A DNA stretch of 38,721 nt from Bacteroidota bacterium (GTDB taxonomy: Bacteria; Bacteroidota; Bacteroidia; UKL13-3). The position numbers and the translations under genes are program-made. The notes beneath the pieces are model-generated. The model was not told where the DNA came from, did not search any database, and was given only the letters and a program-made list of their open reading frames with translations. Positions 1 to 38,721 of this stretch are shown in pieces (the stretch's first letter is position 1; every line of letters starts with the position of its first letter). Location of the stretch: contig CANGGG010000026.1 of assembly GCA_947453415.1 (NCBI GenBank), positions 1-38,721 of the forward strand, in the 5' to 3' direction.

Positions 1-128
1 AAACACTTAAACACTTAAACACTTAAACACTTAAACACTTAAACACTTAAACACTTAAACACTTAAACACTTAAACACTTAAACACTTAAACACTTAAAC
101 ACTTAAACACTTAAACACTTAAACACTT
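1..128. repeat. Perfect octanucleotide tandem repeat, 16 units, at window edge
   Basis: Sixteen uninterrupted copies of AAACACTT (AAGTGTTT on the minus strand) fill the first 128 bases with no mismatch. The last base forms part of the bshC stop codon (TTA at 128-130 on the plus strand), so the array begins directly at the end of that gene. Every reading frame hits TAA within 24 bases on the plus strand and on the minus strand, so it is not coding. The array reaches the window edge, so its true length is unknown; such a tract is also a common cause of contig breaks. Confidence 0.95.
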
Positions 129-1723
129 TATACCTCCAAAACAATCAAATCATTGCTGAAAGCATCCGCATTTTGAAGCACTTTTTCTATTAAATCATCA
201 AACAGATTGATATCGTGCATCATTACATTTTCTATACGTTCCTGAAATGTTCCATTTGGGAAAATGCGTTCTTTCAATTTCAACATTTTTACAATATTGT
301 CTTCTTGTTTTTGCTCACGAACTTTTTTGTAAGTTTTAAAATTAGCCATCAAAACCTTCTTGGTTTCCAACTTAAATTGCAATATTTCTTTTCCTGAAAT
401 TGGGTCAATATTTTTCACTTCGTCAAACATTTGTTGTAATAAAACATCTATTTGATTAGCATTTTCCATAAAATTTGTTGCCGAATGTATTTGTAAATAT
501 TTATCGGTTAAATCTGCATCATTTAAAAACATATTGCCAATGGTTAACCCCATTTTTTCTATTTTATCTTTGGTCGATTTTCCCAATAATAAATAAGAAT
601 TACGTTGCATTACCAACGGAAAAGGAACTTGATGTGTTTCAAAAACTTGTTGTAGTTGTAACCAATAAGCAACCTCGGCTGGGCCACCAATATATGCTAA
701 GTTAGGCAAAATTAATTCTTGGTAAACAGGACGCAATACTACATTTGGACTAAATCGTTCCGGATAATTTTCTATTTCAGTTTTTAACTCCTCATCAGTA
801 AAAACTATATCCGTATCGTTTAATTTATAATGATTTCCTTCAGGTTTAATTAACCTACGGCCAAATTCAGGATGCAAGTAAAAAAAATTCACTTCCCTCC
901 CATTTATTTGTAATTTATAGTTTTGACTTAATGCTTTATTGGTTTCTTGAATGGCTTCAAAACTTTTTTGTTCAAAAATATCATTGAACATAACAGGTTT
1001 TAAAAGCGTTTTCAAAGCTTTATCATCGGCATCAATAATTACCAAACCTTGGTTTTTGAATAAATCGTGAACTAATTTTCGAGTTCCAATGCTGAAATTA
1101 TTATTCGTTAAAAAACTTTCTTGCAATAATTTGATCCATTTTTTTGCTTTATCTCTTTCACCTAAAATTGGAATCAATTGTTCAATTAAAGCTTCAATCC
1201 CAGTATTATCAATATGTCCAACGGGTTTTGAATTGGTTTCTTTTTGCCATTTTATTTCTTTTCCAAATAAATAAATGCTGCTTATTTCTTCAAAATCGTG
1301 GTCTTCACTAGCCATCCAAAATACAGGTACAAAATTTTGTTGTGGGTATTTTTCATTAAGTTGTTTGGCTAAATTAATGACTGTTGCAATTTTATAAATG
1401 AAATACAATGGACCAGTAAACAATGCCAATTGATGTCCAGTTGTTACTGTAAATGTATTTGTATTTTTAAGTGATAAAGTGTTTAAATATGTCGCATCAT
1501 TATCTACTAAATCGATTTCAGCTTTTTTATATTGATCCAGTAAAGCATTTACTAAAACATTTCTGTTTTCTGCACTAAAATGTTTGTTTTTGATGGCTTC
1601 ACCAAATGATTCAATGTTTGGCGCATATTTATAAAAAGATTTTAAAACGTCTTTTTGTTCTAAATAATCTTTCGTAATGGCAGGAATAAGTCCTGTGCTT
1701 GTTATTGGAATATTTGTTGACAT
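128..1723 (-). CDS. bshC: Bacillithiol biosynthesis cysteine-adding enzyme BshC
   Basis: Predicted to carry out the last step of bacillithiol synthesis, adding cysteine to glucosaminyl-malate in the cytoplasm. The 531-residue length is normal for the family. The N-terminal half carries the family signature blocks: TTGHQLALFTGPLYFIYK at about 94-111 and FVPVFWMASEDHDFEE at 131-146, which form the nucleotide-binding-like core. A charged, probably helical coiled-coil stretch lies near residues 420-500. The ATG start at 1723 is preceded by an A/T-rich leader with no Shine-Dalgarno motif, as usual in Bacteroidota. The gene stands alone: a 176-bp gap separates it from rimO upstream, and its stop codon touches an 8-bp tandem repeat downstream, so no terminator is visible. 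The family assignment is strong; the biochemical role is inferred from the family. Confidence 0.95.
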   Translation of the reverse strand: MSTNIPITSTGLIPAITKDYLEQKDVLKSFYKYAPNIESFGEAIKNKHFSAENRNVLVNALLDQYKKAEIDLVDNDATYLNTLSLKNTNTFTVTTGHQLALFTGPLYFIYKIATVINLAKQLNEKYPQQNFVPVFWMASEDHDFEEISSIYLFGKEIKWQKETNSKPVGHIDNTGIEALIEQLIPILGERDKAKKWIKLLQESFLTNNNFSIGTRKLVHDLFKNQGLVIIDADDKALKTLLKPVMFNDIFEQKSFEAIQETNKALSQNYKLQINGREVNFFYLHPEFGRRLIKPEGNHYKLNDTDIVFTDEELKTEIENYPERFSPNVVLRPVYQELILPNLAYIGGPAEVAYWLQLQQVFETHQVPFPLVMQRNSYLLLGKSTKDKIEKMGLTIGNMFLNDADLTDKYLQIHSATNFMENANQIDVLLQQMFDEVKNIDPISGKEILQFKLETKKVLMANFKTYKKVREQKQEDNIVKMLKLKERIFPNGTFQERIENVMMHDINLFDDLIEKVLQNADAFSNDLIVLEV

Positions 1724-1781
1724 TGATGTTTATTTATTTGTCATAGTGAGAGATAATTTTAAAAAATCAAAACAAAATTCG

Positions 1782-1880
1782 GTCATTCCGTAGTTCCGCA
1801 ATGCGGTATTCTTATTACTCTTTGGCGGTTAGCTAATGGTAAGTAATTATTTAAAGCTAAGAAGATGCTTACAGCATGAC
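1782..1880. repeat. Putative dispersed intergenic repeat with GTCAT/ATGAC ends
   Basis: This 99-bp stretch between bshC and rimO is richer in G+C than its surroundings. It opens with GTCATTCCG and closes with CAGCATGAC, giving short inverted ends, and contains a small perfect hairpin (CCGCA-A-TGCGG, 1796-1806). This resembles the GTCATtCyG...ATGAC intergenic repeats I recall from other Bacteroidota genomes. Only one copy is in the window, so the repeat nature is inferred. Confidence 0.4.
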
Positions 1881-1899
1881 TAACTTGTTTTTTATTTAA

Positions 1900-3210
1900 C
1901 TAAACTATTTTACCGTATAAGTCAAAATCTTCAGCACTTTCAATTTGCACATTGGCAAAATCGCCAATTTTTGCATAATATTTTTTAGCATCTACCAATA
2001 CTTCATTATCTACCTCAGGGCTATCAAATTCAGTACGACCAACCCACATGCCATTTTCTTTTCTATCAAACAGCACCTTGTAAGTATTGCCAATTTTGGC
2101 TTGATTAATTTTTGCAGAAATGCCTTGTTGAATTTCCATTACAATGGCAGCACGTTCTTCTTTCACTTCTTGTGGTACATCGTCCACCATGGTTCCGGCA
2201 TGTGTTCCATCTTCATGGCTGTATGTAAATATACCTAATCTATCAAACTGATTATGCTCTACAAATTTGCATAAATCTTTAAAATCTTGCTCTGTTTCAC
2301 CCGGATGCCCAGCTATTAAAGTGGTTCTAATAGCAATTCCAGGTACTTTATCTCTTATAGAATCTACCACTTCTTGCGTACGTTTGGTGGTAATTCCTCT
2401 GCGCATAATTTTCAGCATATTATCGCTGGTATGTTGCAAAGGAATGTCAATATAATTACAAATATTGCTGCGCTCAGCCATTACATCCAGCGCATCCATT
2501 GGAAACTGACTTGGATAAGCATAATGCAAACGCAACCATTCTAAACCTTCTACGTCAGAAATTCTGCGCATTAATTCAGCCAATTTCCGGTCGCCATAAA
2601 TGTCTAAACCATAATAAGTGCTGTCTTGCGCAATCATCAAAATTTCTTTGGTACCATTTTTTACCAAACTTTTCACTTCAGTTTCTAATTGCTCAAAAGT
2701 TTTAGATACGTGTTTGCCACGCATAATTGGAATGGCACAAAACGAACAGGGTCTATCGCAACCTTCCGAAATTTTTAAATAAGCATAATGACTTGGAGTA
2801 GTTAACAAACGTTCGCCTATTAATTCGTGTTTGTAATCCGCACCTAAAGTTTTTAATAATTGAGGTAAATGTAAAGTACCGAAATACTCATCTACATCGG
2901 TAATTTCTTTTTCTAAATCGGGTTTATAACGCTGACTTAAACAACCTGTCACATATAATTTATCAATTTCTCCGGCTTGTTTTGCTTCTGCATAACGCAA
3001 AATGGTATCAATACTTTCTTGCTTGGCATTATCAATAAATCCGCATGTATTGATCACAATAATGTTCGCATCATCCTTTGCCGATTCATGCGTAACATTC
3101 TTGTCATTGGCCTTTAATTGGCTATATAACACTTCGCTGTCCACAATATTTTTGCTACAACCAAGTGTAATGATATTTATTTTATCTTGTTTTTTATTTT
3201 TTGTTTTCAT
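1900..3210 (-). CDS. rimO: Ribosomal protein S12 methylthiotransferase RimO
   Basis: A radical-SAM enzyme that puts a methylthio group on the conserved Asp of ribosomal protein S12. Three domains are visible in order: an N-terminal UPF0004 domain with the second cluster's cysteines (C18, C56, C90, in LGCSKN, NTCGF and TGCLSQ), the radical-SAM core with the CxxxCxxC motif CDRPCSFC (C151, C155, C158), and a C-terminal TRAM-like domain (about 370-436). The open frame extends upstream to a TTG at 3225, but I chose the ATG at 3210: it gives MKTKNKKQDKINIITLGCS, puts the first Cys block at the normal distance, and yields 436 residues, typical for RimO. YGLDIYGDRKL and the conserved DIPLQH segment favour RimO over MiaB. 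It appears to be transcribed alone. Confidence 0.95.
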   Translation of the reverse strand: MKTKNKKQDKINIITLGCSKNIVDSEVLYSQLKANDKNVTHESAKDDANIIVINTCGFIDNAKQESIDTILRYAEAKQAGEIDKLYVTGCLSQRYKPDLEKEITDVDEYFGTLHLPQLLKTLGADYKHELIGERLLTTPSHYAYLKISEGCDRPCSFCAIPIMRGKHVSKTFEQLETEVKSLVKNGTKEILMIAQDSTYYGLDIYGDRKLAELMRRISDVEGLEWLRLHYAYPSQFPMDALDVMAERSNICNYIDIPLQHTSDNMLKIMRRGITTKRTQEVVDSIRDKVPGIAIRTTLIAGHPGETEQDFKDLCKFVEHNQFDRLGIFTYSHEDGTHAGTMVDDVPQEVKEERAAIVMEIQQGISAKINQAKIGNTYKVLFDRKENGMWVGRTEFDSPEVDNEVLVDAKKYYAKIGDFANVQIESAEDFDLYGKIV

Positions 3211-3313
3211 GTTTGATGTTCGCAACAGAATTACTGTTTATTCAGATAATCTATAATAGAAATGAAAAAATTTTATTGTAAAAAATGTGAAAAATTTCTT
3301 TAATGAAATTTGG

Positions 3314-4264
3314 CTATTTAAACAAAGAATCTACAAATTCCTTTTTGCTAAAAACTTGCAAATCGTCTATTCCTTCGCCAACTCCAATGTATTTTACAGG
3401 AATTTTAAATTGGTCGGCAATGCCAATAACTACACCACCTTTTGCGGTTCCGTCTAATTTAGTTAAAGCTAACGCATTTACTTCAGTGGCAGCAGTAAAA
3501 TGTTTGGCTTGTTCAAACGCATTTTGACCAGTACTAGCATCCAAAACCAATAATATTTCGTGAGGAGTTCCTTCTTGCACTTTTCCCATTACGCGTTTAA
3601 TTTTTGAAAGTTCATCCATCAAACCAATTTTATTATGTAATCGGCCAGCTGTGTCAATGATACAAACATCGGCATCATTTTCTTTTGCATATTTCACTGC
3701 ATCAAAAGCTACTGAAGCGGGATCGGTATTCATTCCATGGCTCACCACATGAACGTCATTTCTGCTTCCCCAAATTTTTAATTGCTCCACAGCAGCTGCT
3801 CTAAAAGTATCACCAGCGCCTAAAACTACTTTTTTACCAGCTTTTTTAAACTGATTTGCTAATTTACCAATGGTGGTAGTTTTTCCAACTCCATTTACAC
3901 CAACAACCATAATTACATAAGGTTTTTGGCCGGGTAAATTTTCAAAACTGCTTAAATTTTCGTTGTCATTTTCGTCTAACAATAAAGCAATTTCTTCTTT
4001 TAGCATCAAATTTAAATCGGAAGTTCCAACGTATTTATCATTGGCAACACGTTTTTGTAATCGGTTAATAATTTTCAAAGTAGTTTCAATTCCAACGTCA
4101 GAAGTCACTAAAATTTCTTCTAATTTATCTAAAAAATCGTCATCAATTGAAGATTTACCAGCAATAGCTTTGCTAATTTTATCGAACAAACTAGTTTTAG
4201 TTTTCTCTAAACCTTGATCTAGCTTTTCCTTTTTTTCTTTGCTGAAAAAATTAAAAATTCCCAT
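3314..4264 (-). CDS. ftsY: Signal recognition particle receptor FtsY
   Basis: GTPase that docks SRP-ribosome complexes at the inner membrane for co-translational insertion. All NG-domain motifs are present: G1 GVNGVGKTT (122-130), the insertion-box motif DTFRAAAVEQL (152-162), G3 DTAGRLH (204-210), and G4 TKLDGTAKGG (268-277). At 316 residues it lacks the long acidic A domain of E. coli FtsY. The N terminus MGIFNFFSKEKKEKLDQGLEK is a short amphipathic, Lys-rich membrane-targeting helix instead, a common short form. The ATG at 4264 follows an A/T-rich leader carrying an 11-bp inverted repeat (4283-4305). It lies downstream of the ribosomal-protein operon but is separated from it by a clear terminator, so it probably has its own promoter. 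Confidence 0.97.
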   Translation of the reverse strand: MGIFNFFSKEKKEKLDQGLEKTKTSLFDKISKAIAGKSSIDDDFLDKLEEILVTSDVGIETTLKIINRLQKRVANDKYVGTSDLNLMLKEEIALLLDENDNENLSSFENLPGQKPYVIMVVGVNGVGKTTTIGKLANQFKKAGKKVVLGAGDTFRAAAVEQLKIWGSRNDVHVVSHGMNTDPASVAFDAVKYAKENDADVCIIDTAGRLHNKIGLMDELSKIKRVMGKVQEGTPHEILLVLDASTGQNAFEQAKHFTAATEVNALALTKLDGTAKGGVVIGIADQFKIPVKYIGVGEGIDDLQVFSKKEFVDSLFK

Positions 4265-4282
4265 TGTAATTTACTTTGTAAG

Positions 4283-4305
4283 TATTTTATTCATTGAATA
4301 AAATA
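4283..4305. promoter_or_regulatory. Perfect 11-bp inverted repeat upstream of ftsY
   Basis: TATTTTATTCA (4283-4293) and TGAATAAAATA (4295-4305) are exact reverse complements around a single base, 19-41 bases upstream of the ftsY ATG. The sequence TTGAATAAAA recurs once more at 4312-4321. It has no downstream T run in the right place to be an ftsY terminator. It could be an operator, but AT-rich palindromes can also arise by chance. Confidence 0.35.
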
Positions 4306-4342
4306 AAAATACTTGAATAAAAATTTTGTTTATAAAAACACA

Positions 4343-4374
4343 AAAAGCATTCTGATTATCTTCAGAATGCTTTT
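4343..4374 (-). terminator. Intrinsic terminator of the rpmB-rpmG-DUF4295 operon
   Basis: A perfect 13-bp stem (AAAAGCATTCTGA / TCAGAATGCTTTT) with a 6-base loop, followed on the minus strand by a T run. It lies 25 bases after the DUF4295 stop codon and isolates the ribosomal genes from ftsY. It may work in both directions. Confidence 0.85.
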
Positions 4375-4398
4375 CATCGTTAAATATTAAAAATGTAA

Positions 4399-4548
4399 TT
4401 ATGCTTGAAAAGCAGCTTTAACATTCTCGTTAGGTATGATTAGTGATTTAAAAGAATATGCTCCTTTTTTGTTTTTTACAGCACGATAAATTTTAGCGAA
4501 ATCTTTACCAGATCCTGTTTTTAACGTTGCAACTACTTTCTTTGCCAT
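4399..4548 (-). CDS. DUF4295 family protein, Bacteroidota-specific small basic protein
   Basis: A 49-residue, Lys-rich protein beginning MAKKVVATLKTGSGKDFAKI and ending VKAAFQA. I recognise it as the DUF4295 family, which in Bacteroidota sits between rpmG and ftsY. It is short, basic, and co-transcribed 30 bp after L33, which suggests a ribosome-associated role. From memory, unverified, a Bacteroidota-specific large-subunit protein (named bL38) was seen in a Flavobacterium ribosome structure and may be this family. The start is fixed by the ATG at 4548. The terminator lies immediately downstream. Confidence 0.9.
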   Translation of the reverse strand: MAKKVVATLKTGSGKDFAKIYRAVKNKKGAYSFKSLIIPNENVKAAFQA

Positions 4549-4578
4549 TGTTTAAATTCCTCTTTGTTTAAGGGTTAA

Positions 4579-4761
4579 TTACTTAATTTCTTTATGTACA
4601 GTTTTACGTTTTAAAATTGGATTGTATTTTTTCAATTCTAAACGCTCAGTTGTATTTTTTTTATTTTTTGTAGTGATATAACGGCTTGTTCCTGGCATGC
4701 CTGAATTCTTATGTTCAGTACATTCCATAATCACTTGTATTCTGTTTCCTCTTTTTGCCAT
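4579..4761 (-). CDS. rpmG: 50S ribosomal protein L33 (bL33)
   Basis: Sixty residues, [20 protein letters not shown]..., matching bL33 of the large ribosomal subunit. It has the ECTEHKNSG segment, the [22 protein letters not shown] core and a basic C terminus. Only one Cys remains (C14), so this is the form without the four-cysteine zinc ribbon (C-minus), which does not need zinc. It lies 17 bp after rpmB and 30 bp before the DUF4295 gene in one operon. The ATG at 4761 gives the standard MAKRGNR N terminus. Confidence 0.97.
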
Positions 4762-4778
4762 TGTTTAAATCTCCTAAA

Positions 4779-5009
4779 TTAAATTTTGCCGTATTTAACA
4801 AAATCGTTTAACACTTTTGTTATTCCTTTTTTCGAAATAGTCTTGATTGCCTTTGTGCTCACGCGTAAAGTAATCCACTGACCATCTTCAGGAATAAAAA
4901 ACTTTTTATCTTGTAAATTAGGATAAAAACGTCTTTTAGTTTTTGCATTTGAATGCGAAACGTTATTACCTTTCAATGCTTTTTTACCAGTTAAATCACA
5001 AACTCTCAT
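4779..5009 (-). CDS. rpmB: 50S ribosomal protein L28 (bL28)
   Basis: Seventy-six residues. The N terminus CDLTGKKALKGNNVSHSNAKTKRRFYPNLQ is the classic bL28 signature, followed by the WITLRVSTKAIKTISKKG block of the C-terminal half. Near the N terminus only one cysteine is present (C4), so this appears to be a zinc-free form. It is the first gene of the three-gene operon rpmB-rpmG-DUF4295. Its ATG at 5009 lies about 18 bases downstream of the predicted transcription start. No Shine-Dalgarno motif stands out upstream beyond a purine run (AAAAAAGAG). Confidence 0.97.
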   Translation of the reverse strand: MRVCDLTGKKALKGNNVSHSNAKTKRRFYPNLQDKKFFIPEDGQWITLRVSTKAIKTISKKGITKVLNDFVKYGKI

Positions 5010-5032
5010 CTCTTTTTTCTTTTATAAGGGCT

Positions 5033-5064
5033 GCAAATATCTGTTTTTTATTCTCAAATACAAG
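5033..5064 (-). promoter_or_regulatory. Predicted Bacteroidota-type promoter of rpmB operon
   Basis: On the minus strand CTTG, 19 bases, then GATATTTGC. This matches the Bacteroidota housekeeping pattern TTTG-N19-21-TAnnTTTG with one mismatch in each box. It would start transcription about 18-20 bases before the rpmB ATG. Confidence 0.5.
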
Positions 5065-5194
5065 CAGTATTCAAAAAAAAACTAAAAAAAACTTCAGAAA
5101 CCTACAAATTATTTTCTATTTAACTGTAATTCAACTATTACTAATCCAAACTTTAAATATTATCATACTTTAAAATATATCAAACTGTTTTTAA

Positions 5195-5206
5195 TACTTT
5201 CGCAGC
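5195..5206 (+). promoter_or_regulatory. Candidate -7 box giving a near-leaderless ccmC mRNA
   Basis: TACTTTCG (5195-5202) resembles the TAnnTTTG -7 box and ends 4 bases before the ccmC ATG at 5207, so the transcript would begin at or beside the start codon. No good TTTG -33 box is present at the expected distance. Confidence 0.3.
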
Positions 5207-5866
5207 ATGATAAAATGGTGGAAAATAACAGGATTTATTTTAGTGCTTTATTCTATTGTTCAAGGTTTATTTGGTGCAATACCTAATTTACCTATATTAG
5301 AGAACAGTATTAGGAATTTATTTTTTCATGTGCCCATGTGGTTTACCATGATTGCACTTTTATTGTTTTCATTTATTAAATCAATTCAAACTTTAAATAA
5401 TAAGAATTCTGTTAACTTAACATTTGATGCGGAAGCAGCAATTTTTGCAAATACCGCCATGCTTTTTGGAGTGGCTGGATTATGTACCGGAATGATTTGG
5501 GCTAAAAACACTTGGGGCGCTTATTGGACTCCCGATCCTAAATTAAATGCTGCTGCAGTAGCCATGCTATTATACGCAGCTTATTTTGTATTGCGAAGTA
5601 GTATAGTAGATGAAGAAAAACGTGCGCGCATATCGGCTGTATTTAACATATTTTGTTTCCCAATATTTGTAGTTTTGGTATTTATTTTACCTCGACTAAC
5701 AGATTCATTGCACCCAGGAAATGGCGGAAATCCTGGCTTTAACAGTTATGATTTAGACAGTAGATTAAGAATGGTGTTTTATCCTGCCGTATTAGGTTGG
5801 GTATTCATAGGTTTTTGGATAGCCGATATTGGCAAAAGAATGAAAAAAATAAGCAACGAATTATAG
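5207..5866 (+). CDS. ccmC: Cytochrome c maturation heme-handling protein CcmC (CcsA/CcmC family)
   Basis: An inner-membrane protein that presents heme to CcmE in system I cytochrome c maturation. The 219 residues contain about six hydrophobic segments. The tryptophan-rich heme motif WGAYWTPDPKLNA (103-115) matches the family WGxxWxxDxRLT, and two candidate axial histidines are present: H41 in FFHVPMW and H169 in DSLHPGN. It is the first gene of a tight plus-strand cluster with the ccmD-like and ccmE genes (gaps of 1 and 4 bp). Family and role are firm. No ccmA or ccmB lies next to it; upstream is the divergent rpmB operon. Confidence 0.93.
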   Translation: MIKWWKITGFILVLYSIVQGLFGAIPNLPILENSIRNLFFHVPMWFTMIALLLFSFIKSIQTLNNKNSVNLTFDAEAAIFANTAMLFGVAGLCTGMIWAKNTWGAYWTPDPKLNAAAVAMLLYAAYFVLRSSIVDEEKRARISAVFNIFCFPIFVVLVFILPRLTDSLHPGNGGNPGFNSYDLDSRLRMVFYPAVLGWVFIGFWIADIGKRMKKISNEL

Positions 5867-5867
5867 C

Positions 5868-6050
5868 ATGAAATTAATTTTAAATCAAGCAAAAATAGAC
5901 TCAAGTAAATTACCCGATATGTTTGGAGGTAACAAAATGGATGTAGTTGTAATAGTAATTGCTATTATTTTTACGTTATTATGTGGTTATTTGGTGATGA
6001 TGGATTTGAGGTTACGTAAAATTGAAAAAAATAACGAGATAAAAAAATAA
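5868..6050 (+). CDS. CcmD-like small membrane protein
   Basis: Sixty residues with one transmembrane helix (about 25-46, DVVVIVIAIIFTLLCGYLVMMDL) followed by a charged tail, LRLRKIEKNNEIKK. The layout of a single helix, then RLRKIE, between ccmC and ccmE is that of CcmD, which helps release holo-CcmE from CcmC. The start lies one base after the ccmC stop, suggesting translational coupling. An internal ATG at residue 24 (MDVVVIV) would give a more typical CcmD length of 37 residues. The assignment rests mainly on position and topology, because CcmD is poorly conserved. Confidence 0.7.
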   Translation: MKLILNQAKIDSSKLPDMFGGNKMDVVVIVIAIIFTLLCGYLVMMDLRLRKIEKNNEIKK

Positions 6051-6054
6051 CATC

Positions 6055-6441
6055 ATGAAAAAAACAAGTATCATCATTATTGTGCTAATTGCTTTAGCAA
6101 TAGGTGCAATTATAAGTACTACCAGCGATGCAAGTAGTTATGAAAACTTTGGTGTGGCGGCTGAAAATCCAGGTAAAGAGTTTCACATTGTAGGCACTTT
6201 AAATAAAACAAAAGAAAAGTATTTTGACCCTAAAAAAGATGCAAACTATTTTACTTTTTATTTGATTGACGATAAGGGTGTAGAACAAAAAGTGGTGTAT
6301 CATGCTCCGGAACCAGCTGATTTTGAACGCAGCGAAAAAATTGTAATCATTGGTAAAATGGATGGTGACCATTTTGAAGCAAGCAAAATATTATTAAAAT
6401 GCCCTAGTAAATATACCGATAATCAGGTGAAAGGGAAATAA
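6055..6441 (+). CDS. ccmE: Cytochrome c maturation heme chaperone CcmE, Cys-type (CXXXY)
   Basis: A periplasm-facing OB-fold heme chaperone anchored by an N-terminal helix (about 4-21). It takes heme from CcmC and delivers it to the cytochrome c lyase. The 128 residues contain the OB core (VGTLN, YFTFYLIDDKGVEQKVVYHAPEP, IVIIGKMDGDHFEASKILLKCPSKY). The heme-linking motif is C116-P-S-K-Y120 rather than the HXXXY of proteobacterial CcmE. The CXXXY type is known from archaea and Desulfovibrio, where the system lacks CcmH. It is the last gene of the cluster; no ccmF-type gene follows, since the next gene is on the opposite strand beyond two terminators. Confidence 0.92.
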   Translation: MKKTSIIIIVLIALAIGAIISTTSDASSYENFGVAAENPGKEFHIVGTLNKTKEKYFDPKKDANYFTFYLIDDKGVEQKVVYHAPEPADFERSEKIVIIGKMDGDHFEASKILLKCPSKYTDNQVKGK

Positions 6442-6541
6442 AACTAAATATAAAATTCGAATAAAATAAATAATAAATTCGAAAACCCATTCCGATCTAT
6501 CGGAACGAAATTCGAAGATAATTACCGGAAAATTATAAATA

Positions 6542-6578
6542 AAAAAAGCCAAATTCAAGTTTCGAGTTTGGCTTTTTT
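6542..6578 (+). terminator. Intrinsic terminator after the ccm cluster
   Basis: A 15-bp stem, AAAAAAGCCAAATTC paired with GAGTTTGGCTTTTTT (one G-T pair), with a 7-base loop and a T run, about 100 bases after ccmE. It is symmetric enough to act in both directions. Confidence 0.8.
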
Positions 6579-6652
6579 ATTGAATTGGATTATGAAATTT
6601 ACTTTTTGAAATATTGATTGTTTGAGGGAATTAAAGCAATTCATTTACACAT

Positions 6653-6691
6653 AAAAAAACCTTCCTAAAATATTTTCAGGAAGGTTTTTTT
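6653..6691. terminator. Bidirectional terminator between convergent genes
   Basis: A perfect 14-bp stem, AAAAAAACCTTCCT / AGGAAGGTTTTTTT, with an 11-base A/T loop. It lies 50 bases from the stop of the minus-strand secreted protein gene and can stop transcription from both sides. Confidence 0.85.
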
Positions 6692-6741
6692 ATAGAATAA
6701 TATTTCTTGCTTTGACTTTGCTCAGCAACCGAAATATTTAA

Positions 6742-9411
6742 TTATTTACCGCTAACCATAAACTTAACAGTTTGCATGCCATTGGCATTGCTAATGTTTA
6801 ACAAATAAACACCATTGTTTAATTGGCTAATGTTTAATTGCTCGTTAAAGTTTTTAGCATTGATTGTTTGTTTCATTATTTCTTTACCTAAAATATCAGT
6901 GATTACTAATTGTGCAGGTAATTGGTTAATGTTTTCAATGTTAATATTTAACTCAGCGTATGCTGGCGATGGATAAACAGAAATATTACTTGCAATGCCA
7001 TTCACTTCATTCACATTTGTTTTATTAATAACAACTACAGTTCTAACTGCAGTTTGCATATTTCCTGCTAAATCAGATACTGAATAAGTAATGGTATAAG
7101 TTCCAGTTTTGCTTGAATCAATAGTGCTTACCTTAGTAATTTTACTAGTTATAATTCCATCAATATTATCTATAGCAGTTGCTCCAGCATCTATATATGA
7201 AGTAGTGCGTTGCAATGTATCTGGGTTTTTACCTAAAATAGTAATTACAGGTTTAATAGTATCTGGAGCTAACACGTTAACGATACGAGTCACTGAATCC
7301 ATGTTTCCAGCTAAATCTCTAACTGAATATGAAATAGTATAAGTTCCAGTAATTGAAGTATTTACAGTGCCATATTTTACAATTTTACTAGTAATATTAC
7401 CTTCTTTATCATCCAATGCGGTAGCACCTAAATCATTGTAAACACTGTCTTTTTTAACAGAAAAAGGATTTGCTCCAATGATAGTAATAACAGGTTTAAT
7501 GGTATCAATATTTGAGAAATCAGCATCAGCAGCATTTCTAGGAATTAATTTAAAATTTCCATTAGCAAAATACATTGGACCTTGAATATAACTCATTTTC
7601 ATTCCAACACTTACCAAATTGTTATAATTTTTAAAGTTGGTGTTGTAATCATCAATTCTAAAACTAGCTCCATTTTTTCTATTTACAGCAAACTCACCAA
7701 ATGCTCCTGTTGGTTCATCTGGGTTTTTGCTTGTAACTGTTAAGCTATCAAATTTAACCAATACACCTTCCCATTTACGACTGTAATCAACACTACCAAG
7801 TGCAAATGAATCGATAGATAAATTAGTTTGAAATGCTGGTAAAGGATTTCCTGAAGAAATTACAGAACTTAACACATTGTATAAAGTGGTAACGTTAAAG
7901 TTTTCGGTAACTTTTGCTCTTGTAATTAATACAGAATCGCCTAATTGCCATTTAGCAGCAGAATCAGCACCTGAATTACGCTGAACAAATATTGCTGAAT
8001 TAGCACCTTGTCCATCTTGAATAGTAACCATGTTACCATAATTTAAAGCCGTAACCACACCTTTTACATTGATACCTAATAATGAATCACCATTCCAAAT
8101 ACTTGTTCCATTAGGAACTACACTTGTTTGTAAAGCTCTAATATTATCTACGCCATTTGGACCGGTAATATAGTATTTGTTTCCAAAGCTAAATGGGTCA
8201 GGAACTAAAGTAGTTCTACTTTTTTTGTCAGTAGCTTGAACCCAATACGTCATTACACATTCGGTATTGGTACGAGGAATTTGAGCTAAATAATAATTTG
8301 GAAAATTAGGAACAGCAGTTAAACTTACTGAATCCATCATATTAGTAATTGAGTTTTTAAAATATACTTTGCTATTTGCTAAAGTAGTATCACCAACTGT
8401 AATTTCAAAAACTAGTTTTGTTGTATCACTTGATTTTACTATTGAAGGATTTTTACTGATAAATTTAATAGAAGGAGGGCAAGAAGTACAAACTTTATAA
8501 TCGCCAGGATATATTGGAGCAATACCATAACGAGCAGCACCACTTACAACATATTCTGTAACTACACCTTGAATAAAATCTAAACGTGTACCAATAGCAG
8601 GAGCAATAAATCTATTAGGATTAGCAACATTTAAACCAGTTGAATCGCCTAAACCATCTCTTCTATAATAAGCAGAAAAATCTCTTACTTCAATTACATT
8701 TCCATTGTCATCAATTACACTCCAAGCAGTTCTGTTTGAGTTTCCTGAAATGGTATTCACAACACTGTAAACAGTTACGTTTCTTAAACGAACCAAAGTT
8801 CCTTCATAAGCTTCGCCTGTTAATTTTTGTGGAATTCTTGAAGATGAATTAGGATTTCCTAACATCAATTTATCGGCAGTAATTTCAGAATAAACTAAAG
8901 TATCAGGAGTTAAACTTAATTGTTCCACACCATTTTCCCAATTAGCATTACTTCTAATCAAATTTACTTGTGTTTCGCCCTGAAAATCTTTGATAACAGC
9001 GGTAACACGCACTTTATAACCCACTACAAAGTTGTCATAAAATTTACTTTCTGCTAATAAAGTAGCTAAAGTAGTTCCTGGTCCACTTGGAGCAGCTGGC
9101 TCACACATTACTTGTATTCCACTCCAAGGTCCACCACCTTTGCGTTGAATATAGGCTGCTTTTCTGCTTATTGAAAGTCCATATGATTTAGGATTGCTAA
9201 TTACTATTCCTTCAAAACGAACCGTATCACGATAAATGGTATCTTTAAATGTAGGGCTCACATAATCAGGTAATGTAGTAGTAGAGGTAGAACTTAATTT
9301 ACCATAATTCACAAATTGAACTGAATCAATTGGAATAATTGGATAAGGATTTTGCGCATTGGCAATTAATCCACCCAAAATGGTTGTGAAAAGTAGAATT
9401 GTTTTTTTCAT
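6742..9411 (-). CDS. Large secreted protein with two DUF5011 Ig-like repeats and a T9SS sorting domain
   Basis: 889 residues. It has a signal peptide MKKTILLFTTILGGLIANAQ (cleavage after AQ), then a long region of about 600 residues with beta-rich segments. Two of these segments (around 60-160 and 430-520; RFEGIVISNP, INVKGVVTALNYGNMVTIQDGQG) look like the OB-fold domains seen in secreted nuclease-associated proteins. Two tandem DUF5011 Ig-like domains follow (about 639-714 and 720-795; KPVITIxGxNP...DLAGNM, each 81 residues apart). The last 82 residues form a type A T9SS sorting domain (ISVYPSPAYAELNI... NGVYLLNISNANGMQTVKFMVSG). So it is exported by Sec, then delivered to the surface or medium by the type IX system. 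No catalytic motif was recognised; adhesion or binding is possible but not shown. Confidence 0.85.
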   Translation of the reverse strand: MKKTILLFTTILGGLIANAQNPYPIIPIDSVQFVNYGKLSSTSTTTLPDYVSPTFKDTIYRDTVRFEGIVISNPKSYGLSISRKAAYIQRKGGGPWSGIQVMCEPAAPSGPGTTLATLLAESKFYDNFVVGYKVRVTAVIKDFQGETQVNLIRSNANWENGVEQLSLTPDTLVYSEITADKLMLGNPNSSSRIPQKLTGEAYEGTLVRLRNVTVYSVVNTISGNSNRTAWSVIDDNGNVIEVRDFSAYYRRDGLGDSTGLNVANPNRFIAPAIGTRLDFIQGVVTEYVVSGAARYGIAPIYPGDYKVCTSCPPSIKFISKNPSIVKSSDTTKLVFEITVGDTTLANSKVYFKNSITNMMDSVSLTAVPNFPNYYLAQIPRTNTECVMTYWVQATDKKSRTTLVPDPFSFGNKYYITGPNGVDNIRALQTSVVPNGTSIWNGDSLLGINVKGVVTALNYGNMVTIQDGQGANSAIFVQRNSGADSAAKWQLGDSVLITRAKVTENFNVTTLYNVLSSVISSGNPLPAFQTNLSIDSFALGSVDYSRKWEGVLVKFDSLTVTSKNPDEPTGAFGEFAVNRKNGASFRIDDYNTNFKNYNNLVSVGMKMSYIQGPMYFANGNFKLIPRNAADADFSNIDTIKPVITIIGANPFSVKKDSVYNDLGATALDDKEGNITSKIVKYGTVNTSITGTYTISYSVRDLAGNMDSVTRIVNVLAPDTIKPVITILGKNPDTLQRTTSYIDAGATAIDNIDGIITSKITKVSTIDSSKTGTYTITYSVSDLAGNMQTAVRTVVVINKTNVNEVNGIASNISVYPSPAYAELNINIENINQLPAQLVITDILGKEIMKQTINAKNFNEQLNISQLNNGVYLLNISNANGMQTVKFMVSGK
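7027..7497 (-). repeat. Tandem 243-bp repeat encoding two DUF5011 domains
   Basis: Within the 889-residue gene, two adjacent segments (about 7027-7254 and 7270-7497) encode domains that share KPVIT-I-G, ATA-DD/DN, G-ITSKI-K, TGTYTI-YSV-DLAGNM. DNA similarity remains visible in the YSV-DLAGNM part. This is intragenic domain duplication. Confidence 0.75.
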
Positions 9412-9453
9412 TTTTTTGTTTATTTATATTTAATTGTTTTTGTTTATTTTAAA

Positions 9454-11574
9454 TTATTTTATCACTGCAAAGTTACCTGTTTGAACTATATCTGTGGCTA
9501 AATCTTTTACACTATACATATATATTCCTTGCGTTATCTGGTTTTTGGAATCGCTTAATAAATCCCAAGCGTGTTCGCCACCTGTCATAACTGTTTTTTC
9601 TCTATCACTTAATCTATCAAACCAAGCATTTCCTTCGCCATTATAAGTATCTGAATGGTGTTTAAAATTTGATATTACATCACCACTAGTGGTGTAAATA
9701 GTAATTTCACAGTTTTGTGGTAAATTATAAAAATATAATTTCCGTGTTCTTGAAGTGGTTCCGTCCCAAGCTGCGCTGGTATTATACGGATTTGGGTAAA
9801 TACCAACTTTTGTATCTTGGTCTTCTTTGGTGAAATTATTGGTTTCACTGCCAGCAAAAACCCTGAAATCATTTCCGCTAAATGATGATTCTAACGATTC
9901 TAAATTTAATTTTTTGTTTCCTTTGTCAAATGCAGTTACAATAAATAAATATTGCCAACCATTACTTATATTATTAATGGTATAACTGTAATAATATTTG
10001 GTAGTATCGCCTTCAAACGTTATTGGTTGAGGCAAACGTATTAAATCAAAACCATTATTATTCCCAACATCATTTCCGGTGCTATCCCAAGTGCCAATTA
10101 AGTTACGAGCATCGGTAAAGTTCGGTTTTAAATCATCTCCTATTTTACTTGAATAAATTTTATATCCTTCAAAATCTTTTTCTCTTGTGATTGGATCCAC
10201 TGAAGATTCCGCATTATTACTCCAATATATAGTTAGTTTTTTGTTACCAGCTATAATTTTCACTTTTGGATCTGCAGGTGGTTCCGGCAATACAAAACGA
10301 TCTAATTTACCATTTTGATTCAAATCTTTTTCAACAGAATAAATACCCGTTTCATCGGCATCTTCACCCAAATAAGTAGACCTACTTCTGTTAAAATGTT
10401 CTTTTAATTCCAATTGAGAACCATCAGTACTTAAAATAGACTGTGATTGATTTTGAACAAAATCTCTTAATTGCTTTGCTGAAACAAATGCCATAGTATA
10501 AGTCATACTTGAATCAGGTTCTAAGGAACGGAATGGCCCAACACTCATTAACTGTAACCAATTAGAAGGAGCGCCATAAGTAGGTCCGCCACTTGAATTC
10601 AAATCATTGGAATCAATTCCAATTGCCATTTTACTGTATCGAGTTAATTCGTCATTAGGGCCAATAAAAGGTGGAGAGGTAGAACCAAAAGTCCAAAAAT
10701 TAGCATTATAAGTTGGCGCGGTAAAACCTTTGTTGGTAAATATTTCGGGTTTACTTGGGTTAAAAAATAATCCATTCCAGTCAACACCTAAAAATTGCAT
10801 AGCACCATAAGAACTAATAAAATTATAATCATCAGCAGATTTTGCAGCCATATAAGCTACAATTGCATTGTTTTTTTTGTCAACAAAATTTCTTCCTCTT
10901 TGAAAAAACAATGAACCTGTTTCTCTCGTTACGTTTACGTTTCTAACTACTAAATCGGCAAAATTTCCAATATAAACAGAATCCCATCTTTCTTTACTTT
11001 TATTGGTAATGGTATAATTAAGTATTACAAAATAATCAGCATAAGAATAATTCCAATTTAATACTTCAAGCTTTACAACTGCTTTTAAAGGATTGTTATG
11101 ACCATTTATAGGAATAGTAGTTCCAGGAATAATGGTATTACTATCCGTCATTTTTATTACAAAATCTTGGTGCGAAATTGCTGAATTAGAATAATTAGCA
11201 CTTTTTGTTAAGTTGGATCTTTCCAATACATTTGACAATGCTGTAAATTCAAAATTTCCTGCACCAGACGAGTAGCCTGAACTACTTTCAGCACTTGTAC
11301 TCGATACACGAACTTGTCCGTTCACATAAGCACCAATCCACAAACCCGCTTCAAACAAATGTTCTACACCACTTCCTCTCGGATAAGCCATAGATGGAGG
11401 TCCACTTGTATTGGTTCTAACAGTTGGTCTGCCAATAGTTCCAAAATTATTAACGGTTAAACCCAACCTAGATGCGGTGGTGAATTTACCTTCATTTTTA
11501 ACTTGGCTAAAAATGTTTGTTGAATTCAATAACAAACACAATATAAATATTTTTATTTTAATTATTTTTCGCAT
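9454..11574 (-). CDS. Large secreted protein with fibronectin-like region and C-terminal sorting-like domain
   Basis: 706 residues with a signal peptide (MRKIIKIKIFILCLLLNSTNIFSQ). The mature N terminus starts KNEGKFTTASRLGLTVNNFG and the following 400 residues resemble uncharacterised large exported proteins of Bacteroidota; I cannot name a function. Around 430-570 a segment (PADPKVKIIAGNKKLTIYWSN...FEGYKIYSSK...WQYLFIVTAFDKG) has the pattern of a fibronectin type III fold. The C terminus (GIYPNPYNTSAAWDG... ITQGIYMYSVKDLATDIVQTGNFAVIK) has the PNP and GIYMYSV hallmarks of a T9SS sorting domain in a longer variant form. It lies 42 bp upstream of the 889-residue gene on the same strand, so the two are probably co-transcribed. 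The start is supported by the signal peptide. Confidence 0.75.
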   Translation of the reverse strand: MRKIIKIKIFILCLLLNSTNIFSQVKNEGKFTTASRLGLTVNNFGTIGRPTVRTNTSGPPSMAYPRGSGVEHLFEAGLWIGAYVNGQVRVSSTSAESSSGYSSGAGNFEFTALSNVLERSNLTKSANYSNSAISHQDFVIKMTDSNTIIPGTTIPINGHNNPLKAVVKLEVLNWNYSYADYFVILNYTITNKSKERWDSVYIGNFADLVVRNVNVTRETGSLFFQRGRNFVDKKNNAIVAYMAAKSADDYNFISSYGAMQFLGVDWNGLFFNPSKPEIFTNKGFTAPTYNANFWTFGSTSPPFIGPNDELTRYSKMAIGIDSNDLNSSGGPTYGAPSNWLQLMSVGPFRSLEPDSSMTYTMAFVSAKQLRDFVQNQSQSILSTDGSQLELKEHFNRSRSTYLGEDADETGIYSVEKDLNQNGKLDRFVLPEPPADPKVKIIAGNKKLTIYWSNNAESSVDPITREKDFEGYKIYSSKIGDDLKPNFTDARNLIGTWDSTGNDVGNNNGFDLIRLPQPITFEGDTTKYYYSYTINNISNGWQYLFIVTAFDKGNKKLNLESLESSFSGNDFRVFAGSETNNFTKEDQDTKVGIYPNPYNTSAAWDGTTSRTRKLYFYNLPQNCEITIYTTSGDVISNFKHHSDTYNGEGNAWFDRLSDREKTVMTGGEHAWDLLSDSKNQITQGIYMYSVKDLATDIVQTGNFAVIK

Positions 11575-11731
11575 ATTTTACAGAATGCAAATATGTAATT
11601 TTTAATAATAACTAACCGTTAAATTATTTTTTTGCAAAATATTTAAATCATAAAAAAAAATATCCACAGTTTTAAAACCTTTAACTAGCTGTGGTTGTTA
11701 AATTTAATAATCTCACAATTAATTAATTTCA

Positions 11732-11745
11732 TTGATAGTTATCAA
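11732..11745. promoter_or_regulatory. FNR/CRP-type box upstream of the oxidase operon
   Basis: TTGAT-AGTT-ATCAA is an exact match to the FNR half-sites TTGAT-N4-ATCAA. It is centred about 90 bases upstream of the coxB ATG, and about 58 bases upstream of the transcription start implied by a weak -7 box (TATATTG, 11784-11790). A CRP/FNR-family regulator responding to oxygen or redox state would make sense for a terminal oxidase, but binding is inferred from sequence only. Confidence 0.5.
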
Positions 11746-11828
11746 TTAATAAAAAGATTTTTAGAAGTATTTGACACCATTCTTATATTGCAACACAATT
11801 TACACCAAAAAAACAAAGAAATATACCA

Positions 11829-12974
11829 ATGAAGCATTTGAAAATTAAAGCATCTTTTGTACTAATGATAGCTATGATACTTTTTAGTAGCTCATCAGTT
11901 TTTGCGCAGGATATGACTACCGATGCCGCGGAAGCGGCAAAATCGACAGCAAGTAACATTAACTGGTTAATAGCCGGAATTGCCATATTATTGGTATTTA
12001 TTATAGGAATGATATTCGATATTTTATCGAAAGTAGGCGATGTTCAAAAGAAACAAGTAATTAATTGGGGAAAAATAAATGCTTATTTAGCATTGGTATT
12101 TTTAATAGTTGGAATGTCCGCATTTGCATGGGAAATGACAGTTCATGGAAAACTAACATTATTCACTTTGCCAAGTGCATCAGCTCATTCCGAAGAATAT
12201 GATAACATGTTTATGATTACCTTATGGTTAACAGGAATTGTATTTGTTATAACTCATATTCTTTTGTTTTGGTACACTTATAAATATAAAGAAGATAAAA
12301 AACGTAAAGCGTTATTTTATCCTGACAACCATAAATTAGAGTTGCTTTGGACCATTGTTCCTGCTTTTGTACTAACTATATTAGTGGTAAGAGGTTTAAT
12401 TGTATGGAGCGATATGACTACAAGTAAAGATAAAGATGCCATGAACATTGAAGTTTTTGGTTATCAGTTTGCTTGGAATGCTCGTTACAGTGGTGCAGAT
12501 AATAAATTAGGAAAATACGACTTTCGTCAAATGGGAATTGTAAACGCTTTAGGCGTTGATAGCACTAAAGAATTTGCTGGTGATGATGTTATAACAACTG
12601 AATTACATATTCCTGTTAATAAAGCTATTTACTTACATTTTAGAGCAAAAGATGTAATACATTCAGCATATTTACCTCATTTTAGAGCACAAATGAATGT
12701 TGTACCGGGTTTACCAACTAAGTTTGACTTTACTCCTACTTTAACTACCAATGAAATGCGTGTAAAATTAGAAAATCCAAATTTTGATTATATATTATTG
12801 TGTAATAAAATTTGCGGTAGTGCACATTATAGAATGAAAATGAAAGTAATTGTTGACACCCAAGCGGATTTTGACAAATGGTTAAAAGAACAACCTGCAT
12901 TAACTGCAAAAGGAACTGAAACAAATTCATTACATTCTTTTTTAAGTAAAGAAAACCCAATAGCTTCTAATTAA
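11829..12974 (+). CDS. coxB: Cytochrome c oxidase subunit II (CuA subunit)
   Basis: Receives electrons from cytochrome c at the periplasmic CuA centre and passes them to subunit I. Of 381 residues, 1-27 are a signal peptide (ends VFAQ). Four hydrophobic helices follow (about 44-66, 82-102, 125-150, 172-193), two more than classical subunit II, as is usual in Bacteroidota. The cupredoxin domain holds the CuA ligands: H278 (VIHSAY), C325 and C329 (CNKIC), H333 and M336 (GSAHYRM). In the CSEIC position the Glu is Lys, tolerated because that ligand is a backbone carbonyl. YQFAWNARY supplies the aromatic electron-entry patch. There is no fused cytochrome c domain. It is the first gene of the oxidase operon; no alternative complex III genes precede it here. 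Confidence 0.96.
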   Translation: MKHLKIKASFVLMIAMILFSSSSVFAQDMTTDAAEAAKSTASNINWLIAGIAILLVFIIGMIFDILSKVGDVQKKQVINWGKINAYLALVFLIVGMSAFAWEMTVHGKLTLFTLPSASAHSEEYDNMFMITLWLTGIVFVITHILLFWYTYKYKEDKKRKALFYPDNHKLELLWTIVPAFVLTILVVRGLIVWSDMTTSKDKDAMNIEVFGYQFAWNARYSGADNKLGKYDFRQMGIVNALGVDSTKEFAGDDVITTELHIPVNKAIYLHFRAKDVIHSAYLPHFRAQMNVVPGLPTKFDFTPTLTTNEMRVKLENPNFDYILLCNKICGSAHYRMKMKVIVDTQADFDKWLKEQPALTAKGTETNSLHSFLSKENPIASN

Positions 12975-13009
12975 TTAATCCTTCACAAAGAATAACATAA
13001 AAGACATAT

Positions 13010-14908
13010 ATGAGCGCAGCAGCAATACATAGCGATGATCAACATCACGGAGATCATGGTCATCACAAAGAAACATTTATTTCGAAATACATATTTAGTA
13101 TGGACCATAAAATGATTTCAAAACAGTTTTTAATAACTGGAATCATTATGGGAACCATTGGCATGTTAATGTCATTAATATTTCGCTTACAATTAGCCTA
13201 TCCTGAAACTTCGTTTCCAATTTTCGAAACTATTTTAGGTGAGTGGGGAAAAGGTGGTAAAATTGATCCAAACTTTTATTTGGCATTGATTACAATTCAT
13301 GGTACTATCATGGTATTTTTTGTATTAACTGCCGGATTAAGTGGTACATTTAGTAACTTACTAATTCCTTTGCAAGTTGGAGCAAGAGATATGGCATCAC
13401 CATTTTTAAATATGTTATCATATTGGTTTTTCTTTACTTCTTCAGTATTAATGTTAAGTTCTTTATTTGTACAAGGTGGACCAGCTTCTGCAGGTTGGAC
13501 AATTTATCCTCCATTATCTGCATTGCCAAAGGCAATACCAGGCTCTGGTACAGGAATGACATTATGGTTAGTTTCAATGATTGTGTTTATTGTTTCTTCA
13601 TTATTAGGTAGTATTAACTACGTAGCAACAGTAATTAATATGCGTACCAAAGGAATGAAAATGACTAGAATGCCATTAACTATTTGGGCATTTTTATTCA
13701 CTGCTATTTTAGGTATTTTATCATTCCCAGTTTTATTTGGTGGTTCATTATTATTAGTATTTGACAGAAGTTTTGGAACTTCATTTTACTTGAATGAAAT
13801 TCCTGCTGACTTAGCAGGTGGAATTGAAAGAGTTGGTGGTTCACCCATTTTATTCCAACATTTATTTTGGTTCTTAGGACATCCTGAAGTATATATTATT
13901 TTATTACCTGCACTAGGACTTACTTCTGAGGTAATTGCTACCAATGCCCGTAAACCTATTTTTGGTTACCGTGCCATGATTGGTTCTATTATGGCTATTG
14001 CTTTATTATCATTTATAGTTTGGGGCCATCATATGTTTATTACAGGTATGAATCCATTCTTAGGTTCTGTATTTATGCTTGGAACTTTAATTATTGCGGT
14101 TCCATCGGCAGTAAAAACATTTAACTATTTAGGAACTTTATGGAAAGGTAATTTACGTTTAAATCCTCAAATGATGTTTGCTATAGGTTTAGTTTCATTC
14201 TTTATTTCTGGTGGATTAACAGGTATTTTCTTAGGAAATGCAGCATTAGATATCAACTTACACGATACTTATTTTGTTGTGGCACATTTCCATTTAGTAA
14301 TGGGTAGCGCTGCAATATTTGGTATGATATGCGGTATTTATCATTGGTTCCCTAAAATGTTTGGAAGAATGATGAACGAAAGTTTAGGACAAATCCATTT
14401 TTGGTTAACTATTGTTTCGGCTTATTGTGTATTTTTCCCAATGCACTTTATGGGTTTAGCTGGTGTGCCTCGTAGGTATTATGCATTTACAGCTTACGAT
14501 CAATTCAATGTATTTGTTGACATGAATAAGTTCATTACTTATGCAGCATTTGTAGGCGGAATTGCTCAATTTATTTTCTTATTTAACTTTTTCTATAGTA
14601 TGTTCAAAGGTAAAAAAGCAGTTCAAAATCCTTGGGAAAGTAACACCATGGAATGGACTACTCCCGTTGAACATTTACATGGTAACTGGCCTGGAGAAAT
14701 TCCTCACGTTTACCGTTGGCCTTATGATTATAGCGTCCCAGGACATGACAAGGATTTTATTCCTCAAATTACTCCTGATTATGGACAAACGGACCCCTTA
14801 ACTGAGGCAAAAGTTGTTCCCGCTGAAGACCGTAAGAAAATTCCGACATTAGAAAAAGAAGAAGCAGTTTTGTTTTCTTTAGCTAAACGTTGGTTAGGTT
14901 TTGCTTAA
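13010..14908 (+). CDS. coxA: Cytochrome c oxidase subunit I, A1-type heme-copper oxidase
   Basis: Catalytic subunit that reduces oxygen and pumps protons. All ligands are present: H97 and H428 for low-spin heme a, H426 for heme a3, and H291, H340 and H341 for CuB. H291 and Y295 in GHPEVY form the cross-linked His-Tyr pair. Proton channels look intact: D127 and N134 for the D channel, E293 (GHPEVY, so type A1) and K369 (PSAVKTF) for the K channel. At 632 residues with 12 or more helices it is longer than the core because of a C-terminal tail (about 540-632) and a His-rich N terminus (HSDDQHHGDHGHHK, residues 7-20). It starts 35 bp after coxB. The His-rich head is common in this phylum and may bind metal. 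Confidence 0.98.
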   Translation: MSAAAIHSDDQHHGDHGHHKETFISKYIFSMDHKMISKQFLITGIIMGTIGMLMSLIFRLQLAYPETSFPIFETILGEWGKGGKIDPNFYLALITIHGTIMVFFVLTAGLSGTFSNLLIPLQVGARDMASPFLNMLSYWFFFTSSVLMLSSLFVQGGPASAGWTIYPPLSALPKAIPGSGTGMTLWLVSMIVFIVSSLLGSINYVATVINMRTKGMKMTRMPLTIWAFLFTAILGILSFPVLFGGSLLLVFDRSFGTSFYLNEIPADLAGGIERVGGSPILFQHLFWFLGHPEVYIILLPALGLTSEVIATNARKPIFGYRAMIGSIMAIALLSFIVWGHHMFITGMNPFLGSVFMLGTLIIAVPSAVKTFNYLGTLWKGNLRLNPQMMFAIGLVSFFISGGLTGIFLGNAALDINLHDTYFVVAHFHLVMGSAAIFGMICGIYHWFPKMFGRMMNESLGQIHFWLTIVSAYCVFFPMHFMGLAGVPRRYYAFTAYDQFNVFVDMNKFITYAAFVGGIAQFIFLFNFFYSMFKGKKAVQNPWESNTMEWTTPVEHLHGNWPGEIPHVYRWPYDYSVPGHDKDFIPQITPDYGQTDPLTEAKVVPAEDRKKIPTLEKEEAVLFSLAKRWLGFA

Positions 14909-15011
14909 GCAATAAAAAAATGTAATTGGTTGGTATCCTCAAAATTGATAAAATATATTAGGGAATTCACCAACAATAAAAAAGAATGAACAAAAAATCA
15001 TTCAAAAAAAA

Positions 15012-15995
15012 ATGTTTAAAAATAATTACGAAATAAGATTTAAACGCTTTGGAATAGCAACCATTATAGCGGTGTTCTTTTTAATTTTTGTAGGAGGTTT
15101 GGTACGAAGCACTGGAAGCGGAATGGGATGTCCAGATTGGCCAAAGTGTTTTGGACAATATATACCACCCACTAATTTATCAGAATTGCCTGTTGATTAT
15201 AAAACTCAATTTGCAGTTCAAGGTAAAGAAATAGCCGATTTTGATCCAATAAAAACTTGGATAGAATACATAAATAGGCTTATAGGTGTGGTGATAGGAT
15301 TCCTTGTTTTACTAACTGTGGTATTTGCTTTTCCTTATTTAAAATCAAATGCTAAAATATTTTGGCTAAGTTTTATCGCTTTTATATTGGTTGGTATTCA
15401 AGGTTGGATTGGAGCAAAAGTTGTTTCAACTGACTTAGCAACTTGGATGGTTACTATTCACATGGTAATTGCCCTTATCATAGTAGCTTTACTGATATAC
15501 ACTGTTACTTCATCACAACAGTTTAATATTGTACAGTTCAAAGAAAATAGTTCTTTAAAAATATTAATTATAGTGGCTTTGATTATTAGTTTAGTTCAAA
15601 TAATTAGTGGTACACAGGTAAGAGAAAAAGTAGACCATGTGGCAAATGTGATAGGTGAACCATACCGTTCGCAATGGCCTAAGTTTTTTATGGATGAATT
15701 TTTATTCAAACTTCATAGAACTTGGTCTGTTTTAAATTTAGGTATTTCAATATTATTACTTTTAAAATATAGAAATTTATTTGAAAGAAATTCGTTGATT
15801 TACAAATGTGGTTTGGGAATAATTTTAATGTTATGTTCTCAGGCTTTAAGTGGAAGTATTTTGGTAAATATGGGTTTTCCAAAACAAGTAACTTCTTTAC
15901 ATTTAACAGTAGGAAGCATCATTGCTGGTTTGCAAATTTTTGCAGCCATTTTGATATTTAATAAAACAATTCCTTTAAATAGGGACAGTAATTGA
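15012..15995 (+). CDS. ctaA: Heme A synthase (CtaA/COX15 family)
   Basis: Membrane enzyme that oxidises the C8 methyl of heme O to the formyl group of heme A. Its 327 residues form about eight helices in two repeated halves. The N-terminal signature GGLVRSTGSGMGCPDWPKCFG holds the cysteine pair C40/C46. E85 in EYINR is conserved, but the histidine normally four residues further (EYxHR) is N88. The other three heme-ligand positions are H150, H235 (LHRTWS) and H297. It lies 103 bp after coxA, the largest gap inside the operon, with a small hairpin (GAATGA...TCATTC, 14984-15003) just before the ATG. Its stop overlaps the start of ctaB. Confidence 0.93.
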   Translation: MFKNNYEIRFKRFGIATIIAVFFLIFVGGLVRSTGSGMGCPDWPKCFGQYIPPTNLSELPVDYKTQFAVQGKEIADFDPIKTWIEYINRLIGVVIGFLVLLTVVFAFPYLKSNAKIFWLSFIAFILVGIQGWIGAKVVSTDLATWMVTIHMVIALIIVALLIYTVTSSQQFNIVQFKENSSLKILIIVALIISLVQIISGTQVREKVDHVANVIGEPYRSQWPKFFMDEFLFKLHRTWSVLNLGISILLLLKYRNLFERNSLIYKCGLGIILMLCSQALSGSILVNMGFPKQVTSLHLTVGSIIAGLQIFAAILIFNKTIPLNRDSN

Positions 15996-16912
15996 TAATA
16001 AAAAACAAATTGAGTAATTTAGAACAAAATATAACAATTGAAAACACTGGTTTTTGGAGACAAAAAGTAAGTGACTACATGCAACTAATTAAAGTTAGGT
16101 TGAGTAGTTTGGTAGTTTTTAGTTCGGTAATAACTTATTTGACAGCTGCTCAAGGAAAAGTAAATTGGTTTGAAGTTTTTATTTTGGCTTCTGCTGGCTT
16201 ATTGGTTACTGGTTCAGCAAATGGTATCAATCAAATTATTGAAAAAGATTACGATAAGTTAATGACTAGAACTGCTAATAGACCTGTTTCTACTGGTAGA
16301 ATGAGCGTTACCGAGGCAGGAATTAGTTCATTTTTAATGGGCATAGTTGGTGTGTTTTTAATTGGCTTTTATTTAAATCAATTAAGCGGATTATTGGCTT
16401 TAGTTTCATTATTAAGTTATGCTTTTTTATATACTCCTTTAAAAAGAGTAACGCCTATTTCAGTATTTGTTGGCGCATTTCCAGGAGCTTTACCCACCAT
16501 GTTAGGTTGGGTAGCATATACCGGAAAAATTGATATTGCAGCAATTGTATTATTCACTGTTCAATTTGTTTGGCAGTTTCCACATTTTTGGAGCATTGCT
16601 TGGATTTTAGAAGACGATTATAAAAGAGCTGGATTTAAAATGTTACCATTTAATCCTGGAAGAACTAGAAAAACTGCGTTCCAGTGTTTGTTATTTTCAT
16701 TGGTATTAATTCCTATTGGAATTTTGCCAACTGTATTTAATATTTCGGGAGTGGTAGCGGCTGTAGTTGCTGTATTTGGGGCATTATACTTTAGTTTTTA
16801 TGCCTATAAATTATATAAAAGTTGCGAATTAACAGATGCAAAAAAACTAATGATGGCAGCAATTATTTATCTTCCAATTGTTCAACTTTTTTACTTGATA
16901 GATAAAATATAA
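15992..16912 (+). CDS. ctaB: Protoheme IX farnesyltransferase (heme O synthase)
   Basis: UbiA-type membrane prenyltransferase that adds farnesyl to heme B to make heme O, the substrate of CtaA. Of 306 residues, the first Asp-rich motif lies at N80-xxx-E84-xxx-D88 (NQIIEKDYDKLMTRTANRP) and the second at ILEDDYKRAGFKMLPF. About nine helices are seen. The start is taken as the TTG at 15992, overlapping the ctaA stop (TTGA), which suggests coupled translation. An in-frame TTG six codons downstream is an alternative, and no ATG occurs before residue 30. It forms a heme A module with the preceding ctaA, inside the oxidase operon. Confidence 0.93.
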   Translation: MIIKNKLSNLEQNITIENTGFWRQKVSDYMQLIKVRLSSLVVFSSVITYLTAAQGKVNWFEVFILASAGLLVTGSANGINQIIEKDYDKLMTRTANRPVSTGRMSVTEAGISSFLMGIVGVFLIGFYLNQLSGLLALVSLLSYAFLYTPLKRVTPISVFVGAFPGALPTMLGWVAYTGKIDIAAIVLFTVQFVWQFPHFWSIAWILEDDYKRAGFKMLPFNPGRTRKTAFQCLLFSLVLIPIGILPTVFNISGVVAAVVAVFGALYFSFYAYKLYKSCELTDAKKLMMAAIIYLPIVQLFYLIDKI

Positions 16913-16913
16913 A

Positions 16914-17498
16914 ATGATTCAATCAATTAACAAAAAAAATATAGACGAACGAGAACCAGGAGTAGAGCCTAAAACTTTTGTTTTATGGCTTCTTATTGTA
17001 AGTAGCATTATGCTATTTGCAGGTTTTACAAGCGGATATATAGTTAGACGAGGAGAAGGCGAATGGGTGGTATTTAATTTACCAACCATGTTTATGTTAA
17101 ACACTGGTGTTATTGTATTAAGTAGTATATTTATGCAATGGGCTTATTTATCGGCAAAAAAAGATGAATTAAATAAAACTAAAGTAGGACTATCAATGGC
17201 ATTAGCTTTAGGAATTTTATTCATTGTTATGCAATATTGGGGTTGGAGTCAAATGGTATATAATTCCATTTATTTTGGATTTGCAAATCCAAGTGGTTCT
17301 TTTGTATATGCTATTACCGGTGTTCATGTTTTACATGTAATAATTGGTATCTTTTATTTACTCACTATTCTAATACAAACATACAGATTCAAAGTTCATA
17401 AAAAATCCATCAGAGGTATTGCAATGTGTAATACATATTGGCATTTTGTAGGAATTCTTTGGATTTACCTTTACCTATTTTTACTTTTAAACAGATAA
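16914..17498 (+). CDS. Cytochrome c oxidase subunit III, first paralogue
   Basis: 194 residues with about five helices. The family segments are seen near the C terminus (ITGVHVLHVIIGIFYL and CNTYWHFVGILWIYLYLFL), equivalent to the GxHxxHV and YWHFVDxVW motifs of subunit III. It lacks the first two helices of long seven-helix forms. It starts one base after the ctaB stop codon. A second, longer subunit III gene follows 39 bp downstream; two consecutive subunit III paralogues are usual in Bacteroidota oxidase operons. It would stabilise subunit I and proton uptake. Which paralogue is in the mature complex cannot be told. Confidence 0.9.
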   Translation: MIQSINKKNIDEREPGVEPKTFVLWLLIVSSIMLFAGFTSGYIVRRGEGEWVVFNLPTMFMLNTGVIVLSSIFMQWAYLSAKKDELNKTKVGLSMALALGILFIVMQYWGWSQMVYNSIYFGFANPSGSFVYAITGVHVLHVIIGIFYLLTILIQTYRFKVHKKSIRGIAMCNTYWHFVGILWIYLYLFLLLNR

Positions 17499-17537
17499 CA
17501 AAAATTATAAACTAAGAAACAAATAAATAATAAAACA

Positions 17538-18293
17538 ATGTCAAATACAGCTACTTTAAGTACCGACAACAAACAAACATGGGGTGGAGGAAAATCACCA
17601 TTAAGTATTAGTTATGGTAAATTGATGATGTGGGTTTTTCTACTTTCAGATGCATTTACTTTTTCTTCATTACTTGTTGCCTATGGTTTTGTAAGATTTA
17701 CTTTTACAACATCTTTACCGAACGAAATTGTTAAACCATTTTCTCATCTCTCTCACACTTTTACTGAAGAAATGCAAAAAGCAGGCATGTTCGTTACTGA
17801 ACGTTGGCCTTCTCCTGAATTAGTGTTTAACCACTTTCCATTTTTACATGGCATTCATTTACCGTTGATGTTTGTAAGTTTAATGACTTTCATATTAATT
17901 TTCAGTTCTGTAACTATGGTTTTAGCGGTAGAAGCCGGACATAGAATGGCAAAAAAAGAAGTAGAAAAATACATGCTTTGGACCATCATTGGTGGTGCTG
18001 CTTTCCTAGGTTGCCAAGCTTGGGAGTGGACTAATTTAATAACTGAAGGTGCTAGTTTGCAAAACAATCCTTTTGGACCAACAGCTTTTGCCGCTTTGTT
18101 TTTTATTGTTACTGGCTTTCACGGAACTCACGTTTTGTCGGGTGTAATTTTAAATATTATTATTTATATCAATGTAGTAAACGACACTTACGAAAAAAGA
18201 GGTCATTATGAAATGGTTGAAAAAGTAGGTTTATATTGGCATTTTGTTGATTTAGTTTGGGTGTTTGTATTTACATTCTTCTATTTAATATAA
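17538..18293 (+). CDS. coxC: Cytochrome c oxidase subunit III, second paralogue
   Basis: 251 residues with about five to six helices and the full subunit III motifs: KLMMWVFLLSDAFTFSSLL near the N terminus, ACQAWEWTNLI with the conserved Glu, FFIVTGFHGTHVLSG and YWHFVDLVWVFVFTFFYL at the C terminus. The region at about 62-110 between helices 1 and 2 is an unusually long soluble insert (HLSHTFTEEMQKAGMFVTERWPS). The ATG at 17538 follows a 39-bp spacer after the first paralogue. It is more canonical than the first paralogue and is probably the main subunit III. Confidence 0.93.
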   Translation: MSNTATLSTDNKQTWGGGKSPLSISYGKLMMWVFLLSDAFTFSSLLVAYGFVRFTFTTSLPNEIVKPFSHLSHTFTEEMQKAGMFVTERWPSPELVFNHFPFLHGIHLPLMFVSLMTFILIFSSVTMVLAVEAGHRMAKKEVEKYMLWTIIGGAAFLGCQAWEWTNLITEGASLQNNPFGPTAFAALFFIVTGFHGTHVLSGVILNIIIYINVVNDTYEKRGHYEMVEKVGLYWHFVDLVWVFVFTFFYLI

Positions 18294-18349
18294 TTTTCAA
18301 TTCATAGAAATCAAGACAATTTATTCATTTAAAAATAAAAAAAATTACC

Positions 18350-18679
18350 ATGGATCACATAGAACATTTAGAACATACAGAGTCGCCCGCTAACATGAAA
18401 AAGCAAATTTGGAATACATTTTATGTATTACTAGTTTTAACGGTAGTAGATATTGCTTTATATTTTGCATTGCTTTCAAGTCATTCTATATATAAAAATA
18501 TATTATTTGTGTTTTTAGGATTAGTAAAAGCATTTTATATCGTTTCTGTATTTATGCACATGAAGTTTGAACGCAAGTTTTTGGCCTCAATAATTATTTT
18601 ACCAATGTTATTTATTTGCTTTTTAATTTGGTTGGCATTAACTGAAGCAGGATACACATTTGACTCACGACTATTTTAA
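18350..18679 (+). CDS. Cytochrome c oxidase subunit IV (CyoD-like)
   Basis: 109 residues with three transmembrane helices (about 24-44, 50-70, 78-98) and the subunit IV signature FLGLVKAFYIVSVFMHMKFERK. The N terminus is rich in His and Glu (MDHIEHLEHTESP). This small subunit supports oxidase assembly or stability. It lies 56 bp after coxC and 35 bp before sco. The start codon sits inside CCATGG, with an A-rich leader. Confidence 0.9.
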   Translation: MDHIEHLEHTESPANMKKQIWNTFYVLLVLTVVDIALYFALLSSHSIYKNILFVFLGLVKAFYIVSVFMHMKFERKFLASIIILPMLFICFLIWLALTEAGYTFDSRLF

Positions 18680-18714
18680 AAAACTTTATTCAAGTTTTTT
18701 AGTTAATATAAATA

Positions 18715-19362
18715 ATGAAAAGAAAATCATTTTGGGTAGCAACTGGATTATTAGTATTTCCAGTTGCTTTCTTTTTTTTACTGAGAGCCAGTAAACAAAA
18801 CTACAAGCATTTGCCCCATTTGGGCGAAAAAATAGCGCCTAATGGTGTCGATATAAAAGATACTATTTTTTACCAAGTACCTGAATTTTCAGTTACTGAC
18901 CAAAGTGGAAAAGAGCTGAGTTCTAAAATGCTTTCTAATAACATTGTTATTGCAAACTTTTTCTTTGCTAGCTGCAAAGATGTTTGCCCTAAAATGAATG
19001 GAAACATTTCAGTGTTTTACGAAAAAGCAAAAGAATGGAGTGAGGTAAAATTAATTTCATTTACTGTTGATCCCGAAAACGATTCAACACAAATTCTTGC
19101 TGATTATGCTAAGAAAATGAATGCCGATAAAAAGATTTGGCATTTTTGTAGAACAGATAAGGAAAACCTATTTAAAATTGGTCAAGGATTTTTACTTCCT
19201 GTTTCCATTGAAGACAAAACAATTGACCACAGTCAACAAATAATATTGTTAGATAAATCTCGTCATATCAGGGGTGTGTATAATGGCCTTGATTTGAATG
19301 ATATGAAAAGATTAAATGATGAATTAAAAGTGCTTTTATATGAATACCACGAACCAAGATAA
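18715..19362 (+). CDS. SCO1/SenC family copper chaperone
   Basis: Thioredoxin-fold protein that delivers copper to, or reduces, the CuA site of subunit II. It has an N-terminal membrane anchor (about 6-24) and a periplasmic domain with the copper ligands C87 and C91 (ASCKDVCPKM) and H172 (IDHSQQIILLD). FTVDPENDS matches the family TVDPxRDT. Length of 215 is typical. Its 3' end overlaps the next gene by 23 bp, so translation is probably coupled. Position at the end of the oxidase operon supports a role in building CuA of this enzyme. Confidence 0.95.
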   Translation: MKRKSFWVATGLLVFPVAFFFLLRASKQNYKHLPHLGEKIAPNGVDIKDTIFYQVPEFSVTDQSGKELSSKMLSNNIVIANFFFASCKDVCPKMNGNISVFYEKAKEWSEVKLISFTVDPENDSTQILADYAKKMNADKKIWHFCRTDKENLFKIGQGFLLPVSIEDKTIDHSQQIILLDKSRHIRGVYNGLDLNDMKRLNDELKVLLYEYHEPR

Positions 19363-19891
19363 ACAAGACAAATTAGTTTTTAACATTGTAACAATTGTAT
19401 CAATTATAGTTTTTGTAGCAGTTGTTATTTTAAATAGAAAAATACTTCCTAGGCCAGAAATATTACCCAGTTGGGTCATGTATTTACCAAAATTAAATGC
19501 ATTCATTAATGGAACTTGTACTGTTCTTTTATTATTGTCATTGTATTTTATTAAGCAAAAAAACATTGCAGCACATAAAGCAATTAATTTAACCGCATTT
19601 GGTTTATCATCATTGTTTTTAATAAGCTATATTTTGTATCATTGGATGGCAAATGAAACTTCTTTCCCTGCCGAAAATTCAATGAGAAGTATTTATTTAA
19701 CCATATTGATTAGCCATATTGTTTTAGCTGCATGCGTTCTTCCATTAGTACTTTTATCATTTTATTATGGATTACAAATGAACGTAGAAAAACACAAAAA
19801 AATTGTACGATTTACTTATCCTATTTGGCTTTATGTAACAGTAACCGGTGTTATTGTTTATGCCATGATTAGTCCTTATTACCAATTTTAG
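19340..19891 (+). CDS. DUF420 family membrane protein, CtaM-like oxidase assembly factor
   Basis: 183 residues with about five helices. Conserved features include LPKLNAFINGTCTVLL, KQKNIAAHKAINLTAF, and a string of membrane histidines (HKAIN, YHWM, SHIVLA) typical of DUF420. In Staphylococcus and Bacillus the DUF420 protein CtaM is needed to make active aa3 oxidase, probably at a heme A step, and the location here fits that role. The ATG lies inside the sco gene (23-bp overlap), and the stop overlaps the GTG of the next gene (TAGTG). Family assignment is good; the exact function in Bacteroidota is inferred. Confidence 0.85.
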   Translation: MNTTNQDKQDKLVFNIVTIVSIIVFVAVVILNRKILPRPEILPSWVMYLPKLNAFINGTCTVLLLLSLYFIKQKNIAAHKAINLTAFGLSSLFLISYILYHWMANETSFPAENSMRSIYLTILISHIVLAACVLPLVLLSFYYGLQMNVEKHKKIVRFTYPIWLYVTVTGVIVYAMISPYYQF

Positions 19892-20805
19892 TGTTAAAAA
19901 ATCCAAATTTAAAGGCATACTTAGCATTTATAGCAGTAGCCATTTTTTGGGGAACCACTTTTTTAGCCATTCGCATAGGAATTAATAGCGATGGAATTCA
20001 TTTATTTCCGCCTTTTTTATTGGCAGCTTTTAGGCATACCATTGCTGGAATATTAATTTGTGGATATTTTATACTTTTCAAAAAACAACCCATTCCAAGT
20101 CTTAAACAATTTAAGCAATTTAGCATCAATGGTGTTTTGATGTTAGTGGGTGGAAATGGAATTATTAGTTGGGGAATGCAATACGTGGATAGTGGATTAG
20201 CCGCGCTTATTTGTGCCCTAACTCCGTTATGGATTGTATTTATAAATTTTATTATGGGAAGTAACGAAAAAGTAACCAAAACCATGTGGCTTGGTTTTAT
20301 TATTTGTTTGCTAGCACAATACCTTATTTTTTACGATAAGGTAAATTTACTTTCCGATAAAAACTATATTTTAGGATTAATAGCCATTATTGTTTCCAAT
20401 ATTTGTTGGGCGTTGGGAACTGTTTTTTCTAAATCTCATAAAAGTAATTTACCAGTTTTGTACAATGCAGGCTTGCAAATGATTCCAGGCGGAATAATTC
20501 TTCTCCTTATTTCAACTTTTATAGGCGATTGGGCAAAGTTTAATCCAAGTAATGATTCCCTTTTGGCTTTAATTTATTTGGTAATATTTGGCTCATTATT
20601 GGCGTATGGATGCTTCATGTATATTTTAAAAGCATTGCCAGCTGCATTGGTTTCTACTTATGCCTATTTCAACACCATTGTAGCAGTATTTTTAGGTTAT
20701 TTATTCCTAAACGAAGTAATTAATACCAAAGTAATTATTGCCATGTTATTAACTATTTTAGGCGTTTATTTGGTTGGCAGAAAAGCCAAAGAAATGAAAG
20801 TTTAA
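19891..20805 (+). CDS. EamA-family (DMT superfamily) transporter
   Basis: 304 residues forming ten helices in two EamA repeats (about 8-140 and 155-297). Family landmarks are visible: FWGTTFLAIRIG, GLAALICALTPLWIVFI and LPAALVSTYAYFNTIVAVFLGYLFLNE. EamA proteins export or exchange small metabolites; substrate cannot be told. The GTG start overlaps the CtaM-like stop by one base, so it is read as the last gene of the oxidase operon. Its 3' end overlaps the convergent DUF3037 gene by 4 bp, leaving no room for a terminator between them. A link between its substrate and oxidase biogenesis is possible but unproven. Confidence 0.88.
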   Translation: MLKNPNLKAYLAFIAVAIFWGTTFLAIRIGINSDGIHLFPPFLLAAFRHTIAGILICGYFILFKKQPIPSLKQFKQFSINGVLMLVGGNGIISWGMQYVDSGLAALICALTPLWIVFINFIMGSNEKVTKTMWLGFIICLLAQYLIFYDKVNLLSDKNYILGLIAIIVSNICWALGTVFSKSHKSNLPVLYNAGLQMIPGGIILLLISTFIGDWAKFNPSNDSLLALIYLVIFGSLLAYGCFMYILKALPAALVSTYAYFNTIVAVFLGYLFLNEVINTKVIIAMLLTILGVYLVGRKAKEMKV

Positions 20806-21185
20806 AGTACCAATTCCTCAAATAAACGCTTAGCAGTTTCCTCCAAATTATTACACATTCCAGGGTGTGGCCTTGAAAGTTGAATTGCTGAACTCCTTAC
20901 CGCACTTAGCCACCTAAACCTTGATGGAACGTCTAAAATAGCAATAGGACCAGCATCTTCATCTCCATTTGCAATTTTTTCCAACGATTGTAAATTTAGT
21001 TTTACTTGTTCTAAGTCCAATTCTTTGGCAAATACATTTAACTTAGTATCATTAATAAAATAATGCACTTTTAAAAAATTTGCTTTTTTACAAAACAAAA
21101 TAATGCCAACATTCACAAATTCTTCTCTTTCAATTACAGGTAATATGCGAATTACCGAATATTCATATAAGTGTTTCTCTTGCAT
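20802..21185 (-). CDS. DUF3037 family protein, partner of HipA-like kinase
   Basis: 127 residues of the DUF3037 type: YEYSVIRILPVIEREEFVNVGIILFC at the N terminus, then a basic/aromatic segment FRWLSAVRSSAIQLSRPHPG. There is no signal peptide and no membrane helix, so it is a cytoplasmic protein of unknown function. The start lies 23 bp inside the upstream HipA-like kinase gene, a strong sign of coupled translation. The same two-family pairing is, as I recall, seen in other bacteria. The function may be as an accessory to, or substrate of, the kinase; this is a guess from context. Confidence 0.85.
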   Translation of the reverse strand: MQEKHLYEYSVIRILPVIEREEFVNVGIILFCKKANFLKVHYFINDTKLNVFAKELDLEQVKLNLQSLEKIANGDEDAGPIAILDVPSRFRWLSAVRSSAIQLSRPHPGMCNNLEETAKRLFEELVL

Positions 21186-21960
21186 ATTTGGCTTCTTTTA
21201 CAAAAATTTCTGAATTATTTAAGCGAGTAACTAAAAACTGTAAATACATATTTTTAAGTTCTTCAGGAGTTTTATTGGTGTCGTCCCAAATTAACCATTC
21301 ATCTGGAATTAGGTTTACTATTTCGTTAATTTTTTCTTCCGTTAAAAGTTGTTTGATAGTTACATTAACTTCATTTAGTAAAGTTGCCTTCGGCAATAAT
21401 ACATGACTTTTCACTAACGCAAATGGACTTTTGGCACTAGCTTCCCAATCAGTTCCCGAATGATGAAAATACAAACATGCACCGTGATCAATTAACCACA
21501 ATTCTTTGTTCCAAATAAGCATGTTGGTGTTCCTAAATGTACGGTCCATATTGGTAATAAATGCATCGAGCCACACAATTTTAGAAGCTAATTCAGCATC
21601 AATAATTTTAACAACTGGGTCAAAAGTGATGGAACCAGTAAGAAAATGTAAGGCCAAGTTTAAACCTTTGCTGGCTTGTAATAAATCCTGAATTTCTTCA
21701 TCAGCTTCCGTTTGTCCAAAGGCCTCGTGCAAATTAGCAAAAACCAATTCTGGAACTTTTAAACCGAGAGCCCTAGCTATTTCACCGCCAATTAATTCAG
21801 CAATTAACACCTTTGTTCCATGACCAGAACCTTTAAATTTAAGCACATATTTAAAATCATCGTCTGCTTCTGCCAATGCAGGTAACGAACCACCTTCGCG
21901 TAATGGCGTAATGTAGCGAGTAATAGTAACAGTTCTTAATGCAATGGTTTTTTTCGACAT
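21163..21960 (-). CDS. HipA-like kinase domain protein (HipA_2 type)
   Basis: 265 residues resembling a minimal HipA-like protein kinase without the N-terminal subdomain of classical HipA. Kinase landmarks: a Lys in the strand YVLKFKGSGHGTK (K41/K43), an acidic helix position E60 (AELIGGEIARALGL), the catalytic-loop-like D139 with N144/N146 (LDAFITNMDRTFRNTNMLIW), and a metal-binding D158 in WLIDHGACLYF. So the active site looks complete. It is the first gene of a pair with DUF3037 (23-bp overlap). No HipB-like DNA-binding antitoxin is adjacent, which argues against a standard hipBA module. It could be a regulatory or stress kinase; no substrate can be named. Confidence 0.82.
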   Translation of the reverse strand: MSKKTIALRTVTITRYITPLREGGSLPALAEADDDFKYVLKFKGSGHGTKVLIAELIGGEIARALGLKVPELVFANLHEAFGQTEADEEIQDLLQASKGLNLALHFLTGSITFDPVVKIIDAELASKIVWLDAFITNMDRTFRNTNMLIWNKELWLIDHGACLYFHHSGTDWEASAKSPFALVKSHVLLPKATLLNEVNVTIKQLLTEEKINEIVNLIPDEWLIWDDTNKTPEELKNMYLQFLVTRLNNSEIFVKEAKYARETLI

Positions 21961-22010
21961 ATTAAAATAAAAAATATTGCTTGCAAAGCAATCAATAAAA
22001 ATTGGAGTAT

Positions 22011-22439
22011 TTATTTATATTTTATTTTACTCACAACCCAATTGTTGTATGCATGCACAGCTTTTTTAGTGTTTTTGATAGCACCTATTTCAAAAGGTGC
22101 TGAAATACCAACTAAGCCAATTCCAACTAATAAAGCATTTAAACTAGATTTATCTCCAGTTTGTATAACTCCAAACAAATTAAATCCAATTAAAAAACCA
22201 CCTGCTCCACCAATTATGGTAGAAAATACTTTGTTTACTTGGGCTTTTCTAAAATATTTTAAAGAAATTGAATCATTGAAAGCTAATTTTTTTGCATTAG
22301 CAAGATTTACAACTTTTCCTTCACTATTAAATATTTGAATATTAGTAAATTTAGGAGTAAAAATAAGTGTGTCTTGAAAAGCCTGAGCTTTACTTTGAAA
22401 AGCAAAACAAATAAAGGCAATCAGTAAAAAATATTTCAT
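22011..22439 (-). CDS. Small exported/membrane protein of unknown function
   Basis: 142 residues with an N-terminal signal (MKYFLLIAFICFAFQSKAQA), a polar segment (21-75) containing IFNSEGKVVNLANAKKLAF, and then two glycine-rich hydrophobic segments, VFSTIIGGAGGFLIGFNLFG (about 82-101) and LNALLVGIGLVGISAPFEIG (about 109-128). Glycine-rich double helices of this type occur in small envelope proteins of Bacteroidota. I do not recognise a named family. It lies 44 bp downstream of parB on the same strand and could be the third gene of the parAB transcript. Confidence 0.6.
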   Translation of the reverse strand: MKYFLLIAFICFAFQSKAQAFQDTLIFTPKFTNIQIFNSEGKVVNLANAKKLAFNDSISLKYFRKAQVNKVFSTIIGGAGGFLIGFNLFGVIQTGDKSSLNALLVGIGLVGISAPFEIGAIKNTKKAVHAYNNWVVSKIKYK

Positions 22440-22483
22440 TATAAATACAAGTAAATATTTTGGTTAATAAATAGCTTTAAAAT

Positions 22484-23395
22484 TTACGAAAGCATGTCTA
22501 ATAATCTGTTTAAATCCGCTTCCGATTTAAAAGGAATGGTAATATTTCCTTTGCCTTTATCATCGTTTGAAATTTTTATTTTGTTACCAAACTTTTCAGA
22601 TAATAATTTTTGAAATTCTACCACTATTTCATTTAATGCAGGTTTAGCAGCTTTTTTACTTTTAGATTTTTCGTCTTCTATGTTACTATGGTCTTCCTTT
22701 GCTCTTTCCATTGCTTCTCTTACCAATGCTTCCACTTGGCGAACAGAAAGATCTTTTAAAATCATTTCATTGAACAAAAATTGTTGTTCATCAGCATTGT
22801 CAATATTGATAATTGCACGGGCATGACCCATAGAAATTTTATCATCGCGAAGCGATGCTTGAATATTATCGGGTAATTTTAACAAACGCATGTAATTATT
22901 AACTGTACTGCGATTTTTACCAACTCTGCTTCCTAACTCTTCTTGATTTAATTTACACTCGTCTAACAAACGTTTATAGCTTAAGGCAACTTCCATGGCA
23001 TTTAAGTTTTCGCGTTGAATATTTTCTATCAACGCCATTTCCAACATTCCTTGGTCATCGGCAAGACGAACATATGCAGGAATTTTTTCTAATCCTGCAA
23101 TTCTAGAAGCACGAGTTCTGCGTTCTCCACTAATTAATTGGTACCTATCAACTCCAACTTTTCTTACAGTAATGGGTTGAATTACGCCATGAATTTTGAT
23201 GCTATCGGCAAGTTCATTTAATTCATCTGCTTTAAAATCTGTTCTTGGTTGAAAAGGGTTTGCCTCAACCTGAGAAATCAGAATTTCATTGATAGAATTT
23301 ACCGGTTTTGATTCTGTGGTATTAAAATCAGTTGCTGCATTTTCAAGCAATGCACTTAATCCTCTTCCTAATGCGTTTCTGCGTGGGTTACTCAT
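22484..23395 (-). CDS. parB: Chromosome-partitioning protein ParB
   Basis: CTP-dependent DNA clamp that loads at parS and works with ParA to segregate the chromosome origin. 303 residues: N-terminal RRNALGRGLSALL (ParA-contacting motif), the nuclease-like CTP-binding domain with GERRTRA (90-96) and ENIQREN (124-130), a helix-turn-helix (about 150-172, NQEELGSRVGKNRSTVNNYMRLL), and a C-terminal dimerisation domain (about 250-303). It starts 37 bp after parA and is surely in one operon with it. I saw no canonical parS (TGTTTCACGTGAAACA) in the window. Confidence 0.97.
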   Translation of the reverse strand: MSNPRRNALGRGLSALLENAATDFNTTESKPVNSINEILISQVEANPFQPRTDFKADELNELADSIKIHGVIQPITVRKVGVDRYQLISGERRTRASRIAGLEKIPAYVRLADDQGMLEMALIENIQRENLNAMEVALSYKRLLDECKLNQEELGSRVGKNRSTVNNYMRLLKLPDNIQASLRDDKISMGHARAIINIDNADEQQFLFNEMILKDLSVRQVEALVREAMERAKEDHSNIEDEKSKSKKAAKPALNEIVVEFQKLLSEKFGNKIKISNDDKGKGNITIPFKSEADLNRLLDMLS

Positions 23396-23432
23396 TTTAT
23401 AATTCTTACTTCTGCTATTTTAAAACTCTAAT

Positions 23433-24245
23433 TTAGTTGTGAGATGTGGTGTCGTTACTCACATTATTCTGACCATCTATTAATCCATTTTTTACCAAAA
23501 CTTCCTTAGCCAAATTCATATAATTAATGGCTCCCCTACTTTCCGCATCATGAAGCAAAACAGGAATTCCAAAACTTGGCGCTTCGCTTAATTTAGTATT
23601 ACGTTGAATAATAGTTTCAAATACTAATTGCTGAAAATGCATTTTAACTTCTTCAACTACTTGGTTGCTTAAACGCAAACGCATGTCGTACATTGTTAAT
23701 AAAATACCTTCTATTTGCAAATTTGTATTCAAACTTTGTTGAACAATTTTAATGGTATTTAATAATTTCCCTAATCCTTCTAAAGCAAAATACTCACATT
23801 GAACCGGAACTATTACACTATCGCTTGCCACTAAAGCATTGGTAGTAATTAAACCTAAACTTGGCGAACAATCAATGATGATAAAATCATAATCTTTTCT
23901 AATTGAATCTAAAGCAAATTTCAACAGTTTTTCTCTGTTTGGTAAATTCACCAATTCTATTTCAGCACCTACCAAGTCAATATTCGAAGGAAGTAAATCC
24001 ATGTATTGAAGTTCAGTATGAACAATGGCTTCTGTGCAAGGAGTTTCATTTACCATTACTTCATAAAGTCCAGTAACAACATCTCTTGGATCAAAACCAG
24101 TTCCCGAGGCTGAATTAGCTTGGGGATCGGCATCTACCAGTAATGTTTTAAACTCCAATGCAGCTAAACTTGCCGATAAATTAATGGCAGTAGTAGTTTT
24201 ACCAACTCCACCTTTTTGATTTGCTATTGCTATTATTTTTGCCAT
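23433..24245 (-). CDS. parA: Chromosome-partitioning ATPase ParA (Soj)
   Basis: 270 residues. The deviant Walker A motif [18 protein letters not shown] begins at residue 11, the Walker A' segment [16 protein letters not shown] at about 35-50, and Walker [15 protein letters not shown] in the middle, as in chromosomal ParA/Soj. It moves ParB-parS complexes on the nucleoid. The extra short C-terminal tail ([22 protein letters not shown]) is polar and variable. It is the first gene of the parAB operon; its promoter must lie in the 504-bp gap upstream. Confidence 0.96.
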
Positions 24246-24388
24246 TTTAAATTTTAATCAGTATTTATGGTTTTGAAAATAAAGTCGTTGTGAGTATTGA
24301 AATTAGTTTTTATTGTGTTTTAAAAAAAATATTTTGACTTTTATTCTTTACCAAATAAACTCTTTCATTAAAGCAACTAATCCACCTA

Positions 24389-24410
24389 TTATCAACATGC
24401 CTGTTGATAA
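24389..24410. promoter_or_regulatory. Perfect inverted repeat TTATCAACA-N4-TGTTGATAA
   Basis: Two exact 9-bp arms separated by TGCC. Each arm differs by one base from the DnaA box TTATCCACA, so a DnaA-like or a dedicated repressor site are both possible. It lies 8 bases upstream of a perfect TAnnTTTG box, where it would overlap the -33 region of that promoter. Confidence 0.45.
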
Positions 24411-24418
24411 GGTTAGTT

Positions 24419-24427
24419 TATATTTGC
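24419..24427 (+). promoter_or_regulatory. Bacteroidota -7 box (TATATTTGC) of an unassigned transcript
   Basis: TATATTTG matches the TAnnTTTG -7 consensus exactly, on the plus strand, with no gene downstream before the terminators at 24482-24559. The -33 box is not clear; the inverted repeat occupies that place. Confidence 0.35.
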
Positions 24428-24525
24428 AGAGTGCTAATTTCTAAGAAAATAGTTGTGGAACAATTAAAAAATTGGTTTTGTAAAACCTGAATTAGAAATG
24501 GTTTAGGTTTTTTTATGTAAAACAG

Positions 24526-24559
24526 AAAAACCCTTGATTAGCTATAATCAAGGGTTTTT
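24526..24559. terminator. Strong bidirectional intrinsic terminator
   Basis: A perfect 15-bp stem, AAAAACCCTTGATTA / TAATCAAGGGTTTTT, with a 4-base loop. It stands mid-way between parA and the glycosyltransferase gene. It lies 191 bases past the glycosyltransferase stop, so it may end that transcript on the minus strand and the short unit from 24427 on the plus strand. Confidence 0.85.
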
Positions 24560-24749
24560 ACTTATATGAATTAGAAAAAAGTATTATTGAACAACCATCA
24601 GCAATCACTGTGCCAAAGGTGTAAAAATTATAATATTTTTCTTAAAGCTTTGTAATTATGTATTTTAAAAAAAACAAGAGAAATGCTAATAAAGAGTTTA
24701 TACAAAAAGTGTATTCAATTAATAAAACCAAAACACATTTTTATACAAA

Positions 24750-25499
24750 TTAGTTCAGTTTTTTAAACATGGCTAAATTAATGAACCCCCATTTTTGAAA
24801 ACGGTACTGAATTGAAGTTCCCATAACACCTAAACCATATTTTACACTTCTACTAAAATTAATGGATGATGCTTCATCAAAATATTTGGTAGGACAAGTA
24901 ATTTCACCTATTTCAAAACCTGCATAAAACACTTGCGCACACATTTGATTATCGAAAACAAAATCATCGCTACACAAATTATAATCAACGGCATGTAAAA
25001 TTTTCATATCGTAAGCCCTGTATCCTGTATGGTATTCTGAAAGCTTTTGACTCATTAAAATATTTTGAAACAAGGTAAGACAACGATTGAAAAAATATTT
25101 GTACAGAGGCATTCCACCTTTTAAAGCTCCTTTTCCTAAAATACGCGATGCAAAAACTGCAGGATAAACATCAAAAGCAATCATAGATGCAATGCTATGA
25201 ATTAAGGTTGGTGTATATTGATAGTCAGGATGCAACATGATTACAATATCAGCACCAATCTGTTTTGCTTTATCGTAACAGGTTTTTTGATTACCACCAT
25301 AACCCCTGTTTTTTTCATGCCTAATTACATGCTGAATTCCAATTTTTTGAGCTAGAATACTTGTTTGATCTTTACTCGTATCATCCACCAAAATAACCTC
25401 ATCTACAATGTCAAATGGAATTTCATTATACGTTTTTTCTAAAGTAAGTTCTGCATTGTATGCGGGCATTACTACTACTATTTTTTTATTATTCAGCAT
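24750..25499 (-). CDS. Family 2 glycosyltransferase (polyprenyl-phosphate sugar transferase-like)
   Basis: 249 residues of the GT-A fold. Seen are VVVMPAYNAELTLEKTYNEI at the N terminus, the nucleotide-binding VILVDDTSKDQT (36-46), the RGYGGNQKT segment (65-73) and IVIMLHPDYQY (85-95), whose Asp is the metal-binding position. EYHTGYRAYDMKIL is typical of dolichyl-phosphate mannose synthase-like enzymes. There is no C-terminal membrane anchor. It would transfer a sugar from a nucleotide sugar to a lipid carrier or glycan; the donor cannot be told. It has its own promoter (25512-25542). Confidence 0.9.
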   Translation of the reverse strand: MLNNKKIVVVMPAYNAELTLEKTYNEIPFDIVDEVILVDDTSKDQTSILAQKIGIQHVIRHEKNRGYGGNQKTCYDKAKQIGADIVIMLHPDYQYTPTLIHSIASMIAFDVYPAVFASRILGKGALKGGMPLYKYFFNRCLTLFQNILMSQKLSEYHTGYRAYDMKILHAVDYNLCSDDFVFDNQMCAQVFYAGFEIGEITCPTKYFDEASSINFSRSVKYGLGVMGTSIQYRFQKWGFINLAMFKKLN

Positions 25500-25511
25500 A
25501 ATTCTTCACAG

Positions 25512-25542
25512 CAATAATATAACCTTCGTAATTGTATTCAAA
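25512..25542 (-). promoter_or_regulatory. Predicted promoter of the glycosyltransferase gene
   Basis: On the minus strand TTTG, 19 bases, TATTATTG: an exact -33 box and a -7 box with one mismatch to TAnnTTTG. The transcript would have a leader of about 10 bases before the ATG at 25499. Confidence 0.5.
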
Positions 25543-25592
25543 ATTTAAAAGAAAAAAAGTAGTAATTATATAAAATATTTACTTCAACTAAT

Positions 25593-25615
25593 TTGCAATT
25601 TATACTAAATTGCAA
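25593..25615. promoter_or_regulatory. Perfect 10-bp inverted repeat upstream of coiled-coil gene
   Basis: TTGCAATTTA (25593-25602), centre TAC, TAAATTGCAA (25606-25615): a 23-bp interrupted palindrome ending 27 bases before the ATG at 25643. It includes a -7-like TAAATTGC. An operator of the downstream gene is the simplest reading. There is no T run to make it a terminator. Confidence 0.4.
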
Positions 25616-25642
25616 CTGATTTAAACTTAAAAAATAAACAAA

Positions 25643-26545
25643 ATGGACAAGCAAGAAGAAGAAAAAAGCAACAACCGTAATGGACTAATTTTATTGCTAT
25701 TATTGTTATTAGGATCAATTGGTTTTAATGTTTACCAATACAAAAATCATACAACTACTATTATTAATCATGGGAATGAAATAGATAGCTTAACAAATGT
25801 AAGAATTGAGGTGGAACGTGAATTGGTTTCAACAACCATGGAACTTGACAAATACAGAGGAATAGCAGGAAATTTAGATAGTTTGTTAACTGATGCAAAT
25901 GGTAAAATTTATAACCAAGAACAAAGAATTAGAAACTTACTTAAAAACGAAAAAGATGCTTCTAAATTAAGCAGTAAACTTAAAGATGAATTATCAAAAC
26001 TTAAAGCATTACGTGATGAATATTTAGAAAAAATAGATGCCTTAATGATTGAAAATGGTACTTTAAAAGCACAAAATCAAGAGCTAACAAATGCTGTAAC
26101 TGGCTTAAATGAAGACAAAAATAATTTACAAAAAACAGTTGATATTGCAAGTGTTTTAAAAGCAGAATATGTTAAAGTAGCTTCATTTAAAAAGAAAAAT
26201 AGTGGTAAATTAGTGGAAAGTACTTTGGCTAAAAGAACCAACAAAATAGAAGCTTGCTTAACTATTATGGATAATAAAGTTGCTCCTAAAGGCGACAAAA
26301 TAGTTTATCTAAGAATAATAACTCCAAGCGGAAAACCATTGGCTGGAATTAACAAAGGTTCTGTAAATGTAAATGGTGAAACCTTAGAATGTACTTCTAA
26401 CATAAAAATAGATTATCAAAACGATAAGCAAAATATTTGTTTGGCATACGAAGGCGAAGAAAGGAACTTAGAAAGTGGTACTTATACCATTGAATTATAC
26501 ATTGATAATAACTTGGTACATGCAAGTAATTATGTGTTAAAATAA
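25643..26545 (+). CDS. Single-pass membrane protein with long coiled coil and C-terminal beta domain
   Basis: 300 residues: a short charged cytoplasmic head (1-13), one transmembrane helix (GLILLLLLLLGSIGFNV, about 14-30), an extended coiled coil (about 43-165, heptad-rich with Glu, Lys and Leu, and an NQELTNAVTGLNEDKNNLQ segment), then a globular domain (about 170-300) with beta-type sequence (KIVYLRIITPSGKPLAGI...SGTYTIELYIDNNLVHASNYVLK). The topology places the coil and domain in the periplasm. I do not recognise a named family; similar architecture occurs in Bacteroidota. It stands alone between a 23-bp palindrome and a terminator. Possible roles include envelope scaffolding. Confidence 0.75.
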   Translation: MDKQEEEKSNNRNGLILLLLLLLGSIGFNVYQYKNHTTTIINHGNEIDSLTNVRIEVERELVSTTMELDKYRGIAGNLDSLLTDANGKIYNQEQRIRNLLKNEKDASKLSSKLKDELSKLKALRDEYLEKIDALMIENGTLKAQNQELTNAVTGLNEDKNNLQKTVDIASVLKAEYVKVASFKKKNSGKLVESTLAKRTNKIEACLTIMDNKVAPKGDKIVYLRIITPSGKPLAGINKGSVNVNGETLECTSNIKIDYQNDKQNICLAYEGEERNLESGTYTIELYIDNNLVHASNYVLK

Positions 26546-26568
26546 ATTCATATTCAAAAAAAACAACG

Positions 26569-26599
26569 AAAGAGAAGCAATTCATCATTGCTTCTCTTT
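26569..26599 (+). terminator. Intrinsic terminator after coiled-coil gene
   Basis: A perfect 13-bp stem, AAAGAGAAGCAAT / ATTGCTTCTCTTT, with loop TCATC and a T run, 23 bases after the stop codon and just before the next gene's leader. Confidence 0.88.
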
Positions 26600-26625
26600 T
26601 TATTTAAAAACCATTTTGTATTTCC

Positions 26626-27555
26626 ATGAAATCAATCGCATATTTGAGTATTTTTATTTTTTGTTTCTTTTTTTCGATTGCACAAAATGCAAATGAAGTC
26701 AAGGTAATTGAAGGTAAAGTTATTAGAATTTCAAATTTCAAATCTAAATTTGTAAATGCAAGAAATGTTGATGTTTGGTTGCCTGAAAATTACAGCAATC
26801 AAAAAAAATATGCGGTTTTATACATGCACGATGGACAAATGTTATTCGACACAAGCAATGCATGGAACAAACAAGAATGGGGAATTGATGAAACAATGTC
26901 TAACTTATTAGGCCAACAAAAAATAAAAGATTGTTTGGTGGTTGGAATTTGGAATGATGGTAGAAATAGGCATATTGATTATTTTCCTCAAAAACCTTTT
27001 GAAGCTTTAACCAAAGCAGAGCAAGACACCATGTATGCGGCAAATAGACAAAACGGAAATTCGATTTTTAGTGGGAAGGTGCAATCAGATAATTATTTAA
27101 AGTTTTTGGTAACTGAATTAAAGCATTTCATTGATAGTGCATATCATACTCAAAATGATGTTGGAAACACATTTATTGCAGGTTCAAGCATGGGAGGTTT
27201 AATTTCAATATATGCAATTTGCGAGTATCCAAAAGTGTTTGGAGGTGCTGCTTGTTTGTCGACTCATTGGCCTGGTATTTTTAGAAAAGAAAATAATGCG
27301 TTTCCAAATGCCATGAACCAATATTTGAAAGCAAATTTGCCTAAGGCTAAAAACCATCAAATATATTTTGATTACGGAACTGAAACGCTTGATGCCATGT
27401 ATGAGCACTACCAATTGGAAGTGGATAAAATAATGACAAATAAAGGTTATTCTAACAAAAATTGGATGACTAAAAAGTTTGAAGGAGAAAATCATTCTGA
27501 AATAGCTTGGAGAAAAAGAGTAAAAATTCCATTGGAATTTTTGTTAAGAAAATAG
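26626..27555 (+). CDS. Secreted alpha/beta-hydrolase, esterase family
   Basis: 309 residues with a signal peptide (about 1-20, ends SIAQ). The fold matches the putative esterase (esterase D-like) family: VDVWLPENYSNQKKYAVLYMHDGQMLFD, then the nucleophile elbow GSSMGG (186-191, S188), an acid in FDYGTETLD (about 249-256) and H290 in GENHSEIAW. Such enzymes hydrolyse esters of sugars, siderophores or lipids; the substrate cannot be told. It follows a terminator, so it has its own promoter. Periplasmic location is predicted; no T9SS tag is present. The next gene starts about 35 bp later on the same strand. Confidence 0.88.
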   Translation: MKSIAYLSIFIFCFFFSIAQNANEVKVIEGKVIRISNFKSKFVNARNVDVWLPENYSNQKKYAVLYMHDGQMLFDTSNAWNKQEWGIDETMSNLLGQQKIKDCLVVGIWNDGRNRHIDYFPQKPFEALTKAEQDTMYAANRQNGNSIFSGKVQSDNYLKFLVTELKHFIDSAYHTQNDVGNTFIAGSSMGGLISIYAICEYPKVFGGAACLSTHWPGIFRKENNAFPNAMNQYLKANLPKAKNHQIYFDYGTETLDAMYEHYQLEVDKIMTNKGYSNKNWMTKKFEGENHSEIAWRKRVKIPLEFLLRK

Positions 27556-27589
27556 TTGGAGCTGTTAACAAATAAAATTTACTGAATTA

Positions 27590-28069
27590 TTGGTAAATGA
27601 AAATAAAAAAGAAAATAAATTGATCAACAAAAAAGAACTTTTTGAGCATTGTAAAAACATGCTTTTACAACGAATAGCCGATGGTGAAAAAGCCATGTTA
27701 GATGCACAGGAAGCAGCAAATTCGGAAGAAAAAAGCAGCATGGGCGATAAGTATGAAACTGGCAGAGCCATGAGTCAATTGGCTAGGGACATGAGTGCTA
27801 AACAAGTATTTGAAAACAAGCAAGAACTTGGATTTTTATTGAAATTAGAAAATATAATAACTACAAAAACAATTGTTCAAGGAAGCATTGTATTGGCAAA
27901 TGATAAAATGTTTTATATAGCTATTGGATTAGGCGTTATCAATATGAACGAAACAAGCGTTACTGTTCTTTCGCCTAAAGCTCCTTTAGCTCAATTAATG
28001 ATAGGCAAAAAAGCAAATGACCAATTTGAATTAAATAAAAAAACATTTTTTATAACAGCTTTTTTATAA
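27590..28069 (+). CDS. GreA/GreB-like C-terminal domain protein
   Basis: 159 residues, cytoplasmic. An N-terminal helical part (LFEHCKNMLLQRIADGEKAMLDAQEAANSEEKSSMGDKYETGRAMSQLARDM) resembles the coiled coil of GreA, and the C-terminal half (IVQGSIVLANDKMFYIAIGLG...VTVLSPKAPLAQLMIGKKANDQF) has the beta-fold of the GreA/GreB C-terminal domain. Proteins like this in Bacteroidota are often mislabelled as 3-oxoacyl-ACP synthase; there is nothing here to support that. It may bind RNA polymerase's secondary channel, but acidic tip residues of Gre factors are not evident. The start is uncertain: TTG at 27590, or in-frame TTG at 27620 (LINKKELFEHC), which fits better. Confidence 0.75.
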   Translation: MVNENKKENKLINKKELFEHCKNMLLQRIADGEKAMLDAQEAANSEEKSSMGDKYETGRAMSQLARDMSAKQVFENKQELGFLLKLENIITTKTIVQGSIVLANDKMFYIAIGLGVINMNETSVTVLSPKAPLAQLMIGKKANDQFELNKKTFFITAFL

Positions 28070-28078
28070 TTTTTACAG

Positions 28079-28639
28079 CTATTTTTTCTTTAAAAAATCC
28101 AATGCAACACCATTTACGCAATAGCGCAAACCAGTTGGTTTTGGACCGTCATCAAATACATGACCTAAATGTCCACCGCATTTAGCACACATAATTTCTA
28201 CACGTTGCATTCCGTGTGCTTTGTCTATGGAAGTAATAATTTTGGTGTTGTCTAATGCTTCAAAAAAACTTGGCCAGCCACATCCTGCATCAAACTTGCT
28301 TTCGCTTTTAAAAAGTTCATTGCCGCAGGCTACACAAGCATATGTTCCTCCATCATAATGTTCTTCCCACTTACTTGTAAAAGGACGTTCGGTTCCTTTT
28401 AGGCGCAATACATCATATTGTTCTGGAGTTAATTGGGCTTTCCACTCCGAATCAGTTTTATTTACTTTTGTTGAATCGTCATTCATTTGATTATTGTTGT
28501 TTAATAATGCGTTGTCTGATTGTTTGATTTCCGCATTGTAATTGCAAGATGTAAATGCCATTTGGCAATAAATCAAGCTCGTTAATAGTAATAACCTGCT
28601 TACCTTGATTAATGTTTTTTGATAAGATAAATACTTCAT
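28079..28639 (-). CDS. msrB: Peptide-methionine (R)-S-oxide reductase MsrB
   Basis: Reduces methionine-R-sulfoxide in proteins. Zinc-binding pairs C102/C105 (CVACG) and C151/C154 (CAKCG), catalytic C174 in RYCVNGVAL, and C120 (GCGWPSF) as a possible resolving Cys are all present, in a complete catalytic domain from about residue 62 (TDSEWKAQLTPEQYDVLR). The N-terminal part is ambiguous. The long form given here begins with a lipoprotein-like signal (MKYLSYQ...LLLLTSLIYCQMAFTSC) and overlaps the upstream nuclease gene by 149 bp in another frame. The short form starts at the ATG at 28486, four bases after the nuclease stop, and would be cytoplasmic. It converges with the Gre-like gene (9-bp gap). 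Confidence 0.92.
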   Translation of the reverse strand: MKYLSYQKTLIKVSRLLLLTSLIYCQMAFTSCNYNAEIKQSDNALLNNNNQMNDDSTKVNKTDSEWKAQLTPEQYDVLRLKGTERPFTSKWEEHYDGGTYACVACGNELFKSESKFDAGCGWPSFFEALDNTKIITSIDKAHGMQRVEIMCAKCGGHLGHVFDDGPKPTGLRYCVNGVALDFLKKK

Positions 28640-30605
28640 TTCCTAAAATGTTTTTAATAGTAATAATACTTAAATTTTCTTGTTGCGATACAATATAAAC
28701 TCCTATTTGATTAGTAAATGGATTTGGATAAATTTGAAATGACTTAGCCAATTCCTGAATATTCCCAATTCCGGTATTATCAATTGCTATACTATCAATA
28801 TTGCTATAACTATAAGAACTATCAAGTCCAATTTGTTTCAATCGGTAATAAAATTTTACTTTTATATTACTTACAAAAGGCAAACTATCGGTATATGAAT
28901 AATTTGTTGGTAAAACACTGTTCCCAATACTTTTTACTGAACCCCTATTTTCCCAATTATTGGTATCATTCATTGAACGTTCAATTTCAAATTGATTGTT
29001 GTTTCTTTCATTTTCGGTTTTCCATGTTACCATACTTGTTTTTGAATCAATTAATTGAGCAGCAAATGAAACTAAATTAACTTGATTTGTGCTAAAACTT
29101 CCTACAGTTGGAGTAACAAAATATTGTGCAGTTTTCTGATAGCCATTGAATTCAAAAATTGCAAAATAATAAATTGTAGTTGCGTTGCAATTATTAATAT
29201 TCACAGTACTTCCCATGCCATTATATACCACATAATTCCCTTCACCAATTTGATCGCCAACACCTAAAACCGAATTAGCTAAATATTCAAAACTATCCAT
29301 TGGAATTTCGTCAACTGGAGCACTGGCTTTTACCAAAACTATTCGCCTATTTCCATTACCACTTTGCCATTTTAAATTAAATGTTACAGGCGAACTGTTA
29401 AGCAATTCAACCTTCACGTTATTGGAAACAATGATTGGTTTATTTGGACAATTTCCACCCCAAATTCTTTGCACAAATTGCGGACTATCAATATAAGGGT
29501 TTCGGTTTTGCTGGTATCCATAAATAGCATTGTTTCTATTTATTTCCTTTAAACTAACTGGATCTTGATTATGCCATTTTACCATTAAATCTATCACCCA
29601 TTGGTCGTAAACTGGGAATGAATTACCTGCTAAAATTTCATTGGCATTGCCATTATTTTGCCAGCCGGCAATTAAATTTTCATAGCGAGTAGCCATATAA
29701 AAATAGGTTCTTGCTAAGTCGCCTTTATATTCCTCTATAGGTTCAAAAACAATTCCTGAATAACCAGGAAAGGTATTTGCGCCTAATTTTCCACCTTGCA
29801 AAGATGTGAAAGTTGCACTTGAAACTTCGCCATAAGGATAATTATTTCTTTCCCCATTTACTTTTCCATCAGTTGGATAAATGTGAAACATATCGCTCAC
29901 CATTGGCGAAGCACTTCCAAACCAACTTTGAGGAAAACTATGTTCGCGGTTATAACAATCGCCTTCTTTTGAATAATTACCACATTGATTGGTGCCAAAT
30001 GCAAAGTCGTATGGCGTTAGCCCACAGATATTTGTAGAATATATGTCCCAAACTTTACCATTATAAAAATTATCGGTGGTACTATATGTATTCCATAAAC
30101 CACTGTATGAAGTAACTGAATGACCAGAAATTTTATTATACAAGGCTGTTTTCAATTCAGCTCCACTTAAATCAGTTGTTGAACTATAATAGTTACCGTT
30201 TGCAACTGGAATATTCCAATTGGTTGAAACTCCACTTACAGCTATGTTTATATCATTTGCCCCAATGCTTTTTATGTTAATAATTCCACTTACATTTCCA
30301 ATTACTGATGGAGATAATCTTACAAAAACTGTAGTATTTGATAATACTCCACTATCAATATTTAATAAAATTGGATTGGTTGTATATTGACTTACACAAT
30401 TTGTAGCAATTTCAAATGAAGCAGTTGGTGTGAGAATTACTTCATTGGTTAAACCGCTTCCACTAATGATAAATTTCTGGGCGGCTGTTGCTAAATTAAT
30501 AACACAATTACCAAAACTTGGCAATGAAGAAACGCTGCATGTAAGGGTTTGAGCAAATAAATAAGAGGGGGCAACGGCAATCATTGCTAGAATGAATCTT
30601 TTCAA
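28491..30605 (-). CDS. Secreted endonuclease I family nuclease with T9SS sorting domain
   Basis: 704 residues. After a signal peptide (MKRFILAMIAVAPSYLFAQ) comes a beta domain (20-130), then an EndA/NucM-type nuclease (about 131-390) with CYNREHSFPQSWFG (217-230; H222 is the expected general base) and FHIYPTDGKVNGERNNYPYG (240-259), whose Asn is expected to hold metal. After about residue 400, beta-rich segments follow, including ISLE-like fibronectin-type sequence (FNLKWQSGNGNRRIVLVKASAPV), and the last 80 residues form a T9SS sorting domain (FQIYPNPFTNQIG...NGIYILQLQ). So the enzyme is exported and probably displayed or released, to degrade extracellular DNA or RNA. The msrB reading frame overlaps its 3' end. 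Confidence 0.9.
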   Translation of the reverse strand: MKRFILAMIAVAPSYLFAQTLTCSVSSLPSFGNCVINLATAAQKFIISGSGLTNEVILTPTASFEIATNCVSQYTTNPILLNIDSGVLSNTTVFVRLSPSVIGNVSGIINIKSIGANDINIAVSGVSTNWNIPVANGNYYSSTTDLSGAELKTALYNKISGHSVTSYSGLWNTYSTTDNFYNGKVWDIYSTNICGLTPYDFAFGTNQCGNYSKEGDCYNREHSFPQSWFGSASPMVSDMFHIYPTDGKVNGERNNYPYGEVSSATFTSLQGGKLGANTFPGYSGIVFEPIEEYKGDLARTYFYMATRYENLIAGWQNNGNANEILAGNSFPVYDQWVIDLMVKWHNQDPVSLKEINRNNAIYGYQQNRNPYIDSPQFVQRIWGGNCPNKPIIVSNNVKVELLNSSPVTFNLKWQSGNGNRRIVLVKASAPVDEIPMDSFEYLANSVLGVGDQIGEGNYVVYNGMGSTVNINNCNATTIYYFAIFEFNGYQKTAQYFVTPTVGSFSTNQVNLVSFAAQLIDSKTSMVTWKTENERNNNQFEIERSMNDTNNWENRGSVKSIGNSVLPTNYSYTDSLPFVSNIKVKFYYRLKQIGLDSSYSYSNIDSIAIDNTGIGNIQELAKSFQIYPNPFTNQIGVYIVSQQENLSIITIKNILGNEVFILSKNINQGKQVITINELDLLPNGIYILQLQCGNQTIRQRIIKQQ

Positions 30606-30703
30606 ATTTTTAAATAATAAGTTTGTAAAGGTATTGACAAATCAATATAAAATGGCGTTTATTTTATCACTGTTATTGAAATACGGTTTTAATTGAAACA
30701 AAA

Positions 30704-30729
30704 AAACCGAAGCATTGCTACTTCGGTTT
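30704..30729 (-). terminator. Intrinsic terminator after the dienelactone hydrolase gene
   Basis: A 9-bp stem AAACCGAAG / CTTCGGTTT with an 8-base loop; on the minus strand it is followed by a run of T (TTTTTTT). It lies 27 bases past the stop codon at 30756. Confidence 0.8.
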
Positions 30730-30755
30730 ATCAATGAATATTTTTTTTAAAATTA

Positions 30756-31592
30756 TTATTTCAATTTTTCTATTAAAAACTTCAATGCTTTTGCATGTGC
30801 ATCGGCAGCAAATTCTTTGTTATGTTTAGGATTACTTGGATTAGCAAATGCATGATCAGCTTCGTAATTATAAACAGTTAATTTTTTATTGGCAGTTTTC
30901 ATATTTGCTTCAAAAGTTTTTACCAAATCAGCATTGATAAATTGATCTTGCTTGGCAAAAATACCTAATACCTCACAATTTAAAGTTTTTAAGCGCTCTA
31001 CACTTTTTTCTGGCATTCCATAATACATTACACATGCTTTGGCTTGTTTGCTTTCCAATAAAGTGCTTTGCAAACTCCATGCACCACCCATGCACCAACC
31101 AATGGTTGCAATAGATTTATCAATACCCACTTTTGCTATAATTCCATTTACAATTTCAGAAGCACGTTCTTGTTTTAAACCCGACATTAGTTTTTGTGCA
31201 GTTGGAACATCAGAAGCTACTTGCCCATCATATAAATCAATGGCATAAACATCTACATCGCCCATTTCGGAGGCAAATATTTCAGCTTCTTGTTTAATAT
31301 AATCGTTTAAACCCCACCATTCGTGAAACACAAAAAGTACTTTATTGCTTGGCCTTGCCGATTTAATAAAATAGGCCAATCCATTTGCACCATCTTTAGT
31401 AGTAAATGAAATATTTTCTCCTTTGGGTGCTGCTAATTTAAAAGGTGCGGGCACATCGTGTTTAGATGCAAATTTTTCGTTCATGGCTAATATGGCATTT
31501 TGACTACTTACCGTAACTGTGCAACATGTAGTTTGTGATTGTGCAATTGCTGCTGAGTTAACTAACAACAAAGCAAAGATTATTTTTTTCAT
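30756..31592 (-). CDS. Exported dienelactone hydrolase family protein
   Basis: 278 residues with a signal peptide (MKKIIFALLLVNSAAIAQSQ) followed by a Cys pair (TTCCTV). The alpha/beta-hydrolase core carries the dienelactone hydrolase layout: E91 in HEWWGLNDYI, nucleophile C167 in GWCMGG, D216 in FAKQDQFI and H247 in ADHAFANP. So the triad is Cys-Asp-His, not Ser. These enzymes cleave lactones or esters; true substrate is unknown. It is in the envelope (or periplasm) by signal. The start is well fixed by the signal peptide. It stands alone, ending at a terminator; upstream is the start of the minus-strand membrane protein at a 57-bp gap. Confidence 0.9.
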   Translation of the reverse strand: MKKIIFALLLVNSAAIAQSQTTCCTVTVSSQNAILAMNEKFASKHDVPAPFKLAAPKGENISFTTKDGANGLAYFIKSARPSNKVLFVFHEWWGLNDYIKQEAEIFASEMGDVDVYAIDLYDGQVASDVPTAQKLMSGLKQERASEIVNGIIAKVGIDKSIATIGWCMGGAWSLQSTLLESKQAKACVMYYGMPEKSVERLKTLNCEVLGIFAKQDQFINADLVKTFEANMKTANKKLTVYNYEADHAFANPSNPKHNKEFAADAHAKALKFLIEKLK

Positions 31593-31649
31593 TTTTTATT
31601 TTTTGTTTATGTAGTTGTTAACTTAAAAATGGCTGTATTGTTTTAAAAA

Positions 31650-33104
31650 TTACTCTCCCCTAATTTTATACTTCAATTCTTGAAGTTTAGTTTCAAAATA
31701 ATTGGATTCACGTAACTTAAACCAAGTTGGTTTATTATAAAACTTTGGATTCAAAAAAACGTTCACATAAACTGCTCCATTTTCATAACTATTTCCATAC
31801 CAGTTTTTAGTTAAAAAATCGCGCTGAGGTTTAGTAAATTCGGCATTCACATTCGATTGTAACAAAGCAGGTATGGTATCTAAGTTCAAGTCGTTTAGTG
31901 AAGATATTTTCAACCCTTTCTCCTCATTTAAATAACGAATACCTGCACTAGAACTGATGGGTGCATAGGAATAAAATGATAAACTATCAAAATCGGTTTT
32001 TACTTGTTGTTCTAACTTAAAAAAGTTGCGGTATTGAAGGTTTGTATCAGCAATTACTTTACCTGGATAATACATAAAATTGCCAAAAAGCAAACTTGTA
32101 AACACCAATGCAATGATCCACTTTATATTTTTTTGATTGCATGCATGGAGCAATAAAATAATAAGCATAAACTGACTGATCATAAAATAACGGTGACCAA
32201 TGGTATTGTATAAAAAAACTGCCATGCAAATGCTGTTTACCACTAAAATGATGAGGCTATAAATGAATAATTCTTTGTTCAGTTTTTGCTTAAAAGCAAA
32301 ATAAGCAAGCAAAACATAAACCGTTAACATGCCGTTATCAACTAAACGCCAAATAATTAAAAAGATGCTTTGAATAAATTGACTAGCACCTTTAATGTTA
32401 TTGTGTTCGGTGTAATTAGGTGATAAAAAAGCCCAACCAAATTGGTTTTGATGTACATATAACCAAATTATTAAAGTAAAAATTGCTGGTAAAAAAAGAA
32501 GTAATCCATTCGAAATAAATGACAAAAAAGTATTTTTATTTTGATATGCTTGGTAACAATAAATGATGCCAAAAGCCAAAAGGAAAAAGTTAGCTTGTAA
32601 ATGTGTTAATTCCATGAGCACACTGCATAATACAAAAGCTTTTACATTGTTTTTTATTAAATAATAAAAGCACAATAACACCAATAAATAGAACAATGGT
32701 GTGTTTAATAACAATGCTTGTTGTGCTACAAAAATGGAATACATTCCGGCCAATAAAGTGGCAATATTTGCTTTGGTTTCATGGGTATAAATCAATGCAA
32801 TTTTGCGAGTAACAGCTAAAATAAAGAAACAAATTACCAAAATCACCGCGTGACTCACCCAAAGTGATTTGCCCAAAACAAACCAAATACAAGCCAATAA
32901 ATAAGGAAACAATGTTGGATGACCAGGGTCAAAATTAGCCGGATACCAAATGGTTTTTAAATTATTTTCATAAATATTCAAAGCTGCTCTTGCTGAAGAT
33001 GTAACAGCATCCCCATGAAATGGATCGTTTTTTACAATTAAAAACAATACCAATTGCAAAGCAGCAATCACAAATAAAATATATTTGTTAAAAAATTTCT
33101 CCAT
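31650..33104 (-). CDS. Polytopic membrane protein, GT-C glycosyltransferase-like
   Basis: 484 residues with about ten to eleven hydrophobic helices. The first loop has DPFHGDAVTSSARAALNIYEN and DPGHPTLFPYLLACIWFVLG, where acidic residues after helix 1 and the GHP segment resemble the GT-C (ArnT/PMT-like) family that uses lipid-linked sugars. The C-terminal 130 residues are soluble. No substrate can be named. It is divergent from another polytopic protein at 33152 (47 bp apart). The start at 33104 is the ATG of MEKFFNKYILFVIAAL; no signal peptide is separate from helix 1. Confidence 0.65.
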   Translation of the reverse strand: MEKFFNKYILFVIAALQLVLFLIVKNDPFHGDAVTSSARAALNIYENNLKTIWYPANFDPGHPTLFPYLLACIWFVLGKSLWVSHAVILVICFFILAVTRKIALIYTHETKANIATLLAGMYSIFVAQQALLLNTPLFYLLVLLCFYYLIKNNVKAFVLCSVLMELTHLQANFFLLAFGIIYCYQAYQNKNTFLSFISNGLLLFLPAIFTLIIWLYVHQNQFGWAFLSPNYTEHNNIKGASQFIQSIFLIIWRLVDNGMLTVYVLLAYFAFKQKLNKELFIYSLIILVVNSICMAVFLYNTIGHRYFMISQFMLIILLLHACNQKNIKWIIALVFTSLLFGNFMYYPGKVIADTNLQYRNFFKLEQQVKTDFDSLSFYSYAPISSSAGIRYLNEEKGLKISSLNDLNLDTIPALLQSNVNAEFTKPQRDFLTKNWYGNSYENGAVYVNVFLNPKFYNKPTWFKLRESNYFETKLQELKYKIRGE

Positions 33105-33139
33105 TTAATTTTTACTGTAAATTATAACTTGTAAAATAA

Positions 33140-33151
33140 TAATTTCGCAAG
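33140..33151 (+). promoter_or_regulatory. Candidate -7 box beside a GTG start (near-leaderless)
   Basis: TAATTTCG (33140-33147) matches TAnnTTTG except one base and lies 4 bases before the GTG start, mirroring the arrangement at ccmC (TACTTTCGCAGC ATG). No clear -33 box. Confidence 0.3.
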
Positions 33152-34474
33152 GTGATAAAAACACTACAACAATATAAAAAATTAAGCATATTTATTGTTG
33201 CTATTCATTTAGTTTACTTTTTAATAGCAATTTTCTTTGGCGGAATATTCACCATTGATTCGCCAGGATATTTATTTCAAGCCAATAATTTGGTTCAATT
33301 CCATAGCGTTTATGCAGGTGATTATACCATCAATTTACTCCCAGATTATTTTGCCTTTCGTCCACCATTATATGCAGGTTTTATTATCGTTTGCAAGTAT
33401 TTTATTAATTCAAATTATAGCGTTTTATTCATTCAAAATGTATTGGCAATTATCATGTTGTTTTACGTTCTTCATTGGCTCGTTCAATTAGAAGTAAAAA
33501 CTAAAGTGCTAAATATAATAATTCCAATTTATTTGGTATTTTATCCAGCTCATTTTGTGTATGCCAATACCATAATGAGCGATACTATTTTTGAAGTATT
33601 CACATTTGCCCTGTTTTACCAAACTTATCGCTTTTTTCAATCACCAAATTTAAAAAAATCTTTGTTCATTGGCTTTATTATAGCGCTTTCTTTACTCACT
33701 AAACCCGTAAGTATTTTAATTGGTTTATTGGTTTGTATGTTGTTATTATTTGTAAAAAATTACAATAAAATATACATCGCTTATGCGCTAATATTACCTT
33801 TAATTGCTTATTTAAGTTTTGGCTTTGCAGTAAAAAAAGAAACAGGATGTTTTCAATTTACCAGCATGAAATCGTTTGTAGCAGTAAGGTGTTTGGTTAA
33901 ATATTCAGCTTCCAATGCGTATGGAGCAGATTATGCCGATAGCCTTTGTACAGCAATGGTTAATGGTGCAGATGCGCAAGTTTCCATTGCCAAAAGATTT
34001 GAATATTTAGATAGCTCATGCAATACATTTATTTTAAATCATAAGCTGGCATTTTTAAAAGTTTATACCAAAGGATGTATCACTTTTTTGTTTGATCCTG
34101 GTCGTTACGATTTGTATAAATTATTCAATGCCAATGACGACAATGCACTTGGCATGTATCAAACTTTACAGCAATTTGGAATAAAAGCCATGCTAAAATT
34201 TTTGTTTGGGTTAAACTTTTTAGGATTAATTGCATTGGCATTTTTAGCTATTTGGAATGTCCTTGTTGTTATTGTATTTATACTTTTTTTACTCAAAACA
34301 AATTATTCCATTATACTTAAAATATTGATAGCTGTTTTTGTGTTTTATTTCTTGTTAACTACCGGTGTATTGGGCGTTTCACGATACAGAGTTCACATTT
34401 TTCCCATATTGTTAATGGCGTTTGTGTTATGGGCAAACCAATCTAAATTAATTAAAAAATATTTACATGATTAA
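33152..34474 (+). CDS. Polytopic membrane protein, GT-C glycosyltransferase-like
   Basis: 440 residues with about ten helices. The first loop has IDSPGYLFQANNL and the second region FRPPLYAGFIIVCK, with D35 in the place of the GT-C catalytic acidic residue. A soluble segment (about 225-300, KKETGCFQFTSMKSFVAVRCLVKY) carries several Cys. The C-terminal TGVLGVSRYRVHIFPILLMAFVLWA resembles the last helices of the ArnT/PMT group. It starts at GTG 33152 with no alternative nearby. It overlaps the next gene by 8 bp. It is divergent from a similar membrane protein, suggesting a related role, possibly in envelope glycan or lipid modification. No substrate is known. Confidence 0.65.
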   Translation: MIKTLQQYKKLSIFIVAIHLVYFLIAIFFGGIFTIDSPGYLFQANNLVQFHSVYAGDYTINLLPDYFAFRPPLYAGFIIVCKYFINSNYSVLFIQNVLAIIMLFYVLHWLVQLEVKTKVLNIIIPIYLVFYPAHFVYANTIMSDTIFEVFTFALFYQTYRFFQSPNLKKSLFIGFIIALSLLTKPVSILIGLLVCMLLLFVKNYNKIYIAYALILPLIAYLSFGFAVKKETGCFQFTSMKSFVAVRCLVKYSASNAYGADYADSLCTAMVNGADAQVSIAKRFEYLDSSCNTFILNHKLAFLKVYTKGCITFLFDPGRYDLYKLFNANDDNALGMYQTLQQFGIKAMLKFLFGLNFLGLIALAFLAIWNVLVVIVFILFLLKTNYSIILKILIAVFVFYFLLTTGVLGVSRYRVHIFPILLMAFVLWANQSKLIKKYLHD

Positions 34475-35336
34475 CATAAACTCTCCTGTTGAACAACTGC
34501 ATTTTGAGTTATTTGAACAGAAAAAAATTCAAGTATTTTTAAAACGCGATGACTTGATACATCCTTTTATAAGTGGAAATAAATGGCGCAAACTAAAATA
34601 CACTTTGCAAGATGCAGTTCAAAAAAACAAAACACATTTGGTAAGTTTTGGTGGTGCTTACAGCAATCATTTGAATGCATTGGCTTGTGCTGCCGCAACT
34701 TTTGGATTTAAAGCCACCGCATTTGTGAGAGGCGAAGAAATTTCAAATCAAATGTTGGCCTTGAATAAATTATGGGGAATGGAATTAATTTTTGTAGATA
34801 GAACAGCTTATAAAAACAAATTAGAACTGTTTGAAAAACACTTTTCAAATGACGAAAAAGCTTATTTTATTGATGAAGGTGGAGCTGGACCATTTGGCGC
34901 AAAAGGTTGCGAAGAAATTGTAACAGAATTAACCGAAACATACGACAAAATATTTTGTGCTGTTGGTACAGCAACTACTTTACAAGGCATTGCGCAAGCC
35001 ATCAAAAACAATGGATTACAAACTAAAGCAGAAGGTATTTGTGTACTAAAAGGTGCGGAAGAAATTGATGCACATTTGAAGGAAAACGGATTAGTTGATT
35101 ACTACAAAATTCATCACCAATTTCATGAAGGTGGTTATGCTAAATCCAATCCTGAATTATTTGATTTTATCAAATTATTTGCGAGCAAAACAGGCATTTT
35201 ATTAGACCAAGTATATACTGCCAAAATGATGAAGGCGGTTTTTACTTTAGCACATCAAGATTATTTTGAACCAAACTCTAAAATTCTTTGTGTGCATACT
35301 GGAGGATTATTGGGACTGCTGGGAGTTTTGAAGTAA
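34467..35336 (+). CDS. PLP enzyme, 1-aminocyclopropane-1-carboxylate deaminase / D-cysteine desulfhydrase family
   Basis: 289 residues of the fold-type II PLP family. The PLP lysine is K39 in SGNKWRKLKY, and the phosphate-binding segment SFGGAYSNHLNALA follows (60-73). AVGTATTLQG and CVHTGGLLG also match the family glycine loops. Members include ACC deaminase and D-cysteine desulfhydrase; from sequence alone the substrate cannot be chosen, and D-cysteine desulfhydrase is the likelier in a Gram-negative bacterium without a plant link. It overlaps the preceding membrane protein by 8 bp and has a neighbouring convergent FG-GAP gene 15 bp away. Confidence 0.9.
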   Translation: MININSPVEQLHFELFEQKKIQVFLKRDDLIHPFISGNKWRKLKYTLQDAVQKNKTHLVSFGGAYSNHLNALACAAATFGFKATAFVRGEEISNQMLALNKLWGMELIFVDRTAYKNKLELFEKHFSNDEKAYFIDEGGAGPFGAKGCEEIVTELTETYDKIFCAVGTATTLQGIAQAIKNNGLQTKAEGICVLKGAEEIDAHLKENGLVDYYKIHHQFHEGGYAKSNPELFDFIKLFASKTGILLDQVYTAKMMKAVFTLAHQDYFEPNSKILCVHTGGLLGLLGVLK

Positions 35337-35351
35337 AAAAACTACTAAATA

Positions 35352-37634
35352 CTACTCCCCTATCATCACTCTTTGAACCAATTGTTTGCCGGTTTCGGTT
35401 TGAATTTTTACAAAATAAATTCCAGGTTTGATGTTTGATAAATCCAATTTGGTTTCATTGTTTGATTGAGAAGTGGTTTGATTCAAAATTGTTGAACCCA
35501 AAATATTAATTAAACTAATTTGTGCATTTTCATTCACTAAATCTGTTTCGATGATCAAATAGTTTTTAGCTGGATTAGGATAAATTTTTGCTTCAAAACT
35601 TTTGGTTAATAAATCATCATTGGTAGCCAAACTGATTTTACCAGAAATAGTACTTTTATAAAGTCTAAATCCTCCACGTTGGTTGCCAATTATCACTTCA
35701 GGATTGGTATCATTATCAATATTTGCAATGCTCACACTGGTATAAACACCTTGCATGATGCTATCAGTATTTGCAGTAGCATTATCTTTAAAAATACTTG
35801 CAAATCTGCGTGCTTTAATATTTGGATTTGAAGTAACATCGGTAAATAAAATAACGCTTTTGCTATAACTTCCAATCAATGCTTCAAATATGCCATCGTT
35901 ATCCAAATCAAAAATAAATGGCGTTGCGTTTCCATAAGAATCATCGCGAGAGCGAACATTTATTTTTCCTAAAGTATCAATGGTTGGCGTAACGCTAAAA
36001 TTTGCTTGAGTAATGGTTCCAGTATTTTGAAAATAAGCTAAAGTTCCATTTCGTTTTCCTATTACTAAATCTAATTTTCCGTCTTTGTTTAAATCTATTA
36101 ATTGCGGTGAAATTTCAGTTCCTGCATTGATGTTAAAATAATCACTGTCACGCTTGGCAAAACTAATATTTGTTCCTGTAGATGTGTTTTCAAAATAATT
36201 TAAATATCCATTAAACCATCCAAAAATTAAGTCTTTCTTACCATCACCATTTAAGTCGCCAAAAGTGGGCGTAACATTGGTAAAAGGTAAGCGTGTATTA
36301 GCTTGAATATTTGCAAAATTGGTATCAACTAAACTGTAAACAGGATTGGTTTTAGTTCCAATATTTTTGTAGAAATACAATAAATCTAAACTATTTTTTG
36401 TACTTAAATAATTGCCTTGAGTAGCTACAATAATATCTAAGTCATCATCATTATCTATATCTACAAAAACTGGTTTTGAGTTTCCTCCTAAATCAATCAT
36501 TTCATCTTGCAAAAAGTTTTCCTTTACAAAACTAAAAACTGGTGCAACTGAATTGTTTACAGCTATGTTTTTATACAAACAAACATTGTTAGTATTTTTA
36601 GCTGCTGCAGGTTCGTTGGTGGTTATTATTAAGTCGGTAATGCCATCATTGTCAAAATCTTTAAAGTAAGGAGTTGGCCAAGCCATATCAAAAGGACGAT
36701 AAGTATTTCTTGGAAAAATGGTATCTTCTACAATCATTGAATCACGACCAAGTTTGGTTAATTCTTTGCCATTTTTGGCATAAATAAGTGTGGGAATTGC
36801 TCCATCACCAAATATAAAATCTTTGTCTCCATCGCCATCCAAGTCGTATGTAGCAAATGAATTACTCACATGCTTTCCGCCCTTAAATAAATAATAAGTG
36901 GGTAATCCTAAATTAAATCCATGCGATACCACTTTATAATTAAAATGACCCCAATTATTAGCACTCCATCTAAATGAAAGAGAATCACAATTGTTGTTAC
37001 CATTTGGCTTAGTATTTTGAAAATAATTAAAATAATTAGACATAGAAGGTGATTGAACAATGTCTAATTTACCATCATTGTTAATATCGTCAATAACTCC
37101 TACATCGGAAGGAACAAACTCTATACAATCTTCGATTCCATCATATTCGTGAACTAAACAATTTCCTTTTTGTTTAAAAGTAATATTACTTCCAACAGAC
37201 ATATTTTGAAAATACCTAATTCCATCTGATTTTACAAGTTCACCGGGAATGATAGCATATGCAGGACCAGAAGCCGTAAAAATATCTTCTTTTCCATCGC
37301 AGTTATAATCTAATAATTTTAGCCACTGAGATATTGGAGGGAAAATATTTTCATATTGCGGAGCATACACCCAAGCATTATTTTGCCATACATAAGTAAA
37401 TATTTTATTGCCAATGGCATCAAAAATTACCAAATCTTTTTGGTTATCGTTGTTCAAATCCATTTTATTGAACTGTGGTTTTTGAAACCCACTCACAAAT
37501 GGATATTTTAAGGTATCACTACTATTTTGCTTTAAAAACTTAACATTATTTGATAAAGAAAAATATACATTTTGAGCTTCACAATGAAAGTTTATAAACA
37601 TTAGTGAAGTAAAAGCAAATAGTAGTTTACGCAT
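35352..37634 (-). CDS. Large FG-GAP/VCBS repeat surface protein with T9SS sorting domain
   Basis: 760 residues with a signal peptide (MRKLLFAFTSLMFINFHCEA). It has about ten repeats carrying the calcium-binding FG-GAP motif DxDxDGxxDxxx, such as LDYNCDGKEDIF, DDINNDGKLDIV, YDLDGDGDKDFI, KDFDNDGITDLI, DIDNDDDLDIIV, DLNGDGKKDLIF and DLNKDGKLDLVI, indicating a beta-propeller. The last 80 residues (AKIYPNPAKNYLIIETD...GIYFVKIQTETGKQLVQRVMIGE) are a type A T9SS sorting domain. So it is a surface or secreted, calcium-stabilised propeller, most likely for adhesion or binding. No enzyme motif was seen. It is convergent with the PLP enzyme. Confidence 0.88.
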   Translation of the reverse strand: MRKLLFAFTSLMFINFHCEAQNVYFSLSNNVKFLKQNSSDTLKYPFVSGFQKPQFNKMDLNNDNQKDLVIFDAIGNKIFTYVWQNNAWVYAPQYENIFPPISQWLKLLDYNCDGKEDIFTASGPAYAIIPGELVKSDGIRYFQNMSVGSNITFKQKGNCLVHEYDGIEDCIEFVPSDVGVIDDINNDGKLDIVQSPSMSNYFNYFQNTKPNGNNNCDSLSFRWSANNWGHFNYKVVSHGFNLGLPTYYLFKGGKHVSNSFATYDLDGDGDKDFIFGDGAIPTLIYAKNGKELTKLGRDSMIVEDTIFPRNTYRPFDMAWPTPYFKDFDNDGITDLIITTNEPAAAKNTNNVCLYKNIAVNNSVAPVFSFVKENFLQDEMIDLGGNSKPVFVDIDNDDDLDIIVATQGNYLSTKNSLDLLYFYKNIGTKTNPVYSLVDTNFANIQANTRLPFTNVTPTFGDLNGDGKKDLIFGWFNGYLNYFENTSTGTNISFAKRDSDYFNINAGTEISPQLIDLNKDGKLDLVIGKRNGTLAYFQNTGTITQANFSVTPTIDTLGKINVRSRDDSYGNATPFIFDLDNDGIFEALIGSYSKSVILFTDVTSNPNIKARRFASIFKDNATANTDSIMQGVYTSVSIANIDNDTNPEVIIGNQRGGFRLYKSTISGKISLATNDDLLTKSFEAKIYPNPAKNYLIIETDLVNENAQISLINILGSTILNQTTSQSNNETKLDLSNIKPGIYFVKIQTETGKQLVQRVMIGE

Positions 37635-37703
37635 AATTTGTTGTTATTTGTTGTTCCAAAAATAGAAATTTAAATATACAGTTTTTCATAATATTTTATT
37701 AAA

Positions 37704-38721
37704 ATGAATATATCCGAATTACATGCGTTATTCTTAAAGCATCCAGTTATTTGTACAGATACCAGAAAAATATCATTAGGCAGTTTATTTTTTGCCTTAA
37801 AAGGCGATAAATATAATGCCAATTTATTTGCTAATGAAGCAATAAAAAATGGAGCAGCTTATGCAATTATTGATGAGAAAGAATTTCACTTAAACGAAAA
37901 AACTATTTTAGTAAATAATGTTTTGGAAACACTTCAACAGTTGGCAGCTTTTCATAGAGATACTTTGAAAATACCTGTAATAGCAATAGTTGGTAGCAAT
38001 GGAAAAACCACCACCAAAGAATTAATTACTTCAGTTTTAAAGCAAAAATATCATGTAATTGCAACGCCAGGAAACTTTAATAATCATATTGGCTTGCCAC
38101 TTACCATGCTTCAAATTACAAACCAACATGAGCTAGCAATTATAGAAATGGGTGCAAATCATGTAGGAGAAAACGCTTTTTTATGTGAAATAGCAAAACC
38201 GAATTATGGCGTAATTACCAATAATGGAAAAGACCATTTGGAAGGATTTGGAAGTATGGAAGGTGTGGCTCAATCGAATTCTGAATTGTATTACTATTTA
38301 CTAAAAAATAATGGAATTGCATTTGTAAATGCAAATGACGAATGGCTAATGAGAATGGCCAGACAATTGGAAAATAAAATTACTTATGCGGCTAATTTTG
38401 AAGGAAGAAATGAAGTGGCCCATACGGTTTGTTTTGCTAAAAATTTACAACCAACTATTAACTTTCATATTAATAATAATTATGAAAATGTTACTGCAAA
38501 TTTAAGTGGTGATTATAATTTTGACAATGTAACTGTTGCTGTAGCTATGGGTTTATATTTTAAACTGAAACCAAATGAAATTAGCAAAGGAATTGAAAGT
38601 TATTTTCCAACAAATAATCGTTCGGAAATAATAAAAAAGGAATTCAATACCATTTATATGGATGCTTATAACGCCAATCCAAGTAGCATGGAAGTAGCCT
38701 TAAAAAGCTTTTCGGCTATGC
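37704..38721 (+). CDS. murF: UDP-N-acetylmuramoyl-tripeptide--D-alanyl-D-alanine ligase MurF (partial, 3' end outside window)
   Basis: ATP-dependent ligase that adds D-Ala-D-Ala to the UDP-MurNAc-tripeptide in peptidoglycan synthesis. The first 339 codons are here; the gene runs off the right edge. Visible are the N-terminal substrate-binding domain (about 1-88, with CTDTRKISLGSLFFALKGDKYN), the ATP loop GSNGKTTTKE (97-106), IIEMGANHVGE (147-156), NNGKDHLEGFGS (173-184), and the start of the C-terminal domain with DAYNANPSSM. The DTRKISLGSLFFAL start is typical and supports the ATG at 37704. The gene is divergent from the FG-GAP protein by 69 bp, with no recognisable promoter box. Confidence 0.95.
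   Translation, partial: MNISELHALFLKHPVICTDTRKISLGSLFFALKGDKYNANLFANEAIKNGAAYAIIDEKEFHLNEKTILVNNVLETLQQLAAFHRDTLKIPVIAIVGSNGKTTTKELITSVLKQKYHVIATPGNFNNHIGLPLTMLQITNQHELAIIEMGANHVGENAFLCEIAKPNYGVITNNGKDHLEGFGSMEGVAQSNSELYYYLLKNNGIAFVNANDEWLMRMARQLENKITYAANFEGRNEVAHTVCFAKNLQPTINFHINNNYENVTANLSGDYNFDNVTVAVAMGLYFKLKPNEISKGIESYFPTNNRSEIIKKEFNTIYMDAYNANPSSMEVALKSFSAM

Follow-up and report, generated by a model that had tools for sequence, protein, structure and literature searches.

The window, by which we mean the whole stretch of 38,721 nucleotides analyzed here, is contig 26 of a 2.9-Mb Bacteroidota genome in 107 contigs. Between parA and a glycosyltransferase family 2 gene, it holds two putative transcription units (Table 1): unit A on the plus strand, headed by an operator-like palindrome, and unit B on the minus strand, a candidate small RNA gene. 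The two units are convergent and have a terminator in common, and their 3' ends would therefore be complementary. Ten genomes of the window's genus (g1) were available for comparison, eight of which hold the region (G000 to G006 and G009), while G007 and G008 gave no match. The named records that match the relatives of the window are mostly metagenome-assembled; they also include the complete genome of UKL13-3, a family member sequenced from a lake co-culture (PMC5248499).

Table 1. Features of the parA-upstream region and of the corresponding loci in related genomes.
Feature	Position	Strand	Remarks
parA	23433..24245	-	Pfam AAA_31/CbiA; downstream neighbor of unit B, same strand
Palindrome TTATCAACA-N4-TGTTGATAA	24389..24410	.	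operator-like, upstream of parA; core in 8/8 g1
-7 box TATATTTG of the putative unit A promoter	24419..24426	+	8-base spacing to palindrome in 8/8 g1
Probable deletion scar	24428..24509	+	ECF-sigma operon leader fused to post-operon hairpin (24484-24509)
Terminator hairpin, perfect, bidirectional	24526..24559	.	terminates unit B; could also serve the plus-strand unit
Candidate small RNA, unit B	24526..24589	-	~64 nt; predicted +1 at 24589; 3' end at the terminator T-run
Second pairing segment UUUCUAAUUC	24568..24577	-	complementary to GAAUUAGAAA at the lipoprotein mRNA 5' end
5' seed CAAUAAUACUUUUUUC	24574..24589	-	exactly complementary in 14/20 RNAs
Sigma54-type promoter TGGCACAGTGATTGC	24615..24601	-	-26 to -12; exact TGGCACN5TTGC; kept in 8/8 g1
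Enhancer-like inverted-repeat site AAGTGTA ... ACACATTT	24707..24740	.	-118 to -151; g1 alignment
Glycosyltransferase family 2 gene	24750..25499	-	upstream of unit B; Pfam PF00535
ECF sigma/beta-barrel-like/PKD-T9SS operon	L053:4447-8612, L052:6251-10416, L054:3195-7352		between palindrome promoter and terminator

An earlier note on this DNA had described the interval 24389-24559 as a transcription unit with an operator-like palindrome upstream of parA, and much of what it read in the letters is borne out. The palindrome TTATCAACA-TGCC-TGTTGATAA was read correctly when its letters were checked, the exact TAnnTTTG box lies 8 bases past it, and the strong terminator is a perfect 15-bp inverted repeat (24526-24540/24545-24559). 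An exact copy of the palindrome occurs only once in the 2.9-Mb genome. Its core, TCAACA-N4-TGTTGATAA, recurs together with the 8-base gap to a -7-like box in all eight g1 genomes with the region, the box being TAnnTTTG in six of them and TGGTTTTG in G003 and G006. However, this conservation within the genus does not extend to the rest of the plus-strand unit, which diverges among the g1 relatives beyond ~50 bases. A GTG at 24431 does open the 19-codon frame of the proposed peptide, but the frame is not conserved; it has 19, 24, 11, 11, 12, and 20 codons in G000, G001, G004, G003, G002, and G006, respectively, and no GTG start is found in G009 and G005. Likewise, the weak hairpin with a T run is present at about 24484-24509, but its place in a conserved small RNA was not confirmed: G005 and G009 lack it, and in G001 and G004 it is eroded or gone. 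The predicted fold of 24430-24563 beats 200 of 200 shuffles (z -4.97), whereas that of 24428-24500, which excludes the strong terminator, is unremarkable (z -1.37; 18 of 200 shuffles equally good).

In G002, G003, and G006, the same promoter precedes genes for an ECF sigma factor, a beta-barrel-like protein, and a protein that combines a PKD domain and a type IX sorting tail, the beta-barrel match of the middle protein being sub-threshold only. The hairpin AACCTGAATCAGAAATGGTTCAGGTT comes after this operon, and in the window the hairpin AACCTGAATTAGAAATGGTTTAGGTT, which resembles it, directly follows the leader; G005 and G009 have none. In G006, query positions 20-108 align with one end of the operon and 107-206 with the other, and the picture is similar in G002 and G003. 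Judged from these alignments, the lineage of the window most likely lost the ECF-sigma operon and kept its promoter and terminator; the reverse order, in which the hairpin was there first and the operon was inserted later, is the less simple reading. The parA tree contains a group of G000, G001, and G004 and a group of G002, G003, and G006, which together with G005 form a three-way fork, and the order of operon loss or gain is therefore not decided by the tree. The operon is missing at this place in the window's genome, in G001, and in G004. Copies of the terminator-like hairpin were also seen after successive gene blocks in G002 (L052:4522-4600, L052:6179-6236, and L052:2651-2749) and after gene blocks in G003 (L053:8627-8705 and L053:10484-10583), as if gene blocks had come and gone at a repeated hairpin in these two genomes.

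The palindrome core was also found near parA in other genera. TCAACA-N4-TGTTGA lies no more than 600 bases upstream of parA at 11 of 30 loci scanned (six of them in g1), and outside g1 it precedes parA at 5 of 23 loci (G017, G018, G019, G028, and G029). The scan misoriented the G005 locus, whose palindrome, ~750 bases from parA, was identified separately; several hundred bases, probably a coding frame, separate the two in this genome (L058:3794-4500). Because the small RNA is located elsewhere in G017, G018, G028, and G029, the palindrome goes with the parA region. Since the promoter with its palindrome is conserved in the genus and palindromes of this core recur upstream of parA outside it, a role of the palindrome as an operator is plausible. 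Parallel searches for the canonical parS site TGTTNCACGTGNAACA gave no match in the window or in this genome, and the site is present in 2 of 17 genomes. Upstream of parA, paired TGTTNCAC-like half-sites of parS, spaced or outward-facing, were observed in several genera (L037, L039, L040, L044, L053, and L058), where they possibly represent a split or altered centromere site.

The note had also raised the question of a replication-linked site, the arms of the palindrome resembling DnaA boxes. On this reading, the palindrome would be an inverted pair of DnaA boxes tying parAB or the neighboring promoter to replication. Each arm is indeed one base off the DnaA box consensus TTATCCACA, and upstream of parA G033 has TATCAACA-N4-TGTGGATTA and G013 has TTATCCACA. 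However, we consider this role unlikely, given that the 38.7-kb window contains neither a further DnaA-type box nor a cluster of TTATCCACA-type boxes, that the UKL13-3 stretch holding parA has none either, and that both arms read TCAACA/TGTTGA at the 11 palindrome loci, letters which the search pattern required. TTATCNACA occurs twice in the 38.7 kb, both times as an arm of the palindrome, with a chance expectation of 2.6. No support for an origin of replication was found at the locus, and GC skew at 20 sampled UKL13-3 stretches was too noisy to show a switch. Somewhat less probable still is that the palindrome promoter produces a plus-strand small regulated RNA or peptide that is functional as such. 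The palindrome, the -7-like box, and the stretch up to GTGGAACAA are kept in 8/8 g1 genomes, and the leader of G005 and G003 can form the hairpin TGTGGAACAA/TTGTTTCACG, but the second arm of this hairpin is lost in G000, G001, and G004. Moreover, the variable body of the unit, the unconserved peptide, and the presence of the ECF-sigma operon behind the same promoter in three relatives all speak against it. Unit A is better read as a separate, partly conserved promoter/operator near parA that has most likely lost its operon in this lineage. The proposal of a small regulated RNA nevertheless holds in part: the region probably encodes one, though on the other strand and with part of it beyond the interval (from 24589 down to 24526).

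The most conserved sequence of the region was observed just beyond the flagged interval, at 24560-24617 in minus-strand reading. From the predicted +1, the minus strand carries the conserved block CAATAATACTTTTTTCTAATTCATAT, followed by the terminator. Unit B with its promoter has a mean column identity of 91% in the eight g1 genomes with the region, and promoter, spacing, seed, and terminator are conserved in all of them; the terminator stem of G005 differs partly through paired changes. On the minus strand, 24526-24589 contains no ATG or GTG and a single TTG, which lies inside the terminator.

To determine the distribution of unit B, 64 genomes of the family were searched with a sequence-only model at a cut-off of E<1e-5. 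Homologues were found in 20 genomes belonging to six genera (8/10 in g1, 6/9 in g2, 1/1 in g6, 2/2 in g9, 2/2 in g10, and 1/2 in g11). A structure-fitted alignment of the homologues included wrong-strand matches and was set aside. Likely further homologues are present in G011, G074, and G075, and the RNA gene of G011 adjoins a flavin reductase gene 76% identical to that beside the g10 copies. The pattern TGGCACN{22,24}AATACTTTTTTC retrieved 76 stretches from the genome contigs, of which 13 have the layout of the RNA gene by eye and the rest appear chance-like. The same pattern gave six matches in 395 genomes of the class, four within the family and two, chance-like, outside it.

Every homologue continues into a terminator-like inverted repeat, which is imperfect in G029. 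The terminator stem varies between genera, while the 5' block is constant, and the distance from TGGC to (T/C)ACTTTTTT is 29-32 bases in 20/20 homologues. The genomic neighborhood of the RNA gene differs between lineages: it lies upstream of parA in G014 as well as the eight g1 genomes, next to an OmpA-like gene and, as a rule, a MazG gene in G086, G084, G023, G029, G017, and G028, beside an OmpA-like gene with another gene intervening in G010 and G085, beside a flavin reductase gene and a GNAT gene in G018 and G080, and in a different context in G032. The occurrence in several gene contexts shows that the RNA gene is not a by-product of one neighbor. Taken as a whole, unit B has the appearance of a Bacteroidota small-RNA gene that had not been described before.

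The putative promoter of unit B is of the sigma54 type. TGGCACAGTGATTGC is the sole hit to TGGCACN5TTGC in the window at no more than one mismatch, where 2.2 hits are expected by chance, and the weight of the site therefore rests on its conservation. Eleven variable bases separate the promoter from the invariant block, which begins at 24589, 12 bases past the -12 C; the +1 as placed by the -12 element is thus the exact beginning of the conserved block. Further upstream, 19 of the 22 genomes carry hexamers of the GTGTAC/TGTACA type between -160 and -111, compared with 1 to 3 genomes for three other bins of 50 nt, in a comparison where hexamers and bins were picked after viewing the sequences and the 22 genomes are related. 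RpoN is encoded in 63 of the 64 family genomes, and the exception, G080, is 70% complete. A -24 GG and a -12 GC, 12 bases apart, are present in the window, the other seven g1 genomes, G014, and G011, whereas g2, g11, g10, G028, and G075 lack the -12 GC and G017 has it displaced by one. On this distribution, sigma54 control can be called firm only in g1, G014, and G011. Promoter sequence thus indicates sigma54 control of unit B, with good support in g1 and less certainty in the remaining lineages.

A putative target of the RNA was identified by complementarity. The block CAATAATACTTTTTTC, counted from the predicted +1, is complementary to the start codon of the mRNA of one small lipoprotein, and within the seed UAAUACUUUUUUC is complementary to GAAAAAAGUAUUA at this start codon. 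A search of 16 genomes for GAAAAAAGTATTA, which is complementary to the g1 seed, placed it at the ATG of one lipoprotein orthologue in 16/16, and 13 of these genomes encode an RNA exactly complementary to the 13-mer. The inexact seeds comprise a 12-nt run in G017 and G023, shorter or bulged matches in G084 and G032, and one internal mismatch each in G010 and G085. Where complete, the lipoprotein has 70-78 residues (MKKVLSI...ACGPS...; 71 aa here, MKKVLSIVAASAMLAIVACGPS...). It belongs to no Pfam family above the cut-off, and its best NCBIfam model, PG1828 family lipoprotein, is sub-threshold (24.5 bits vs. a cut-off of 50). The lipoprotein gene of G000 has, by eye, its own TATATTTG box and a terminator-like hairpin. 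In G080, which carries the RNA, the lipoprotein was not found.

Duplex energies were computed without accessibility. The duplex with the target reaches -27.1 in G029, compared with -23.0 for the next among 204 sampled starts. In g1, the target is first by a narrow margin: at -14.2, it leads the next of 33 window starts (-13.2) and the next of 92 starts from g1 loci (-14.1). Shuffled RNAs match the energy of the target in 0-1 of 1000 cases in each of seven genomes. The start sequence of the lipoprotein is, however, identical in G065 and G081, where no RNA homologue was detected, and since it is conserved without the RNA, the seed match alone is modest evidence. Across the 16 genomes, GAAAAAAGTATTA was found at 60 places. 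The 41 places examined fall at the lipoprotein (16), in the RNA gene itself (4), in other ATG-led frames (5), and off any ATG (16). The five other ATG-led frames are four exported-looking proteins, two of which are orthologous, and one 20-codon frame. These ATG-led seed matches in exported-looking proteins (L257, L280, L285, and L324) are possible secondary targets. A likely g14 homologue of the RNA gene (L245:1501-1600 and L249) has an altered seed (complement CUAUGAAAACAAAAACUAUU), and a different start sequence is therefore predicted for the g14 lipoprotein.

Downstream of the seed, the RNA matches the lipoprotein mRNA at its 5' end, lineage by lineage; with the seed included, roughly the first 30 letters of the RNA can pair with the start of this mRNA. 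In g1 and G014, UUUCUAAUUC pairs with GAAUUAGAAA, with one insertion in the G005 RNA. The corresponding pairs are CAAACUC with GAGUUUC in g10 (one edge mismatch), UUGAUAAAAUC with GAUUUUAAUCAA in g2 (one bulge), AUUGGAUAAAAUUC with GAAUUUUAACCAAU in UKL13-3 (one mismatch), and UUGAUAAAACG with CGUUUUAUCAA in g9. In g3, where the seed has changed, it forms 16 uninterrupted base pairs with CCAAGUAAAAUGAAAA; for this pair, the RNA was taken from G011 and the leader from its congener G065. We then compared the true assignment of RNAs to leaders with all rearrangements, using one representative per lineage (seven or six), with lineages and segments chosen after the match had been seen; separate per-genome pairings were computed for 19 genomes. 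When the start codon was excluded, the true arrangement of six lineages was the best of 720 (sum -69.8 vs. a mean of -34.7), and the own leader was the best partner for 6/6 RNAs. Reversed-RNA controls were much weaker (diagonal sum about -28). For seven rows, 2 of 5040 arrangements were equally good, the tie being a swap of two rows with equal energies. When the start codon was included, the true arrangement was still the best of 720, but the own leader was best in only four of six cases because the shared seed dominates. That two unlinked genes both change and yet stay matched is hard to explain without pairing in the cell.

The same covariation bears on what else the conserved minus-strand block could be. 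If it were a DNA element of the promoter region and not an RNA, the nearly fixed distance from TGGC to (T/C)ACTTTTTT would be accounted for, but the part after the block would hardly covary with an unlinked mRNA leader, and a terminator-like repeat would not be expected to follow despite a sequence that differs between genera; we regard this as very improbable. Equally improbable is that the RNA gene arose as an inverted duplicate of the lipoprotein leader and is inert, its likeness being upheld by gene conversion or mere chance. Although the RNA of g9 and g11 is close to the leader antisense minus its middle, promoter, enhancer-like sites, and terminator are all kept, and by eye the similarity ends at the pairing segments. 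A functional RNA might also act in the opposite direction, by activating or stabilizing the lipoprotein mRNA, or the lipoprotein leader might serve as a sponge for the RNA. Pairing at an mRNA 5' end can protect from decay in other systems, and the second segment does pair with the 5' end here. However, in the lineages examined, the seed lies over or next to the start codon, which is the classical geometry of repression, and we deem activation or a sponge rather unlikely.

We consider it likely that unit B encodes a trans-acting sRNA of ~64 nt that is controlled by sigma54 and represses a small envelope lipoprotein, and that its role is probably the relief of envelope stress. An enhancer-binding activator on the sites at about -150 and -120 would drive sigma54 RNA polymerase at TGGCAC-N5-TTGC, and transcription from 24589 would yield an RNA whose 5' region is unpaired. 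The start codon of the lipoprotein would be bound by the first ~14 nt of this RNA and the mRNA 5' end by the following 10-15 nt, while the intervening leader would loop out. Pairing over the start codon is predicted to block translation and thereby to repress the lipoprotein. A smaller load of the small lipoprotein while sigma54 is active could relieve envelope stress and ease the export path. In F. psychrophilum, sigma54-type promoters are described for GroESL, DnaK, GrpE-DnaJ, HtpG, Lon, ClpB, Skp, gliding genes, and the RNA Rfp36 (PMC9723704). Should this regulon also apply to the bacterium studied here, the RNA would, by analogy with MicL, unburden the export path of the lipoprotein when the cell is stressed.

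Envelope sRNAs with a single known target already exist. MicL of E. coli resembles unit B in that it is driven by an alternative sigma factor and its only known target is the mRNA for the envelope lipoprotein Lpp, whose translation it blocks (as described in PMC6737893 and PMC9438474); for unit B, a lipoprotein other than Lpp is the target by complementarity only, and the translation block is predicted. MicL has a sigmaE promoter and is processed from the cutC transcript, whereas unit B has a sigma54-type promoter and its own intergenic gene, and, unlike MicL, it would pair at two sites, the mRNA 5' end and the start codon. Under stress, MicL relieves the lipoprotein export load via Lpp, according to the account in PMC6737893. 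The same source describes RybB and MicA as envelope-stress sRNAs that lower the synthesis of outer-membrane proteins, as proposed for the lipoprotein of unit B, but with porin targets, sigmaE, and Hfq (PMC6737893).

A search of Rfam 15 gave nothing above threshold in 23800-25400 (sub-threshold hits only, at E up to 10) and no match at gathering score in six homologue loci. Rfam holds a MicL model, and with no Rfam match there is no sign of homology to MicL. GlmY and other proteobacterial sigma54-dependent sRNAs belong to another phylum and have other targets. Like unit B, GlmY has a sigma54 promoter with upstream activating sequences (described for glmY/QseF in PMC6075780). Within the same phylum, Rfp36 of F. 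psychrophilum is a putative regulatory RNA that has, like unit B, a sigma54-type (SM4) promoter (PMC9723704, Table 2A); it is named once in the main text of that paper, with no function given there, and was compared with unit B by its description. Rfp18 of the same species is, like unit B, a conserved Bacteroidota sRNA, and its targets have been studied; unlike unit B, it is described as strongly folded and as affecting metalloprotease mRNAs, with pairing predicted via a stem-loop (PMC9723704). No description of an RNA such as unit B was found in searches of the open-access literature. As far as searched, the RNA family, its promoter class, and its two-site pairing appear to be new.

For the family as a whole, we lean, by a modest degree, towards a sigma54/enhancer-controlled sRNA with one conserved target, which would form a lipoprotein arm of the envelope-stress response that evolved independently of the enterobacterial sigmaE-MicL-Lpp system. 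This RNA would clamp the 5' end and the start codon of the mRNA, and the clamp would have been rewritten together with the leader in at least six lineages. To our knowledge, few Bacteroidota sRNAs have known targets; for unit B, the predicted target is backed by covariation in six lineages, the promoter class is predicted, and the link to stress is open to test. The matched sRNA-mRNA series offers natural material for the study of pairing rules in bacteria without Shine-Dalgarno sequences. If our reading is true, the repression of an envelope lipoprotein by an sRNA under a stress sigma factor would have evolved more than once.
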